Shown here: one piece after another, positions 1 through 64,000 of the stretch | Position numbering within the stretch: position 1 is the stretch's first letter | How the letters are laid out: each line of letters opens with the position of its first letter | Source of the DNA: Levilactobacillus lindianensis | GTDB taxonomy: Bacteria > Bacillota > Bacilli > Lactobacillales > Lactobacillaceae | Length of the DNA: 64,000 nucleotides | Direction: 5' to 3' | Assembly (NCBI RefSeq): GCF_003946095.1 | Contig: NZ_RHOD01000008.1 | Span: 1-64,000 of the forward strand | Made by a program: the position numbers and the translations under genes | The notes under the pieces: model-generated | Databases searched by the model: none | The model's input: only the letters and a program-made list of their open reading frames with translations | Told to the model about the DNA's origin: nothing

Positions 1-134
1 CGTCTAATTTCTCGTGATACAGTTGCCTTAGAGCATCCTACTTTCTTAGCAATAAGCCGAAGGGAATATTTTAAAGTTAAACCTGTCAGTATGATTTCTC
101 GTTCTTTTAAGGTAAGATGATGATACAGGCTCAT
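1..134 (-). CDS. IS30-family transposase, N-terminal part (cut by window edge)
   Basis: The first 44 codons of a transposase read leftward off the window. The peptide starts MSLYHHLTLKERE and continues with a helix-turn-helix of the kind IS30 enzymes use to bind their own ends (LRLIAKKVGCSKATVSREIR, residues 25-44). The DDE catalytic core would lie outside the window. The start is the ATG at 134-132, preceded by the strong ribosome site AGGAGGAC at 149-142. Both the start codon and the ribosome site lie inside one arm of a long inverted repeat (130-197). Whether the element is intact cannot be judged from here. Confidence 0.85.
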   Translation of the reverse strand, partial: MSLYHHLTLKEREIILTGLTLKYSLRLIAKKVGCSKATVSREIR

Positions 135-197
135 AGTCTGAGTCCTCCTTGTAATGGTGTTGTGGTGATTCCATTTTACAAGGGCTCAGGCTATGAG
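130..197 (-). repeat. Inverted repeat over the transposase start codon and ribosome site
   Basis: Arm 130-157 pairs with arm 171-197 around a 13-nt loop. The outer 13 pairs (130-142 with 185-197) carry one mismatch in the minus-strand RNA. A short bulge and about ten more pairs follow. In a leftward transcript the ribosome site (149-142) and the start codon (134-132) are both inside the stem, so translation should be inhibited. Comparable sequestering hairpins protect IS10 and IS50 from outside transcripts; a role here is inference. A candidate promoter of the element (TTGAAG 232-227, CATAAA 209-204, 17-nt spacer) would start RNA near 197, so even the native transcript could fold. Confidence 0.6.
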
Positions 198-249
198 TCT
201 TCTTTTATGTTCTAATTAGCGTTGCACTTCAATTGTAAATTCGTCGTAC

Positions 250-277
250 AAAAAAACATCTCCATTGCTGGGGATGT
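250..277 (-). terminator. Rho-independent terminator of mscL
   Basis: Eight-base-pair stem (256-263 with 270-277, one G-T pair) with a six-base loop. In the leftward direction it is followed by seven T residues. It lies 10 bp after the mscL stop codon. Confidence 0.8.
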
Positions 278-286
278 CCGATAACT

Positions 287-658
287 CTAATTCTTTTCCT
301 TAAGCAGGTCCACGATTTCCTTGAGATAACGTTCCTCTGCCGTAGTACTATCCACTTCTGGTTCGGGTTTCTTGGCCACGAGCTTATTAATCAATTTGAT
401 TAAGAGGAAGACGACGAAGGCAATAATGAGGAAGTTAATAATCGAGTTGATGAAGGCCCCATACTTGAAATGCGCCTTGCCAACGCTGAAGACTAGATCA
501 GAGAAATCGATGCTACCAATGAAGATTCCTAGCAGGGGGTTGATGAGGTTGTCCACCAGGGAATTCACAATGGCGGTAAAGGCAGCCCCAACGATGACCC
601 CAACGGCTAGGTCCATGACGTTTCCTCGGGCGATAAACTCCTTAAATTCTTTAAGCAA
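287..658 (-). CDS. mscL: Large-conductance mechanosensitive channel MscL
   Basis: A homopentameric inner-membrane channel that opens under high membrane tension and releases solutes on hypo-osmotic shock. The 123-aa protein begins [23 protein letters not shown], the conserved N-terminal amphipathic helix and pore-lining TM1. A second membrane segment follows ([20 protein letters not shown]), then the charged C-terminal helix ending [13 protein letters not shown]. Length is normal for the family. The start is a TTG at 658-656, chosen because GAAGGAGGAG lies six bases upstream; the frame is open further upstream but that extension has no family counterpart. It is a single gene with its own terminator. 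Confidence 0.93.
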
Positions 659-980
659 AATGACTCCTCCTTCACAAAAATAGTTCTTATTTATATTTTT
701 AACGATCTTATTATAAATTGCAACCAATATGCGGGGGTTGGACCGCTGGGAGACAAGACTTTTGATAGAAGCCCATCTAAAACTATGGTAAAATGTAAGT
801 GGTTTCAGAGGGAGACCACGTTTTTGGAAATCGGCGATCAAAAATTGCTGGATTCCGCGTCGTTTCGCTTGCAATCGTTAGTAAAATCAACTATTATCAA
901 TTATTGATACATTTTAATCCGCCTGGGTTTCGGGCGATTGGAATGAGGAACGAGTAAATAGTCATTAGGAGGTGATTACC
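659..980. other. Divergent intergenic region between mscL and the 981 gene
   Basis: About 320 bp without a gene. On the plus strand it holds an extended -10 (TGGTAAAAT, 786-794), a terminator-like hairpin (stem 799-806 with 812-819, then GTTTTT) and a perfect 7-1-7 palindrome, TATCAAT-T-ATTGATA (895-909). The ribosome site AGGAGGTG of the 981 gene ends it. No plus-strand gene precedes the hairpin in the window, so it may be a leader attenuator. This is inference from layout only. Confidence 0.4.
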
Positions 981-1298
981 ATGCTGAGTCGAACCAAGCA
1001 ATTCTTACGGCAACATAACTATCGTTACGAAAAGTCGTATATTCGGCCGTTGATGGCACCCGAAAGTGTGTATGTCTTCAAATTTGGTCGAGATTCGCTC
1101 AATAACCGGGTAATCATTCGTTATGGGCATACGTGGACCGGACGGCAGCGAATTAACGAAATTGATTTGCGGCTGCACAAACAGAAGCATCCGCGTGTAT
1201 TCCAAAATGAGGCGGATATGTTAGATTACTTAGAAACACGTCTAGCCCAGCGGGATCACAAGGACGCTGAAAATCCGACCGATGCCGAAAAGATCTAA
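981..1298 (+). CDS. Conserved-looking hypothetical protein, 105 aa
   Basis: I do not recognise the family. The protein is 105 aa, basic in its first half and acidic at its C-terminus (RDHKDAENPTDAEKI). It has no membrane segment or signal peptide, so it is probably cytosolic. The central part (VYVFKFGRDS, VIIRYGHTWTGRQRINEIDL) alternates hydrophobic and charged residues as beta strands do. The start is the ATG at 981, ten bases after AGGAGG; an in-frame GTG at 972 overlaps that ribosome site and is rejected. A hairpin terminator at 1326-1361 separates it from prmA, so it is probably monocistronic. Confidence 0.75.
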   Translation: MLSRTKQFLRQHNYRYEKSYIRPLMAPESVYVFKFGRDSLNNRVIIRYGHTWTGRQRINEIDLRLHKQKHPRVFQNEADMLDYLETRLAQRDHKDAENPTDAEKI

Positions 1299-1325
1299 AG
1301 CGATATTTTTAAATGTTTTAGTGGT

Positions 1326-1361
1326 GAGCTAGCGACAAGTTGTTGTCCTGGCTCTTTTTTT
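1326..1361 (+). terminator. Terminator after the 981 gene
   Basis: Imperfect stem GAGCTAGCGACAA / TTGTCCTGGCTC followed by seven T residues, directly upstream of the prmA ribosome site. Confidence 0.75.
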
Positions 1362-1390
1362 AATTAAATTTTTCAAGGAGGACGTCACTT

Positions 1391-2341
1391 ATGGAATGGA
1401 CAGCAGTCAGCGTGCTGACGACCAATGAAGCGGTCGAAGCCGTCAGTAACATTTTACAGGAAGCCGGGGCCAGTGGAGTCAAAATTGACGACGCCGCGGA
1501 CTTCAAGAATTTAAAAGCCGGTAAGTTCGGCGAAATTATGGATTTGGCAACGATTCCGCATCGCGATCATGGGGCCGAGATTACCGCGTACTATCCAGAA
1601 ACGGTCTTCATCCCCGAGGTTCTCCCCACGATTAAGCAACGAGTTGCCGATCTGGCTAAGTTTGGCCTAGATCCATTACCGGGTACCGTAACAACGGCCG
1701 CCGTCGATGACGTGAGTTGGGCCACGGCTTGGCAGAAATACTACCATCCCGTCCGGGTGACTCGCTATCTAACGGTAACGCCAAGTTGGGAAGATTACCA
1801 ACCTGAACAGGCCGAGGAAAAAGTGATTCGGTTGGACCCCGGGATGGCCTTTGGCACGGGAACTCACCCGACCACGCGGCTGTCACTGACGGCCTTAGAA
1901 ATGGTGGTTCGCGGTGGCGAAACCATGTATGACGTGGGAACGGGTTCTGGTGTGTTGAGTATTGCCGCCAAGCTCATGGGAGTTAAGGACATTACCGCCT
2001 TTGACCTCGACGAGGTGGCAGTGCGTTCGGCTAAGACCAACCTCGATTTGAATCCCGCAGCCAGTGATGTCGTGGCTAAACCCAATGACCTCTTGAAAGG
2101 GATTCACCAACCGGTCAATCTGGTTGTGGCTAACATTTTGGCCGAGATTATTCTGCCACTGGTCCCACAAGCTTGGGAAAACCTGACCCCTGGCGGTTAC
2201 TTTCTGACGTCGGGGATCATTGCCGACAAGCTTGAGACCGTCGTGGCCGCGCAGAAGAAACAAGGCTTTATTATTGATAACATTCTACAAATGAAGGATT
2301 GGCGTGGCGTGATTGCCCACAAACCAACGGAGGATGAGTAG
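1391..2341 (+). CDS. prmA: Ribosomal protein L11 methyltransferase PrmA
   Basis: Uses S-adenosylmethionine to trimethylate residues of ribosomal protein L11 in the cytosol. The 316-aa protein has the N-terminal L11-recognition domain and then a Rossmann methyltransferase domain. It shows FGTGTHPTT (154-162), the cofactor loop DVGTGSGVL (181-189) and ANILAEII (247-254), all diagnostic for PrmA. The ATG at 1391 follows AAGGAGG. The next gene, rsmE, starts 2 bp after the stop, so the two translation-machinery methyltransferases are cotranscribed as in other lactobacilli. Confidence 0.95.
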
Positions 2342-2343
2342 GC

Positions 2344-3093
2344 ATGCAACGTTATTTCTTAGATGATCCGCATCAGACTGGCGATCAACTAGCCTTACCG
2401 GAAACGATTGCCCGTCACTGGCTCCGAGTTATGCGGGCTCAAGTAGGCGATCGAGCGGAATTCGTCGATGATACGGCCCACCTCTTTGTGGGAGCACTCA
2501 CGGGCATGGAACCCGCCCCTACGGTGACGCTGACGGCGGTGCCGACACCAGAGGTTGAATTACCGGTGGCCGTGACCATTGCCTGTGGATTACCGAAGCA
2601 AGAGAAGGCCGAATGGATTACCCAGAAGGCCACGGAATTAGGCGTTACCAACATTATCTTTTACGCTGCCGATTGGTCGGTGGCTAAATGGCAAGGTAAT
2701 AAAGTTGGTAAGAAGGTCGCACGATTGAATAAGATCGCCGCGGCGGCGGCCGAACAATCTCATCGTCTACACCGGCCAGAGGTCACCTATGCGGCGAGCC
2801 TGGCTGACGTGCTTAAGCAGCCGGTGGACGTCCGTTTGATGGCTTATGAGGAATCAGCCAAACAAGGGGAGCAGAGTGCCTTAAATCAACAGCTAACGGC
2901 TTTGACGCCAGGGCAAACGCTCCTGACGATCTTCGGTCCAGAGGGTGGGATTAGTCCCGCCGAAGTTGCTCAGGCGACGGCAGCCCAGACGACACTGGTA
3001 GGCCTGGGACCGCGAATTTTACGGACCGAAACGGCCCCGTTGTATCTCTTGGCGGCTACATCAATGGTCTTGGAGTTACAAACCCCAAGATAA
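2344..3093 (+). CDS. rsmE: 16S rRNA (uracil1498-N3)-methyltransferase RsmE
   Basis: Methylates U1498 of 16S rRNA in the assembled small subunit. The 249-aa length is typical. The N-terminal PUA-like domain is followed by a SPOUT knot domain with EKAEWITQKATELG (87-100), FGPEGGIS (197-204) and LGPRILRTETA (221-231), the last two forming the SAM-binding knot. Start ATG 2344 lies 2 bp after prmA, with its ribosome site (GGAGGATGAG) inside the end of prmA, which implies translational coupling. Confidence 0.95.
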   Translation: MQRYFLDDPHQTGDQLALPETIARHWLRVMRAQVGDRAEFVDDTAHLFVGALTGMEPAPTVTLTAVPTPEVELPVAVTIACGLPKQEKAEWITQKATELGVTNIIFYAADWSVAKWQGNKVGKKVARLNKIAAAAAEQSHRLHRPEVTYAASLADVLKQPVDVRLMAYEESAKQGEQSALNQQLTALTPGQTLLTIFGPEGGISPAEVAQATAAQTTLVGLGPRILRTETAPLYLLAATSMVLELQTPR

Positions 3094-3160
3094 CTTAATG
3101 AAATCTAGCTGAAAACATGCTAAAATGGTTGCAATTATCATGAGAGATGGGTGAGGGCAT

Positions 3161-3496
3161 ATGGCAGTTCTAGAAAGAATCGGCTGGCGCTACTGGCTGG
3201 TTAGCCTGGGAATGGGTTTAGTAGTCCCGGCATTAGCAACTTGGATTGGAATTAGCCCGGTTTGGCGTTTTGGGGGTCTCTTAATCGTTATTAATGGGCT
3301 GTTAGCCGTGATGTTGGGGCGCTGGATCTTTCGCCGGTCACAACCCGGTTGGTGGGTCATCGTTTGGCCGGTTGTTTATTTAATCGGGTCAATGCTTTTC
3401 TTACCACAATATACCCGGTATTTTGCAATTGTTTATCTCTGCCTGTCCTATTTAGGCTACGGGTTAACACAAACGAAGAAATCTGTCGAATCATAA
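3161..3496 (+). CDS. Small membrane protein of unknown function, 111 aa
   Basis: Not recognised beyond being membrane-embedded. Four hydrophobic segments can be seen, roughly residues 10-28, 35-52, 60-78 and 83-101, with a short basic tail ending KKSVES. No catalytic motif or signal peptide cleavage site is visible. The ATG at 3161 is preceded by a modest GGGTGAGGG site. It lies 67 bp after rsmE and 31 bp before the ppGpp synthetase gene in the same direction, so it may be in one operon with either. Function is unknown. Confidence 0.75.
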   Translation: MAVLERIGWRYWLVSLGMGLVVPALATWIGISPVWRFGGLLIVINGLLAVMLGRWIFRRSQPGWWVIVWPVVYLIGSMLFLPQYTRYFAIVYLCLSYLGYGLTQTKKSVES

Positions 3497-3527
3497 ATTT
3501 TAAAATTTAAGGGTGGTGGCGTTCAAT

Positions 3528-5759
3528 ATGACCAAGGAACGCGTCTGGACAGCTGAAGAAGTAATTGCTCGAGTTAGCAAATATATGAATGCACAACACG
3601 TGGAAATGGTGGTTAAAGCCTGTCATTTTGCGACGGTGGCTCATAAGGATCAATTCCGTCAATCTGGCGAACCTTACATCATGCATCCGATTCAGGTGGC
3701 AGGAATTTTGGCCGATCTGAACATGGATCCCGAAACGGTTTCCGCCGGGTTCTTACACGACATCGTGGAAGATACCGGGGTGACGTTGAGTGACGTGCGT
3801 GAACTCTTCGGTGACGACGTGGCCTTGATTGTGGACGGCGTTACCAAGCTCGGGAAGATTAAATACAAGTCGAACCGAGAGCAGTTGGCGGAAAATCACC
3901 GTAAGCTCCTGCTGGCGATGTCCAAGGATATTCGGGTCATGATTGTCAAATTGGCCGATCGCCTTCATAACATGCGGACCTTGCAACACCTACGACCGGA
4001 CAAGCAACGGCGGATTGCCAATGAAACGTTGGAGATTTACGCCCCACTGGCCGATCGCTTAGGGATTAGTACGATCAAGTGGGAGCTCGAGGACGTTTCA
4101 CTGCGCTACCTGAACCCACAACAGTATTACCGGATCGTGCACCTCATGAATTCACGGCGAGACCAACGGGAACAGTACATTGCGGCCGCCATCAAGGTGA
4201 TTCAGTCGTCCATTGCGGACCTGAATTTAAAGCCCGAGATCTATGGGCGGCCCAAGCACATCTATTCCGTTTACCGGAAGATGAAGGATCAACACAAGCA
4301 ATTTAGCCAAATCTATGATCTCCTGGCCATCCGTGTCATCGTGGACACCATCAAGGATTGTTACGCGGTGCTCGGGGCGATCCACTCTCAGTGGAAGCCC
4401 ATGCCTGGTCGTTTCAAGGACTACATCGCGATGCCGAAGGCTAACATGTACCAATCCCTGCATACCACGGTGATTGGACCCGAAGGTAAGCCGCTCGAAG
4501 TGCAAATCCGAACTAAGGAAATGCATGCCGTGGCCGAATATGGGGTTGCGGCACACTGGGCTTACAAAGAAGGGGTCAAGGACAAGGTTCAAGAAACCAA
4601 CTCCGGTGACAAGCTCAACATTTTCAAGCACATTATTGAATTACAAGAAGATACCGATGATGCCTCCGACTTTATGGACAGCGTCAAGGGAGAACTCTTC
4701 GGCGACCACGTCTACGCGTTTACCCCTAAGGGTGACGTGCTGGAACTACCGAAGGGGGCTGGACCATTGGACATGGCCTATGCCATCCACACCGAGGTGG
4801 GGCACCATACCACCGGAGCGACCATCAACGGGAAGATTGTTCCCCTGAACTATGAGATTAAGAACGGGGATATCGTGGATATTCGCACGTCGTCCAGTTC
4901 GGCCGGTCCCAGTCGGGATTGGATGAAGCTGGTCTCGACGCGGCGAGCCCGAAACAAGATCAAGCAGTTCTTCCGGCAGAGTGATCGCGAAAAGAATATC
5001 GTTCAAGGACAGGATTCTATCGAACGGCTCTTACGTGAAATGGGTTATGATCCTAAGGCCCTGATGACCAAGGCCAACATGGAAAAGGTCATTGGTAAGA
5101 TGCACTATCAACACGCCGATGACCTGTTAGCGGCGATTGGTTTCGGGGATGTTCAGCCACGCGGTGTAGTGAACCGGTTGACGGATGATGTCCGTCAAGC
5201 CGCTGAAAATGAACGCCGCCGGCAAGAAGAACATGAATTGTTGGAAGAGCATCAAACGATCAAGAATGATTCCGACAATGACAAGAAGGATCGTAAGAAT
5301 AAAGACAGCGATGGCGTAGTTATCGAAGGTGTCGACAACCTGTTGATTCGGTTGAGTCACTGTTGTTCACCGGTTCCCGGCGATGACATCATCGGGTACA
5401 TCACCAAGGGGCGCGGGGTTTCCGTGCACCGGAAGGATTGTCCGAATGTCCGGCATGCCGAGGATAATGGCGAACGAATTGTGGCGGTTCGCTGGGGGAA
5501 TCTGGCGGGCGATAAGACCAACTACAACGCCGATATCGAAGTCCAAGGGTACAACCGTAACGGGCTACTGAACGATGTGTTGCGGTCCATTAACAACAGT
5601 ACTAAATACCTCACGTCGATTAATGGGAAGGTTGACCACAACAAGATGGCCACCATCTCCATTAGCTTGGGCACGCGGAATCTGGTCGAACTACAGCGTA
5701 TTATGGATACAATTAAAAACATTGCGGACGTCTATGTTGTTAAGCGGGCGTTCCACTAA
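3528..5759 (+). CDS. rel: Bifunctional (p)ppGpp synthetase/hydrolase (RelA/SpoT homologue, Rel)
   Basis: Makes and degrades the stringent-response alarmone (p)ppGpp. The 743-aa protein has the full long-RSH layout. An N-terminal HD hydrolase domain carries MHP (52-54) and FLHDIVEDT (75-83). A synthetase domain carries PGRFKDYIAMPK and YQSLHT. A TGS domain (HVYAFTPKGDVLELP) and a C-terminal ACT domain follow. The intact HD residues and the RFKD form of the RxKD loop point to a bifunctional enzyme, not a synthetase-only RelA. ATG 3528 is chosen over two in-frame GTG codons at 3513 and 3516, because lactobacillus homologues start at this position and the GTGs overlap the ribosome site. dtd follows 12 bp downstream. 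Confidence 0.95.
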   Translation: MTKERVWTAEEVIARVSKYMNAQHVEMVVKACHFATVAHKDQFRQSGEPYIMHPIQVAGILADLNMDPETVSAGFLHDIVEDTGVTLSDVRELFGDDVALIVDGVTKLGKIKYKSNREQLAENHRKLLLAMSKDIRVMIVKLADRLHNMRTLQHLRPDKQRRIANETLEIYAPLADRLGISTIKWELEDVSLRYLNPQQYYRIVHLMNSRRDQREQYIAAAIKVIQSSIADLNLKPEIYGRPKHIYSVYRKMKDQHKQFSQIYDLLAIRVIVDTIKDCYAVLGAIHSQWKPMPGRFKDYIAMPKANMYQSLHTTVIGPEGKPLEVQIRTKEMHAVAEYGVAAHWAYKEGVKDKVQETNSGDKLNIFKHIIELQEDTDDASDFMDSVKGELFGDHVYAFTPKGDVLELPKGAGPLDMAYAIHTEVGHHTTGATINGKIVPLNYEIKNGDIVDIRTSSSSAGPSRDWMKLVSTRRARNKIKQFFRQSDREKNIVQGQDSIERLLREMGYDPKALMTKANMEKVIGKMHYQHADDLLAAIGFGDVQPRGVVNRLTDDVRQAAENERRRQEEHELLEEHQTIKNDSDNDKKDRKNKDSDGVVIEGVDNLLIRLSHCCSPVPGDDIIGYITKGRGVSVHRKDCPNVRHAEDNGERIVAVRWGNLAGDKTNYNADIEVQGYNRNGLLNDVLRSINNSTKYLTSINGKVDHNKMATISISLGTRNLVELQRIMDTIKNIADVYVVKRAFH

Positions 5760-5771
5760 AAGAGGGTCAAT

Positions 5772-6218
5772 ATGCGAATTTTATTGCAAAAAGTAAGTGA
5801 GGCTTCCGTTACCATTGATGGTGAAGTTCACGGTGCTATCAAGAAGGGTTTTTGCTTGTTGGTGGGTGCCGAGGATAGCGACACTAGCGAAGAGGTTGAC
5901 TACCTGGTACGCAAGATTAGCAAGTTGCGGGTATTTGAAGACGCCGATGACAAGATGAATCTGAGTCTAAACGACGTCGATGGCAGCGTGCTGTCGGTAT
6001 CCCAATTCACACTCTATGCCAACACCAAGAAGGGGAATCGGCCGAGCTTCGTGGATGCCGGTGACCCGGCCCATGCCGAAAAGATTTATGACGAGTTCAA
6101 CCAAAAGATGGCGGCCACGGGGATTCCCGTCGCAACCGGTATCTTTGGGGCGGACATGCAGGTGGCCCTAGTGAATGACGGGCCAGTCACGATCTGGTTT
6201 GACACGGATCATAAATAA
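5772..6218 (+). CDS. dtd: D-aminoacyl-tRNA deacylase Dtd
   Basis: Hydrolyses D-amino acids wrongly attached to tRNA, and glycine from tRNA-Ala. The 148-aa protein starts [13 protein letters not shown], as the family does. It carries both active-site signatures, SQFTLYA and the C-terminal NDGPVT loop, where the GP dipeptide gives chiral proofreading. Length matches the family. It follows rel by 12 bp, the usual rel-dtd pair in Firmicutes, and a terminator hairpin follows its stop codon. Confidence 0.96.
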
Positions 6219-6232
6219 ACCAATGATCACGA

Positions 6233-6260
6233 GGGGTCGGCACAGTCCGGCTCCTTTTTT
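6233..6260 (+). terminator. Terminator after rel-dtd
   Basis: Stem GGGGTCGG / CCGGCTCC with two G-T pairs and a six-base loop, followed by six T residues. The T run runs directly into the ribosome site of the next gene. Confidence 0.7.
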
Positions 6261-6269
6261 AGGAGGAAA

Positions 6270-6914
6270 ATGATGCGTTATCAACATTATTTTTGGGATT
6301 TTGATGGCACGCTGGTGAACACCTACCCGGGGATGGTGCGGGCCTTTAGCGACGCCCTGGTAGCCAGTGGGGTCAATGATTTTGAGATTGATACGGAGGC
6401 CATCTATCAAGCCATGCGGCAACACAGTGTGGGCACGGCCTTTCAACGGTTCACAGCCGAATACCAGCTGGATGAAGCCCGCCTGCGAAAGATTTATCAA
6501 CGGTCTGTGGGTGAGGCAATTGCCGATGCCGGGGTCTTCGCTGGGGTGACCGATCTGTTGTCAGCGATCGTGGCTGCTGGCGGTCATAACTATCTGGAAA
6601 CGCATCGTGATAAGGGCGCATTAGACTTCTTAGCGGATCTGGGCTTAGCGGATGACTTCACCGACATGGTAACGGCCGATGACCACTTTCCCCGTAAGCC
6701 TGATCCCAGTGGACTCCAGTCCCTGTTGACACGTTATGATATCGACCCCAAGACAGCTATTATGGTTGGTGACCGCAACTTGGATATCGCCGCGGGTCAC
6801 CGCGCTGGTATGGCCGGGGCACTGTTTGATCCAGAGCACATGATTGTCGATGAGAGCCAACCAGAGGTTCGGGTGACCCAGATGGCTGAGCTGCAGGAAT
6901 GGCTAAGAGTGTAA
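6270..6914 (+). CDS. HAD-superfamily hydrolase, phosphoglycolate-phosphatase-like
   Basis: Haloacid dehalogenase-type phosphatase, 214 aa. Motif I is WDFDGTLV (9-16) with the nucleophile Asp at 10, motif II sits around ETHRD, and motif III/IV are KPDPSGL and GDRNLDIAAG. The helical cap between motifs I and II makes it subfamily IA. The substrate cannot be told from sequence. Two adjacent ATG codons (6270, 6273) follow AGGAGGAAA; the second has the better spacing. The structured repeat copy A begins at the stop codon. Confidence 0.85.
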   Translation: MMRYQHYFWDFDGTLVNTYPGMVRAFSDALVASGVNDFEIDTEAIYQAMRQHSVGTAFQRFTAEYQLDEARLRKIYQRSVGEAIADAGVFAGVTDLLSAIVAAGGHNYLETHRDKGALDFLADLGLADDFTDMVTADDHFPRKPDPSGLQSLLTRYDIDPKTAIMVGDRNLDIAAGHRAGMAGALFDPEHMIVDESQPEVRVTQMAELQEWLRV

Positions 6915-7034
6915 AAAAGGCGTTTAACCGGCGAGTATTAACGGTGATAACCGAGAAATCTCGTTTTGGGATCTCTTGGCTATCAGTGTTAAGCGGAGTC
7001 GGCTGTCTTTTTTATACGGTTTCGACCATGTAGA
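6913..7034 (+). repeat. Dispersed long-hairpin repeat, copy A
   Basis: Most divergent of three related elements (see 14057 and 34614). It begins at the HAD gene's stop codon. The outer stem is AAAAAAGGC / GTCTTTTTT and the inner stem is GATAACCGAGAAATC / GATCTCTTGGCTATC. It shares GGCGAGTATTAA, TTAAGCGGA and the trailing TTTCGACCAT with the other copies. In this copy the outer arm ends in a T run and probably works as the gene's terminator. Confidence 0.7.
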
Positions 7035-7044
7035 ATTGCTCAAA

Positions 7045-7084
7045 AATAAGGCGTCCCACCCGATCCCGGTAGGACGCCTTTAAC
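7045..7084. terminator. Bidirectional terminator between converging genes
   Basis: Nine-base-pair stem AAGGCGTCC / GGACGCCTT, A-rich before and T-rich after on both strands. It lies between the plus-strand HAD gene and the minus-strand kinase gene. Confidence 0.75.
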
Positions 7085-7097
7085 TCACCTAAAATTT

Positions 7098-7937
7098 TTA
7101 GCCGCGGGCCAATACACTATCCACAGCCCCGCCATAGGTTTCCCCGAAGAGATTCAGATGGGCCAAGAGGTAATAGAGTTGGTAGTGTGGCAGTCGTTCC
7201 TGATAGCCCGCCGTCAACGGATAACGTTCCTGATAACCACGATAGAAATCGGCGGAGAAGCCACCGAAGATGGTGGTCATGGCGAGATCAAACTCACGGT
7301 CACCGTACAACACGTCGGGATCGATCAAGGTCGGGGTGCCATCGGCCGTGAAGAGGTAATTGCCGGACCACAGATCGCCATGAAGTAAGGCTGGCGTAAT
7401 CTTTCGGTCGCGGTTCTCATCGATGATGTTCTGGCGAACCCGATCGTAAGCTTGTTGCCGGTTGGCATTCCAGAGGTGATGTTCCTGGGCGCGTTTAACC
7501 AGGGGATCGAGACGTTGTTTCAGATAAAACGTCGTCCAGTCGTCCTGCCAAGCATTGTTCTTAGGTAGCTTATCGGTTAAATTGTTCTGATCAAAGCCAA
7601 ATTGTGGGGCAGTAATTTGGTGAACCCGAGCTACGGCCGCACCCAGTTCGCGCTGACTACCTTGGCCAATTTCCAGAAATTCCAGCAGCAGATAGGCATC
7701 GCCGTCGATTTGACCCGAGCCAATGACCTCGGGCACATTGATGGCCTGACCCAAGGCCTGGAGACCCGCGACCTCGTGGTCATAAAAAGCGGCCGGTGTG
7801 TGCGGTTGAACCAGCAGAAAGTAGGGTCCCTCGGCAGTCTGGAGGCGGTAGGCATCGTTGATGTCGCCACCGGAGACCGGATCAACTCCGGTGACCTGTT
7901 GGAGGGGAAGCTGTGCTAGCCATTCAGAAGATAACAT
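7098..7937 (-). CDS. Fructosamine kinase family protein
   Basis: Aminoglycoside-phosphotransferase-fold kinase of the fructosamine-3-kinase family, which phosphorylates ketoamine adducts on glycated amines or proteins and so helps remove them. The 279-aa protein has the catalytic loop LLHGDLWSGNYLF and the metal-binding IDPDVLYGDREFDLAM, both typical of the bacterial branch. The ATG at 7937-7935 is chosen: AGAAGG lies about nine bases upstream, whereas the upstream in-frame start (7955) overlaps that site. It follows the amidase gene on the minus strand but is separated from it by a hairpin. The true substrate is unknown. Confidence 0.85.
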   Translation of the reverse strand: MLSSEWLAQLPLQQVTGVDPVSGGDINDAYRLQTAEGPYFLLVQPHTPAAFYDHEVAGLQALGQAINVPEVIGSGQIDGDAYLLLEFLEIGQGSQRELGAAVARVHQITAPQFGFDQNNLTDKLPKNNAWQDDWTTFYLKQRLDPLVKRAQEHHLWNANRQQAYDRVRQNIIDENRDRKITPALLHGDLWSGNYLFTADGTPTLIDPDVLYGDREFDLAMTTIFGGFSADFYRGYQERYPLTAGYQERLPHYQLYYLLAHLNLFGETYGGAVDSVLARG

Positions 7938-7959
7938 TGAAAAACCTTCTTTCACGAAA

Positions 7960-8005
7960 ATAAAGGACGCCGTGAGCCAGATGATCCTGACTAACGACGC
8001 CCTCT
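7960..8005 (-). terminator. Terminator after the amidase gene
   Basis: Minus-strand stem AGGGCGTCGT / ACGGCGTCCT with a paired inner portion (TCAGG / CTGGC), followed by TTTATTTT. It ends only about 25 bp before the kinase start, so it could also limit entry into that gene. Confidence 0.6.
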
Positions 8006-8029
8006 GACAAGTCTATTGTAACACCACGG

Positions 8030-8884
8030 CTAAGCGTTACCGGCCTTAAAGTAGGTGTTCAAACCCTTGACGACCCGGGTCGCCACTTGTTTTTGATACT
8101 GGGTACTTTGAATGTAGTGGAAGTCCTTCTTGGTGTTGATATAACCCATTTCGAGCAACAGGGAAGGCCGATTATTGTCCCGAATAACCTCGAAGTTGCC
8201 GTACTTAATGCCGCGGTTCTGGAGAGGCAGATCGTTCATCTCACCATTGATGTCTTCAGCCAACTCATAGGACGTGTCGCGGTGGTAATAGTAGGTCGTA
8301 GCCCCGGAAGCTAAGTTACTGGAGGGTGAGGAGTCAAAATGAAAGCTGATGAAGGCACTGGCCTGTTTGGTATTGGCCAACGACGGCCGATCCGCCAGGC
8401 TGACGTACTTGTCACTGTCACGGGTCATGATAACGTGAGCCCCGGTTGCGCGGAGTTGCTTGGCTACCTGTTGTGCTAGGGCCAACGTGTAAGTTTTCTC
8501 GTTATGTTTCTGATCGATGGAGAGGGCGCCGGAGTCGTTGCCCCCGTGTCCCGGATCGAGAACGATGGTGGCTTCGGAGAGGCTGGTGGCTCGCTTCAAT
8601 TTGCCAGGATGATCGACCAGCCAGCTAGCGACCCACCCGAAGTGGTTGTTGTGATCGCGGACGTGGTACCAGTTATCCTTTTCACCGATAATGGTGAGGC
8701 GGGTATTTTTTTCAATTTTATGGGTGACCTTGTAGGTCAATCCGGGCCCGTCACGCAGGTTAAGGTTACTAATGGTGGCGGTCACAGAGTTGTTGCGGGT
8801 GAAGCTAAAGAGTAGCCCGCCGGCAACCAAGAGGATGGCTAGCGCGGTGATAATTCCCGGCCAGTTGCGTGGTTTAAAATGCAT
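8030..8884 (-). CDS. N-acetylmuramoyl-L-alanine amidase with SH3b domain
   Basis: Cleaves the amide bond between muramic acid and the stem peptide in the cell wall. The 284-aa protein has an N-terminal membrane anchor (about residues 10-27). A bacterial SH3 domain (33-92, LNLRDGPGLTYKV) binds wall peptide. An Amidase_3 zinc domain (106-280) has DPGHGG with His113, Glu129 in HNEKTYT, His182 and catalytic Glu245 in LLLEMGYIN. All zinc and catalytic residues are present. The ATG follows AAGGAGA. It is probably an exported, membrane-tethered hydrolase for cell separation or turnover. Confidence 0.92.
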   Translation of the reverse strand: MHFKPRNWPGIITALAILLVAGGLLFSFTRNNSVTATISNLNLRDGPGLTYKVTHKIEKNTRLTIIGEKDNWYHVRDHNNHFGWVASWLVDHPGKLKRATSLSEATIVLDPGHGGNDSGALSIDQKHNEKTYTLALAQQVAKQLRATGAHVIMTRDSDKYVSLADRPSLANTKQASAFISFHFDSSPSSNLASGATTYYYHRDTSYELAEDINGEMNDLPLQNRGIKYGNFEVIRDNNRPSLLLEMGYINTKKDFHYIQSTQYQKQVATRVVKGLNTYFKAGNA

Positions 8885-8913
8885 ATGAAATCTCCTTAAA
8901 TAAATTAGCTTTT

Positions 8914-8922
8914 ATTATACCA
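8914..8922 (-). promoter_or_regulatory. Extended -10 promoter of the amidase gene
   Basis: Minus strand reads TGGTATAAT, a consensus extended -10, about 30 bp before the ATG. No good -35 is visible. Confidence 0.55.
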
Positions 8923-8962
8923 CGCCAGGCTTTCATTCCCGTTAAATTTCAGGTAAGTCGCC

Positions 8963-8991
8963 TTGACTTTTCACGTCCATTTCAGTAAGCT
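8963..8991 (+). promoter_or_regulatory. Promoter of the hisS-aspS T-box operon
   Basis: TTGACT (8963-8968), 17-bp spacer, TAAGCT (8986-8991). RNA would start near 8998, just ahead of the T-box leader. Confidence 0.5.
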
Positions 8992-8997
8992 TAGGAA

Positions 8998-9212
8998 GAA
9001 TAAAATAGATTGCCAATGAGAAAGATTAGTAGAGGAAAGCCCGTTTCCAGAGAGACCGTGTTGCTGAGAGCGGTTAGCGGTGTGACTTCGAAGACACTTT
9101 TGAGGCTAATGACGGTTGTCCGTCATTCGTTTGCAACGTTATCCTGCAGAGAAATTATTAAAGGTGGTACCGTGCATACCTGCGCCCTTGTCTATTGACA
9201 GGGGCGTTTTTT
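8998..9212 (+). promoter_or_regulatory. T-box riboswitch leader of hisS-aspS
   Basis: Senses uncharged tRNA and prevents termination when it binds. Stem I elements AGTAGA and CAGAGAG are visible. The T-box sequence AAGGTGGTACCGTGCA (9161-9176) is followed by a terminator stem CGCCCTTGTC / GACAGGGGCG (9183-9206) and six T residues. The specifier region reads GAAGACACTT (9090-9099), which contains GAC (Asp, 9093-9095) overlapping CAC (His, 9095-9097); a second GAC lies at 9084. The antiterminator bulge UGGU would pair U with the tRNA discriminator base. G73 of tRNA-Asp gives a wobble and C73 of tRNA-His a mismatch, which favours Asp. Confidence 0.85.
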
Positions 9213-9244
9213 ATTTTCAGCAGGCGTAGAAAGGGAGAATGCTC

Positions 9245-10540
9245 ATGCGTTATCAACGACCAAAGGGAACGGCCGACATCTTACCCGGTGATTCACAGAT
9301 CTGGCAGTACGTCGAAGCCACGGCCCGCAAGCTGTTTGCGACTTACCGTTTCGATGAGATTCGGACCCCCATGTTTGAAAATTTTGAGGTCTTCTCACGT
9401 ACCTCGGGTGATACGTCCGACATTGTGACTAAGGAAATGTATGACTTTAAGGACAAGGGTGATCGCCACCTCTCCTTACGGCCAGAAGGAACGGCCGGCG
9501 TTGTTCGGGCGTTTGTTGAAAACAAGCTTTACGGTCCCGAGACCCAGAAGCCTTACAAGGTTTACTACATGGGACCGATGTTCCGTTACGAACGGCCCCA
9601 ATCAGGTCGGCAACGTCAATTCCATCAGATCGGGGTGGAAGCCTTTGGGAGTGATGCTCCTGAATTAGATGTTGAAGTCATTGCCCTGGGGATGACACTC
9701 CTCAGTAAGTTAGGCTTGAAGCATTTGCGGTTGGCCTTGAACACCTTGGGTGACAAGGAATCTCGTGACGCTTATCGTCAAGCCTTGATCGACTTCTTGG
9801 AACCTCACTTTGATGAACTGAGTGACGACTCCAAAGTCCGTCTGCACAAGAACCCATTGCGAGTTCTCGACAGCAAGGACCAGCATGACCAGGCGATTGT
9901 AGCCGATGCGCCGTCCATCTTGGACTTTCTAACGCCAGCCGCTACCAGTCACTTCGACCGGGTTAAGGCCAGCTTAGACGCGCTAGGCATTGCCTATGAC
10001 GTCGATGCCACCATGGTGCGGGGACTGGATTACTACAACCACACCATCTTTGAAATCATGGCCGATTCACCGGCCTTGGGTGAAGGCTACACCACGGTTC
10101 TTGCCGGGGGCCGCTACAACGGTCTCGTGGAAGAACTGGGTGGACCTGACATGCCTGGTGTTGGTTTCGGTCTTGGGGTGGAACGTCTTGTCTTACTGAT
10201 GCAAGCCGAGAAGGTCGCTGTGCCCAACGACAACGCCTTAGATGTCTACGTCGTCGGCATCGGTGACGAAACGTCATTGGAAACCCTGAAGTTGGTTCAG
10301 TCGATCAGAGCGGCTGGTTTAACCGCCGACAGAGACTACCTGGGTCGTAAGCCTAAGGCCCAATTCAAGACGGCCAACCGGTTGTCGGCAGCTTACACGT
10401 TGACGATTGGGAGTCAGGAACTGGCTGACCAAACGGCTAACCTGAAGTCCATGGCCACGGGTGAAGAAATCAGCGTCCCATTAGCCGATATTTATCAAGA
10501 TTTTGAAAACGTCGTGGCTACCAAGTTTACGGCAAAATAA
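9245..10540 (+). CDS. hisS: Histidyl-tRNA synthetase
   Basis: Class II aminoacyl-tRNA synthetase that attaches histidine to tRNA-His, acting as a dimer. The 431-aa protein starts [14 protein letters not shown]. It has motif 2 ([16 protein letters not shown]), the His-specific loops [14 protein letters not shown] and [14 protein letters not shown], motif 3 (GFGLGVERL), and the C-terminal anticodon-binding domain. ATG 9245 is chosen over the ATG at 9239, which touches the ribosome site AAGGGAG. aspS follows 13 bp downstream; both depend on the T-box leader upstream. Confidence 0.97.
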
Positions 10541-10553
10541 GAGGGGAAAAGTT

Positions 10554-12353
10554 ATGGAAAAGAATTTAAAGCGGACCACTTACGCCGGTTTAGTCGATGA
10601 ACAATACCTCGATCAGACTGTCGTTTTAAAGGGTTGGGTGCAGAAGCGCCGGGACCTTGGGAGCCTGATCTTCGTCGATCTACGCGACCGTGAAGGCTTA
10701 GTTCAATTGGTCTTCAGTGAAGAATACGACAAAGAAGCCTTAGCCGTGGCCGACCAGCTTCGTAGCGAATACGTGATCGAAGTTCAAGGAACGGTTGTGG
10801 CCCGGACGCCAAAGGAAATCAATCCTGACATGCGGACCGGGAAGGTTGAAGTTCGGGTTACCGGCATCAACCTCTTAAACAAGGCCAAAGATTTACCATT
10901 TGAAATCAAAGATAACGTCAATGCCTCCGATGACTTACGGTTGAAGTACCGTTACCTGGACTTACGTCGTCCAGAAATGCAACGGTCATTGATGCTGCGT
11001 AACCGGATCGTGCAATCCGTTCACAGTTACTTCGACCAAAATGGTTTTGTCGATATCGAGACGCCAGACTTAACCAAGTCGACGCCAGAAGGTGCCCGCG
11101 ACTACCTAGTGCCTTCACGGATCTACAAGGGTCACTTCTACGCTTTGCCACAATCCCCACAACTGTTCAAACAGTTGTTAATGGGTTCTGGCTTTGACCG
11201 CTACTACCAAATTGCCCGTTGTTTCCGTGACGAAGACTTACGGGGTGACCGTCAACCTGAATTTACGCAGATCGATATGGAAACATCTTTCCTGACCGCT
11301 GAAGAAATTCAAGACATCACCGAAGGCTTGATCGCAAAGGTCATGAAGGACACGTTGAACGTGGACGTCAAGTTACCATTCGAACGGATGGACTGGGACG
11401 ACTCCATGGCGCGCTTCGGGACCGACCAACCAGATGTCCGGTTCGGGATGGAATTGAAGGACTTGTCGGCTATCATGGCCAACACCGACTTCAAGGTCTT
11501 CTCTGGCGCCGTTGCTAACGGTGGTCAAGTCAAGGCGATCGCCGTTCCTGGTGGTGCTGACAAGTACAGCCGTAAGGATATCGACAAGTACGGCCAATAC
11601 ATCGAACGCTTCGGTGCTAAGGGTTTGGCTTGGATGAAGGTGACCGATGACGGTTTCAGTGGCCCAATCGCGAAGTTCTTCAAGGAAGGTGACTGGTTCG
11701 ACCAGATCACCGCAGCTACCGGTGCTAAGAGTGGTGACCTGCTGTTGTTTGCCGCTGACTCCAAGCGTGTCGTTGCCCAGACTCTGGGTTACTTACGGGT
11801 TGCCATTGCTAAGGAATTAGACATGATCGACCAGAACAAGTGGGCCTTCCTTTGGATCGTCAACTGGCCACTGTTCGACTACGATGTCGACTTGAAGCGT
11901 TGGGTTCCCGCCCATCACCCATTCACGATGCCTGCTGAAGGGGATGCGCACTACTTGAACGACGGCGAAGATCCACACAAGGCCTATGCACAGAGTTACG
12001 ACATCATCCTGAACGGTTTGGAATTAGGTGGGGGATCCATCCGGATTCACACCCGTGAACTCCAAATGAAGATGCTGAAGGCCTTAGGCTTTACGCCTGA
12101 ACGTGCCGACAAGCAATTTGGCTTCTTACTGAGAGCCTTGGATTACGGGTTCCCACCTCATGGTGGTTTAGCTATCGGGTTGGACCGTTTCGCCCGTCTG
12201 TTGGCTAAGCGCGACAACATTCGCGATGTGATTGCCTTCCCTAAGAATTCGAAGGCCACTGAACCTATGACAGAAGCGCCAAGCACGGTTGCTGATAAGC
12301 AATTGGTTGACTTGGACTTACAGATTACGCCCGACGAACCAGCCGATAAGTAG
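10554..12353 (+). CDS. aspS: Aspartyl-tRNA synthetase
   Basis: Class II synthetase charging tRNA-Asp, 599 aa, the usual size of the bacterial type. An N-terminal OB-fold anticodon domain ([21 protein letters not shown]) precedes the catalytic core. The core has [14 protein letters not shown], motif 2 ([18 protein letters not shown]), the GAD insertion domain and motif 3 ([13 protein letters not shown]). ATG 10554 follows AGAGGGG; the frame extends upstream into hisS but without a site. It is the second gene of the T-box operon, followed by a strong terminator. Confidence 0.97.
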
Positions 12354-12389
12354 GCCATATTCCGGACAACTAAGAGACTAAGTTAATGA

Positions 12390-12430
12390 GACCGAGCGAT
12401 CACTCATCTGGGTGATCGCTCGGTCTTTTT
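12390..12430 (+). terminator. Terminator of hisS-aspS
   Basis: Perfect 14-bp stem GACCGAGCGATCAC / GTGATCGCTCGGTC with a loop of about eight bases, followed by five T residues. Confidence 0.9.
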
Positions 12431-12485
12431 CTAATAGAGATCCCCCTAAACATTGGGCACTGATGGTGGTTCACCCGGTGACGGG

Positions 12486-12514
12486 TTGACCTGGGCGGCG
12501 AAAAGACGTTTAAT
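12486..12514 (+). promoter_or_regulatory. Promoter of msrA
   Basis: TTGACC (12486-12491), 17-bp spacer, TTTAAT (12509-12514). It ends 16 bp before the msrA ribosome site. Confidence 0.5.
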
Positions 12515-12539
12515 AGAAGCATTAGAAATTGGAGTGATT

Positions 12540-13067
12540 ATGATGAGTGAAACGGAAACAGCGATTTTTGCGGGTGGGTGTTTTTGGTGCATGGTCCAAC
12601 CTTTTGAAACGTTACCTGGTATTCAAAAAGTTCTGTCGGGCTATACCGGAGGAACTGTCCCTAATCCGACCTACGAACAGGTCAAAAGTCAGACAACCGG
12701 TCACACGGAGGCCGTGAAGATTTGGTTCGATCCGCAGGTTATTTCTTACGATAAATTGGTCAGCCTGTATTGGCAACAAACGGACCCAACCGACGCTAGT
12801 GGCCAGTTTCAGGACAGGGGTGACAACTACCGCCCCGTTATCTTTGTCAGCAGTCCGAACCAACGTGCCGTCGCCGAGGCCTCTCGTCAGGCCCTCCAGG
12901 ATCGCGAGCAGTTTGACCAGCCAATTGTTACCAAAATTGAGGATGTTAAACCGTTTTATGTGGCGGAAGAACGGCATCAAGAATTCTATAAGAAGAATCC
13001 TCGTGTTTTTGCCGAACAGGAAGCCGGGGGTCGGGCGGCCTTCATTGCCCAGAACTGGAAAGATTAG
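12540..13067 (+). CDS. msrA: Peptide methionine sulfoxide reductase MsrA
   Basis: Reduces methionine-S-sulfoxide in oxidised proteins and free methionine, a cytosolic repair enzyme recycled by thioredoxin. The 175-aa protein has the active-site motif GGCFWC (12-17) with Cys14 as nucleophile, then [16 protein letters not shown] and the conserved Tyr/Glu region. Two ATG codons in tandem (12540, 12543) follow GGAG with spacings of 5 and 8; either could be used. The more distant upstream start has no ribosome site. No msrB gene lies next to it. Confidence 0.94.
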
Positions 13068-13171
13068 AAGTCACTAAGAGACCAGTTTGGCCGTGGCCGC
13101 CACGGGGGATAAATGCTATACTAAGCCGAGCAATAACAACGATGGAAATAAGTGAGGTCGGGTTTTAAATC

Positions 13172-14047
13172 ATGGATGATGTGCAGCAGTTAATGAAACG
13201 GCATACCTACACGACAAAGTTTTCCGTAGCGTTCTTTTATGGATTGCTGGTGTCGATCGCGGTGAACTTCTTCTGGACGCCTGGTAAAATTTATTCTTCA
13301 GGGGTGACCGGACTGGCCCAATTGGTTAACACGTTAACCACGGGTCTCGGAGCCTTTCACATCAACACCGCCTTGGGATTGTTCTTGATTAACATCCCCA
13401 TGTTCGTGTTGGCGTGGAAACAGATTGGTAAAACGTTCACTGTGTTTACCTTTATTTGTGTGCTATTTGCGTCGATTATGATTCGGTTGATTCAACCAAT
13501 CCATTTAACCAGTGACCCCATTATCTGTGCGATCTTCGGGGGAGCTGTCAACGGCTTCGGAACCGGGTTCGCGTTGAAAAATGGGATCTCTACCGGTGGG
13601 TTGGATATCATTGGAATTGTTGTTCGGCGGAAGACCGGGCGAAGCATGGGGACCATTAACATTGCCTTCAACAGTCTGATTGTAATCAGTGCGGGCTTCG
13701 TTTATGGCTGGCCGTACGCCCTGTATTCAGCACTGGGACTCTACGTGAATGCCAAGGTTATCGACATGACGTTTACGCGGCAGCAGCGGATGCAGGTCAT
13801 GGTCATTACGGATCGACCTAAGACGGTTATCGATAGTATTCAGAACCACATGCGACGGGGGATCACGATTGTCCACGGCGCAGAAGGGGCGTACCATCAC
13901 GATGAGAAGACGATTCTCTTCACGGTGATTACGCGTTACGAAATGGACGCGTTAGAAACAGCAATGGAAGAGGCCGATCCTAAGGCCTTCGTCAGCATCT
14001 CCGATACAGTGAAGGTGTTGGGGCATTTCTATGAACCTAAGTGGTAA
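13172..14047 (+). CDS. YitT family integral membrane protein
   Basis: A 291-aa protein with about five or six N-terminal membrane segments (residues 20-175) of the YitT/DUF161 type, including SSGVTGLAQLVN and the glycine-rich ISTGGLDIIGIVVRRKTG loop. A soluble C-terminal DUF2179 domain (about 205-285) contains RRGITIVHGAEGAY. This architecture is very common in Firmicutes. The physiological role is not established; a transporter is the usual guess. ATG 13172 has a weak GAGGT site. The dispersed hairpin copy B lies 10 bp after its stop. Confidence 0.9.
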   Translation: MDDVQQLMKRHTYTTKFSVAFFYGLLVSIAVNFFWTPGKIYSSGVTGLAQLVNTLTTGLGAFHINTALGLFLINIPMFVLAWKQIGKTFTVFTFICVLFASIMIRLIQPIHLTSDPIICAIFGGAVNGFGTGFALKNGISTGGLDIIGIVVRRKTGRSMGTINIAFNSLIVISAGFVYGWPYALYSALGLYVNAKVIDMTFTRQQRMQVMVITDRPKTVIDSIQNHMRRGITIVHGAEGAYHHDEKTILFTVITRYEMDALETAMEEADPKAFVSISDTVKVLGHFYEPKW

Positions 14048-14056
14048 AAGATCAGA

Positions 14057-14180
14057 GTGCGCTCAAGGGCGGTTAGCTGGCGAGCATTAAGGCTGATAAG
14101 CAGATAATCCTGGTCTTGGATTATTTGCTTATCAGGTTTAAGCGGAACCAGCTGCCCTTGAGTGCACGTTTCGACCACAT
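14057..14180 (+). repeat. Dispersed long-hairpin repeat, copy B
   Basis: Reference copy of the family. The outer stem is GTGCGCTCAAGGGC (14057-14070) with GCCCTTGAGTGCAC (14154-14167), fully paired with one G-T. A middle stem is AGCTGG / CCAGCT, separated by a GGTT bulge. The inner stem is GATAAGCAGATAATCC / GGATTATTTGCTTATC around a seven-base loop. Conserved non-stem segments are GGCGAGCATTAAGG, GGTTTAAGCGGA and the trailing GTTTCGACCA. It begins 10 bp after the YitT stop. No T run follows, so it is not a standard terminator. Confidence 0.85.
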
Positions 14181-14199
14181 AAATTCAAAGAACCTAGAA

Positions 14200-14262
14200 C
14201 CACAAAAACAAAAATCACCAAAGGTGAGGGACTGTGACCATTGTCATGGTCCCTCACGGTGA
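14200..14262. repeat. Hairpin in the yitT to teichoic-acid gap
   Basis: Strong stem GTGAGGGAC / GTCCCTCAC with further TGAC / GTCA pairing inside and TCACC / GGTGA outside. On the minus strand it is followed by TTTTTGTTTTT, so it would terminate leftward transcripts; no leftward gene lies here. The rest of the gap (to 14374) holds only the promoter at 14327. Confidence 0.6.
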
Positions 14263-14326
14263 TCAAATAGGCTTCACGCCCGTTTCTTAAGCCTTTTTAA
14301 AATTCTCTAGGTTCACCGGGCAGATG

Positions 14327-14335
14327 TGGTATAAT
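14327..14335 (+). promoter_or_regulatory. Extended -10 promoter of the teichoic acid cluster
   Basis: TGGTATAAT, a consensus extended -10 element, about 40 bp before the first gene of the cluster. No -35 match. Confidence 0.6.
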
Positions 14336-14374
14336 TCTCGGTGTTATGGGTAGCGAAAATAAGTGATATTGGTG

Positions 14375-15538
14375 ATGAACGTGAAAGAGATTTATTTATG
14401 GTTAGTTCGACTAATGTCGCAGCTATGGCGTTGGCAGTCTCGGCGAGATGTGGTTTACCTCATGAGCTTCGACGACAACGTCCCTTTTATACGGGCAATG
14501 GCCCAGTCGTTACCGCCAGATCGGCAGTTGTGGGTGCTCTATCGGCCTAAGCAACGTGCTGCGGCGAAACGATTGGTAGCCGACGGGATTCGAATACAAG
14601 AATTTCAGGATGGGTTACGGTTCGTGCTGACGGGAATTCCCGTTGTCATGCGGGCCAGGGTCCTATTCTGCGATAATTATTATGCGTTTCTCGGTGGGCT
14701 AGCTCATCCGGCAAATCTGCGGATCGTGCAGCTGTGGCATGCCGCTGGAGCCATCAAACGCTTTGGTTGGGAGGATCCCACGACACCAGAACGTTCGGCA
14801 AGTGATCAGCGGCGGTTCCAAGCCGTCTATGACCACTTCGACGAGTATGTTGTGGGCGCGCCGGCCATGGCCCAAGTATTTGAACGCAGCTACCGGGCGT
14901 CAGCCCAGCGGATGCACGTTCTTGGTTACCCACGTTCCGATCGGTTGTTAGACCCCAACTGGCGAGACCAGACCCACGAACGGGTTGTGCGGTTAGCACC
15001 AGAGTTGGTTGACCAGCGGGTTATTCTGTATGCACCAACGTATCGCGAAGGGGTCACATTTACCCCCCCGAAAGGGTTAGCGGAAGCGTTGCGTGCGGAT
15101 CCTAAGGCTAAGGTGGTGGTTAAGCTCCACCCGGCCCTAGCGAACGCCGCGGAACAGTTACAGCGTGAATTGGGCCCCCAGGTTGTGGTGGCGAAACACC
15201 TGAGTACGACGGAATTATTGACGGTTGCCGAAACCTTGGTAACCGATTATTCTTCCGTGGCATTCGACTACAGCCTCTTGCCTAATGCACACAGTTTGCT
15301 ATTTTATCTTTTTGATTTACCAGCCTATCAACAAAATCCTGGAGTTCAAAGCGACCTTGCTGACTGGCTGCCAAGTCCAATGCTCACGACGAATGCGCAA
15401 TTGGCAGCAGCAATTACGGCTGACGAAGCGACTGACTTGACTCAGTTTAACCGTCACTGGAATACTGCTAACGACGGTGCCGCTACGACACGGGTTGTCC
15501 GGCGTTACGTTGATCTACTTAACGAGGTTAACGATTAA
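14375..15538 (+). CDS. CDP-glycerol glycerophosphotransferase family protein (TagB/TagF-like)
   Basis: Belongs to the glycosyltransferase-like family that transfers glycerol-phosphate from CDP-glycerol during teichoic acid primer or chain synthesis at the inner face of the membrane. The 387-aa protein has QLWHAAGAIKRFG, the phosphate-binding YAPTYREG, VVKLHPAL and VTDYSSVAFDYSLL, the family's conserved C-terminal motifs. It is shorter than full TagF polymerases, so a priming or side role is possible. ATG 14375 is used; a GTG at 14363 is an alternative. Neither has a strong ribosome site. It is the first gene of a three-gene cluster. Confidence 0.82.
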   Translation: MNVKEIYLWLVRLMSQLWRWQSRRDVVYLMSFDDNVPFIRAMAQSLPPDRQLWVLYRPKQRAAAKRLVADGIRIQEFQDGLRFVLTGIPVVMRARVLFCDNYYAFLGGLAHPANLRIVQLWHAAGAIKRFGWEDPTTPERSASDQRRFQAVYDHFDEYVVGAPAMAQVFERSYRASAQRMHVLGYPRSDRLLDPNWRDQTHERVVRLAPELVDQRVILYAPTYREGVTFTPPKGLAEALRADPKAKVVVKLHPALANAAEQLQRELGPQVVVAKHLSTTELLTVAETLVTDYSSVAFDYSLLPNAHSLLFYLFDLPAYQQNPGVQSDLADWLPSPMLTTNAQLAAAITADEATDLTQFNRHWNTANDGAATTRVVRRYVDLLNEVND

Positions 15539-15559
15539 AAATTAAAGGAGTGCAGTGCC

Positions 15560-16369
15560 TTGAAAGAGGTTATCACCTTATTTAAAGAGCAAATTTCAAG
15601 CTTGGGGATTATCTTACGGATCTCTCGTTATGAGGACCAAGCCAGCTATCAGAGTCATTACTTAGGTTTAATGTGGGAATACTTATATCCCTTAATTCAA
15701 ATCGGGATTTACTGGTTGGTGTTCGGTGTTGGTCTGAAGCATGGTCAACCATTGAACGGGGTCAGTTACTTACCATGGATGGTTATCGGGTACTCGGCAT
15801 GGTTCTTCATGAACCGGGCAACTTTGGATGCCTCAAAGAGTATCTTCCAACGGGTCAACATGGTGGCCAAGATGAAGTTCCCAGTCTCTGCTTTACCAAC
15901 GATTAAGATCGTCAGCAATCTGAGTTCTTTCTGGACGATGATGGTCTTCTCCGTCTTCATCGGGGCCTTGAATGGCGTTTACCCCAAGGTGTCTTGGTTA
16001 CAGTGGATCTACTACTTCTTCGCAATGATCTGCATGTTAGTGGCCTTAGGGATCTTCAACTCTTGTATCAGTGTGTTGGTTCGAGACTACCACATCTTGC
16101 TGCAATCCCTGATGCGGATGTTATTCTACATGTCCGGGGTGCTGTTTAACTTCGTGACGACGTCGTTCCCCGCACCATTCGTGCACTTGTTGGAATTGAA
16201 CCCTTACTACTACATCGTTTCTGGTTTCCGGGAATCCTTCCTGGGAACGGGCTGGTTCTGGGATCGGCCACTGTTGACGTTAGAATTTTGGTTATTCGTG
16301 TTCATCGTCTTCTTAGTGGGATCACACCTGCACTTCAAGTTCCGGTCACGGTTCGTTGATTTAATCTAG
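15560..16369 (+). CDS. tagG: Teichoic acid ABC transporter permease TagG
   Basis: Membrane subunit of the exporter that moves wall teichoic acid to the outer face. The 269-aa ABC-2 type permease has six membrane segments. It shows typical features: ISRYEDQASYQSHYLGLMWEY at the N-terminus (first 20 residues of that stretch conserved), the amphipathic MVAKMKFPVSALP, and ELNPYYYIVSGFRE. Start is TTG 15560, nine bases after AAAGGAG. It lies between two glycerophosphotransferase-like genes. The usual partner ATPase gene tagH is not adjacent and not elsewhere in this window. Confidence 0.88.
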   Translation: MKEVITLFKEQISSLGIILRISRYEDQASYQSHYLGLMWEYLYPLIQIGIYWLVFGVGLKHGQPLNGVSYLPWMVIGYSAWFFMNRATLDASKSIFQRVNMVAKMKFPVSALPTIKIVSNLSSFWTMMVFSVFIGALNGVYPKVSWLQWIYYFFAMICMLVALGIFNSCISVLVRDYHILLQSLMRMLFYMSGVLFNFVTTSFPAPFVHLLELNPYYYIVSGFRESFLGTGWFWDRPLLTLEFWLFVFIVFLVGSHLHFKFRSRFVDLI

Positions 16370-16393
16370 TTGAATTTGAAAGGAGCACGCGTC

Positions 16394-17614
16394 ATGACTA
16401 AGGCAGTTCGCAAGATTACTCAGTCATTGAAGCTAGTTGCTCGTTATGGGCTCATCGTCTTGAACGATGGGCTTATTTGTTTACCCATTAAACAGCGACT
16501 AGTCCTCTTTGAAAGCTTTAACGGGAAGGACGTCAACGACAATCCGGCAGCGATTTACCGGGCGTTGGTGGCCAGTGACCCGCGGTATCGCCAGACAGCT
16601 TACTTCAGTGTGAAACCTAGGGAGTACGCCAAACTAAGGCGGCAGTATCCTGAGGTCCAATTGGTTCGACGGTTCACGCCTAAATGGGTCTGGCTCATGG
16701 CTAGAGCGCAATACTGGGTGTTGAATTCGCGGTTACCCAATTGGTGGCGGTCTAACCGCCACACCCGGACCATTCAGACGTGGCACGGGACCCCGCTGAA
16801 GAAATTGGGAGCCGATATCGAACACGTAGCCATACCGGGAACGTCTACAGCTGATTACCATCAGCAGTTTGTTACGGCATCTTCGCGGTGGGACTACCTG
16901 ATTGCGCCGAACCAGTATTCACGGGATATCTTTAAACGGGCGTTTGGTTATCGAGGACATTTTCTCACGGTGGGCTATCCCAGAAATGATGTACTCTATA
17001 CCGAAAATCAGCCGGCTAAGTTGGCCGCTCTTCGGCAACGGTTACTGGGGTCGGTGAAAGGCCCCGTCGTGACGTACGCCCCAACTTGGCGTGACGACAT
17101 GGCCGTGAGCGAGGGCGTCTATCGCTTTGATTTGCCGTTTGACCTGGGGGAGTTCTTCAAGCATGTGCCAGCGGGAACCCACCTGATCATTCGGCCCCAT
17201 TATCTGGTCAAGGATGCCGTGAATATTCGCGGCTATGAGGACCGCGTCACCGTGTTGGCCGATACGGACATTGCCGAACTCTATCTGATTACGGATCTCC
17301 TGATTACGGACTATTCGTCGGTCATGTTCGACTTTGCGAATTTAAAACGGCCCCAACTCTTCTTTGCCTACGACCTGGAACACTATCGCGATCAGCTTCG
17401 CGGGTTCTATTTCGACTATCAAAAGGAAATTCCAGGTCCCTTAGTCACCACAGCGGCGGCCTTCTACGACCAGCTGGACGAATGGCGACAACAGGGAGGC
17501 TTCCCGGACTATCGTGAGAAACAGGCGGCCTTTACCCACAAATTCTGCGAGTGGGAAGATGGGACAGCCAGTCAACGAGTCGCAGGCTTAATCATCAGTG
17601 GAAAGGACGAATAA
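16394..17614 (+). CDS. CDP-glycerol glycerophosphotransferase family protein, second copy
   Basis: Same family as the gene at 14375 but clearly different in sequence, 406 aa. It has [18 protein letters not shown] near the N-terminus, then [34 protein letters not shown] and [17 protein letters not shown]. These are the nucleotide and acceptor-binding motifs of TagF-like enzymes, so this is the better candidate for a chain polymerase or primase. ATG 16394 is preceded by GAAAGGAG; the frame opens upstream at 16370 right after tagG. It ends 2 bp before the nfo start, so nfo is probably cotranscribed. Confidence 0.85.
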
Positions 17615-17616
17615 AT

Positions 17617-18546
17617 ATGTCAGAATTTCTAATTGGTTCACACGTCAGCATGAAGGGAAAACCCATGTTTCTGGGGTCGGCCCAGGAGGCGGCTCAATAC
17701 GGTGAAAATGTCTTCATGATTTATACCGGGGCGCCACAGAATACCCGGCGTAAGCCCATCGAAGAGCTCAACATTCCGGCGGGTCAGGCCTTTATGGCCG
17801 ACCACAACCAACGCGCAGTGGTGATCCATGCGCCTTACGTGGTTAATCTTGGGAATACGCTCAAACCTCAGAATTTTGGCTTTGCAGTAGCTTTTTTGAC
17901 GGCTGAAATCAAGCGGGCCGCAGCGTTGGGGGCCACTCAGATTGTCTTGCACCCGGGCGCACACGTTGGGGCGGGGCCAGATGCCGCGATTGCTCAGATT
18001 GCCAAGGGTCTCGATGAGATTCTGGCGGCAGCAGATGAGCCGGTTCAGATTGCCTTGGAAACCATGGCGGGTAAGGGAACCGAAGTTGGCCGGAGCTTTG
18101 AAGAACTGGCCGCAATTATGGATGCTACCAGCGCCAACGACCGGCTGTCGGTCTGCTTCGACACTTGTCATACGAGCGATGCGGGTTATGACATTGCTAC
18201 GGACTTTGATGGGGTACTCAATGAATTCGACCATATCATTGGCGTCGATCGGCTGAAGGTCATTCACCTTAACGACTCCAAGAATCCGCAAGGAAGTCAT
18301 AAGGACCGCCACACCAACATCGGATTGGGAACGTTAGGCTTTGATGTGCTAAATAGCATTGCTCATCATCCCCAATTGACGGCGGTGCCGAAGATTATGG
18401 AGACGCCCGTGATCGGTCCCGATCGTAAACACGGTGTCAATCCTCACGGGTACGAAGTGGCCATGTTGAAGGCCCAACAGTTCAATCCAGATTTAGAGGC
18501 CGATGTGTTAGCTGGAAATCCGGTAGATGCCTATTTGATTCGATAA
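17617..18546 (+). CDS. nfo: Endonuclease IV (Nfo)
   Basis: Zinc-dependent AP endonuclease of base excision repair; cuts 5' of abasic sites. The 309-aa TIM-barrel protein has SHVSMKG at the start, [40 protein letters not shown] and [12 protein letters not shown]. These hold the zinc-ligand His, Glu and Asp residues. ATG 17617 follows GGAAAGGACG. It lies at the end of the teichoic acid cluster with 2 bp spacing, an operon link that is probably incidental. Confidence 0.95.
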
Positions 18547-18552
18547 CACCAT

Positions 18553-18594
18553 AAAAAATCACGTTCTGCCCAACAAAGGCGGAACGTGATTTTA
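18553..18594. terminator. Bidirectional terminator between nfo and the PPDK-regulator gene
   Basis: Fifteen-base-pair stem AAATCACGTTCTGCC / GGCGGAACGTGATTT, A-rich before and T-rich after, between converging genes. Confidence 0.85.
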
Positions 18595-18608
18595 GATTTA
18601 GAGTCTGG

Positions 18609-19436
18609 TTAATCGGTCAAGGAGTGGGGAATCAAATCATAATCTACGCTCTCCATGATGAGCGTAGCGGTCTCTTCAATTGACTTGTTGGACACGTCGA
18701 TGACCAGGCACCCGATCTTCTTGTAGAGCTGTTGCGCGTAATCGAGTTCTAAACTGATCTTGTCGGTATCTGAATAGGCACTGTCGGCTGGAAGGCCATA
18801 GGACAGCATCCGTTCCTGTCGAATCTTACGCAGAATTTCGGGTCGGTTAGTCAGGCCGAAGATCCGCTTGGGGTCAACTTGCCAGAGTTCGTCTGGTAGC
18901 TGCGTCGTGGGCCCCAGAGGGAGGTTTGCGACACGCAAGCCCCGGTTGGCCAAGAAGAGTGACAGTGGGGTCTTAGACGTCCGGGAGACGCCGAGAATGA
19001 CCAGGTCGGCCTTAAGCAGGCCGGTGGGGTCTTTCCCATCATCATAAGCCACGGCAAATTCCATGGCAGCAATGCGGTCGAAGTAGGTGTCATTTAAGTT
19101 GTGCACCAGACCGGGGACCTCGACGGGGGTCAATCCCGTGGCCGCTTGCAGGACGCCCATGGCTGGTTGAATACAATCGAATTGTTGTAACCGGTTGGCA
19201 GTCGCAAAGTCTTTGACGTGGGCACTTAATTTTGCATTAACCAACGTGTGAAAAATCATGGCACGTTGTTTTTTCGCCAGGTTGAGAATCCCTTCCAGGA
19301 TGGAATCCGTCTGAATGAAGGGGAAGCGTTGATAGCTGGCTTCGACCTTGGGAAACTGCGAGACGGCCGTCTGGGCCACGGTTAGCGCGGTCTCACCGGA
19401 TGAATCGGAGATAATAAATATGGCAATCTTTGGCAT
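18609..19436 (-). CDS. Pyruvate, phosphate dikinase regulatory protein family (kinase/pyrophosphorylase)
   Basis: A 275-aa protein of the DUF299/YqfL family. Characterised members switch PPDK or PEP synthase off with ADP and on with phosphate through one bifunctional active site. The P-loop-like GVSRTSKTPLSLFLANRG and the N-terminal IFIISDSSGETAL are diagnostic. No PPDK gene lies in this window, so the partner is unknown. ATG 19436-19434 is used, with AGAGGAG nine bases upstream. It is divergent from rpsU, the usual neighbourhood in Firmicutes. Confidence 0.88.
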   Translation of the reverse strand: MPKIAIFIISDSSGETALTVAQTAVSQFPKVEASYQRFPFIQTDSILEGILNLAKKQRAMIFHTLVNAKLSAHVKDFATANRLQQFDCIQPAMGVLQAATGLTPVEVPGLVHNLNDTYFDRIAAMEFAVAYDDGKDPTGLLKADLVILGVSRTSKTPLSLFLANRGLRVANLPLGPTTQLPDELWQVDPKRIFGLTNRPEILRKIRQERMLSYGLPADSAYSDTDKISLELDYAQQLYKKIGCLVIDVSNKSIEETATLIMESVDYDLIPHSLTD

Positions 19437-19465
19437 AGCACCCAACTCCTCTAGTTATTTCTTAT

Positions 19466-19494
19466 AGTGTACCCCGGCGACCAAATCCGTTCAA
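19466..19494 (-). promoter_or_regulatory. Promoter of the PPDK-regulator gene
   Basis: Minus strand TTGAAC (19494-19489), 17-bp spacer, TACACT (19471-19466). Only 19 bp separate it from the divergent rpsU promoter. Confidence 0.6.
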
Positions 19495-19513
19495 ATTTTA
19501 TTTGCTGGCATTA

Positions 19514-19542
19514 TTGACGCGGTTTAGCAGTTTATGTATAAT
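19514..19542 (+). promoter_or_regulatory. Consensus promoter of rpsU
   Basis: TTGACG (19514-19519), 17-bp spacer, TATAAT (19537-19542). One of the strongest sigma-A matches in the window, as expected for a ribosomal protein gene. Confidence 0.85.
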
Positions 19543-19616
19543 AGTTAAGAACCGTTACGCCGATGGATGAAATCCAATTGGTGTTATTATTTGTGCTCGG
19601 AGGGAGGGAATTTTAT

Positions 19617-19805
19617 ATGGCAAAGACAGTCGTTCGCAAAAACGAGTCTTTTGACGACGCTCTTCGGCGCTTCAAACGTACGGTTTCCCGTAGCGGTACT
19701 TTACAAGAATACCGTAAGCGTGAATTTTACGAAAAACCAAGTGTGAAGAAAAAGTTAAAATCAGAAGCTGCGCGTAAGCGTAAGGCCAAAAAGAAGCGTT
19801 TCTAA
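19617..19805 (+). CDS. rpsU: 30S ribosomal protein S21
   Basis: Small basic protein of the 30S subunit, 62 aa. It starts [20 protein letters not shown] and ends in a lysine/arginine-rich tail ([13 protein letters not shown]) that contacts 16S rRNA. Length is right for Firmicutes. ATG 19617 follows GGAGGGA; the frame extends upstream without a site. In many relatives yqeY follows directly; here a minus-strand dehydrogenase gene sits between. Confidence 0.95.
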
Positions 19806-19826
19806 GTTCTTTTTGCAAGCTTAAAG

Positions 19827-19862
19827 AAAAACCATCAACCGTTTTCGGTTGGTGGTTTTTTG
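19827..19862. terminator. Bidirectional terminator after rpsU
   Basis: Stem AACCATCAACC / GGTTGGTGGTT with a loop of six bases, flanked by A and T runs. It lies between the converging rpsU and dehydrogenase genes. Confidence 0.85.
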
Positions 19863-19865
19863 TTG

Positions 19866-20900
19866 TTACTCGAGTTCGTTAGTCAGGACCACTTTGCCCA
19901 TCATGTGGTGGCTTTCAACGAGCTGATGGGCGGCTCGTAAATTGGCGGCATCGATGGGATGCAGGGTCTTGGTCAAGGTCGATTGTAATTTACCGTTATC
20001 GAGAAATTGGCTAATTTGTTCGAGAATTTCGTGTTGGCTGATCATATCGGCTGTTTGATAGTAGGACTTGGTATACATCCATTCCCAGGCGAAGGTGGCG
20101 CGCTTCTGCTTTAGGGCGCGTAGATCGAGGGGCTGGTCGCTTCCCGTAATGGAAACGATGTGTCCGCTGGGAGCAATGAGGGCCGTGATCTCCTGCCAAT
20201 GCTGGTTGAGGTCGCTGAGCTCTAGGATATAGTCGACGTACTGGTAACCGAGATCACTTACCTGCCGGACGAGGTCTTGCCGGTGGTTGACCACGGCATC
20301 TGCGCCATGAGCCTTGGTCCAAGCAATGGTTTCTGGGCGAGAAGCCGTGGCGATGACCTTGAGACCAGCTAGGTGGGCCAATTGCGTCGCCACGGATCCG
20401 ACGCCACCGGCACCGTTGATGATGAGGATGGTCTTGGGTGCCGGTTCAGCGTCAGGGGTTAGTGGTAGCCCAAGTTGCTCGAAGAGTGCCTCCCAAGCCG
20501 TGAGACTGGTTAGGGGCATGGCCGCAATCTCTGCAGGCTTTAAATTCTTGGGGGCGTGACCCACGAGGCGTTCGTCCACGAGCTGGTACTCACTGTCCGT
20601 TCCTGGACGAATGAAGGAACCGGCATAAAAGACCCGGTCCCCTGGTTGAAAGAGGTTGACGGCCTCGCCAGTGGCCTCTACGGTACCGTAAGCATCCCAT
20701 CCCAGGACCTTGGGCTGATCTAGCGGATCTTGAATTCCTTGGCGAACGCCAGTATCGACCGGATTGACCGAAGTTGCGATAATTTTAACCAATAAATCAT
20801 GGTTAGTGGGTGTCGGTTTCGGTTCGAAGAAGGTCGTAAAACTCTTCGGATCTGCGATCGGCCGATACTGAGTGACACCGATGGCGCGCATATCTGTCAT
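19866..20900 (-). CDS. Medium-chain NADP-dependent oxidoreductase, quinone-reductase-like (MDR family)
   Basis: A 344-aa MDR superfamily protein. The N-terminal GroES-like part has SVNPVDTGVRQG and GWDAYGTVEATGEAV. The Rossmann part has the nucleotide-binding IINGAGGVGSVATQLAHLAG and VIATASRPETIAW. The cysteine ligands of catalytic and structural zinc in true alcohol dehydrogenases are absent, so it is likely a zinc-independent quinone or enoyl reductase; the substrate is unknown. ATG 20900-20898 follows GAAGGGAAG; upstream in-frame codons to 20999 lack a site. It is inserted in antisense between rpsU and yqeY. Confidence 0.85.
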   Translation of the reverse strand: MTDMRAIGVTQYRPIADPKSFTTFFEPKPTPTNHDLLVKIIATSVNPVDTGVRQGIQDPLDQPKVLGWDAYGTVEATGEAVNLFQPGDRVFYAGSFIRPGTDSEYQLVDERLVGHAPKNLKPAEIAAMPLTSLTAWEALFEQLGLPLTPDAEPAPKTILIINGAGGVGSVATQLAHLAGLKVIATASRPETIAWTKAHGADAVVNHRQDLVRQVSDLGYQYVDYILELSDLNQHWQEITALIAPSGHIVSITGSDQPLDLRALKQKRATFAWEWMYTKSYYQTADMISQHEILEQISQFLDNGKLQSTLTKTLHPIDAANLRAAHQLVESHHMMGKVVLTNELE

Positions 20901-21046
20901 ACTAAGACTTCCCTTCATGTTTTCCAGACTACCGCATCGTTCCCGGAAAGACAATTTTAGCCCCTCGGGAAAGGTATCTTTACCTGACGCCACCGCCAAT
21001 AAGGTGTAAACTTAATCTTAAGATTGAATTTTTAGGAGGAAATGTA

Positions 21047-21493
21047 ATGAGTTTAGAAACCCAACTCAACACTGATTTAAAGACCGCTATGAAGGCTCAC
21101 GACAAGTTATCCCTGAATGTTATTCGGATGATGAAGGCTGCTTTGACCAACGAAAAGGTTAAGCAGGGCCATGACCTATCAAGTGACGAAGAGTTAACCA
21201 TTGTTTCCCGTGAGTTGAAGCAACGTAAGGAATCCATGGAAGAATTTGCCAAGGGTAACCGCGACGACTTGGTTGAAGGCGTTAAGGCAGAAATTGCGAT
21301 CGTTGAAAAGTATGCTCCCAAGCAATTGAGCGAAGACGAAATCACTAAGATCGTGGTTGATGGTATTGCCAAGGTTTCCGCTAGCGGCATGAGCGACTTC
21401 GGTAAAGTCATGGGTGTTGTGATGCCACAGGTTAAGGGCAAGGCCGATGGCGCCTTGGTCAACAAGACCGTTAAGGCGCAATTGAACAAGTAA
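21047..21493 (+). CDS. yqeY: YqeY/GatB-domain protein
   Basis: A 148-aa helical protein related to the tail domain of GatB, the tRNA-dependent amidotransferase subunit. It shows the family's features: MSLETQLNTDLKTAMKAHDK at the N-terminus, RELKQRKESMEEF in the middle and FGKVMGVVMPQVKGKADG at the C-terminal end. It is a common companion of rpsU in Firmicutes. Its exact role is not established; a tRNA-related function is inferred. The ATG follows AGGAGG. A hairpin terminator follows. Confidence 0.9.
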   Translation: MSLETQLNTDLKTAMKAHDKLSLNVIRMMKAALTNEKVKQGHDLSSDEELTIVSRELKQRKESMEEFAKGNRDDLVEGVKAEIAIVEKYAPKQLSEDEITKIVVDGIAKVSASGMSDFGKVMGVVMPQVKGKADGALVNKTVKAQLNK

Positions 21494-21532
21494 TGAAGAG
21501 ACCCGACGTGGTGTAACAGGCCAACGGGTTGT

Positions 21533-21562
21533 GGCCGTCACGAGCTCTCGTGGCGGCCTTTT
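21533..21562 (+). terminator. Terminator after yqeY
   Basis: Stem GGCCGTCACGA / TCGTGGCGGCC with a four-base GCTC loop and a short TTTT tail. The ribosome site of the next gene follows at once. Confidence 0.7.
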
Positions 21563-21583
21563 CAATCTGAGGAGGTGGACGCA

Positions 21584-22066
21584 ATGGTGTTAACTTATCA
21601 ACGGGTGACAACGCCGACAACCGAAGAGAATCGGCTTTTATTGTTGGCAGATCCTAGCCAGCGGTTAATCGATAACTACGTGCCGGTCAGTACCGTTTAT
21701 GCGGCGAAGGACGTCACGGGTCTTGCAGGGATGCTGGTCTTAAAGCCTCAGGCGCCATTGACAGTGGAAATCATGGCCCTGGCGGTCACGCCGGCTAAGC
21801 AACGACAGGGATACGGCCGTGCCTTACTGGTCTTTGCCAAACAGTGGGCCATCGAGCATGGCTATCGCACGGTGCGGATTGCGACAGGAACCACCAGTCT
21901 GATGCAGCTGTACCTCTACCAGCAACAGGGATTTCGCGTGGTGCGGGTCGACACAGATTACTTTACTCGAAACTACAGTCAAACGATTCTCGAAAATGGC
22001 TTAGTTTTGCGGGATCGCTTGGTGTTGGAACGGACAATTCACTTGCCCAAGTTGCCAATCAACTGA
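21584..22066 (+). CDS. GNAT family N-acetyltransferase
   Basis: A 160-aa acyl-CoA-dependent acetyltransferase. The acetyl-CoA-binding motif A is visible as IMALAVTPAKQRQGYGRALL (about residues 66-85), with RQGYG as the pyrophosphate loop. The C-terminal YLYQQQGFRVVRVD is the motif B region. The substrate cannot be told. ATG 21584 follows AGGAGGTG by eight bases. It stands between a terminator and the phoH promoter, so is probably a single gene. Confidence 0.82.
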   Translation: MVLTYQRVTTPTTEENRLLLLADPSQRLIDNYVPVSTVYAAKDVTGLAGMLVLKPQAPLTVEIMALAVTPAKQRQGYGRALLVFAKQWAIEHGYRTVRIATGTTSLMQLYLYQQQGFRVVRVDTDYFTRNYSQTILENGLVLRDRLVLERTIHLPKLPIN

Positions 22067-22094
22067 GCACCAGCGACTTTTCACGCCGAATCCT

Positions 22095-22122
22095 TTTACA
22101 ATCCCCGGCAGTATGCTAAAAT
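22095..22122 (+). promoter_or_regulatory. Promoter of the phoH-ybeY-dgkA-era-recO operon
   Basis: TTTACA (22095-22100), 16-bp spacer, TAAAAT (22117-22122), about 28 bp before the phoH ribosome site. Confidence 0.55.
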
Positions 22123-22164
22123 TTGTCTATCAGACACTAATTAAAAACAAAGGAGCCACCGTAT

Positions 22165-23151
22165 TTGACTGAGAACGCAACGATTGAAAAAGAATATATC
22201 TTAGAACGGCCCGAGGACGAAATGGGGTTATTGGGCGCTCAGGATCAATTTGTAACGATCCTTGAGGAAGGGCTTAACGTGACGATCAAGCCCTTTGGCA
22301 ATTCAATCAAAGTCGCTGGTACGACCGAAGCGGTTGACCAAACGTTGGCTATTCTAGGCAACATGAGTGATCTCCTGGCCAAGGGCATCAAGCTGAACAG
22401 CGCCGATGTCCTCAGTGCGATGAAGATGTCTCAGAAGGGCACGCTGACTTACTTTAAAGACTTCTACACCGAAACGCTGATTCGTGATGCGAAGGGCCGC
22501 TCTGTGCGGGTCAAGAACTTCGGTCAACGCCAGTATATTGATTCGATCAAACACAATGATATTACCTTCGGCATTGGACCAGCCGGGACTGGGAAGACTT
22601 TCCTGGCTGTCGTGATGGCCGTGGCCGCACTGAAGAGTGGGGATGTGGAGAAGCTCATCATCACCCGTCCGGCCGTCGAAGCCGGTGAAAGTCTTGGGTT
22701 CTTGCCAGGGGACTTGAAGGAGAAGGTCGACCCTTACTTGCGACCAATCTATGACGCCTTGTATGCTATTCTCGGGGCAGAACATACGACGCGGCTAATG
22801 GATCGCGGCGTGATTGAAATCGCCCCATTAGCCTATATGCGGGGGCGGACATTGGAATCAGCTTTCGTTATTTTGGACGAAGCGCAAAATACCACGAACA
22901 TGCAGATGAAGATGTTTCTGACGCGGCTAGGCTTTGGGTCCAAAATGATCGTCAACGGGGATATCTCCCAGATTGACTTGCCCCACAATGCGAAGTCGGG
23001 GTTGATTCAGGCGCAACACATTTTACAAAACGTTAAACACATTAACTTCGTCACCTTTAGCTCAGATGATGTGGTCCGGCATCCCGTCGTGGCCAGCATC
23101 ATCAACGCTTACGAGGCTAACGATACTAAACCAAATGGAGCTAAAAAATAA
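22165..23151 (+). CDS. phoH: PhoH family ATPase
   Basis: A 328-aa P-loop ATPase. An N-terminal KH-like segment precedes the PhoH core with Walker A FGIGPAGTGKTFLAV, the conserved ITRPAVEAGESLGFLPGD, Walker B VILDEAQNTT and NGDISQIDLP. PhoH proteins are thought to act in RNA metabolism, and the pairing with ybeY fits that. Start is TTG 22165, nine bases after AAAGGAG. Its stop overlaps the ybeY start by one base. Confidence 0.93.
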   Translation: MTENATIEKEYILERPEDEMGLLGAQDQFVTILEEGLNVTIKPFGNSIKVAGTTEAVDQTLAILGNMSDLLAKGIKLNSADVLSAMKMSQKGTLTYFKDFYTETLIRDAKGRSVRVKNFGQRQYIDSIKHNDITFGIGPAGTGKTFLAVVMAVAALKSGDVEKLIITRPAVEAGESLGFLPGDLKEKVDPYLRPIYDALYAILGAEHTTRLMDRGVIEIAPLAYMRGRTLESAFVILDEAQNTTNMQMKMFLTRLGFGSKMIVNGDISQIDLPHNAKSGLIQAQHILQNVKHINFVTFSSDDVVRHPVVASIINAYEANDTKPNGAKK

Positions 23152-23639
23152 TGGATTTAGAGATTTTTGATAAGACCAAAGATGGCGTGCCTGCAGAGCA
23201 CGTGAAGCTGATTCAAGACGTGTTAACCTATGCCGGAGACTACCTAAAGTTGGCCGACAATACGGAAATGTCGGTTACGTTAATGAATAACGAAGACATT
23301 CACCGGATCAACAAGCAATACCGCGGTGTTGACCGGGCAACCGATGTCATTAGCTTTGCGATTGAAGATGACGACGATGAAGCCGCTGAATTTCCACTTG
23401 TCATGGATGACGAGCTGGCAGCGGAGATTCCCGAAAACATCGGGGATATCTTTGTCTCGATGGATAAGGTTGAAGAACAGGCGGAATACTTGGGTCATTC
23501 CTACGAACGGGAACTCGGTTTTCTCGTGGTCCACGGATTCCTACACCTCAACGGCTACGATCACATGAAGCCGGAAGATGAAAAGGTGATGTTTAAGCTT
23601 CAGGCGGACATCTTGGATGCCTATGGCCTCAAGCGATAA
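23151..23639 (+). CDS. ybeY: Endoribonuclease YbeY (rRNA maturation factor)
   Basis: Zinc-dependent RNase for 16S rRNA 3'-end maturation and ribosome quality control. The 162-aa protein has the metal motif HGFLHLNGYDH (H-x3-H-x5-H) near its C-terminus and the family segment RGVDRATDVISFAIE. The start ATG overlaps the phoH stop by one base, so translation is coupled. Its end overlaps dgkA by 23 bp. Confidence 0.95.
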   Translation: MDLEIFDKTKDGVPAEHVKLIQDVLTYAGDYLKLADNTEMSVTLMNNEDIHRINKQYRGVDRATDVISFAIEDDDDEAAEFPLVMDDELAAEIPENIGDIFVSMDKVEEQAEYLGHSYERELGFLVVHGFLHLNGYDHMKPEDEKVMFKLQADILDAYGLKR

Positions 23640-24018
23640 ACGAAAACAAACCGGGAAGAATCGGGCCTTTGTTCAGTCGTTGGGTCACGCGTGGGATGGC
23701 CTACGGGCCCTGTTTCACTATGAACGCAACTTTCGTAAGCACCTGGCCTTCGGCACGGTAGCCGTGTTGGCCGGCCTGGTCTTACGACTCGATGTTAACG
23801 AGTGGTTGTGGCTGATGTTAGCGATCTTTCTGGTGTTAATCGCGGAGACCCTCAATACCATTGTGGAGGCCGTCGTGGATCTAGTGGTGGGGACAACCTA
23901 TCATGATTTAGCGAAACGTGCCAAGGATGTGGCCGCCGGCGGGGTGCTGCTGGCCGCGACCTTTGCGGTGATTGTTGGGGCACTCGTGATGTTACCAGCG
24001 CTGAGTCGTTGGTTTTAA
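23617..24018 (+). CDS. dgkA: Diacylglycerol kinase / undecaprenol kinase family (DgkA)
   Basis: Small integral membrane lipid kinase. In Gram-positive bacteria members mostly phosphorylate undecaprenol for cell-wall carrier recycling. The 133-aa protein has three membrane helices after a basic N-terminus. It carries the active-site RNFRKHLAFG and AETLNTIVEAVVDLV segments and the conserved AKDVAAGGVLL. ATG 23617 follows AGGCGG within ybeY; an ATG at 23623 is an alternative. It is cotranscribed with ybeY and era. The cdd gene often found before era elsewhere is absent. Confidence 0.92.
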   Translation: MPMASSDKRKQTGKNRAFVQSLGHAWDGLRALFHYERNFRKHLAFGTVAVLAGLVLRLDVNEWLWLMLAIFLVLIAETLNTIVEAVVDLVVGTTYHDLAKRAKDVAAGGVLLAATFAVIVGALVMLPALSRWF

Positions 24019-24030
24019 GTGGAGGAAAAT

Positions 24031-24936
24031 ATGGATAATCCAAATTACAAATCAGGGTTCGTGGCCATTGTTGGCCGGCCTAACGTGGGGAAGTCAACGT
24101 TTTTAAACCGCGTGATTGGCCAAAAGATTGCCATCATGTCGGATACGGCACAGACTACCCGGAACAAGATTCAAGGAATTTACACGACAGACGAAGCACA
24201 AATCGTCTTTATCGATACGCCTGGGGTGCATAAGCCGAAGCACAAGCTGGGTGACTACATGGTCAAGTCGGCCCTGTCAGCCTTAAACGAAGTCGATGCC
24301 GTGTTGTTCATGATTAACGCCGCCGAGAAGCGGGGAGCCGGAGACAACTTTATCATTGACCGCTTGAAAGATATCAAGGCACCGGTCTATCTGTTAATCA
24401 ACAAGATCGACCAGATCCATCCCGACGATCTGTTGCCAATCATGGAACAGTACAAGACCGCCATCCCATGGAAGGCCGTTTACCCAATCTCCGCTCTGGA
24501 GGGGAATAACGTCGATGAGTTCCTGAGTGATCTGGTTGACCAGATGCCAAATGGGCCGCAATATTACCCCGAAGATCAAGTGACCGATCATCCGGAACGT
24601 TTCGTGGTAAGTGAACTCATTCGTGAAAAAATCTTCATGTTAACGCGTGAGGAAGTGCCGCATTCAGTGGCCGTTGAAATCGAAAGCATGAAGCAAGAGG
24701 ACACGGATCACGTCCACATCGAAGCTACAATCATTGTCGATCGCCCAACTCAAAAGGGTATTATGATCGGTAAGGGTGGAAGCATGCTCAAGAAGATCGG
24801 GACGTTAGCGCGTCGCGATATTGAACACTTGCTCGGTAGCAAGGTTTACCTGCAACTGTGGGTCAAGGTTCAGCCCAATTGGCGCGACAAGTCCACGTTG
24901 CTGAAGAGCTACGGTTACCGGAAAGACGATCTTTAA
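24031..24936 (+). CDS. era: GTPase Era
   Basis: Essential GTPase that binds the 3' end of 16S rRNA during 30S assembly. The 301-aa protein has G1 GRPNVGKST, the switch region with [11 protein letters not shown]3 [11 protein letters not shown]4 NKID and a C-terminal KH domain ([14 protein letters not shown]) for RNA binding. ATG 24031 is chosen because GGAGGAAAAT lies just upstream; the GTG at 24019 would put that site inside the gene. recO follows at 26 bp. Confidence 0.96.
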
Positions 24937-24961
24937 AACTGAAGGAAAGTAGGGATGCGGT

Positions 24962-25759
24962 GTGGCACGTCATGTTACGGATTTTCACGGCATCCTTTTA
25001 TTTCGCCGTGACTATGCCGAACGAGACTTCCTGGTGAAGTTTTTGACGCAAGAGTTCGGTAAAAAAATGTTTTTGGTTCGTGGAGCTAAGAAACGAGGCT
25101 TCAAGATGGTGGCGGATATTCTTCCGTTTACCGTGGGCGGTTATGTCGGTGATATTGCCGACGATGGGCTCTCCTACATTCGAACGGCCCGTGAGACACA
25201 TCAGTTTCAGAATATCTCTGCCGATATCTTTAAGAATGCCTATGCGACCTACGTCATGAGTCTGGTCGATGCAGCTTTTCCGGATAGCCAACCGTTGCCG
25301 GAATGGTATCACAAGGTTGAACGGGCGCTGACGTTGATTGACGACGGGGTGAATGCTGCTATCGTCACCAACATCATGGAGATCCAGTTGATGCCGTCCT
25401 TCGGGGTGGCACCGCAGCTCCAGGGGTGTGCGATCTGTGGCCGGAACGATTTGCCATTCGACTACTCGGAAAGTTACGGGGGTCTGTTGTGTCAACAGCA
25501 TTGGCAACGCGATCCCCGGCGACTCCACTTAGCCCAGCGGACGATCTACTATCTGCGGCAGTTCTCCGTCTTGGACCTAGATCGACTGCATTCCATCAAG
25601 GTAAAACCGCAGACGGAACATGCCTTGCGACAACTGATGGATGAGATCTACGACAGTCAGATCGGGGTTCATCCCCGTAGTAAGCGTTTCTTGGATCAGA
25701 TGCAATCCTGGTCGGCTCGGATGACGATGCCACCGGCAGACAAACCCAAAGAACAATAA
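24962..25759 (+). CDS. recO: DNA repair protein RecO
   Basis: Recombination mediator that helps RecA load on SSB-coated single-stranded DNA in the RecFOR pathway. The 265-aa protein has the N-terminal OB-fold (FHGILLFRRDYAERDFLVKF), a helical bundle and a zinc-binding region with CAICGRNDLPF and LLCQQH. The start is GTG 24962, with GGAAAGTAGGGA upstream; the N-terminus aligns with family members there. Last gene of the phoH operon, followed by a terminator. In related genomes glyQS comes next; here 5.4 kb of accessory genes intervene. Confidence 0.93.
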   Translation: MARHVTDFHGILLFRRDYAERDFLVKFLTQEFGKKMFLVRGAKKRGFKMVADILPFTVGGYVGDIADDGLSYIRTARETHQFQNISADIFKNAYATYVMSLVDAAFPDSQPLPEWYHKVERALTLIDDGVNAAIVTNIMEIQLMPSFGVAPQLQGCAICGRNDLPFDYSESYGGLLCQQHWQRDPRRLHLAQRTIYYLRQFSVLDLDRLHSIKVKPQTEHALRQLMDEIYDSQIGVHPRSKRFLDQMQSWSARMTMPPADKPKEQ

Positions 25760-25763
25760 GCTT

Positions 25764-25810
25764 AAAGCGATTCAGACCGACTCCTGGCGAGTGGTTTGAA
25801 CCGCTTTTTT
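25764..25810 (+). terminator. Terminator of the phoH-recO operon
   Basis: Stem AAAGCGATTCAGACC / GGTTTGAACCGCTTT with two mismatches, followed by a T run. Confidence 0.8.
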
Positions 25811-25909
25811 GGTTTAGATTGGGTGTGCTCTGACGACTAGATGGTGGATGAGATCCAACTGGGGGAAGCTATGGGGATCGGTGTTTGGGGCCGATGCTTT
25901 TAAAATTAT

Positions 25910-25933
25910 ACAGCTAGTTGTACAATTAACTGT
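25910..25933. promoter_or_regulatory. MarR-type operator, 24-bp palindrome
   Basis: Twenty of 24 positions are palindromic: outer ACAG/CTGT, inner TA and a perfect TTGTACAA core centred at 25921/25922. It lies just ahead of the ribosome site of the MarR gene and overlaps a likely -10 (TATACA 25907-25912). Length and position fit autorepression by a MarR dimer. Binding is inference. Confidence 0.7.
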
Positions 25934-25945
25934 AGAGGTGATCAC

Positions 25946-26371
25946 ATGGATAGCAATCAACTGGTGTCTTGGAAACTGGTCCTACTGGGACGGAAGATTC
26001 GCAATCGGCGGAATCGGTTCGTGCGACACCTGAATTTAACGAGTGAACAGGCCGATGCCTTACGTTTCTTCGGTGATTTTCCCCACAGCACCATCACCGA
26101 TTTTAAAGATCGCCAACAGGTGACTCACCAGACAGCTCGGTTAGTTGTGAAGCGGATGGTCGATCGGAACCTGCTGGTGTTAGAAGCCAATCCGGCCGAC
26201 CGGCGCGAAAAGTTAGTCGGGTTTACCGAAGCCGGGTTAGCGAAACGCCACCAACTAGATGATTACATTAAAGATACGAGTCAAGCCTTATTTACCGGAT
26301 TTACGGGTGCTGAACAGCAAGCGGTCCTCACTATGTTGGACCGAATCGAACAGAATTTAGAAAGGGACTGA
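25946..26371 (+). CDS. MarR family transcriptional regulator
   Basis: A 141-aa winged-helix dimer-type regulator. The recognition helix region is QVTHQTARLVVKRMVDRNLL, and the wing contains NPADRREKLVGFTEAG, the standard MarR DxR(x)K pattern. Ligand unknown. The ATG follows AGAGGTGA, and a strong palindrome sits immediately upstream, so it is probably autoregulated. The MFS gene starts 6 bp after its stop. It therefore most likely represses its own efflux transporter, a common arrangement. Confidence 0.88.
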   Translation: MDSNQLVSWKLVLLGRKIRNRRNRFVRHLNLTSEQADALRFFGDFPHSTITDFKDRQQVTHQTARLVVKRMVDRNLLVLEANPADRREKLVGFTEAGLAKRHQLDDYIKDTSQALFTGFTGAEQQAVLTMLDRIEQNLERD

Positions 26372-26377
26372 GGGCGT

Positions 26378-27535
26378 TTGAAGACACGGCTGTATACAAG
26401 AGATGTCAAATTGGTTTTGGCGTCGAGTTTTTTCTTCCTGATGAGTCCCATGATGGTCAATCCCATCATCGCTGGCTTCTCGAATAACGTGGGAGCGAAC
26501 AGTGTTCTCGCCGGAATTGTGGCGGGGATGATGAACCTCACTTCGTTACTGCTACGACCAGTGGCTGGGAATCTCACCGACCGTTTTTCGAAGTATCGGT
26601 TGAGTTTGATTGGGGGCAGTCTGATTCTCATTGCCTGTATTGGGTATGGGGTCACGACGTCGGTACCTCTAATTATGTTGTGGCGAGTCGTCAATGGGGT
26701 TGGCTATACGTTGTGCTCCGTCTGCATGGCCACTTGGATGGCTAGTCTGCTACCAGCCGACAGAATCGGTGCCGGAATGGGAATCTATGGAATTGCCAAT
26801 GCCCTGGGAATGGCGATTGGTCCTGCAGTGAGTGTTTACCTGTATCATCGTCTTGGCTATCGTAGTGTCTTTTGGGTGGCCGCAGGCTTTGTGACCTTAC
26901 TCTTGGTGACCATTCAATTTGTCGGGGATAAGAGTGTTCCGCATCCCGATTATCAAAAGACTAAGCGACAGCACCCGAAGATTCGGTTGGTTCAACCCAA
27001 GGTCGTACCGGTTGCCGCCATTCTCTTGCTGTTTTCACTTCCTTACTTTGCGACGCAGACCTATATCGTGAGCTACGTCTTTCACCGGGGGTTTGCGATC
27101 CCAGCCGGGGCCTTCTTCCCGGTCTACGCGTTGGTGTTACTGGCCATGCGGCTCATTCTTCGCGACGCCTTTGACCGCGTTCCCTTTAAAAAGTTTTTTT
27201 GGATCTGTCTCGGTTGTAACCTCATTGGGATCGTCGGCCTAACCGATATGGATAATTGGCTGATGCTCATCGTCGGCGCTGTGGGTCTGGCTGCCGGCTA
27301 TGGTCTGATGTTTTCCATTTGTCAGGCTAAATCGCTGACATTGGTTCCTAAGGCCGATCGGGGGTTGGCCAACAGTACCTTCTACATTGGGATTGACCTG
27401 GGGATGACCCTGGGACCCATGCTGGCGGGGGTCATCACAACCTATCTACCATGGTCCTGGCTCTATCCCGTCATGGCCGTGACCTTACCGGCAATCGCGC
27501 TGGTTTACTGGGATAATCGCCGAGGATTGGCCTGA
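26378..27535 (+). CDS. MFS transporter, drug-efflux-like
   Basis: A 385-aa major facilitator with about 12 membrane segments. The cytosolic loop after TM2 reads RPVAGNLTDRFSKYRLSLIGG, the MFS motif A (G-x-x-x-D-R-x-x-R type). The region ANALGMAIGPAVSVYLY in TM5 resembles motif C of drug/H+ antiporters. The substrate is unknown. TTG 26378 is the start, with GGGACTGAGGG upstream. It is coupled to the MarR gene (6 bp apart), which supports regulated efflux of a toxic compound. Confidence 0.82.
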   Translation: MKTRLYTRDVKLVLASSFFFLMSPMMVNPIIAGFSNNVGANSVLAGIVAGMMNLTSLLLRPVAGNLTDRFSKYRLSLIGGSLILIACIGYGVTTSVPLIMLWRVVNGVGYTLCSVCMATWMASLLPADRIGAGMGIYGIANALGMAIGPAVSVYLYHRLGYRSVFWVAAGFVTLLLVTIQFVGDKSVPHPDYQKTKRQHPKIRLVQPKVVPVAAILLLFSLPYFATQTYIVSYVFHRGFAIPAGAFFPVYALVLLAMRLILRDAFDRVPFKKFFWICLGCNLIGIVGLTDMDNWLMLIVGAVGLAAGYGLMFSICQAKSLTLVPKADRGLANSTFYIGIDLGMTLGPMLAGVITTYLPWSWLYPVMAVTLPAIALVYWDNRRGLA

Positions 27536-27560
27536 AATAGTGGCCGGCCTGACTGAATAA

Positions 27561-27590
27561 TTGGTCGCACGAGTTCAGACGTGGTAAACT
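27561..27590 (+). promoter_or_regulatory. Promoter of the aldo/keto reductase gene
   Basis: TTGGTC (27561-27566), 18-bp spacer, TAAACT (27585-27590) preceded by TGG, an extended -10 form. Confidence 0.45.
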
Positions 27591-27651
27591 AACTTCATAT
27601 CGTTTTCTAATCAAAATCTTATTGTTTTCCAATGAATAGGAGGGCGTACAG

Positions 27652-28617
27652 ATGAAGTATCGGCAATTAGGCAAGTCAGGTTTAAAGGTGAGTGAAATTG
27701 CATTAGGAAGTTGGTTGACGGATGTCAGTGATCCGGCCAAACAGGAACTGGCAGCGCAGAGCGTCCAATTAGCCTATGACCGTGGGATTAATTATTTTGA
27801 TTGTGCGGATGTGTATAGTGGCGGCGGGGCCGAACGGTTTCTGGGCCAGGCGTTGCAACAGTTTCCCCGTAAGGAATTGGTCGTCTCGAGTAAGGTTTAT
27901 TTTCCTTCAGGCAAAGGGGTTAATGACCGCGGCCTGTCGCGGAAACACATTACCGAGTCGATTGATCAGTCATTGACTAATTTACAAACAGATTATTTGG
28001 ATCTGTATTTCTGTCATCGTTTTGATACCCAGACACCGTTGGCAGAGACGCTGGAGACCTTGAGTGGGTTAGTCGACCAAGGAAAGATCCTGTATTACGG
28101 GGTCAGCGAGTGGACACCGGTACAGATTCTTAAGGCAGAACTGATTATTCAGGAACGGGGACTCCACCCGATTACCGTGGTGCAACCTGAATACAACCTC
28201 TTTGACCGCTACATTGAACATGAATTGTTGGATTTGTGTGGCGAACTGGGTTTGGGGGTCGTGCCATTCTCGCCACTGGCTCAGGGCTTACTGACGGGTA
28301 AATACCGTCAAGGACAGCCGGTTCCAGCGGGGTCACGCGGATCGTTCCAACCAGACTTACAGGCACAGTTAGTTCCTGAAAATCTAGCGAAGGTTGAAGA
28401 ACTGTCGAAGATGGCCGCAGAGTTAAATACGGACCTGGCAACCTTTGCTTTGGCTTGGGACAAACGAGATGCCCGAATTTCCAGCCTGATCATCGGCGCC
28501 AGTAAGCCAGCCCAGTTACAGAATAACTTGAAGGCTGTTGATTTGGAGATTCCAGCCGAATATGAAGCGCGGATTGACAAGTTATTTGGATTCAAGAAGT
28601 TTTTCCGCGAAATTTAA
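27652..28617 (+). CDS. Aldo/keto reductase
   Basis: NADPH-dependent TIM-barrel carbonyl reductase, 321 aa, closest in pattern to the potassium-channel-beta/YghZ-type branch. The catalytic tetrad is visible: Asp in FDCADVYSGG with Tyr four residues on, Lys in VVSSKVYFP, and His in YFCHRFD. The cofactor-binding IIGASKPAQLQNNLKAVDL is at the C-terminus. Substrate unknown. ATG 27652 follows AGGAGGGCG. It is a single gene with its own promoter and terminator, part of the accessory block between recO and glyQS. Confidence 0.9.
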   Translation: MKYRQLGKSGLKVSEIALGSWLTDVSDPAKQELAAQSVQLAYDRGINYFDCADVYSGGGAERFLGQALQQFPRKELVVSSKVYFPSGKGVNDRGLSRKHITESIDQSLTNLQTDYLDLYFCHRFDTQTPLAETLETLSGLVDQGKILYYGVSEWTPVQILKAELIIQERGLHPITVVQPEYNLFDRYIEHELLDLCGELGLGVVPFSPLAQGLLTGKYRQGQPVPAGSRGSFQPDLQAQLVPENLAKVEELSKMAAELNTDLATFALAWDKRDARISSLIIGASKPAQLQNNLKAVDLEIPAEYEARIDKLFGFKKFFREI

Positions 28618-28629
28618 GAGACAGATGGT

Positions 28630-28667
28630 GTCACATTCGAGTTAATCACTCGGATGTGACTTTTTTG
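28630..28667 (+). terminator. Terminator of the aldo/keto reductase gene
   Basis: Stem GTCACATTCGAG / CTCGGATGTGAC with a seven-base loop and six T residues. Confidence 0.9.
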
Positions 28668-28951
28668 TTGGCGAGAGGGTCGAACTGGCAAACTTATCAA
28701 ATATTTATGAAACTATCACATTTTTACGAAAGTGCTTACTCTCAAAGAACGCGTTACGGTGATAAAAGTCAGGGAAGCCTGGCACTTTAATGGTTGGCTA
28801 ATTTAAACTAAAAATAGTTTTATGGGGTGACAATTGGTTAACCTGGAAAACTGAACTTGACGTGGTACGATGAGATTATATGCATAAGATGCATTTGATT
28901 TTTGAAATAAGTTTGATCTAAAAATGTGGACAAATTGAAGGAGCCTCGTCA
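28668..28951. other. AT-rich intergenic region upstream of the LRR surface protein
   Basis: About 280 bp. It holds a small hairpin (AAAGTCAGG / CCTGGCACTTT, near 28766-28790), a possible -35 TTGACG (28858-28863) with TATATG 14 bp downstream, and two copies of the self-complementary hexamer ATGCAT (28880-28885 and 28889-28894). The ribosome site GAAGGAG is at 28937-28943. The long upstream region suggests the surface protein gene is regulated, but no known operator is recognised. Confidence 0.4.
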
Positions 28952-31246
28952 ATGTCAGTTTTTCAGCAACAAGCTAAAAATTTACAAGTTTCCCATCGTC
29001 GGCAATGGTTGTTTGTAGGTGTGGCCGCGGCGGTTCTCAGTACCGAACTTCTCGTGGGTGGTGTGACGCCAGCCCAAGCTGCAACCGATGATCAAGCACC
29101 CACGGCGGTGTCTGGTGAGAAGCCAGCCGAAAGGGTTACTAAGTCGGCAGAGGTGGTTAATGAGAATAAACCGGGAGCTGAGAAGACTGGCACCATTAGT
29201 TCAGACAAAACAACCGATGGGGCTGGCAACTCTAATGATGGTATTGGAAGTGCAGAGAATGACACCGGAGATGGACAAGCAGCTTCTGATGGCAGTGAGT
29301 CTATTAAGCCAAAGTCGAAAGGAAAAGTCGGGCCGTTCTCAGCACGAATGGCAGCGCCAAGCGCGTCGGACCCAACAGAAACTGATCCAGCGGACACGAG
29401 TTCTGACGACAATCAGCCGGTAACAGATTCTGCGGGGTTTACGTACACGAAGCATGTGGATGAAGATGGGAATACAACCGGTTATGACATTACAGCCTAT
29501 TCTGGTAGTGATACTGATATCACGATTCCAGACAGCTATCAGGGGTTGAGTGTGGTTGGTATCGGTGAGGGGGCCTTTAGTCAGAAGGGCCTAACTGGTG
29601 TTAAGTTGCCGGATAGTTTGATTAATATTAGTAATGGGGCTTTTCAGAATAACTTTCTGAAGACAATTACATTTGATAGAGCCTTAGAAACAATTGGTAA
29701 CGGTGCATTTTTAGGAAATCAGTTGAAGGATATCGTTATTTCAGATCATGTGCGAGAGATTGGTGATTCAGCCTTTTTAAATAACGGTGCCACACAATTG
29801 ACACTGGATAACGATCTTGTGAAGATTGGTAATGCGGTATTTGAAGAAAACAACATTGGTGGTGATTTGACGATTCCAGATAGTGTCACAGAGATTGGCA
29901 TGATGGCTTTTGTTAATAATCAATTAACCGGACTGGCTTTTGGAACTGGCAAGGCACAGCTGAAAACAATTGGTATCAATTCATTTTCGCATATGAAAAC
30001 TTTAACGGGTGGCCTATCCGGCGGACCGCTGATTATTCCAGACAGTGTCAAGACAATTTCACCGGCAGCATTTGTAAATGATGCTATTAGCAGTCTCATT
30101 CTTGGGAAGAATGTTGAAACGATTGGGGATGATGCCTTTAATGTTAACAACCTCCAGGGTACCATCGATATTCCAGATAGCGTGATTAGCATTGGCGACA
30201 CCGCCTTTGACGGCAATCATCTCTCCGGAGTGAAGCTGGGAGCCAATGTCGAAACCATTGGTAACAGAGCCTTTGGCGGGGCATCGGATGGTAACCACCT
30301 GACGGGCTCATTGATAATTCCGGATAAGGTTCAGTCGATTGGGACGAGTGCATTCGATGAAAACCAACTCAGTGGAATGTTGACAATTCCAGCCAGTGTG
30401 AAAACAATTGGGGCTAGTGCCTTTTTGCAAAATCAATTAACAGGTGTCCACTTTCTAGGCGTCCCGGATAGTATTGGGAACGGTGCCTTTGTCCAAAATA
30501 ATCTGCAACATATTCAGGCTGATTTGCCGGTGAACACGTTCGATGACGAGGCTCTCGCAACTCAGCAAACCTTAACGGTGCCAGTCAAATTAGTTAACGG
30601 TAAGTTCATTGGCGTTAAGCAGGCTATTTTGAACAAAGTTATGCCAACCAATTTGGCCTTAAACGATCTGACATTTACTCTTGATGACACGCCAGTAACG
30701 TACAATCCAACTGAGGATTCTTTAACGTTACCCGATGGTTTTACCGGAGAAAAGCTGACAGTCATGATGACCTCGGGAACATCCGGCGATAACTCTGGGA
30801 ATTATGGTGTCTTGCAGCTGACGCTGGATGGGACGCCACAGTCGACACCCACCACCCCAACCGATCCCGTCACGCCAAGTCAACCAGTCAATCCGGTCGA
30901 CCCCACGACGCCAGTCACACCGGTTCAGCCAATCAAGCCGGCCCAACCGATCAAGCGACCCACACAACCTAAGAAGGCCGCTCAGAAGCAGGCTAACCGT
31001 CATGGTAAGCCAACGGGACAGGCAGTTACAGGCCAACGTTTGGCAATAGGGGTACGTTCGGCTGGACCCGCAATGCGTCCGACAACGATAACCAGCCAAT
31101 TAAAAGCCAGTCGTCAGACCAGTACACAACACCAAGCGACCCTGCCACAGACCGGTGAGCGTACAAAGCTCTGGACGGTGATCGGGGGATGGCTACTGGC
31201 GATTCTCGGGTGGCTGGGACTGGGTAACCGTCGGCGAGAACACTAG
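28952..31246 (+). CDS. LPXTG-anchored leucine-rich-repeat (BspA-type) surface protein
   Basis: A 764-aa cell-wall protein. A signal peptide (hydrophobic 21-37, cleavage likely after TPAQA, about residue 43) is followed by a Ser/Asp/Glu-rich linker to about residue 155. About 14 BspA/LRR_5 repeats of 20-25 aa follow (roughly 190-520) with the repeating core IP-DSV-x-x-IG-x-x-AF-x-x-N-x-L. A short beta domain, a proline/threonine-rich wall-spanning stretch (PTTPTDPVTPSQPVNP) and a sortase signal LPQTGERTK with membrane segment and RRREH tail complete it. Such proteins often bind host or matrix ligands; the ligand here is unknown. The repeat part is visibly more AT-rich than its neighbours. ATG 28952 follows GAAGGAG. 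Confidence 0.92.
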   Translation: MSVFQQQAKNLQVSHRRQWLFVGVAAAVLSTELLVGGVTPAQAATDDQAPTAVSGEKPAERVTKSAEVVNENKPGAEKTGTISSDKTTDGAGNSNDGIGSAENDTGDGQAASDGSESIKPKSKGKVGPFSARMAAPSASDPTETDPADTSSDDNQPVTDSAGFTYTKHVDEDGNTTGYDITAYSGSDTDITIPDSYQGLSVVGIGEGAFSQKGLTGVKLPDSLINISNGAFQNNFLKTITFDRALETIGNGAFLGNQLKDIVISDHVREIGDSAFLNNGATQLTLDNDLVKIGNAVFEENNIGGDLTIPDSVTEIGMMAFVNNQLTGLAFGTGKAQLKTIGINSFSHMKTLTGGLSGGPLIIPDSVKTISPAAFVNDAISSLILGKNVETIGDDAFNVNNLQGTIDIPDSVISIGDTAFDGNHLSGVKLGANVETIGNRAFGGASDGNHLTGSLIIPDKVQSIGTSAFDENQLSGMLTIPASVKTIGASAFLQNQLTGVHFLGVPDSIGNGAFVQNNLQHIQADLPVNTFDDEALATQQTLTVPVKLVNGKFIGVKQAILNKVMPTNLALNDLTFTLDDTPVTYNPTEDSLTLPDGFTGEKLTVMMTSGTSGDNSGNYGVLQLTLDGTPQSTPTTPTDPVTPSQPVNPVDPTTPVTPVQPIKPAQPIKRPTQPKKAAQKQANRHGKPTGQAVTGQRLAIGVRSAGPAMRPTTITSQLKASRQTSTQHQATLPQTGERTKLWTVIGGWLLAILGWLGLGNRRREH

Positions 31247-31268
31247 CCAGAAGAATGGGGGTCAACCA

Positions 31269-31297
31269 TTGACATCCCCGTCCCAGACAGCTATCAT
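31269..31297 (+). promoter_or_regulatory. Promoter of glyQS
   Basis: TTGACA (31269-31274), 17-bp spacer, TATCAT (31292-31297). It lies only about 20 bp after the surface protein stop. A weak hairpin (GGGGTCAA / TTGACATCCCC) overlaps the -35; no clear terminator of the surface protein gene is present. Confidence 0.75.
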
Positions 31298-31303
31298 AAA
31301 ACT

Positions 31304-31523
31304 CAGTTAAATAAGTCGATTATGATGAATGAGAGTTACCGCGTGGTTGGTTAAGCGAGTTCGGGAAAGTGTAAGCCGAACCCAAGGCGTGGTGAGTTGG
31401 CACATTCGGAGTCGTTTCCAAGTAAGCTGCTAGTCACGTCTGACTAGAAGTAGGGTGGAACCGCGAAATTAAAACTTCGTCCCTACGTGAATTTGCCTAA
31501 GTGAATTCTCGTAGGGATTTTTT
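31304..31523 (+). promoter_or_regulatory. Glycine T-box riboswitch leader of glyQS
   Basis: Specifier triplet GGC (31399-31401) followed by A in the 3' side of stem I. Canonical T-box AGGGTGGAACCGCG (31452-31465), whose UGGA bulge matches the U73 discriminator of tRNA-Gly. The terminator stem CCCTACG / CGTAGGG (31481-31516) ends in six T residues. All parts agree with control by uncharged tRNA-Gly. Confidence 0.92.
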
Positions 31524-31603
31524 GCGCGCTTATTTGTTTAATCGATTGACCAAAACGGCCGAATTTAGTCGCTTGGCAACCACACAAGGAGGAAACAGCA
31601 CCC

Positions 31604-32533
31604 ATGACAGAAAAACTGTCCATGCAAGCAATCATTTTGAAGTTACAACAGTACTGGTCCGCACAGGGCTGCATGCTGATGCAAGCTTACGATACCGAAA
31701 AAGGGGCCGGGACGATGAGTCCTTACACCTTCTTACGCGCGATCGGACCAGAACCTTGGAACGCCGCTTACGTTGAACCTTCCCGCCGGCCAGCCGATGG
31801 TCGTTACGGGGAAAATCCTAACCGGTTGTACCAACACCATCAATTCCAAGTGGTCATGAAGCCTTCACCAGATAACATTCAGGAACTTTACCTGAACAGT
31901 CTGAAGGAACTTGGCATTAACCCACTCGAACATGATATTCGTTTCGTGGAAGATAACTGGGAAAACCCATCCATGGGTTGTGCCGGTGTTGGTTGGGAAG
32001 TTTGGTTGGACGGAATGGAAATCACTCAGTTCACTTACTTCCAAGTCGTTGGGGGGATGGCAGTTGATCCCGTCACTTCCGAAGTGACCTATGGTTTGGA
32101 ACGTCTGGCGTCTTACGTCCAAGATGTTAACTCCGTCTTCGACCTGGAGTGGGCCGATGGCGTTAAGTATGGCGATATTTTCAAGGAACCTGAATACGAA
32201 CATTCCAAATACAGCTTTGAAGAAAGCAACCAAGACATGCTGTTACGGCACTTCAACGAATACGAAGATGAAGCCAAGAAGCAAATCGCCAACGGCCTGG
32301 TTCACCCGGCCTATGACTACATCTTGAAGTGTAGCCATACCTTTAACTTGCTCGATGCCAGAGGTGCTGTGTCCGTGACTGAACGGGCCGGCTACCTGTC
32401 CCGTATCCGGAACATGGCACGTGCCGTGGCTCGCGCCTTCGTTAACGAACGGAAGAAGCGTGGTTTCCCACTGATCAAGGATGAAGCCCTGCGGACAAAA
32501 CTATTAGCAGACGACGAGGAGGCCAAAAAATAA
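31604..32533 (+). CDS. glyQ: Glycyl-tRNA synthetase alpha subunit
   Basis: Catalytic subunit of the bacterial alpha2-beta2 type glycyl-tRNA synthetase, 309 aa. It has the class II core with [57 protein letters not shown] and [16 protein letters not shown], all highly conserved. ATG 31604 follows AAGGAGG. Its stop overlaps the glyS start by one base, which gives balanced subunit synthesis. Confidence 0.97.
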
Positions 32534-34608
32534 TGGCACACACATTTTTACTGGAAATTGGACTAGAAGAAATGCCAGCCCACGTGGTAACGCCAGCTAT
32601 CAAACAACTGGTTAAACGGACGGCAGATTATTTAAAGGAACAGCGCGTGGCTTACGATGACATCAAGCCATTCTCAACGCCTCGCCGGTTGGCCATCCAA
32701 ATCAGTGGTTTAGCCGACAAGCAGGAAGATATTAGCGAATCCGTTAAGGGTCCCGCCAAGAAGATTGCTCAGGATGCCGATGGCAACTGGACGAAGGCCG
32801 CTATTGGCTTTACCCGCGGGCAAGGTTTGACTCCTGACGACATTACGTTTAAGGAAATTAAGGGGACGGAATACGTCTACGTTGACAAGTTCATCGCTGG
32901 CGAACCCGTCGCTGCGGTCTTGGCTGGGTTAAAGGACATTGTGACCGCCATGACCTTCCCAACCATGATGAAGTGGGGCACCCATCACTTCGAATACATC
33001 CGACCAATTCGCTGGATCGTCGCCTTGCTGGATGCTGACGTGATTCCATTTAGTATCTTGGACGTCACGACCGGCCGCAACACTCGCGGTCACCGTTTCT
33101 TAGGGACCGACGTGGACATTGCCACGGCAGCCGACTACGAAGCCGATCTTACGGCTCAATTCGTGATTGCCGACGCCGACAAGCGTAAGGCGCTCATCAA
33201 GAGCCAAATCGAAAAGATTGCCACCGATAACAACTGGACGGTTACCATCGACGGCGGGTTATTGGAAGAGGTTAACAACCTGGTCGAATGGCCAACTGCC
33301 TTTGCCGGGAGCTTCGATGAGAAGTACCTGACTATTCCCGAAGAAGTCTTGATTACCTCGATGCGTGATCACCAACGGTTCTTCTACGCACGGAATGCCG
33401 AGGGCAAGCTCTTGCCTAACTTCATCTCTGTTCGTAATGGGAACGACCACGACCTGCAAAACGTCGTTGCTGGGAACGAAAAGGTTCTGACGGCACGGTT
33501 GGAAGACGCCATGTTCTTCTACACCGAAGACCAGAAGAAGTCGATTGCCGATTACGTGGAACGACTCAAGTCAGTTAGTTTCCATGATAAGATCAGCACG
33601 ATGGCTGAAAAGATGGATCGGGTCAAGGCCATCGTGGGCGTGCTGGCCAAGCACCTGCACCTAAATGATACCCAGACTCAGGCCGCCCTGCGTGCCAGTG
33701 AGATCTACAAGTTCGATCTGGTTACCGGGATGGTTGGCGAGTTCGCCGAATTACAAGGGGTCATGGGTGAAAAGTATGCCTTACTGGCCGGGGAAGACCC
33801 AGCCGTGGCCCAGGCCATTCGTGAACACTACGAACCGATCTCCGCTAACGGGGACTTACCAGAATCCGTGCCGGGTGCCGTATTGGCCTTGGCTGACAAG
33901 TTCGATAGCATCCTGACCTTCTTTGCCGCCGGTATGATTCCTAGTGGATCCAATGACCCTTACGCTTTACGCCGTCAGGCCATCGGAATTGTGCGGATTG
34001 TTACCGACCAACAGTGGTCCTTGCCAATTGCTGACCTGGCTCAGGCCTTCATCACGGCCGAAGCGGACGCTAAAGTGGCGCCTCAGCTTGATCAAGCTAG
34101 TCAAATCGACGCTGTGATTGGTTTCGTGAAGGATCGGATTCGGAAGATCTTGCGTTCTGCTAAGCAACGTCACGACATCATTGATGCCGTCACCAACAGT
34201 TCTAGCAGCGATGTTCTGCGGATCTTTACGGCTGCCGACATTCTGGCTAGCCATGCCGACGATGCCAACTTCAAGGCCGTTATTGAGTCCTTGACGCGGG
34301 TCATTCGTTTGGCGCAGAAGGCCCCAGCCGAATTGGCGACGGCCACGGTTGATACCGATCTGTTTGAAAATGACAGTGAGGGTGCCTTGCACCAAGGTGT
34401 TGCTGAAGTAGCGACCGCCGCTGACAAGACGCTGGCTGACCTCTACGCAGCCTTAGCTGACATTCAACCGACGATTGCGGCTTACTTTGAAGCTACGATG
34501 GTTATGGATAAGAACGATGCCGTTCGGAATAACCGGTTAACCGAATTGAGCGGCTTAGCTCGTCTGACTTTGAAGTTGGGTGACTTGGACCAATTAATCG
34601 TTAAATAG
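32533..34608 (+). CDS. glyS: Glycyl-tRNA synthetase beta subunit
   Basis: tRNA-binding subunit of glycyl-tRNA synthetase, 691 aa, the usual size. It begins [17 protein letters not shown] and shows [20 protein letters not shown], the HD-like central region and the C-terminal anticodon-binding part ([17 protein letters not shown]). One-base overlap with glyQ couples translation. The dispersed hairpin copy C begins 6 bp after its stop. Confidence 0.97.
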
Positions 34609-34613
34609 AAAGA

Positions 34614-34736
34614 GTGGGTCAAAAGGCGGTTAGCTGGCGAGCATTAAGGCTGATAACCGAATAATCCCAGGCTTGGATTGTTTGGTTATCAGGTTTAAGC
34701 GGAACCAGCTGCCTTTGGACACACGTTTCGGCTATA
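34614..34736 (+). repeat. Dispersed long-hairpin repeat, copy C
   Basis: Third member of the family. The outer stem is GTGGGTCAAAAGGC (34614-34627) with GCCTTTGGACACAC (34711-34724), 12 of 14 paired. The middle stem is AGCTGG / CCAGCT with a GGTT bulge. The inner stem is GATAACCGAATAATCC / GGATTGTTTGGTTATC. The segment from GGCGGTTAGCTGGCGAGCAT on is identical to copy B over about 30 bases, while stem positions differ in a compensated way. It trails with GTTTCGGCTATATAG. Confidence 0.85.
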
Positions 34737-34785
34737 TAGATTTGACGCTACTGGTGGGTCTGAGGATTGTCTCCTATCCGTTGAA

Positions 34786-34829
34786 ATGGTTGTGACTGAC
34801 ACTTTTGGTGTGGGTCACGGCCATTTTTG
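34786..34829 (+). terminator. Terminator downstream of glyS
   Basis: Stem ATGGTTGTGAC / GTCACGGCCAT with further CAC / GTG pairing inside and a T-rich tail. It lies after repeat copy C, so a glyS transcript would include that hairpin. Confidence 0.7.
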
Positions 34830-34979
34830 TTTGGTCAAAGTGATTTCGGATGAGGGGTCGAAATGACTTGGTTTGGGTACTACCCAATCTAACTTCTTTA
34901 TTGGGGACGTGTTTCCCAGGCAACTATGATCGTCTCAGGTGTAGGCGGGTTTTGCCCGCCTAGAAAGGAGACGGTGAGG
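34830..34979. other. Leader region of the SdpI-family gene
   Basis: Holds a palindrome TTGGGT-ACT-ACCCAA (34873-34887) of operator size and a GC-rich perfect hairpin TAGGCGGG / CCCGCCTA (34942-34962) only a few bases before the ribosome site AAAGGAG (34964-34970). No regulator gene is adjacent. Confidence 0.4.
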
Positions 34980-35582
34980 ATGTTAGTGCCACGGTTACGA
35001 GTCAAGAATTGGCAATTGTGTTTAGGTAATGTGGTTTTAATTATTCTATTGTGGGACGCGCAGGCAACTGGTCTGCGTTGGGGCCTGAGCGAGCCCATTC
35101 GGTCGGAGAAACTCTTATTGGTACTGACGCTATTTGTCGGAATTGCTGGGCTTTTACCGAGCGCATTACCAGCCCGGTTCTCAGCGAATCAGACCACTTA
35201 TATCGCCCGCGATGCCAATATATTACTCATCTTGTATCAGGTCATTTACTTGGCGGTACCACGCGTTCTAATCGCGGCCTACCCGCTGACTAGTGTGGCG
35301 GGCGCTGGCATTATCTTTAGTCTATTAGGGGTTATCATGATGTATATGCCACGAAATGGTGTCATTGGCATTCGAATTCCGTCGACGGCAGCTTCACCAG
35401 TTATCTGGCACAAGACGAATGTTTTAGGCGGGCGGTTATTCTTTCTGTTGGGGATGGCCATCTTGCTTTCAGCCGGCTTACTGGGGGATACTTGGGGACT
35501 GATCGTCATGGGGGTTGGAACCGTGATTATGGCGGCGGTGACCGTGTTCTACGCCCATCATTTATCAAAAATGGCGCATTGA
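34980..35582 (+). CDS. SdpI family membrane protein
   Basis: A 200-aa membrane protein with about six hydrophobic segments. The diagnostic part is RNGVIGIRIPSTAASPVIWH followed by KTNVLGGRLFFLLG, the SdpI C-terminal motif. In Bacillus, SdpI is the immunity protein against the cannibalism toxin SdpC and works with the repressor SdpR. Here neither sdpC nor an ArsR-type sdpR gene is adjacent, so an immunity role is only a family-based guess. ATG 34980 lies nine bases after AAAGGAG. A terminator follows. Confidence 0.82.
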   Translation: MLVPRLRVKNWQLCLGNVVLIILLWDAQATGLRWGLSEPIRSEKLLLVLTLFVGIAGLLPSALPARFSANQTTYIARDANILLILYQVIYLAVPRVLIAAYPLTSVAGAGIIFSLLGVIMMYMPRNGVIGIRIPSTAASPVIWHKTNVLGGRLFFLLGMAILLSAGLLGDTWGLIVMGVGTVIMAAVTVFYAHHLSKMAH

Positions 35583-35586
35583 GCGT

Positions 35587-35622
35587 TAACGGTGGCCGAT
35601 TCAGTCATTGGTCACCGTTTTT
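35587..35622 (+). terminator. Terminator of the SdpI-family gene
   Basis: Stem AACGGTG / CACCGTT extended by GCC / GGT, followed by five T residues. Confidence 0.75.
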
Positions 35623-35645
35623 ATAGCAACAATGGACCCCGTAAA

Positions 35646-35674
35646 CGGACAGGAGAGGCGGCGTGCGGTATACT
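35646..35674 (+). promoter_or_regulatory. Candidate promoter of the dnaG-rpoD operon
   Basis: CGGACA (35646-35651), 17-bp spacer, TATACT (35669-35674). A second, weaker candidate starts with TTGACA at 35706 but lacks a well-spaced -10. Confidence 0.4.
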
Positions 35675-35765
35675 GAAACCATGGGTTACCAGAGAGGCTT
35701 ATGAGTTGACATGCGCCGTAATAGGAGTAGTATGTATAGTGTATTTTTGCGCACGAATTCTAATT

Positions 35766-35805
35766 AAAGAGTCGCACTTTTCGGGTTTCCGGGGTGCGAC
35801 TTTTC
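35766..35805 (+). terminator. Terminator-like hairpin in the dnaG leader
   Basis: Stem GTCGCAC / GTGCGAC (35771-35777 with 35794-35800), extended by A-T pairs and an inner CGG / CCG, followed by TTTT. It lies between the promoter candidates and dnaG, so it could attenuate the operon. Confidence 0.55.
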
Positions 35806-35850
35806 AAGGCTATGGTGAGTCAGGGTCATCCACGATAAGGGAGTGATTGG

Positions 35851-37695
35851 GTGGCAAAGATACCTGAAGACGTCATTGAAACGGTTCGGACGGCCACGAA
35901 TATCGCGGATGTCGTGGGTCAGTATGTGCAACTCAAAAAGTCCGGGAAAAACCTATTCGGGCTGTGTCCGTTTCATGAGGAACGGACACCGTCGTTTTCC
36001 GTTTCGGAAGACAAACAGATTTTTCATTGCTTCAGCTGTGGTCGCGGGGGAAACGTCTTTAAGTTTCTGATGGAACTTGAGCACGTCTCTTTCCCGGAGG
36101 CCGTGGTGAAGGTCGCCGATTTTAGTCACGTTGATCTGGCTAGTGAATACCGGCAGGAATCGACGGGGCCAGCGGTGGACTCCAAGACAGGACAGCTATT
36201 GGCATTGCACGAGCAGGCCGCCAAACTCTATCACCACATCCTGGTGAACACCGAGATGGGACAACCGGCTCTGGATTATCTCCACGACCGGGGCTTGACC
36301 GACGAGACAATTGAAACCTATCAATTGGGCTTTGCACCCGGGCAACGTTTATTGAAACCGTTCTTCGAGCAACGGCAGAGTGACTACCAACTGTTGCGCC
36401 AGACGGGACTCTTTATTGAAAATGCTGACGGTGAATTGCGTGACCGGTTCACGGAACGGGTCATGTTCCCGTTGCGAAATGCGAGCGGACATGTGGCGGC
36501 GTTCTCCGGTCGTTTACTGAAGACGGCGCCGGATCAACCCAAGTATTTGAACAGTCCAGAGACCAGTTTGTTTAACAAGAGTCGTTTGCTCTTCAACTTC
36601 GACCTTGCACGGCCGGCAATTCGCCAGGCCGGGGAAGTCACGTTGTTTGAAGGGTACATGGATGTTATCTCGGCCACCCAAGCGGGCGTGCTGAATGGGA
36701 TTGCCTCCATGGGAACGAGTCTCACGACCGAGCAAATCTACGCTATTGAGCGGACGACCGATCGGTTGAATGTCTGTTACGACGGGGATGAACCCGGACA
36801 ACGGGCCATCGACCGGGCACTGCGACTCCTCGGAGAACACAGTCATCTGCAATTGCGGGTGATTCAGTTACCTGAGGGGGAGGACCCGGACGAATACCGT
36901 AAGGCACACGGTGACGAAGCGTTTCGACAAATGCTCGAGACCGCTAAGGAACCACCGTTGCAATTCCAATTGCGGTATTTGCGGCGTTCTCAGGCGTTGA
37001 ACACGGACAGTGAGCGGTTGGCCTATGTCAATCAGGTCATGCCATTGCTGGCTCAGGTCACCGAACCCGTTGAACTTGATCTTTACTTGAATCAGTTGAC
37101 GACGGAGCTCGGGATCGACAAGGCCGCCTTGCTGGCCCAACTCAAACAGGTCCAGCGAGACAGTGCGGCACAACAGGAACGTCAGCGACCGACGCAGCAA
37201 CAACAGCCGGCGCCTAGCGAACCGGTAATGACCGTGCATCAACAGCAACGGCCATTGAACCGCCTCGAACGAGCCGAACGGAGTTTACTGTATCGGTGTT
37301 TACACGATCGAAACGTGTGGACGCGGTTGAGTGATGTGCCGAATTTCAGCTTTGTTCATGAGGATTATCAAGTGATTTATACCCTGGCCCAGGGCTATTT
37401 CCAAATGCATCAAGATTATCAGGCCGCTCAGTTTACGGACTTCGTTCAAGAAGACCGACTGCAGCAAATGGTTATCGACTTAGAAACGATCAACATGGCC
37501 GCGGCGGTAACCCCGCGGGAAATCGATGATTATTTAGCGGTAATTATGGACCAAGCGCCAGTCGATGCGCAACTCCGACAAAAGAAACAACAGTTGGCGG
37601 AGGCTGCGCGCTTAGGTGATGCCGACCAACAGCGCCAACTCGTGGTTGAGATTGTGCAGTTAGAGCGGCAGCGACAGGCGAATAAACCAGTTTAG
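35851..37695 (+). CDS. dnaG: DNA primase DnaG
   Basis: Synthesises RNA primers at the replication fork with the replicative helicase. The 614-aa protein has an N-terminal CHC2 zinc finger ([24 protein letters not shown]). The catalytic TOPRIM region has [13 protein letters not shown] and [12 protein letters not shown] Gln-rich linker (about 445-465) and the helicase-interacting C-terminal domain follow. GTG 35851 is used, with AAGGGAG upstream; homologues begin MAKIP. rpoD follows at 16 bp, the classic macromolecular synthesis operon minus rpsU. Confidence 0.96.
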
Positions 37696-37711
37696 TCTAG
37701 GGGGTATTTTA

Positions 37712-38836
37712 ATGGCAAAAAAAACCACGGATCAACCAATGTTTGACCAGAAAGCATACAACAAGACGGTGCGTGCTCTGATTAAGAACACCAAGAAAGC
37801 AGGTCAGATCACCTATGATGATTTGACTGATAAGGTGGCTACCCCGTACACGCTGGATGCTAAGCAGATGGATAAATTGCTCGAAACAATTTCCGATGCT
37901 GGGATCAGCGTGGTTGATGCTAAGGGTGAGCCAGACCCACGGGCGGTTAAAGCCCAAAAGGCCGTTTCTAAGAAGGAATTGAAGGCTGCCGGTTCAACGA
38001 CCGGGGTTAAGATTAACGATCCTGTCCGGATGTACCTGAAGGAAATCGGTCGGGTTAGCCTGTTAACGGCGGATCAAGAAGTCGCTTTGGCTTTGCGGAT
38101 CGAAAAGGGTGAAGAAGCTGCCAAGAAAGAGTTGGCTGAAGCCAACTTGCGGTTGGTGGTTTCCATCGCCAAGCGTTACGTGGGTCGGGGGATGCAATTC
38201 CTGGATCTGATTCAAGAAGGGAACATGGGGCTCATGAAGGCCGTCGAAAAGTTCGACTACCGTAAAGGGTTCAAGTTCTCGACGTACGCTACTTGGTGGA
38301 TTCGGCAAGCCATTACACGGGCGATCGCTGACCAAGCACGGACGATTCGGATCCCTGTGCACATGGTTGAAACCATCAACAAACTTATTCGGATTCAACG
38401 GCAATTACTCCAAGACTTAGGGCGGGAACCAACGCCTGAAGAAATTGGGGCCGAAATGGACATGCCAACGGAAAAGGTTCGTGAGATCTTGAAGATCGCG
38501 CAAGAACCCGTTTCTCTGGAAACGCCTATTGGTGAAGAAGATGACTCTCACTTAGGTGACTTCATCGAAGACCAAGATGCGACGAGTCCTGCCGATCATG
38601 CGGCCTATGAACTCTTGAAGGAACAGTTGGAGAGTGTCTTGGACACCTTGACTGATCGGGAAGAGAATGTACTGCGGTTGCGTTTCGGACTCGATGATGG
38701 CCGGACGCGGACTTTGGAAGAAGTCGGCAAGGTCTTCGGGGTTACCCGTGAACGGATTCGTCAGATCGAAGCCAAGGCTTTACGGAAGTTGCGTCATCCA
38801 TCACGGAGCAAGCAACTGAAGGATTTCTTGGAATAG
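37712..38836 (+). CDS. rpoD: Primary RNA polymerase sigma factor (sigma-70/RpoD, SigA)
   Basis: Housekeeping sigma factor, 374 aa, typical of Firmicutes. It has region 1.1, then region 1.2 ([17 protein letters not shown]), region 2 ([20 protein letters not shown] and [17 protein letters not shown]), region 3, and region 4.2 helix-turn-helix ([20 protein letters not shown]). The -10 and -35 recognition residues are in place, in agreement with the TTGACA/TATAAT promoters seen in the window. Terminator follows. Confidence 0.97.
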
Positions 38837-38850
38837 CTTAACTTTTGAGA

Positions 38851-38901
38851 GGCACCTGGCGTTCACTGCAATTTTTGTGGTGAGCAGCGGGTGCTTTTTT
38901 T
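38851..38901 (+). terminator. Terminator of dnaG-rpoD
   Basis: Long imperfect stem GCACCTGGCGTTCACTGC / GGTGAGCAGCGGGTGC with a seven-T tail. Confidence 0.85.
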
Positions 38902-38976
38902 ATTTTCGGCTAGCTTCGGTTACAGATAATTCCGTTAAAAGACGGTCAAAATTTCCGCAAAAATAAATTGCCGAGT

Positions 38977-38990
38977 TGAAACCGTTTACA
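38977..38990. promoter_or_regulatory. Catabolite-responsive element (cre), perfect consensus
   Basis: TGAAACCGTTTACA fits TGWAANCGNTWNCA at every position. It lies 43 bp upstream of the -35 of the Rrf2/MmpL operon. CcpA bound there would be expected to activate or modulate; binding is inference. Confidence 0.75.
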
Positions 38991-39033
38991 CTGAAAAATG
39001 ATTCCGGTAGACTTAATTTATTCTTTAAAAGTC

Positions 39034-39061
39034 TTGCAATAATTTTTAAAGGGGATATAAT
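39034..39061 (+). promoter_or_regulatory. Promoter of the Rrf2-MmpL operon
   Basis: TTGCAA (39034-39039), 16-bp spacer, TATAAT (39056-39061), about 33 bp before the ribosome site. Confidence 0.65.
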
Positions 39062-39106
39062 GTATCTCGTTTAAAAGAAATGACTTCGTGAGAAAGGAGG
39101 GCCACC

Positions 39107-39625
39107 GTGAAGAGCAAACCGAGTTTGGAACAGGCCTTTTGTATCGTGGCGATCTTGGGAATTCAAGACCGAAAAGTCCCGTTACATAGCCATTTAGTGG
39201 CCGAGAGATTGGGAATCTCGACCAGTTATTTGAAGAAGGTTGTCCAGAAGTTAGCGGGTGGTGGCATCGTCAAGACCGTTTCCGGTCGTGAAGGTGGCAT
39301 CGTCTTGGCGCGAGACCCCAAGCAGATTACACTGCTGGATGTCTTCAAGGCCATCGAGACTGAGACACCCTTCGTCAAGAGTACCGGTCTAGTTTCCAAG
39401 GTCTTTGGTTTTGGCAAAGAGAGTGCGTTTATCAAGACGTATGCGTTAAAAGACTTTGAGAGTCAGCGTCCGGTTGCAACGGCTTTGGCCGTCTTCGCTG
39501 AAGCTGAGCAACGGTATCGAGAACAATTAGCCACACTGTCGATTGGGGATATCTTACCTACGGCAGAGAACCAACCCCTCCAACTGGATTGGACCACCTG
39601 GCTAACGCGTCATTCAGCAGAATAG
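39107..39625 (+). CDS. Rrf2 family transcriptional regulator
   Basis: A 172-aa winged-helix regulator. The N-terminal domain shows the Rrf2 pattern: HSHLVAERLGISTSYLKKVV as the DNA-binding helices and GIVKTVSGREGGIVLARDP as the wing. Iron-sulfur members (IscR, NsrR) have three clustered cysteines near residue 95-105; here that region (ETETPFVKSTGLVSKVFGFG) has none, so another signal must be used. GTG 39107 follows AAAGGAGG. It is first in an operon with the broken transporter gene at 39662, its probable target. Confidence 0.85.
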   Translation: MKSKPSLEQAFCIVAILGIQDRKVPLHSHLVAERLGISTSYLKKVVQKLAGGGIVKTVSGREGGIVLARDPKQITLLDVFKAIETETPFVKSTGLVSKVFGFGKESAFIKTYALKDFESQRPVATALAVFAEAEQRYREQLATLSIGDILPTAENQPLQLDWTTWLTRHSAE

Positions 39626-39661
39626 ATAAATTTTTAAAAATTGATTAGGAGGTTTCACAGC

Positions 39662-42600
39662 GTGCGATGGATGAATAAGCATTACATCTGGAACGTGATT
39701 GGCTGGCTAGCAATTGTTATTCTAGCCGTCGTTACAATTCCCAGCATGAGTAAATTAGTTGCGGAAAAGGGGCAAATTACCGTCCCTAGTAGCTACCAAA
39801 GTACCCGCGCCACCAACATGCAAAAGCAATGGGGGCGGTCACAACGGGGAACCACAGCGGTCGTCGTGGTCTTTAACAATGGGAACTCAGCCTTAACCTC
39901 GGCTCAGAATACCTAGATCGACAAGACGATTAACCGGATCAAAGATAATGAGAACAAGTATGAAATCCGGTCAATCACTGCGGCCAGTGATAGTTCTACG
40001 GCGGCTTCACAGTTGATTTCTAAGGACAAGAGTACGCAGCTACTCCAACTAAACGTCCACAAGTCCAACAGTCATTCCGTCACCCAGATTCGTTCTGACA
40101 TCACGTCGTTAGCGAAGACGAGTGGCGTGAAGACCTACGTGACCGGGGCAGATGTCTTAAACCAAGACTTCTCCGACGCCACGCAGGCTGGGGTGCAAAA
40201 GACCGAAGTCATTGCCGCCATCTTTATTTTCTTGGTGCTCTGGTTAGTCTTCCGGTCACCCGTTACGCCACTCTTCTCCTTACTGACGGTGGCGGTATCC
40301 GTCATCACATCAATCTCTGTCGTGGCCAATCTGGTCGATCGGTTTAACTTCCCATTCTCCAACTTTACGGAAGTCTTTATCGTCATCGTGCTCTTCGGGA
40401 TTGGGACCGACTATAACATCCTCCTATATAACGAGTTCCGAGAGCGGCTGGCCAATGGGAAAGACCGCTATACGGCAACCAAGGAAGCCATCAAGATTGG
40501 TGGACGAACCGTGCTGTATTCCGGCCTATCCGTCCTGATTGGGATGAGTGTGTTGGGTTTTGCCAACTTCTCACTCTACAAGTCAGCCGTTGGGATTGCC
40601 GTTGGGGTTGTGGTCTTACTGGCCGTACTCCTGACGTTAAACCCATTCTTCATGGCGATCTGTGGTCCCCACATGTTCTGGCCCGTGAAGAAGTTCCAAG
40701 GTGAAGGTGATAGTAAGCTCTGGCACGGTATGGCCAAACACGCCATGATTCGGCCGGTCCTCACGTTAATCGTGACCGGCTTAATCTTTGTGCCACTAGC
40801 CCTGACGTCTCACGGGACGTTGGACTATGATAACTTGGTAGAAATTGGGGACAATGTTCCTGCCAAGCAAGGGTTCAAGATCGTTCAACAGCATTTCTCC
40901 AAGGGGACTGCTGAACCAACGACTATTTATATTCAAAGTGATCACAAGTTAGATAATGAAAAATCCTTATTGTTGATTGACCGTTTGACGAAGCAACTCC
41001 AAGCTTCCGATGGGGTCAAGACCGTGGCTTCCGTCACCCAACCAGGTGGGAAGGCCATCAAGAAGCTCTATGTCCGGAATCAAATGAGTTCCGTGACGTC
41101 TGGCTTAGCGCAGGCCCAACAAGGGGTTAATAAGGTCAATAAAGGCCTCAAATCCGCTAATAGCCAACTGAGCAGCCAAAACGTTTCCGGGGCCGTTAGC
41201 GACGCGAACAAGCTGGCTAATGGGGCTCAGCAGGTCAGTGCCGGCACGAGTCAACTACAATCAGCGCTCAGCCAGGTTTCCACGGGGATGAACACACTAA
41301 ACAGCCAAGTCTCCTCCGCTTCTGGCGGCAAGCAGGCGGCGCAATTGGCCCAACTGGAAACTGCCTTGCCACAATTAAATGCGGCGATCCAAGAATTAAA
41401 CTCTCAAATTCAAAACAGTAGCACTAACACCAGTGGCATCAAGTCGTCTCTGACCAATATTGGGGCCAAAGCCACCGACATCGGCTCACAGATCGGAACG
41501 GTTCAGAGCGAAATGAAGAGTCTGCCACAGATCGATGCCGCAACGGTTGCTCAGGCCTTTGCCCAAAGTGGCGCGCCACTGAGTGCCAAGCAACAGGGCG
41601 TCTTAGCGGGCGTTCTGAAACAACAGAGTGCTGCTCAAAGTAAGTTACAATCGACGCTGACAAGTGCCTTAACCAGCATTGGTGGAGATGCGACTGCAAT
41701 CGGGGCTTCAACCAAGAGTGTTGGTTCACAGCTCGAATCCCTCCAGAGTTCAACGGGGCAACTTCAGACGGCCGTGGCCACTTTGGCTCAGAAGTCCGGG
41801 GTTGCATTACCGGGAGCCGCCACAGCCTTGAGTGCCGCTAGTTCACAGTCGGCGCAATTGGCCAGTGCTACGGGTCAACTTTCCGGGGCGATGTTTAGCA
41901 TCAACGGCAAGATGCCAACGTTGGTCTCCGGGGCGAGTCAAGTCGCTGCCGGGAACCAAACGATGGCAGAAAAGTTAGCCGCAATGAGTAAGCAGTTAAC
42001 CGCTTTGCGGAAGGGCTTAACTTCCGCCACCGGTGGGTTAACGCAGGTTTCCAGTGGGGTTGGTACAGCCAACTCTTACCTGAAGGGCTTGCAGAAGTCG
42101 GCGGCTGCCGAAACCTTCTACATTCCAACCAAGCAACTTCACGGTAGTGACTTTAAGCCAGCCTTAGACACCTACGTTTCGCCAAATAAGAAGTTGACGA
42201 AGCTGACGGTTGTTCTCGATGACGATCCCAGTTCCGCCGCTGCTATGGCCCGGTTGCCTAAGCTGGAAAAGGTTGTTAACGGGACACTGAAGGGAACCAG
42301 CCTGGGTAAGGCTAAGGTGGCCTTTGGTGGGAATACCTCACAGACTAACGATATTAATGCTATGGCCTCCAGTGATTTCACGCGGACTGTTATTATCATG
42401 TTAGCCGGAATCTTCGTGGCCTTGATGGTTGTGACGCACTCGCTGGTTCAACCAATCGTGATCGAAGGAATCCTGTTGGTGGCTTACTCCGGGGCCTTAA
42501 CCATCGTGCACTGGTTAGTCGATCCCGTTCTGGGGACCAACATGTTGACGTGGAACACGCCGTTCTTTACGTTCGTGATGCTGGTTTCTCTTGGGGTGGA

Positions 42601-42936
42601 TTACTCGATCTTCCTGATGCGTAAGTACCGTGAATACCTCCACGAACCGGGTGCCACCAGTGACAAGATGTTACAGGGGCCACAGTTATTGGGACGGTGG
42701 TCATCTCCGCTGGGGTCATCTTAAGTGGGACCTTCGCGGCCTTGATGCCATCCGGTGTCATGACGCTGATTCAGATTGCGTTAGCCGTAATCATCGGGAT
42801 TATCCTGTTGGTTATCCTCTTACCAATCGTGATGCCAGCCGTTATGAAGATTACGTATCCGTACCCGTATTCTAAGATGGGGCCAACCCCGACTGACGAT
42901 CAGCCGGCAGAACCTCAAACGAGAAGTGGTCATTAA
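39662..42936 (+). pseudogene. MmpL/RND-type membrane transporter gene, broken by a stop and a frameshift
   Basis: Reconstructed, the product is an MmpL-family protein of about 1090 aa. It has an N-terminal helix, a first membrane block (IFIFLVLWLVFRSP; FGIGTDYNILLYNEFRERL), a long coiled-coil-like extracytoplasmic region rich in Gln, Ser and Ala (about 41080-42110) and a second membrane block (SLGVDYSIFLMRKYREYL). Two lesions break it. TAG at 39914-39916 is in frame with both flanks (a C-to-T change from CAG would explain it). One base is lost at the G run 42676-42679, after which the conserved VVISAGVILSG part continues in the next frame to 42936. GTG 39662 is the start, nine bases after AGGAGG. 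The family exports lipids or peptides. Confidence 0.85.
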
Positions 42937-42950
42937 TTTCTGAAAGCTTA

Positions 42951-42984
42951 AAAAAGTGTGTGGCGTGGGCCACGCACTTTTTTT
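42951..42984 (+). terminator. Terminator after the MmpL pseudogene
   Basis: Stem GTGTGTGGC / GCCACGCAC with flanking A and T runs. Confidence 0.85.
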
Positions 42985-43088
42985 CTACTCGAGGCGAACA
43001 TATGTTTTGATTTGTGGGGTATTCAAGAGCCAGTGACTAGCTTATACTAGGAGTAATGAGAGTTTAAATGCGAAAGGAAGCGTAGAAA

Positions 43089-43796
43089 ATGGATGCAGAC
43101 CACTTATCAAATCGACTGGCGACCGTTGCTAGCTATGTGCCAAAGGGGAGCCGACTAGCCGATATTGGCACCGATCATGCCTATCTCCCAGTGAACCTCT
43201 TAAAACGCGGCCTGATTGCTGGCGGTGTTGCCGGTGAGGTCGTCCGCGGTCCCTTTGAAAATGCCGCTCACGAGATTCAACGCGAGGGCTTAACCGACCG
43301 ACTGACAGCCCGCCTGGCCAATGGTTTAAAGGCCATTGAACCGGCCGATCAGATCGATACGGTTGTGATTGCGGGGATGGGGGGGACCCTGATTACCCAG
43401 ATCCTGACCCAAGACTTCGATCGGTTGGCTGGCGTTAACCGGTTGATTCTTCAACCTAACGTGGGTGAAATGGTGGTTCGTCGATTCCTGATGACCCACG
43501 GTTTCCAACTGGTGACCGAAGAAATCTTGGCCGAAGATGGCCACACCTATGAAGTCTTGGTTGCCGATCGGGCTGAACAGCCAGTCATCTATAACGATGA
43601 AGACTTGCGTTTTGGGCCGTACCTGTTACGGGAGCATTCAACAATCTTTATCGCGAAATGGCAACGTGAACTGGTGCGGACAGAAGCGGTCCTCAAGCAG
43701 GTGCAACAAGCTGCGGTGGTTCCAGAGGACAAGGTTGCCGAATTGACAGCCGAGATTCAAGAGATTGAGGAGGTTTTACACCGTGTTAGTGCGTGA
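43089..43796 (+). CDS. trmK: tRNA (adenine22-N1)-methyltransferase TrmK
   Basis: SAM-dependent enzyme that methylates A22 of tRNA, 235 aa. The Rossmann domain has LADIGTDHAYLPVNLLKRG as motif I, VIAGMGGTLITQIL and the catalytic-region LQPNVGEMVVRRFL, all typical of TrmK/YqfN. A helical C-terminal domain follows. ATG 43089 follows AAAGGAAG. Its last 14 bases overlap the nif3-like gene, a conserved gene pair downstream of rpoD in Firmicutes. Confidence 0.93.
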   Translation: MDADHLSNRLATVASYVPKGSRLADIGTDHAYLPVNLLKRGLIAGGVAGEVVRGPFENAAHEIQREGLTDRLTARLANGLKAIEPADQIDTVVIAGMGGTLITQILTQDFDRLAGVNRLILQPNVGEMVVRRFLMTHGFQLVTEEILAEDGHTYEVLVADRAEQPVIYNDEDLRFGPYLLREHSTIFIAKWQRELVRTEAVLKQVQQAAVVPEDKVAELTAEIQEIEEVLHRVSA

Positions 43797-44589
43797 TTTA
43801 GTCGAACGATTTGAACAATTTGCGCCCCAGACTTGGGCCGAACCGGGTGATCCCGTTGGGTTACAGCTGGGAAGCCTGGATGCCCCAGTCCACAAGGTTT
43901 TAGTGACGCTCGATGTGCGACCAGAGATTGTGGCCGAAGCCATTGCCTTTAACGCCGATTTCATCTTTGCCCACCATCCGATGATGTTTCATCCGGCTAA
44001 GAACCTTGACTTGGCCGACCCACAGAATCAGATGTATGCGACCCTGTTACAGCACCACATCACGGTGTACGGGGCCCACACGAACCTGGACAGTGCGCCC
44101 GGTGGGATGAATGACTGGCTAGCCGCAGCCCTAGGTCTGGAAGACACCACAGGCTTGGTTCCCAGCAATGGTCGTGGTGCGACACCGGCGGTTATGATGG
44201 GTCGGATTGGTAACTTACCAGAACCAACGACCGTCCTAGACTTTGCCTTTCGTTGCAAAGAGATCTTTAACATTGCGGGTCTGCGGCTGATTAGTCAGAC
44301 CCCTAATGCCCCCGTGAAGCGCGTTGCCGTGCTGGGAGGCAGTGGCAGTCAATTCTATTCTGAGGCATTAGCGCAGGGTGCCGACGTGTACGTGACGGGG
44401 GATGTATCCTACCATACCGGGCATGACATGTTGGCCCATGGCCTCAGTGTGATCGACCCCGGTCACCACATTGAGAGCATCTGCAAGGCCCAATTGACCA
44501 CATTATTCAAGCGGTGGGCTCAGGAAAATGACTGGCCAATTACGGTGGAAACCTCCGGGTTGAATACCGATCCCTTTACTTTTCTTTAA
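43783..44589 (+). CDS. Nif3-like dinuclear metal centre protein (YqfO family)
   Basis: A 268-aa member of the Nif3/DUF34 family with a two-metal site. Ligand-bearing motifs are FAHHPMMFHPAKNL, YGAHTNLDSAPGG and the C-terminal GHHIESICK. A GTP cyclohydrolase-like role has been proposed for relatives but is not settled. It lacks the inserted PII-like domain of the longer Bacillus form. The start is GTG 43783, nine bases after GAGGAGG; the in-frame TTG at 43765 overlaps that site. It is translationally coupled to trmK. Confidence 0.88.
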   Translation: MLVRDLVERFEQFAPQTWAEPGDPVGLQLGSLDAPVHKVLVTLDVRPEIVAEAIAFNADFIFAHHPMMFHPAKNLDLADPQNQMYATLLQHHITVYGAHTNLDSAPGGMNDWLAAALGLEDTTGLVPSNGRGATPAVMMGRIGNLPEPTTVLDFAFRCKEIFNIAGLRLISQTPNAPVKRVAVLGGSGSQFYSEALAQGADVYVTGDVSYHTGHDMLAHGLSVIDPGHHIESICKAQLTTLFKRWAQENDWPITVETSGLNTDPFTFL

Positions 44590-44645
44590 TTTCAAAAACA
44601 GGTACACTTAATTTGTTGATTAACTTAACTGAGGAGTGATTTATT

Positions 44646-45887
44646 TTGGCAAAGTATGAAAATTTGATTCCCCGCTTTCTGAAGTACGTTAAGATTAATA
44701 CCCGGTCTAATCCGGAGTCGACGACGGTTCCTTCCGATCCACGTCTGACTGAATTCGCTAAGGGCTTAGTAACCGACCTTAAGGCAATCGGCTTGAAGAA
44801 CGTGCACATTAATCCACAGTCAAGCTACGTTTTTGCCACGTTGCCAGCCAATACTGACAAGACCGTTCAGAAGTTGGGCTTCATTTCCCACTTTGACACG
44901 GCGGACTTTAATAGCGAAAATATTACGCCTAAGTTCGTTGAAAACTACGACGGCCATTCCGTCATCAAGTTGGATGCTGCAGGCAAATACACCCTGGATC
45001 CAGCCGTCTTCCCCAACTTGAAGAACTACAAGGGGCACACGTTGATTACCACCGATGGCAGTACGCTGTTAGGGGCCGACGACAAGTCCGGGGTTGCCGA
45101 AATCATGGCTGCTGCCGAATACCTGTTGGCTCACCCAGAGATCAAGCACGGCGAAATTGAGATTGGCTTGGGACCCGATGAAGAAATCGGGACTGGGGCT
45201 GACCACTTTGACGTCAAGGATTTTGGGGCCGACATCGCCTATACCGTCGATGGTGGGCCACTCGGTCAATTGGAATATGAAACCTTTAATGCCGCGGATG
45301 CCCAGGTTGAAATTACCGGGACCAACGTGCACCCAGCCGAGGCCAAGGGCGTCATGGTCAACGCGTCGCAAGTAGCCATGGACTTCCATGCTGCCTTGCC
45401 AGAACACGACCGGCCAGAAAACACCGAAGGCCGTGAAGGGTTCTTCCACTTGTACAGCATGACAGGGACCGTGGATTCTGCTCACCTGAGCTACATCATT
45501 CGCGACCACGACCGTCAAGTCTTTGAAGACCGGAAGAAGCTCTTCCAGGGCGTGGCTGATCAGTTGAACAAGCAGTATGGCTCGCAACGGGTTCAGGTGA
45601 CCATTAAGGACCAGTACTACAACATGCGTGAAGTGATTGAAAAGGACATGACGGTTGTCGACCTGGCTAAGGAAGCCTTGGAAGACCTCGATATCAAACC
45701 ACTGATCTTCCCAGTTCGTGGTGGGACCGATGGGTCTAAGATTTCCTTCATGGGCTTGCCAACACCAAACCTCTTCGCCGGTGGGGAAAACATGCACGGG
45801 CGCTTCGAGTATGTCTCCGAACAGACCATGGAAAAGGCCACTGATGTGATTATCAAGATCGCTGAACTGACTGAAAATAAAGCTTAA
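44646..45887 (+). CDS. pepT: Peptidase T (tripeptide aminopeptidase)
   Basis: Cytosolic M20-family dizinc aminopeptidase that releases the N-terminal residue of tripeptides, part of casein or peptide use in lactic acid bacteria. The 413-aa protein has the zinc-ligand motifs [26 protein letters not shown] and [15 protein letters not shown], plus the [12 protein letters not shown] segment. Length is typical. The start is TTG 44646, following GAGGAG. It is a single gene; the clpB control region begins 8 bp after its stop. Confidence 0.95.
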
Positions 45888-45895
45888 ATCGATTT

Positions 45896-45912
45896 AGTCA
45901 AAATTGGTCAAA
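45896..45912 (+). promoter_or_regulatory. CtsR operator
   Basis: AGTCAAA-ATT-GGTCAAA, the heptad direct repeat with a 3-bp gap bound by the heat-shock repressor CtsR. It lies 5 bp upstream of the -35 of the clpB promoter. Confidence 0.88.
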
Positions 45913-45917
45913 TTATT

Positions 45918-45945
45918 TTGATTTTGGCTGCGGATCGGTTAAAAT
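45918..45945 (+). promoter_or_regulatory. Promoter of clpB
   Basis: TTGATT (45918-45923), 16-bp spacer, TAAAAT (45940-45945), immediately after the CtsR box, a layout expected for CtsR repression. Confidence 0.6.
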
Positions 45946-45958
45946 ATGAGTGAAAATG

Positions 45959-45987
45959 GAGGTTGACCTAAGGGTTACCTCTTTTTT
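45959..45987 (+). terminator. Terminator-like hairpin between the clpB promoter and clpB
   Basis: Stem GAGGT / ACCTC and ACC / GGT with a small internal loop, followed by TTTTTT. It begins about 7 nt after the predicted start of RNA. It may terminate pepT readthrough or attenuate clpB. Confidence 0.6.
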
Positions 45988-46028
45988 AGACCCTGAAAAA
46001 CCAATGAAACCTTGAGGAGGATGTTTAG

Positions 46029-48629
46029 ATGAACCCAGAAAAAATGACGCAGGCCCTCACCGATGCCTTGGCGGAGGCCCAACGAATTGCGATGACTCGT
46101 AAGCACCAGGCGGTCACGGTTGCCCACCTGTTTAAGTTTTTAGTCCAACCGGGGGAACTCGGTCGGCAGCTCTTCGAGGATGCCGGGGCTGATGTGACGG
46201 CTCTGGATGGTGAATTGGATCGGGAACTCGACAGTATCAGTACCGTGAGTGGCAGTGGTGTGCAGTACGGCCAGGAGTTCTCACGGAATCTAACCGATCT
46301 GCTACAGAAGGCCGATAGCATTCGCGAGGCCTATCATGATGACTTCATGGCGGTCGACACCGTGCTCATCGCGGTTACCCAGTTGAATGGAGATAGCCTG
46401 ACAGATTATTTGAAACAAGTCGGGATTACCGAAAAGAAGATGCGCCAAGCCGTGGACAAGCTTCGTAACGGTGAACGCGTTACCTCGAAGAATCAGGAGG
46501 ACCAATACAAGGCTCTCGAAAAATACGGGATCAACCTCGTTAAGGCCATGCGTAGTGGCAAGATCGATCCAATCATCGGCCGGGATGATGAGATTCTTTC
46601 GGTCATTCGTATTTTATCGCGAAAGACCAAGAATAACCCGGTTCTAATTGGAGAACCCGGGGTCGGGAAGACCGCGATCGTCGAGGGCCTGGCCCAGCGA
46701 ATTGTTCGGGGGGATGTTCCCGATAACTTAAAGGATAAGACGATCTTCTCCCTGGATATGGGGTCGTTAATTGCTGGGGCCAAGTACCGGGGTGAATTTG
46801 AAGAACGGTTGAAGGCCGTCTTAAAGGAAGTCACCAAGAGTGACGGTCAAATCATCATGTTTATTGATGAAATTCACAACATTGTCGGGGCTGGCAAGGC
46901 CGAAGGCAGTATGGATGCCGGTAATATCTTGAAGCCAATGTTAGCCCGGGGTGAGCTTCATCTGATTGGGGCGACCACGTTGGACGAATATCGCCAGTAT
47001 ATGGAAAAGGATAAGGCTTTGGCGCGGCGGTTCCAACGGGTCGTCGTGGCGGAACCGAGTCTGGAGGACACCATTACCATCTTACGGGGACTGCGCGAAC
47101 GGTTTGAAATTCACCACGGCGTGCGGATTCACGATAATGCCCTGATTGCGGCGGCTAAATTATCCGATCGCTATCTGACCGATCGTTTCCTGCCAGACAA
47201 GGCGATTGACCTAGTTGACGAGGCTTCGGCGTCGATTCGCGTGGAAATGAACTCGGCACCAACGGAATTGGATCAGGCCCGGCGTTCACTGATGCGGATG
47301 CAAGTTGAACAGACGGCGTTGAAACAGGAAACCGATGACGCCTCCAAGAAGCGCTTGGCGGAACTCCAAAAGGAACTGGCCGATACCAAGGAAAAGGTGG
47401 ATCGACTCGGGGCTCGCTGGACGCAAGAAAAGACGGCTATTAAGGGCCTCGGGGACAAGAAACAGGAGCTGGATCGCGCCAAACGTGACTTAGCCAACGC
47501 TGAATCCGCCTACGACCTGAATAAAGCCGCCGAACTTCAGCACGGTACAATTCCCCGTTTGCAAAAAGAACTGGCAGATCTGGAACAGGCCGACCAACAG
47601 CAGGATTGGTTGGTTTCCGAATCGGTTACTGAAAATGAAATTGCAGCCGTAGTTAGCCGTATGACGGGGATTCCCGTCACCAAGTTGGTCCAGGGTGAAC
47701 GGGAGAAACTGTTGAAGCTAGCCGATCGGTTACACGATCGAGTTGTCGGGCAGGATCAAGCAGTGACGGCGGTAGCCGATGCCGTCTTGCGTTCACGAGC
47801 CGGTCTGCAGGATCCCACGAAGCCCTTAGGATCGTTTCTCTTCTTGGGACCAACCGGGGTTGGGAAGACCGAACTTGCCAAGGCCTTGGCGGAAAACCTC
47901 TTCGACAGTGAAGACCACATGGTGCGAATCGACATGAGTGAGTATATGGAAAAGGAATCGGTTTCTCGGTTAGTCGGGGCCGCACCCGGCTACGTGGGTT
48001 ACGAACAAGGAGGCCAATTAACCGAGGCCGTCCGGCGTAATCCGTACACTATCGTTTTATTTGACGAAGTGGAAAAGGCCCATCCAGATGTTTTCAACCT
48101 GTTACTGCAGGTCTTAGACGATGGGCGCCTGACAGATAGCCAAGGGCGGACCGTGGACTTTAAGAACACGATTCTTATCATGACGTCTAACTTGGGATCG
48201 GATATTCTGTTGCAGGGAACCGATGATCAAGGGCAGTTGAAACCTGAGGCTCAAAAGCAGGTCGCTCAGCTCTTACAAACGCACTTCCGGCCAGAATTTC
48301 TGAATCGAATTGACGAGACGATTATGTTTACGCCACTGACCTTAGCGGATGTTCAACAGATCGTGGTCAAGTTGATTGGTCATCTGGCAACGCGGTTGCA
48401 CGAACAACAGTTGGATCTGACCATTACGCCGGAGGCTCAGGCGTGGATTGCCGAGAAGGGTTATCTGCCGGCATACGGGGCCCGGCCACTGCAACGGTTC
48501 ATCACCACGCACGTGGAAACGCCACTGGCCAAGGCGCTCATTGGCGGAGAGATTCCGGCCAAGAGTCTAATTACCATTGCCGTTCAAGCCGATCAGTTAA
48601 CGTTTACGCATGCACCCTTAAAACAATAA
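46029..48629 (+). CDS. clpB: Protein disaggregase ClpB
   Basis: Hexameric AAA+ chaperone that pulls proteins out of heat-induced aggregates together with DnaK. The 866-aa protein has the N-terminal Clp-N domain, NBD1 with Walker A GEPGVGKT and Walker B MFIDEIHN, and a middle coiled-coil domain (about 405-525). NBD2 follows with [17 protein letters not shown] and [12 protein letters not shown] and the SNLGSD sensor. The middle domain and absence of an IGF loop distinguish it from ClpA/ClpC. The ATG follows GAGGAGG. CtsR control is indicated by the upstream operator. Confidence 0.97.
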
Positions 48630-48636
48630 GTATTTT

Positions 48637-48669
48637 AGCGGGGTCGACCATGGTCGCTCCCGCTTTTTT
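48637..48669 (+). terminator. Terminator of clpB
   Basis: Nearly perfect palindrome AGCGGGGTCGACC / GGTCGCTCCCGCT followed by six T residues. Confidence 0.88.
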
Positions 48670-48727
48670 GGCGGAAAATTCAGACTGGAACGTACGTTCT
48701 TCTGTGACGGATCGATTCCGATTTTCT

Positions 48728-48735
48728 GGTATAAT
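48728..48735 (+). promoter_or_regulatory. Extended -10 promoter of dnaE
   Basis: TGGTATAAT (TATAAT at 48730-48735) with a poor -35, about 18 bp before the dnaE ribosome site. Confidence 0.6.
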
Positions 48736-48768
48736 AGCGATAAAGAATTCTTGAGAGGAGCGTCCAAC

Positions 48769-51700
48769 ATGTTTGTCCCGTTACAGGTCATCAGTACGTA
48801 CAGTCTGTTACAGAGTACCAATCGAATAAATGAATTGGTCCAAACGGCCAAGGAGCGGGGGTACACGACGCTAGCGATCACCGACAGAAATGTTATGTAC
48901 GGGGTTGTCGCCTTCTATAATGCCTGTCAACAGGCGGGAATTAAGCCTGTCTTGGGACTCACCCTGACGGTTCAAATTGCCGGGGATGAGGCGGGGGCCG
49001 ATCTGGTGGTTTTAGCACGCGACTTCACGGGGTACCAGCAACTCATGCAGCTCTCCACGGCTTATCAAGTGGCGGCGGCACCGGTTGACCTGACCCAGCA
49101 GCACGCCAATCTGACGCATTTAAAGGCCGTTGTGCCGCTGAATGGGGAGGCCCCCAGACTGTTGGCCAATGGGGATCGGACGGCGGCTAGTGAAGCGCTA
49201 GGCCGCTTACAGACCCTCTTTACCCCGGAGAATGTCTCACTGGGGATTAGTGCGGATCAGAGTGAGGAGACGCGGTTAGCCTTACAACAACTCAGTCAGG
49301 CGACGGGGATGCCGCTAATGGGTCTATCTCCCGTCGAGTACCTCAATCAAGATGACCATTTCGCCGTCACGGTCTTGCGCGCCATCGACGCTGGGGCAAC
49401 GATTACCGATATTCCTGCCGAGCAGGCCACGTTGGGCACCCACTGGTTACGACCAGCTGCCGAACAACAGGCCCGGTTTGCCGCGGTGGGTCTAGAGGCC
49501 GCAGCGATGGCGACCGCTACCTTAGCCGCCGACTGTGAGGTCACGTTGAAGTTTCAACAGCCACAGCTCCCGCAATTTCCGACGCCCAACCAACAACCCT
49601 CACAGGACTACCTGCGGGCACTCTGCGGTCAGGGGTTACAGCGACGGTTACAAGCTAACGGCATCACCGATGGCCAGCCTTACCGGGAGCGATTAGACCA
49701 TGAACTTTCGGTTATTCACCGGATGGGGTTTGATGATTACTTCCTGATTGTTTGGGACATCATGAACTTCGCTCACCGGGCCCATATTCAGACGGGACCA
49801 GGTCGGGGCTCTGCGGCAGGCTCTCTGGTGGCCTATGTGCTGGCCATTACGGAAGTCGATCCCTTAGCCTATAACCTCTTATTCGAACGTTTCTTAAATG
49901 AAGAACGGGCGCAGATGCCCGATATTGACTTGGACATTCCGGACGACCGTCGAGAACAGGTGCTCCAGTATGTCCACGGAAAGTACGGGCATACCCGGGT
50001 GGCTCAGATCATTACCTTCGGAACGCTGGCGGCTAAGGCGGCCTTACGTGACGTGGGCCGGGCCCTGGGGATGGCGCCGTATCAGATGAGTGACTGGAGT
50101 GCGGCCATTCCTAACCAGCTACACATCACGTTACACGCCGCCTATGACCAATCCCAGCGATTGAAGAATTTAGTCGCAGACAGTCCCGAGAATCGGCTAT
50201 TATTTGAAACGGCCTGCAAGGTCGAGGGGCTACCGCGGCATTACTCCACACATGCTGCTGGGATCGTATTGAGCCAGGGACCTCTGACCGACGTGGTGCC
50301 CCTGCAACCCGGGGCCGAAGAATTACTTATGACGCAATACCCCAAGGATACCGTCGAGGCGGTGGGCCTACTGAAGATGGATTTGCTGGGCTTGCGGAAC
50401 CTGAGCATCTTGGCCAATGCATTGGCGTTGGTTAAGCAACAGACGGGAAGGGTCTTTGACCTTGACCAGATTGACCTCAATGATCGCGAGACCCTGGCAC
50501 TCTTTGCTCAGGGGGAAACCAACGGGGTCTTTCAATTTGAATCCGCCGGCATCAAGCGGGTTCTACGACAGCTTAAGCCGGATAGCTTCGAATTGGTGGC
50601 AGCGGTCAACGCACTCTATCGGCCGGGGCCAATGGAAAATATTGAAACCTTTATCAACCGTAAGGACGGTAAGGAACCCGTGCAGTACGCGGCGCCGGCC
50701 CTGAAGCCGATTCTAGGACCAACCTATGGTGTCTTGGTCTATCAAGAACAGGTCATGCAGGTCGCTGCGGTTATGGGGGGCTTTAGCTTGGGGGAAGCCG
50801 ATCTGCTTCGCCGAGCCATGAGTAAGAAAAAGAAGGCCACCATGGATGCCATGCAAAAGAAGTTCGTGGCGGGGGCGCAGAAGCTAGGCTACGACGTGGC
50901 TACCGCGCAGCAGGTCTTTGCCTACATGGATCGCTTCGCCAACTACGGGTTCAACCGGTCACATGCCGTGGCGTATAGTAAGTTAGCCTTTCAGTTGGCC
51001 TATCTCAAGGCCCACTATCCGGGGCCGTTCTATGCGGCCTTGATGAATTCGGTTATCAACGTGCCAGATAAGACAAAGCTCTATCTGGCTGAGGCCAAGC
51101 GTCATGGTGTTACCGTGTTACCACCGGACATTAATCATTCGGCGGCGTACTTTAGTCTGCAACAACAAGCGATTCTCTTTGGATTGAGTTCAATTAAAGG
51201 GGTTCGTCGTGACTTTTTGCGAGCGGTCTTGGCCGATCGTAAGGCGCAGGGACCATTTCGTGATCTGCACCAATTTCTGGAACGCATCGAGGCCAAGTAC
51301 CGAAAAGAAGATCTCTTGGATGCGTTGGTTTACGCGGGCGCCTTCGATCACTTTGGCTATAACCGAGCCGAGTTGATCGCCGCCTTACCGGAATTTCTGA
51401 GTACGGTCGAGCTGTCCGGAGATAATGTCGAATTGTTTGCGGCCCTGGCACCCAAGGTCAAACGGCAACCGGACTTCGACCTGATGACCAAGTTGGGGCA
51501 TGAGGAACAAGTTCTCGGAGCCTACCTATCGGGTCATCCCGTCGAGCAGTATCGCCACCTGGGTGCCCAGCGGCAGGCGGTGCCGATCAGTGATTTGACA
51601 GTGAATTCGCGGGTGACAGTGATTGTCTACGTGACCAAGATTCGGACGATTCGCACGAAACGCGGGGAGCCGATGGCCTTTGTGACTGGGAGTGATGAGA

Positions 51701-52113
51701 CCGGTGAGATTAGTTTGACGGTCTTTCCCAACCAGTACCGGATTGTCAGCGAGTGGCTGGCCCCTAATCAGGTGGTTCTGGTTACCGGGAAGGTTGAACA
51801 ACAGCGGGGACTACAGATCGTCGTGGATCGGTTGGAACAACCAGTCACCGAGTCAACCCAACCAGCTAAGTTACCGGCCGGGCCTTGTTGGTACATTCGT
51901 GTGGATGCGCAACATGACCAACGACCAATCGCTAAGCAACTAGGCCAATTCATCAAATCTAACCCCGGAAAAGTCCCCGTAATCATCTATCAGGCCCAGA
52001 CCGATCGGAAAAGAATCTTACCTAATGAACAATGGCTTTCAAATGAGAAGACTGTTATGACGGGTTTGGTAAGCCTGATGGGTGAGAAAAATGTCGTTTT
52101 GAGAAATGGATAG
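48769..52113 (+). CDS. dnaE: DNA polymerase III subunit alpha, DnaE type
   Basis: Replicative polymerase that extends primers, acting next to PolC in Firmicutes. The 1114-aa C-family protein has an N-terminal PHP domain, the palm with PGRGSAAGSLVAYVL and the catalytic MPDIDLDIPDDRREQV, the fingers, a helix-hairpin-helix region and a C-terminal OB fold (VIVYVTKIRTIRTKRGEPMA). The PHP start reads LQVISTYSLL, where metal-binding family members have two histidines (HxH); residues Gln6 and Ile8 replace them, so no PHP nuclease is expected. ATG 48769 follows GAGAGGAG. Confidence 0.95.
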   Translation: MFVPLQVISTYSLLQSTNRINELVQTAKERGYTTLAITDRNVMYGVVAFYNACQQAGIKPVLGLTLTVQIAGDEAGADLVVLARDFTGYQQLMQLSTAYQVAAAPVDLTQQHANLTHLKAVVPLNGEAPRLLANGDRTAASEALGRLQTLFTPENVSLGISADQSEETRLALQQLSQATGMPLMGLSPVEYLNQDDHFAVTVLRAIDAGATITDIPAEQATLGTHWLRPAAEQQARFAAVGLEAAAMATATLAADCEVTLKFQQPQLPQFPTPNQQPSQDYLRALCGQGLQRRLQANGITDGQPYRERLDHELSVIHRMGFDDYFLIVWDIMNFAHRAHIQTGPGRGSAAGSLVAYVLAITEVDPLAYNLLFERFLNEERAQMPDIDLDIPDDRREQVLQYVHGKYGHTRVAQIITFGTLAAKAALRDVGRALGMAPYQMSDWSAAIPNQLHITLHAAYDQSQRLKNLVADSPENRLLFETACKVEGLPRHYSTHAAGIVLSQGPLTDVVPLQPGAEELLMTQYPKDTVEAVGLLKMDLLGLRNLSILANALALVKQQTGRVFDLDQIDLNDRETLALFAQGETNGVFQFESAGIKRVLRQLKPDSFELVAAVNALYRPGPMENIETFINRKDGKEPVQYAAPALKPILGPTYGVLVYQEQVMQVAAVMGGFSLGEADLLRRAMSKKKKATMDAMQKKFVAGAQKLGYDVATAQQVFAYMDRFANYGFNRSHAVAYSKLAFQLAYLKAHYPGPFYAALMNSVINVPDKTKLYLAEAKRHGVTVLPPDINHSAAYFSLQQQAILFGLSSIKGVRRDFLRAVLADRKAQGPFRDLHQFLERIEAKYRKEDLLDALVYAGAFDHFGYNRAELIAALPEFLSTVELSGDNVELFAALAPKVKRQPDFDLMTKLGHEEQVLGAYLSGHPVEQYRHLGAQRQAVPISDLTVNSRVTVIVYVTKIRTIRTKRGEPMAFVTGSDETGEISLTVFPNQYRIVSEWLAPNQVVLVTGKVEQQRGLQIVVDRLEQPVTESTQPAKLPAGPCWYIRVDAQHDQRPIAKQLGQFIKSNPGKVPVIIYQAQTDRKRILPNEQWLSNEKTVMTGLVSLMGEKNVVLRNG

Positions 52114-52209
52114 ACCAATTTTGTGAAAAATACTTCTGGACTATTGTTATCAAGTTCGGTATTATATATACCAATGAACGAGATAATCTATTTTGGGAGG
52201 ATATACAAA

Positions 52210-52938
52210 ATGAAATTAAACGTCAAAGTCTTTTCCGATGGGGCAGAATTATCTGCTATGAAAGCTGTTGCTGCTAAGGGGTTAGTTGAAGGATTCACGA
52301 CGAACCCTAGCTTGATGAAGGCTGCCGGGATTACCGACTACTTAGCCTTTGCCAAAGAAGCTGTTGCAACTTTCCCAGACCAATCGATCAGTTTCGAAGT
52401 CTTTGGAAACACACCGGAACGGATGCTTGCCGAAGCTCAGACATTGGCATCATTGGGGAAACACGTCGCAGTTAAAATCCCAATCATTCGGGCAACTGGT
52501 GAAGACAATACCGATGTCATTTCTAAGTTATCCGATGCCGGGGTTCGCGTGAACGTGACGGCAATTACCACCTTAGAGGAAGTTCGTTGGGCTGTAGATG
52601 CCTTGAACCCAGAAGTTGGCGGGATCGTTTCTGTCTTCGCTGGCCGGGTAGCCGACAGTGGGGTTGATCCATTACCATTGATGAAACAATCTGCCAACTT
52701 ATGCCATGCCAAGGCCAACATTGACCTGTTGTGGGCCAGCACCCGGGAGTCCATTAACATTATCCAGGCCAATGAGACTGGTTGTGACATCATCACCGTG
52801 CCACCAAAGATTTTGAACAAGTTAGATAAATTTGGTAAACCAGCTTTCCAAATCTCGGTTGATACGGTGAAAACTTTCGATGCTGATATCGCAGAACTTG
52901 GTTTCACGATTCCAGTGGCTGACGGCGTCCAAGAATAA
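52210..52938 (+). CDS. Transaldolase / fructose-6-phosphate aldolase family protein
   Basis: Class I aldolase of the small transaldolase (TalC/FSA) subfamily, 242 aa. It shows the family's GFTTNPSLMKAAG, ISFEVFG, the Schiff-base lysine segment HVAVKIPI, VNVTAITTLEE and VSVFAGRVAD. The subfamily includes both true transaldolases and fructose-6-phosphate aldolases; sequence alone does not decide. ATG 52210 follows GGGAGGA with a possible TATATA promoter about 45 bp before. It lies between dnaE and pyk, where other lactobacilli carry pfkA. Terminator follows. Confidence 0.87.
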   Translation: MKLNVKVFSDGAELSAMKAVAAKGLVEGFTTNPSLMKAAGITDYLAFAKEAVATFPDQSISFEVFGNTPERMLAEAQTLASLGKHVAVKIPIIRATGEDNTDVISKLSDAGVRVNVTAITTLEEVRWAVDALNPEVGGIVSVFAGRVADSGVDPLPLMKQSANLCHAKANIDLLWASTRESINIIQANETGCDIITVPPKILNKLDKFGKPAFQISVDTVKTFDADIAELGFTIPVADGVQE

Positions 52939-52959
52939 AAACAAAATTATCCCCTTTAT

Positions 52960-52990
52960 AACCTACTCGTTATCAAACGAGTAGGTTTTT
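52960..52990 (+). terminator. Terminator of the transaldolase gene
   Basis: Perfect stem AACCTACTCGT / ACGAGTAGGTT with a loop of six bases and a T run. Confidence 0.9.
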
Positions 52991-53016
52991 AATTGCCCTG
53001 CGGCCCGGCAGCTCGC

Positions 53017-53030
53017 AGAAAACGCTTACT
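53017..53030. promoter_or_regulatory. Cre-like site upstream of pyk
   Basis: AGAAAACGCTTACT keeps the G-AA-CG-T-C core of the CcpA site but differs at both end bases. It lies about 170 bp before pyk in a gap of about 210 bp that carries no gene. CcpA control of pyk is known in lactic acid bacteria. Confidence 0.4.
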
Positions 53031-53198
53031 TTGAGAAAAGATGTACAAAAGGCTCGAAATTCGATAAACATAGCAGACAGAAAAAATTAAAAGTGCTAGA
53101 ATATTGGTGTAATGAAATTTGTGCCGAAACTTTTGGTCTGCTAATTTTTCTAAAAGATTAGTAACCATCGGGCCAATTCTAAAGGAGAGATTTTTCTA

Positions 53199-54956
53199 AT
53201 GAAGAAAACCAAGATCGTAAGTACCCTTGGGCCTGCAAGTAATGACGTCGATACGATTGTTAAGTTAATCGAATCCGGTGCCAACATTTTCCGGTTTAAC
53301 TTTTCACATGGTGACCATGAAGAACATTTAGGTCGCTTGGACAAAGTTCACCAAGCCGAAAAGATTACTGGCAAGACCGTTGGTATCATGTTAGATACCA
53401 AGGGTGCCGAAATTCGGACGACCGTTGAAAAGGGTGGCAAGCTGCAATTTAACACTGGCGACCAATTCCGGATCTCCATGGATGCCTCACTTGAAGGAAC
53501 TAACGAAAAGATCGCGGTTACTTACCCAGGTCTTTACGATGACGTTCATGAAGGTGGCCACGTACTGTTTGATGACGGTTTATTAGACACTGTTGTTGAC
53601 AAGAAGGACGACGCAACTAAGGAATTAGTTGTCACTGTTCAAAACGATGGTATCTTAGGTTCCCGTAAGGGTGTTAACGCCCCTGGTGTTTCCATTAACT
53701 TACCTGGGATCACTGAAAAGGACTCAGATGACATTCGCTTTGGTTTGGACCACGAAATCAACTTCATCGCCGCTTCCTTCGTACGGAAGCCTCAAGATGT
53801 TATGGACATTCGTGAACTCCTTGAAGAAAAGCACATGGAACACGTGCAAATCTTCCCTAAGATTGAATCTCAAGAAGGTATCAACAACTTTGATGACATC
53901 ATCAAGGTTTCCGATGGATTGATGGTTGCTCGTGGTGACATGGGTGTCGAAATTCCTACGGAAAACGTACCTTTAGTACAAAAAGCTTTGATCAAGAAGT
54001 GTAACATCTTAGGCAAGCCCGTAATCACGGCTACCCAAATGTTAGACTCCATGCAAGAAAATCCACGTCCTACGCGTGCCGAAGCTTCTGACGTTGCCAA
54101 CGCCGTCTTTGATGGTACTGACGCAACGATGCTTTCTGGTGAAAGTGCTAACGGTGAATACCCAGTACAAGCCGTTGCAACTATGAACCGGATCGACATC
54201 AAGGCTGAAAATGCTTTACCAGACTTTGGTCGTGACAACTTGAACTTCGACAACGGTGACGTTACCGAATCAATCGGTGCTTCCGTTGCACGTGTTGCCA
54301 ACGAATTAGGCGTTAAGACGATCGTTGCCGCTACTGAAAGTGGCTACACTGCCAAGATGATTTCTAAGTACCGGCCAAATGCTGATATCTTAGCTGTTAC
54401 CTTTGATGACCGGACTCGTCGTGGCTTGATGGTTAACTGGGGTGTTTACCCAATCGTTACCGAAAAGCCAGCTAACACTGACGAAATGTTCGATCTCGCC
54501 GCAGCCAAGGCCGTTGAAACGGGCTTAGCTAAGGAAGGCGACTTAATCCTGATCACCGCTGGCGTGCCAGTCGGCGAACGCGGGACGACTAACTTGATGA
54601 AGATCCAATTGATTGGTTCAAAGTTAGTTCAAGGTCAAGGTGTCGGTGATGACACGGTTATCGGTAAGGCAATCATTGCCAACACCGCTGCTGAAGCCAA
54701 CGCCAAGGTTGTTGAAGGTGGTATCTTGATTGCCAAGAACACCGACAAGGACTACTTGCCAGCTATCGAAAAGTCTAGTGCCGTTATCGTTGAAAACGGT
54801 GGGTTGACTTCTCACGCTGCTGTTGTTGGGATTTCCATGGGGATTCCTGTTATCGTTGGGGCTACTGGTGCCAGCGACAAGATCTCCGATGGCGAATTGA
54901 TTACTGTTGACTCACGTCGCGGTATCGTTTACCACGGTGCTTCCAACGCACTTTAA
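53199..54956 (+). CDS. pyk: Pyruvate kinase
   Basis: Converts phosphoenolpyruvate and ADP to pyruvate and ATP, the last step of glycolysis. The 585-aa protein has the catalytic barrel (KTKIVSTLGPASND, FNFSHGDHEEH, IFPKIESQEGINNFD, MVARGDMGVEIP, ATQMLDSM), the allosteric C-domain and an extra C-terminal PEP-utilising-like domain with ENGGLTSHAAVVGISMGIP. That extension is typical of Bacillus and lactobacillus enzymes. ATG 53199 follows AAGGAGAG. Its codon use (many TTA/GGT/CGT and AAC) is that of a highly expressed gene. pfkA, usually the upstream partner, is absent. Confidence 0.97.
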   Translation: MKKTKIVSTLGPASNDVDTIVKLIESGANIFRFNFSHGDHEEHLGRLDKVHQAEKITGKTVGIMLDTKGAEIRTTVEKGGKLQFNTGDQFRISMDASLEGTNEKIAVTYPGLYDDVHEGGHVLFDDGLLDTVVDKKDDATKELVVTVQNDGILGSRKGVNAPGVSINLPGITEKDSDDIRFGLDHEINFIAASFVRKPQDVMDIRELLEEKHMEHVQIFPKIESQEGINNFDDIIKVSDGLMVARGDMGVEIPTENVPLVQKALIKKCNILGKPVITATQMLDSMQENPRPTRAEASDVANAVFDGTDATMLSGESANGEYPVQAVATMNRIDIKAENALPDFGRDNLNFDNGDVTESIGASVARVANELGVKTIVAATESGYTAKMISKYRPNADILAVTFDDRTRRGLMVNWGVYPIVTEKPANTDEMFDLAAAKAVETGLAKEGDLILITAGVPVGERGTTNLMKIQLIGSKLVQGQGVGDDTVIGKAIIANTAAEANAKVVEGGILIAKNTDKDYLPAIEKSSAVIVENGGLTSHAAVVGISMGIPVIVGATGASDKISDGELITVDSRRGIVYHGASNAL

Positions 54957-54978
54957 TAAGAGATAAACCTGTTATGAA

Positions 54979-55008
54979 AACGGACCCTCTGTCGGGGGTC
55001 CGTTTTTT
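54979..55008 (+). terminator. Terminator of pyk
   Basis: Stem AACGGACCCTC / GGGGGTCCGTT followed by six T residues. Confidence 0.88.
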
Positions 55009-55157
55009 CGTGCTTTTGAAGACCTGTGAGACACACAAGTCGAGAAGATTGCCACGAATTTTGCGAGAAAAGGTCGCTAGTTGGGGCGTTTCCGTGTAAA
55101 ATAGGCATTAGACACTTTGAACGGAAAACTGGCCTCGCCAGTAGAATTGAGGAGATT

Positions 55158-56039
55158 ATGGAAGAACTATTAGGCCGCATCGTTGCGGGTAAAGTTACCG
55201 ATGAAAACGAAAAAGATTATTACGTGCAGGTGGCGGGGACGACCTTCCGCTTGGACAAGTCAGAGATCAAAAAGCCCCTTAAGCTGGGCGCTGACTTCAA
55301 GGGCTTCGCTTACGAAAACGAAGACCATGACATGCAGATCACTCGGGACGCACCCGAGGTTCAAGTCGACCACTATGGTTTCGGGACGGTTGTGCGGACG
55401 CAACGGACGTTGGGCGTCTTTGTTGATATTGGCTTACCTAACAAGGATATCGTGGTATCTTTGGATGACCTCCCAGCAATGATGGAACTTTGGCCACAAC
55501 AGGGGGACCGGTTGTTGATTGCGTTGCGAGAAGATAAGAAGCAACGGCTCTGGGGTGTGCTGGCTGATGGCGATATTTACCAGGCCATCGGTCAACCGGC
55601 TAAGAAGAAGCTCCAGAACTCTAACGTGGTTGCCCGGGCTTATCAACTAAAACTCGTGGGAACTCGGGTGATGACCGACCACTACGAATTAGGCTTCATT
55701 CACCCCTCAGAACGGGAAACAGAACCCCGTTTGGGTGAAGAACTACACGCCCGAGTTATTGGCGTTCATGATGATGGGACTCTAAACTTGTCATTGCGGC
55801 CCCGGACCTTTGAAGCTATTGACGACGATGCTGCGATGTTACTCGCTGCGTTGGAACACAGTGGCGAGGGTTACCTGGACTTTAGCGACAAGAGTGATCC
55901 CGCTGCTATCAAAGCATACTTTGGGATCAGTAAGGGGCAATTCAAACGGGCCATTGGTCATCTGCTAAAGGCTAGAAAAATTACGCAACACGACGGCCAG
56001 CTTTGGCTGGTTAAGGACGACGAACAAGCAACGAAATAG
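55158..56039 (+). CDS. cvfB: S1-domain RNA-binding protein, CvfB/YitL family
   Basis: A 293-aa protein with tandem S1-like OB folds (about 1-65, 66-135 with YGFGTVVRTQRTLGVFVDIG, and 150-215 with GTLNLSLRPRT) and a C-terminal winged-helix domain (about 225-285). This is the arrangement of CvfB, which binds RNA and affects virulence gene expression in staphylococci; its role in lactobacilli is not known. ATG 55158 follows TTGAGGAG. The frame stays open far upstream, but the upstream codons have no ribosome site. xerD starts 11 bp later. Confidence 0.9.
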   Translation: MEELLGRIVAGKVTDENEKDYYVQVAGTTFRLDKSEIKKPLKLGADFKGFAYENEDHDMQITRDAPEVQVDHYGFGTVVRTQRTLGVFVDIGLPNKDIVVSLDDLPAMMELWPQQGDRLLIALREDKKQRLWGVLADGDIYQAIGQPAKKKLQNSNVVARAYQLKLVGTRVMTDHYELGFIHPSERETEPRLGEELHARVIGVHDDGTLNLSLRPRTFEAIDDDAAMLLAALEHSGEGYLDFSDKSDPAAIKAYFGISKGQFKRAIGHLLKARKITQHDGQLWLVKDDEQATK

Positions 56040-56050
56040 GAGGTGACACC

Positions 56051-56947
56051 ATGACCGAATTAGCAACGCAGATTGCGGATTTTGCCCACTATCTCACGGT
56101 AGAACAGGGATTAGCTAAGAATTCGGTCACGAGTTATGCCCAGGAGTTGCGAGGCTTTGCTGGCTACTTGACGACGCAACAGGTTACGTCGCTGACACAA
56201 GTCGATCGTCTCCAAGTGATGGCTTACCTGGAAACGTTGACGAAGAGTGGCAAGTCGCGTAATTCCGTGATTCATGCGGTCTCTGCCTTACGGAAGGCCT
56301 ACCGTTACCTGGTTCAGACGCATCAGATGGCGGAGAGCCCCATGGCCAATATTGCGGCCCCTAAGCACGCAGAACACTTGCCGGCAGTCTTGACCGTTGC
56401 CGAGGTGGACCGGTTGTTGGCGGCTCCCGATACGGCTAATAAGTATGGGATTCGGGACCGTGCCATCCTCGAGGTCATGTACGCGACGGGATTGCGGGTA
56501 AGTGAACTCGTTCACCTTAAGTTCGGCGACCTCCATCTGGAGATGGGGTTGATTCAAACCCTGGGTAAAGGGGACAAGGAACGGATCGTGCCGATTGGTG
56601 ATGTGGCCACTGATTGGATTCAGCGCTACTTGACCGACAGTCGCCCGTTGCTGTTAAAGCAGCGGACCAGTCCCTATCTGTTCTTGAATGCCCACGGTGG
56701 TGGATTGTCGCGTCAGTCCATTTGGCAGAAGATCAAGCGCTATGTAGCTCTGGCCGACATTACCAAGGATGTCACGCCCCATACCCTGCGACATTCTTTT
56801 GCGACGCATCTGTTGGAGAATGGGGCGGACTTACGGGTAGTTCAGGAACTCCTGGGCCACGCGGATATCACGACCACGCAGATTTACACCCACATTTCCA
56901 AGAAGCGTCTGGTAGCCGTCTATGATCAGGCACACCCGCGTGCCTAG
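56051..56947 (+). CDS. xerD: Tyrosine recombinase XerD
   Basis: Site-specific recombinase that, with XerC, resolves chromosome dimers at dif. The 298-aa protein has the SAM-like N-terminal core-binding domain and the catalytic set: Arg in YATGLRVSELVHL, Lys in LGKGDKERIVPIG, HTLRHSFATHLL (His and Arg), LGHADITTTQ (His) and nucleophile Tyr in IYTHIS. The chromosomal context (xerD-ribT-scpAB-rluB) fits the housekeeping recombinase and not a phage integrase. The ATG follows AGGAGGTG. Confidence 0.95.
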   Translation: MTELATQIADFAHYLTVEQGLAKNSVTSYAQELRGFAGYLTTQQVTSLTQVDRLQVMAYLETLTKSGKSRNSVIHAVSALRKAYRYLVQTHQMAESPMANIAAPKHAEHLPAVLTVAEVDRLLAAPDTANKYGIRDRAILEVMYATGLRVSELVHLKFGDLHLEMGLIQTLGKGDKERIVPIGDVATDWIQRYLTDSRPLLLKQRTSPYLFLNAHGGGLSRQSIWQKIKRYVALADITKDVTPHTLRHSFATHLLENGADLRVVQELLGHADITTTQIYTHISKKRLVAVYDQAHPRA

Positions 56948-57001
56948 CAGGGACCGGATCTTTGTGGTAAAGTATAGGGACGATTTAAACGGAGGCAGAC
57001 C

Positions 57002-57397
57002 ATGTTACTGAAATATCGGAGCGATTATCAAAAGATTGCGATGGGACTCCTGAGCTTGTTACCCACCTTTAAGGATTGGGATCGGCTACAGCGGGAGTTG
57101 ACCTGGTATCAGAGTGATGATAGCAGGCGACTCTACCTGTGGAAGGACGACCACGATGACTTTGCCGGGGCCGTGGGCACCGAGGTTCAAGGCGACTACC
57201 TGATTGTTCGGCTGGTCACCCTGACACCGGATCAGGACCTCACCGAAAACACTTGGCAGATGCTGGATCAACTCGCAACGGCGCTACCGGATAAACGGTT
57301 GATGGGCACCCTGACAACCGCTAAGATTATTGCAAAATGGGAGTATCAACATGGACAAAGTCACACCCAGCGGTCAACCACTGATTCAGGTCAGTGA
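57002..57397 (+). CDS. RibT-like small acetyltransferase-type protein
   Basis: A 131-aa protein placed exactly where lactobacilli and Bacillus relatives carry ribT-type genes (between xerD and scpA). The body MLLKYRSDYQKIAMGLLSLL and FAGAVGTEVQGDYLIVRLV fits a reduced GNAT fold, but the acetyl-CoA loop is not a clear match, so the name rests mainly on position. Real function is unknown. ATG 57002 is preceded by GGAGGC. Its 3' end overlaps scpA by 47 bp. Confidence 0.65.
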   Translation: MLLKYRSDYQKIAMGLLSLLPTFKDWDRLQRELTWYQSDDSRRLYLWKDDHDDFAGAVGTEVQGDYLIVRLVTLTPDQDLTENTWQMLDQLATALPDKRLMGTLTTAKIIAKWEYQHGQSHTQRSTTDSGQ

Positions 57398-58139
57398 TTT
57401 TGAGGGACCGCTTGATTTATTGCTCCACTTAATTAAAACCAATGAAATGGATATTTATGATATTCGTATTGCGACCATCACGAGTCAGTATTTGACGTAT
57501 CTGCATCAGATGCAGGTGTTAAGGTTAGACATTGCCGGGGAGTACTTCGTGATGGCGGCCAATTTGATGGCCATTAAGGCGAAATTGCTGTTGCCTAAGC
57601 CGACCCTGGTGGCAGACGATGATGTCGCACCAGAGGACGATCCGCGAGAGGATCTGGTCCAACGCTTGCTGGATTATCAGCGCTATAAGCAGGCAGCTCA
57701 GGAGCTTAAGGTAAGAGCGCAACAGCGGCAACAGCATTTCACCCGTCCGGCGATGGCCGTTCCCGATGATGTTGTGCTAACTGTTGAACCGGGGATTCAA
57801 GCCGCAGATTTGCAGACGGCCCTGGCACGACTGATTAAGCGAGCTCGAATTGCCCGGCCAGTCACCCAGAGCATTCAGCAAGAACAATATACAATTAAAG
57901 AACAGATGCAGGTGGTTCTGACCCGGTTAGAACGGGCTAAGGGGCCGATGGACTTCGAACGCTTAGTGGGACAGACCACGGTGGTGGACGAGATTGTCAC
58001 GACCTTCTTGGCGATTCTGGAGTTGGCTCGACAGCGGCAAGTGGCACTCTCACAGGCCAGTCGACTGCTACCCCTGCAAGTTAATTTTTTGAAAGCGAAA
58101 GGAAGTTATGCCACCGATGTCACCTCTGGCACAAATTGA
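57351..58139 (+). CDS. scpA: Segregation and condensation protein A
   Basis: Kleisin subunit of the SMC condensin complex; bridges the two SMC heads and organises the chromosome. The 262-aa protein shows the N-terminal DFEGPLDLLLHLIKTNEMDI and the EYFVMAANLMAIKAKLLLPK segment, both diagnostic. ATG 57351 is used, with GGGAG seven bases upstream inside the preceding gene. It overlaps scpB by 32 bp. Confidence 0.95.
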   Translation: MDKVTPSGQPLIQVSDFEGPLDLLLHLIKTNEMDIYDIRIATITSQYLTYLHQMQVLRLDIAGEYFVMAANLMAIKAKLLLPKPTLVADDDVAPEDDPREDLVQRLLDYQRYKQAAQELKVRAQQRQQHFTRPAMAVPDDVVLTVEPGIQAADLQTALARLIKRARIARPVTQSIQQEQYTIKEQMQVVLTRLERAKGPMDFERLVGQTTVVDEIVTTFLAILELARQRQVALSQASRLLPLQVNFLKAKGSYATDVTSGTN

Positions 58140-58716
58140 AAGTCTCTTGTTCGTGAGTGGCGACGAGGGGATCACCGTGGCGGATTTAGCCGCGGCAACC
58201 GGTCTTTTACGGCCAGCCATTCTAGCCAGTCTAGAACGACTGGCGGAGAAGTACCGGGATGACGCGGACTCAGCCCTGGAGCTGATGGTCAATGAAACCA
58301 CCTATCGTCTGGTGACTAAGGCCGCGGCGGGTGATCTCATCAAACGGTACTTTGAGAATCCACTCAGTACGAGTCTGTCACCGGCATCCTTAGAGGTCTT
58401 GGCGATTATTGCCTACCGCCAGCCGATTACGCGAATCGAAATTGATGAGATTCGGGGTGTCCAGAGTGCGTCAACGGTTCAGAAACTGGTCTTGCGCCGG
58501 TTGATCGAAGATGCCGGACGGTTGGACGAACCCGGTCGACCGAAGGTGTATCGGACAAGTGCCTATTTCTTAGATTACTTTGGTCTCGGAGAACTGACGG
58601 ATCTACCACCATTGCCTGCCGCGGCAACGGCTGGCGAACATACGGATGACGACGGTGGCGATATCTTTTTAAAAGCCTTCAATCAACAACTCAATCAAGC
58701 AGGAGATGACAAATAA
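58108..58716 (+). CDS. scpB: Segregation and condensation protein B
   Basis: Winged-helix dimer that binds ScpA in the SMC complex. The 202-aa protein has SPLAQIESLLFVSGDEG at the start and the conserved LEVLAIIAYRQPITRIEIDE and LIEDAGRLDEPGRPKVY motifs. The ATG at 58108 follows AAAGGAAG in the end of scpA. rluB starts immediately after its stop, so scpA, scpB and rluB are tightly coupled. Confidence 0.95.
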   Translation: MPPMSPLAQIESLLFVSGDEGITVADLAAATGLLRPAILASLERLAEKYRDDADSALELMVNETTYRLVTKAAAGDLIKRYFENPLSTSLSPASLEVLAIIAYRQPITRIEIDEIRGVQSASTVQKLVLRRLIEDAGRLDEPGRPKVYRTSAYFLDYFGLGELTDLPPLPAAATAGEHTDDDGGDIFLKAFNQQLNQAGDDK

Positions 58717-59439
58717 ATGGAACGATTACAAAAAGTTTTAGCCCACGACGGGGTGGCCTCACGGCGTCAGTCGGAAAAGCTTATCATGAGCGGCCGAGTT
58801 CGGGTTAACGGCGAAGTTGTGACGGAACTGGGAACCAAGGTTGGCGTTCACGATGAAATCGTAGTTGATGGTGTGCCCGTTTCTAGCGAAGCACCAACCT
58901 ATGTGCTGTTGTATAAGCCCCGTGGGGTGGTGTCAACGGCTAATGATGAAAAGGGCCGGGAGACGGTGGTCGATCTGATCGAAAACGTTCCCCAACGAAT
59001 TTATCCCGTGGGTCGTTTAGATTATGATACGACGGGCTTGCTACTACTGACCAATGATGGTGAACTCGCTAATCGGTTGACTCACCCTCGTTATGGGGTC
59101 GAGAAGACCTATGTGGCCAAGGTCACGAACATTCCAAGCAACGATGCTTTACGCCAGCTCCGCCAAGGGGTCAAGGTGGATAATGTCACCTATGCACCCG
59201 CCAAGGCTAAGGTGTTGAGCACCGATGACAAGAAGCACACGGCGATTGTCTCGCTGACAATCCATGAAGGAAAGAACCATCAGGTCAAGAAGATGTTGGC
59301 CAGTGTGGGTTGTCCCGTTGAAAAGTTGAAGCGCGAGGAATACGCTAAACTGACGCTTAAGGGCCTTAATCCCGGGGATTCTCGTTATCTGAAGCCCGAA
59401 GAAGTTAAGGAATTGCGTCGATTGACGGATTTGGCCTAA
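58717..59439 (+). CDS. rluB: Ribosomal large-subunit pseudouridine synthase B
   Basis: Makes pseudouridine 2605-type modifications in 23S rRNA. The 240-aa protein has the N-terminal S4 RNA-binding domain (MERLQKVLAHDGVASRRQSE) and the RsuA/RluB catalytic motif PVGRLDYDTTGLLLLTNDGE with the catalytic Asp. The later HEGKNHQVKKMLASVG is also conserved. The ATG directly follows the scpB stop (TAAATG). Confidence 0.94.
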   Translation: MERLQKVLAHDGVASRRQSEKLIMSGRVRVNGEVVTELGTKVGVHDEIVVDGVPVSSEAPTYVLLYKPRGVVSTANDEKGRETVVDLIENVPQRIYPVGRLDYDTTGLLLLTNDGELANRLTHPRYGVEKTYVAKVTNIPSNDALRQLRQGVKVDNVTYAPAKAKVLSTDDKKHTAIVSLTIHEGKNHQVKKMLASVGCPVEKLKREEYAKLTLKGLNPGDSRYLKPEEVKELRRLTDLA

Positions 59440-59448
59440 GTCAAATGA

Positions 59449-59477
59449 TTGACAGATCAACGCAGTATTAGTATATT
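59449..59477 (+). promoter_or_regulatory. Promoter of the FMN riboswitch-ribU unit
   Basis: TTGACA (59449-59454), 17-bp spacer, TATATT (59472-59477). It begins 9 bp after the rluB stop. Confidence 0.8.
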
Positions 59478-59501
59478 TATGGTGTCAAATAATTTATGGT
59501 T

Positions 59502-59614
59502 CATCTTCAGGGCAGGGTGAAATTCCCGACCGGCGGTAAAGTCCGCGACCCGTGTTAAGCGGTTGATTCGGTGTAACTCCGGAACCGACAGTAAAGTCTG
59601 GTATGCAGAAGATG
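59502..59614 (+). promoter_or_regulatory. FMN riboswitch (RFN element)
   Basis: Closing helix CATCTTC (59502-59508) with GAAGATG (59608-59614). Inside are the invariant blocks GGGCAGGGTGAAATTCCCGA and CCGGCGGTAAAGTC, then CCGACAGTAAAGTCTGG. It senses flavin mononucleotide and reduces expression of the downstream transporter. Confidence 0.96.
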
Positions 59615-59655
59615 AGACGTTGCTCTTTGCGTGGGCTCATGTTTGCGTAAAGCCA

Positions 59656-59687
59656 AGGTCTTACCCTTCTGTGGTGGGATCTTTTTT
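59656..59687 (+). terminator. Expression-platform terminator of the FMN riboswitch
   Basis: Stem AGGTCTTACC / GGTGGGATCT with several G-T pairs, followed by six T residues, between the aptamer and ribU. It indicates transcriptional control. Confidence 0.75.
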
Positions 59688-59729
59688 CGTGGTCGCACCA
59701 CTGAGATGGCCGCAAGGAGGAACAGAATT

Positions 59730-60314
59730 ATGGAAAATGTTCACAAGGGTCTAGGCGTTCGGGCAATGGTGGAAATGTCACTGTTTGCGGGGGTGGCCTA
59801 CATTCTCATGTTCATGTCGGTTTCAATTATTCCGATCGTACCGTATATGAAGCTCGATCTTAGTGATTTAGTCGTCTTGGTTGGACTTGGGGTCTTCGGG
59901 CCCACGGGAGCGATTCTGATTGCAGCTTTGAAGGAATTGCTCTACTTCGTGACGACTGGGATGGACATTATGAACTTTATCGGCGTCATGACGGCTTTTA
60001 TTGCGGACGTGGCCTATGTGTTACCGATCAGTGCCGTTTTGCGGCGACAACATACCGTCTCGATTGGTCGCCATATTCTCGCGGTGATTGTCGGAACGGT
60101 TAGTCTAACGGTGGTGTTGTCATTGGCAAATTGGTGGGTCATTACGCCACTTTACCTGCAAGTCTGGCACATGAACCTGGGGCTGCCAGTGAAGCAGCTA
60201 GTTCTGCTGGGCGTGGTGCCCTTTAACCTGATTAAGGGGATTGTGCTCGGGGTGCTCTTCATTCCCCTGAATCGCCGATTGGCGCCGTGGATGGCTAAGC
60301 ATACGCTGTCATAA
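59730..60314 (+). CDS. ribU: Riboflavin ECF transporter S component RibU
   Basis: Substrate-binding membrane subunit that takes up riboflavin together with the shared EcfA/A'/T module encoded elsewhere. The 194-aa protein has about six hydrophobic segments and the ECF-S signature AMVEMSLFAGVAYILMFM, with VPYMKLDLSDLVVLVGLG typical of RibU. ATG 59730 follows AAGGAGG; an upstream in-frame start would lie in the riboswitch platform. The FMN riboswitch upstream confirms the substrate. No riboflavin synthesis genes lie nearby, so the cell may rely on uptake. Confidence 0.95.
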   Translation: MENVHKGLGVRAMVEMSLFAGVAYILMFMSVSIIPIVPYMKLDLSDLVVLVGLGVFGPTGAILIAALKELLYFVTTGMDIMNFIGVMTAFIADVAYVLPISAVLRRQHTVSIGRHILAVIVGTVSLTVVLSLANWWVITPLYLQVWHMNLGLPVKQLVLLGVVPFNLIKGIVLGVLFIPLNRRLAPWMAKHTLS

Positions 60315-60344
60315 AGGACCACATAAACAATTACACGTAAACGA

Positions 60345-60370
60345 GGGACTGGCGGTTGTCAGTCCTTTTT
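60345..60370 (+). terminator. Terminator of ribU
   Basis: Stem GGACTG / CAGTCC with an eight-base loop and five T residues. Confidence 0.75.
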
Positions 60371-60406
60371 CTATGGTAAAATTAAGCAATATGAGGAGAT
60401 GGTCTT

Positions 60407-61465
60407 TTGGAAGCGGCGGATTTAATTCAGGTTTTGACCCCACAACAAACGCGGCGTCTGCGGGTGATCGAAAACCTCCTTCGTGGGAAAAAGACAGTCT
60501 CAACGCTCTATTGGGGGCAGCGCTATCAGCTCTTGCCTCTCATTGGGTTGGATAAGTCCCTCGATCGAGGGGGCTTGGATGCCGCGGCCCGGTCGCTAGT
60601 TACCGGCGGTTTAGCGACGCTAGACGAAGAGAATGATCAGCTGCGGCTGACGCCTACCGGTGTCATTGCCGCCCAGCGGACGTATTATCAGCCACAAACG
60701 GCCGACACCTGGATCCAATTGGACCTGATGGCCGCACGACAACGTTTACTGTTGGCCGTCCAAGTTGTCAGCGAGTATACCCATGCCACGCGGCGCTACT
60801 ATCCACTGGCCACGGATCTGGCGACTCGCCAAGCAGTCAGAGCCTGGTTTCAACGAGAAAAGTCCGATCGGCTGGGCCAGCAAATTCTGCAGGCCCTGAC
60901 TCACGCCTTAGAACAGTTGCCTGAGACCGTAGCGACGGTGACGACAAGTCTATTGACCGGGTATCAGCACCCCGGGCTGACCCGTGAGCAGGTTGCTCAG
61001 CGGCAACAACGGACGGCCTGGGAGGTCACACTCATGCAGCTGGATGGTCTCATGCAGATCTGTCAGGATGCGCGAGTGGACCAGACCCCATTTACCAGTT
61101 TGCTGAGTAGCTTGTGGCAATCACCGGTGACCCGTAGTGCTCAGTTAACTCTAGAGGCAGTCCGGCAGACGGGGGATCTCGATCAGGTGGCTACCCAACG
61201 GCGGATTAAGCTCAGTACGGTACGGGAGCATTTATTAGAGGCGGCCATCTTTTTGCCTCTGGTAGACTTCCCCTATGAGCAAATCCTAACGCCCAAACTA
61301 TGCCAACTTTTTGCTAAAAATCTAACGGGAGCAATTGATGACTGGCAATATACCAGTTTACCGGCTGACTTGCAGGCTCGGTATGATTTCTTTTACTTTC
61401 GGTTGTATGCCATTTGGATTGAGAAAGGGGGCGTTCTGAGTGACGGCGTTAACAACGAGTCTTAA
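60407..61465 (+). CDS. Helix-turn-helix protein next to recQ, YpbB-like
   Basis: A 352-aa cytosolic protein whose C-terminal part (TRSAQLTLEAVRQTGDLDQV, then ATQRRIKLSTVREHLLEAAI) forms a helix-turn-helix like the HTH_40 domain that in some proteins is fused to RecQ. The N-terminal part is helical and not recognised. It is the usual upstream partner of recQ in lactobacilli and Bacillus (ypbB-recQ), so a helicase-associated role is inferred. TTG 60407 is the start, eight bases after GAGGAG. Its end overlaps recQ by 26 bp. Confidence 0.75.
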   Translation: MEAADLIQVLTPQQTRRLRVIENLLRGKKTVSTLYWGQRYQLLPLIGLDKSLDRGGLDAAARSLVTGGLATLDEENDQLRLTPTGVIAAQRTYYQPQTADTWIQLDLMAARQRLLLAVQVVSEYTHATRRYYPLATDLATRQAVRAWFQREKSDRLGQQILQALTHALEQLPETVATVTTSLLTGYQHPGLTREQVAQRQQRTAWEVTLMQLDGLMQICQDARVDQTPFTSLLSSLWQSPVTRSAQLTLEAVRQTGDLDQVATQRRIKLSTVREHLLEAAIFLPLVDFPYEQILTPKLCQLFAKNLTGAIDDWQYTSLPADLQARYDFFYFRLYAIWIEKGGVLSDGVNNES

Positions 61466-62855
61466 ACAGGTCTTTGGCTTTGACCACTTTCGAACGGGTC
61501 AAGAAGAGACTCTGCGAGACCTCGATTCCGGACAGGACGTGTTGGCAGTTCTACCAACCGGCGCGGGTAAGACCTTAATCTATCAGCTTTACGGTTATCG
61601 TCACTCGGGTTGTGTCCTGATCGTGTCTCCATTATTATCATTGATGAATGATCAAGTAGACCGGATGCACATGGCAGGGTTTCGCCGGGTAGCGGCCATT
61701 AACTCGCTAACCGGACGAGACGAACGGCAAGCGATCCTACGTCATCTGGGAGATTACCAGTTTCTCTTCATGTCACCAGAGATGCTTTCCCAGCCGACGA
61801 TGCTCAGTCAGCTTCGTCAGTTAACGCTTAGCCTGTTGGTTATTGACGAGGCCCACTGTATCGTGCAATGGGGGCCGGACTTTCGCCCAGAATACCTCTT
61901 ACTGGGGGCGATTCGCGAAAAGTTGGGAATGCCCCGAACCTTAATGTTAACGGCCACGGCAGGCAAGACGACTCGACAGGAGATTGCCCATCAGTTACGG
62001 TGTCACCCTCAGGTGGTGGCGACGTCCGTGGATCGGCCGAACATCTTTCTCGATGTGGAAGACGTTGGGGATGGCACGGAAAAGCAGGCTCGCCTGGCCG
62101 AGTTAGTGGCAAAGTTGCCGGGGCCAGGAATCGTGTACTTTTCTAGCAAGCAGCTCGCCAGTGACATGGCCTTGTGGTTGCAGTCGCAGACGGGCAAGGT
62201 CGTTGCCGCTTACCATGCTGGTTTGGACAACGAAGCCCGGTTCAAGATTCAGCAGCAGTACATGGCTGGTCAGCTGGATCTCATCTGTGCCACCAGTGCA
62301 TTCGGCATGGGTGTCGATAAGAATGACGTGCGTTATGTGATTCATTATCATTTGCCGGCAGATATGGAAAGCTATGCCCAGGAGATTGGGCGAGCCGGCC
62401 GTGACGGAGAACCGAGTCTGGCGGTTCTGTTGTATGCGTCGGGGGATGAACAACTTCCCTTAATGTTGGGGCAGGCTAATCGGCCCACAGCGGTCACCGT
62501 CCATGACTACTACGCACATCCAGAGGCGTTTGATGTGGCTGATCCGGGCGTTCATCTGCTGGAATTTTACCGCAATCACGGGATCAGTGAGGCGGCAGTA
62601 GTGCGGCTCTTTACCCGCCGTGAACGCGAGCGTAACCGGGCCCTGGCTCAGATGCTGAGTTATGTCAGAGAGCCCCATTGCCTGCGTCAGAACTGGTTAC
62701 AGGCCTTCGATGAGCAGGGTTCCCATCATGAGCACTGCTGTGCCCCTAAGCAGGTGGCACTCGATTTGGCGGCGCTGAATCTACCGGAAACGGCAGTGGC
62801 GACAGCCGCAGAACCTGAGATCGCGTGGCGTGACCAGCTTCGACAGCTATTTTAA
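61440..62855 (+). CDS. recQ: RecQ family ATP-dependent DNA helicase, short form
   Basis: A 471-aa 3'-5' DNA helicase of the RecQ/RecS type. It has Walker A LPTGAGKTLIYQ, motif II DEAHCIVQWG, TATA in MLTATAGKTT, and motifs V-VI CATSAFGMGVDKNDVRYVIH and QEIGRAGRDGE. The C-terminus keeps a short zinc-like cysteine cluster (HCLRQNW, HCCAPKQ) but there is no HRDC domain, so it is the short version common in lactobacilli. The start GTG 61440 lies inside the preceding gene (26-bp overlap). Motif II reads IVQWG where most RecQ read ISQWG. Confidence 0.92.
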   Translation: MTALTTSLKQVFGFDHFRTGQEETLRDLDSGQDVLAVLPTGAGKTLIYQLYGYRHSGCVLIVSPLLSLMNDQVDRMHMAGFRRVAAINSLTGRDERQAILRHLGDYQFLFMSPEMLSQPTMLSQLRQLTLSLLVIDEAHCIVQWGPDFRPEYLLLGAIREKLGMPRTLMLTATAGKTTRQEIAHQLRCHPQVVATSVDRPNIFLDVEDVGDGTEKQARLAELVAKLPGPGIVYFSSKQLASDMALWLQSQTGKVVAAYHAGLDNEARFKIQQQYMAGQLDLICATSAFGMGVDKNDVRYVIHYHLPADMESYAQEIGRAGRDGEPSLAVLLYASGDEQLPLMLGQANRPTAVTVHDYYAHPEAFDVADPGVHLLEFYRNHGISEAAVVRLFTRRERERNRALAQMLSYVREPHCLRQNWLQAFDEQGSHHEHCCAPKQVALDLAALNLPETAVATAAEPEIAWRDQLRQLF

Positions 62856-62923
62856 GAAGATTTTAGAGAATTCAGGTTGTCGATATGGTACAATTACGGG
62901 TGAAAGTTTTTCTGGGAGGTTAG

Positions 62924-63532
62924 ATGATGAGTCAAAAGCGTGACGATCAAACACCAAAGGAGCAAGAATCCCATCCATGGGATCAATCGTTTGCCGATGA
63001 TCGCGACGATCAGGGTAACCTGTCGCGATCAAAGATGCGGCGGCAGAATCACAGCAACACGATGGTGACGATTATTCTCGTTGCCATTATCATCGTGATT
63101 GCGGCGGCCTCACTGGTTTATGGTTTAGCACGACAGAGCGCGGTTAACCGGCCTGAGAATACGGAGAATGTGGCGACGAGCTCATCTCACTCGTCTAAGG
63201 CGGCTAAGCACAAGTCTTCAGCCAGCAAAAAGTCTTCCTCAACGACCAGTAGTCGCAAGAAGAACTCAACGTCAACGACGACTGCTAGTTCAGCAAAGAA
63301 GACTAGCAGTTCTTCGGCTACCCAAGAAAGTCAAGCGGCTTCATCGTCTAGCAAGACCACGAGTAGCAGTAGTAGTACCACTGCTGGTGCCAAGTACACG
63401 ACCGTTGAATCTGGCCAAGGTGTTTATCGAGTAGCGACCAACGCTGGTATCTCGGTAGACAAGTTGCTGGAACTCAACGGCCTTTCCTCGGGTTCATCAT
63501 TGTATCCGGGTCAGCGCTTACGGGTTAGATAA
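62924..63532 (+). CDS. LysM-domain membrane-anchored protein
   Basis: A 202-aa protein. A charged cytosolic N-terminus (1-45) is followed by one membrane segment (about 47-68). An outside Ser/Thr/Lys low-complexity linker (about 80-150) and a C-terminal LysM domain (155-202, VESGQGVYRVATNAGISVDK, LYPGQRLRV) follow. LysM binds N-acetylglucosamine chains in peptidoglycan. No catalytic domain is present. Tandem ATG codons at 62924 and 62927 follow GGGAGGT; the second has the better spacing. It is the usual neighbour between recQ and cmk. Confidence 0.87.
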   Translation: MMSQKRDDQTPKEQESHPWDQSFADDRDDQGNLSRSKMRRQNHSNTMVTIILVAIIIVIAAASLVYGLARQSAVNRPENTENVATSSSHSSKAAKHKSSASKKSSSTTSSRKKNSTSTTTASSAKKTSSSSATQESQAASSSSKTTSSSSSTTAGAKYTTVESGQGVYRVATNAGISVDKLLELNGLSSGSSLYPGQRLRVR

Positions 63533-63568
63533 GCAAATGATTAAAATTGGATAGGGAGCTTGGTTTTC

Positions 63569-64000
63569 ATGGATAAACAAGGTTTGCAAGTCGCAATCGA
63601 CGGACCAGCATCGGCTGGTAAGAGTACGGTTGCCAAGATTGTCGCAACACGTTTTCACTACATTTATTGTGACACCGGGGCGATGTATCGCGCCATCACT
63701 TGGAAGGCGTTACAGGCTGGGGTTGCTTTAGATGACGAGGCGGCTATCAAGAAGCTGTTAGACGGCATCGTGATTCGGTTTGAACCCGGGAAACCCGTAC
63801 AAAAGGTTTTTGTGGATGATACTGAAGTAACGTTGGCGATTCGCCAACCAGATGTCACAAACGCTGTTTCTCAAGTATCCGCACTATCTGCGGTCCGGTC
63901 AGAGTTAACGGAACGGCAACGGCAGATCGCTGATGCCGGGGGCATTGTCATGGATGGGCGCGACATTGGCTCGACCGTTCTTCCCAACGCCGAAGTGAAG
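63569..64000 (+). CDS. cmk: Cytidylate kinase, N-terminal part (runs off window)
   Basis: Phosphorylates CMP and dCMP with ATP, in the cytosol. The first 144 codons are in the window: [20 protein letters not shown] gives the P-loop, [14 protein letters not shown] the CMP-binding helix, and [18 protein letters not shown] the start of the nucleotide-binding core. The gene continues past 64000. ATG 63569 follows ATAGGGAGC. Confidence 0.93.

Follow-up and report, generated by a model that had tools for sequence, protein, structure and literature searches.

An apparently undescribed 127-nt hairpin element of Lactobacillales, a candidate mobile unit at intrinsic terminators

What is the long hairpin that begins within a few bases of the stop codon behind three genes of Levilactobacillus lindianensis, and does it serve those genes or has it settled there on its own account? 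The window analysed here is the whole stretch of 64,000 nucleotides at positions 1 to 64,000 of contig NZ_RHOD01000008.1. The features that bear on the question are listed below; bit scores refer to the covariance model R1, z-scores to folding against shuffled sequences, and the gene products are presumed from resemblance.

6270..6914, + strand: open reading frame before copy C, product presumably a HAD phosphatase, stop codon within the first bases of the element
6904..7029, + strand: hairpin element copy C, diverged, R1 99.9 bits, also recorded as direct repeat D1
7048..7080, + strand: terminator-like hairpin 3' of copy C, recognised by eye, rejected by the terminator scan
13172..14047, + strand: open reading frame before copy A, product presumably a YitT-type membrane protein, stop codon 4 nt ahead of the element, matches in 35 of 35 genus genomes
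14052..14178, + strand: hairpin element copy A, 127 nt, R1 139 bits, z -10.2
14214..14263, + strand: second hairpin 3' of copy A, terminator-like stem, T tract not directly behind, recognised by eye, rejected by the terminator scan
32533..34608, + strand: open reading frame before copy B, product presumably a glycyl-tRNA synthetase beta chain, stop codon abutting the element
34609..34735, + strand: hairpin element copy B, 127 nt, R1 132.3 bits, z -6.9
34784..34828, + strand: intrinsic terminator 3' of copy B (locus L189), from the sequence and the terminator scan

The 20-mers shared by copies A and B each occur exactly twice in the window and in none of 100 shuffles. Between these two copies the first-pass annotation had described three outer pairs changed on both sides (C-G to T-A, T-A to C-G and G-C to A-T) and an inner flip from G-C to C-G, all of which were confirmed when the arms were paired by eye; two further outer C-G pairs of copy A, absent from that description, are mismatches in copy B (G.A and A.G). 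It had also spoken of a three-copy family, and copy C is indeed a third member (61% identity over 132 nt in the direct-repeat comparison), but the family turned out to be far larger. A BLAST search returned 26 matches in the own genome, and the model R1, built from 24 own copies (the 26 BLAST loci minus L019, L021 and L026, plus the third window copy), found 80 matches at E<=0.01; of these, 32 were weaker opposite-strand matches overlapping the same palindromes and were removed by hand, which leaves 48 places. The search with a covariance model that the annotation had proposed thus yielded many further copies, in the own genome as well as in its relatives. The richest relative, G033, carries 101 places by R1. 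Among the 35 genomes of the genus, 33 have matches at E<=1e-12, ranging from 0 (G015, G021) to 95 (G033), counts which include a few second-strand matches. BLAST across genomes was positive in 31 of 58, all within one genus, and R1 reached at least 69 of 151 genomes sampled across the family (20 of 40 genera) and at least 24 of 198 across the order, 16 of the latter outside the family in f2, f3, f5, f7 and f9; the family and order counts are lower bounds because both scans had stricter filters. The matches in these five other families are weaker (best E 4e-5 to 4e-14), and the frame GGCG..TTAG / CTGCC can be read by eye in most of the order-level loci printed. A pattern scan of named genomes placed the element, among the matches listed, in Levilactobacillus, Lactiplantibacillus, Companilactobacillus, Lentilactobacillus, Lacticaseibacillus, Ligilactobacillus and Paucilactobacillus, with one Lapidilactobacillus match by pattern only. 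Five of the pattern matches listed fell in unrelated taxa, four of which (L097, L119, L142, L149) were not confirmed by R1, the fifth being L162.

The element family is apparently undescribed. Rfam gave no match at the element, and the sole match of the window at the gathering threshold is an FMN riboswitch at 59499-59617; at E<=1, six loci returned five Rfam matches, none overlapping the element. A literature search found no description by title or abstract, with subscription journals mostly outside its coverage; within that scope no named element was found, in line with the first-pass annotation, which knew of none with this form. One BLAST query with a window copy had no match in plasmids, three other plasmid queries matched one Aerococcus tenax record (592 kb) and three Pediococcus damnosus plasmids exclusively, and one query with L205 had no match in phages, each search being a single BLAST query and hence of limited reach. 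A core-pattern scan of viral contigs picked out two stretches, L428 6430-6497 and L429 997-1075, which might reflect phage carriage, a misfiled piece of chromosome or chance.

When trimmed to their end motifs, the 24 aligned copies measure 126 or 127 nt in 23 cases and 130 nt in the remaining one. In the consensus, read from the outside inwards, the paired outer arms give way to a one-sided bulge in GGCG-GTTA-G, followed by a second stem, an asymmetric conserved pair GAGCATTAA / TTAAGCGGA and a long variable stem, closed at the tip by a loop of the type AATCC-YGGKYTT-GGATT. Changes on both sides occur in 26 of 46 pairs among the 24 own copies, with a covariation score of 0.427, where shuffles give 0.186 and slid pairings no more than 0.104. 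In the cross-genus alignment A2 (131 rows fitted to R1, including three opposite-strand rows) they occur in 45 of 46 pairs, and the score is 0.723 as compared to 0.185 and at most 0.089. Compensatory change, as had been claimed from copies A and B, is thereby borne out, the score exceeding all 500 shuffles and all slid pairings. After removal of overlapping rows, the ratio of G-U to A-C cells on the sense strand is 84:16 (alignment A1), 375:114 (A2), 292:76 (A3) and 179:55 (A4); without pairs in which either type is common, the ratios are 220:45 (A2), 97:48 (A3) and 72:42 (A4), with sign tests over pairs giving p = 2e-5, 0.087 and 0.12, respectively. The excess is thus clear across genera, and inside the genus it is not significant once common pairs are excluded. 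A mutational strand bias was rejected as its source, as the downstream flanks hold 163 C/T and 181 A/G differences. Together, the G-U excess on the sense strand and the lack of a C/T excess in the flanks favour a constraint on the folded sense strand.

The copies are positioned with respect to genes much as the first three had suggested: 32 of the 48 own copies start within -11 to +14 nt of the stop codon of a same-strand gene, and by a second method a stop lies within -15 to +60 nt on the sense strand in 33 of 48 as compared to 8 of 48 on the antisense strand. The same measure gives 19 of 30 versus 3 of 30 in G033 (30 of its 101 copies), and 9 of 19 versus 5 of 19, a weak bias, for the order-level loci. 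In other genera, where usable neighbours were available for 108 of 128 copies, a same-strand gene lies upstream in 86 of 108, in 66 of those 86 within -15 to +30 nt; four copies are located between divergent genes and seven overlap an open reading frame of 90 codons or more. As to whether a unit has two stem-loops, the copies are divided: a terminator-like hairpin with a T tract stands behind 27 of 48 own copies and is missing between tandem copies, which occur head-to-tail here and, in another case, in G326. By the terminator scan, a terminator-like site follows within 110 nt downstream in these 27 of 48 in sense and in 11 of 48 in antisense, and in other genera one lies within 130 nt in 47 of 108 as compared to 4 of 108. 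At L399, L418, L420 and L176 the element is located directly behind a T tract. Three terminator core patterns searched for in the window were found neither away from the elements nor at them, and are uninformative. By eye, the terminator that follows the element in Lactiplantibacillus and Companilactobacillus (L067, L081, L082, L100, L117; L057, L086, L103) resembles a sequence type that recurs within the respective genus. Ten G033 copies (L402, L405, L408, L409, L413, L416, L419, L421, L425, L426) adjoin a longer repeat around position 1500, common on the right side and in L408, L416, L419, L425 and L426 also present on the left, with no clear terminator adjoining; this repeat is perhaps part of a larger composite repeat.

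A comparison of orthologous sites reveals what occupies these places when the element does not. At the end of the yitT-like gene, read over 330 nt in 30 of the 35 genus genomes, the full element is present in five (G000, G007, G032, G033, G016), a core-deleted form in G031 and G019, and none was seen in 23; in L263, L264, L265, L269 and L270 an apparent second family of long GC-rich repeats stands, by eye, behind the terminator. Together with their flanks, 30 of the 48 own sites were traced in relatives, 29 of them being found in G007, 28 in G032 and 28 in G031; of the G033 sites, 30 were fetched and 17 were traced likewise in G030, G003, G025 and G002. At eight sites, namely L185, L202 and L235 of the own genome, the yitT-like site of G016, and L398, L401, L411 and L423 of G033, a relative without a visible element has a different terminator hairpin or core in place while both flanks are recognisable by eye; at L401 and L423 the difference is confined to the core, the filled and the empty genome having the terminator stem base in common. 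For L185, L202 and L235, the similarity of all eight element-free relative sequences to the new hairpin scores 0.20-0.30 (median by chance 0.23, 95% 0.35), and 27 of 35 full-element sequences share it at >=0.55, whereas 8 of 35 do not. Since one homologous hairpin is common to three empty relatives at L185 and L202, terminators do not turn over spontaneously at this distance. Four sites free of any visible trace retain the terminator of the filled genome (L189, L236 and L176 in G031; L191 in G032 and G031), and they count against the idea that the element replaces what it finds. L191 is probably a loss because G007 holds a remnant there, while the other three may be losses in the eroding G031 or insertions without replacement. 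L178, L196, L410, L414 and L415 were left out of this tally as ambiguous. A crude automatic caller, which misses remnants visible by eye, reported 26 sequences without any piece of the element, 11 of which share the hairpin.

Copies are also lost. Counted by hand, copies of at least 90 bits, taken as intact, number 20 across 29 sites of G007, 18 across 28 of G032 and 2 across 28 of G031, a gap of which part could be ascertainment, since the sites were chosen for a copy in the own genome and G031 is more distant. Remnants visible by eye at about a dozen G031 sites indicate that this genome has lost copies its relatives keep. Deletion from GCGG to GCGG was considered as a general route of loss and rejected: it was seen by eye at a few sites, but a strict pattern search found one.

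On balance, we regard the element as probably a non-autonomous mobile hairpin of the Lactobacillales that seeks out terminators and in many cases supplies a new terminator core. Its unit would be the imperfect hairpin of 127 nt, in many cases with a short linker and then a terminator hairpin behind it, and it would insert at intrinsic terminators with its orientation fixed. It might do so in two ways, either by replacing the resident terminator hairpin or its core while the flanks, and at some sites the stem base, are kept, or by being placed directly behind the T tract. As termination would be kept, an insertion should cost the host little, and the inserted hairpin would join the 3' untranslated RNA; later on, inner stems would pass between copies, tandem duplicates would arise and internal deletions would wear copies down. 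Since many insertions of the own genome are of old date and common to relatives, we infer movement from the polymorphism of sites. Both hairpins presumably move together in one event, recognition may act on the folded sense strand as single-stranded DNA or as RNA, and a host or mobile protein would do the moving. The near-absence from plasmids and phages in the one-query searches would be unusual for an active mobile element and counts against such activity. Going further, and only tentatively, it might be speculated that this is a new kind of transposition unit, in which the folded single strand recognises terminators and swaps in its own, enabling spread without harm to transcription, driven by a protein outside the recognised transposase families whose loss lets copies erode as in G031.

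A different view, which we consider rather unlikely, is that the hairpin is an RNA module in the service of the host, acting in mRNA end protection, in processing or as a protein-binding hairpin, and kept for the expression of the preceding gene, its spread being old and incidental. A 3'-UTR structure had been among the first suggestions, and as far as position is concerned it fits, with the sense orientation and the closeness to stop codons; the covariation, and the preference for G-U over A-C on the sense strand with no matching bias in the flanks, point the same way. Summed over usable sites, moreover, blocks of the element are 85-93% identical in G032 and 83-90% in G007, as compared to 84% and 77% in the next 100 nt. 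However, the three window genes that precede the element are unrelated by their presumed names, the gene end that carries copy A lacks it in most genomes read, as given above, G031 has it intact at two sites, and G015 and G021 have no match at E<=1e-12.

The paired changes themselves might have arisen differently, namely by template switching within the palindrome (quasi-palindrome correction) combined with exchange between copies, complementarity being kept in this way and not by selection on the folded strand. Exchange does occur. In 6 of 36 usable orthologous comparisons (37 minus L179-G032, which holds no element) the inner stem is replaced on both arms while the outer arms are nearly identical (L176-G007, L178-G032, L180-G007, L183-G007 and L236 in both), so that the paired change is in part a product of such exchange. 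At one place, L199 (the same as L022), the asymmetric internal loop has become a near-perfect palindrome, as template switching predicts. Nonetheless, hardly any aligned own copy lacks the one-sided bulge or the asymmetric conserved pair, a 4-nt one-sided bulge is seen by eye at the same GGCG place in 12 of 19 order-level folds, and the excess of G-U over A-C cells on the sense strand likewise speaks against this explanation, which appears improbable. Selection on structure, the simplest reading offered at first, hence stands in part, carried by the covariation and the G-U excess and qualified by the block replacements.

An ordinary REP-type element that owes its mobility to a Y1 (RAYT-like) transposase would also give dispersed imperfect hairpins outside genes, sometimes in tandem, and a REP- or MITE-type element, likewise proposed at the outset, comes nearest to what was found. 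However, Y1_Tnp (PF01797) is present in 23 of the 35 genus genomes and RVT_1 in 10, and among the eight genomes with at least 50 matches in 5 and 1, respectively; PF01797 is missing from G032, G002 and G016, which hold 58, 55 and 52 matches, yet five hits, which include several fragments of a single gene, come from G031 with its 7. Both enzymes, the sole ones tested, were rejected as partners, as neither distribution follows copy number across these 35 genomes. Similarly, a constant target duplication was not found around 33 own copies (mean longest shared string 4.70 versus 4.77 by chance). Direct repeats around 30 G033 copies are in weak excess (4.87 versus 4.53, a value reached by 8 of 400 shuffles), and for 10 hand-picked G033 copies, where 0 of 400 shuffles reach the value, this is a hint only. 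Given in addition that the unit is far longer than REPs, a Y1-driven REP is very improbable; ordinary drift and a plain terminator were likewise considered, and none of the three fits.

If the favoured reading of a mobile, terminator-targeting hairpin is correct, food, gut and probiotic bacteria harbour an abundant structured element that has so far escaped notice, which colonises terminators without breaking them and has rewired the 3' ends of dozens of genes per genome. It would confound the annotation of 3' ends, small RNAs and terminators in Lactobacillales, and the genomes at hand (G030 to G033; G000, G007 and G032 versus G031) would provide a natural series of gain and loss for finding the enzyme.

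Among known systems, REP/RAYT repeats share with the element that they are dispersed imperfect palindromes outside genes, whereas the latter lies in gene sense and its copies are not tracked by Y1_Tnp. REPs are also far shorter than 127 nt. Group IIC introns prefer sites just behind intrinsic terminators, but the element has neither an intron-like length nor a reverse transcriptase, and by eye it does not read as the R boxes of integron attC sites. Stem-loop repeat clusters number seven in Enterococcus faecalis and three in Lactobacillus johnsonii according to one survey (PMC2267715). In pneumococcus (PMC3049150), SPRITEs, which consist of an 18-bp duplex and a uridine-rich tract, are terminator-like and enriched near gene 3' ends, and in BOX and RUP pairing takes place between the terminal inverted repeats. 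All three repeats are scarcer in S. mitis and very rare in the remaining streptococci; they resemble the element as small dispersed hairpin repeats. The nearest known kin in behaviour would appear to be EFAR of Enterococcus faecalis. EFAR is reportedly (Venditti et al. 2007) palindromic, mostly about 170 bp long and made up of two stem-loops, and is said to enter stem-loops which thereby lose most of their hairpin, part of the stem being left at the element ends. This resembles L401 and L423, with their shared stem base and differing core; against that description, the present element stands apart in its near-constant first hairpin of 127 nt, its preferred gene orientation and its spread across the order.
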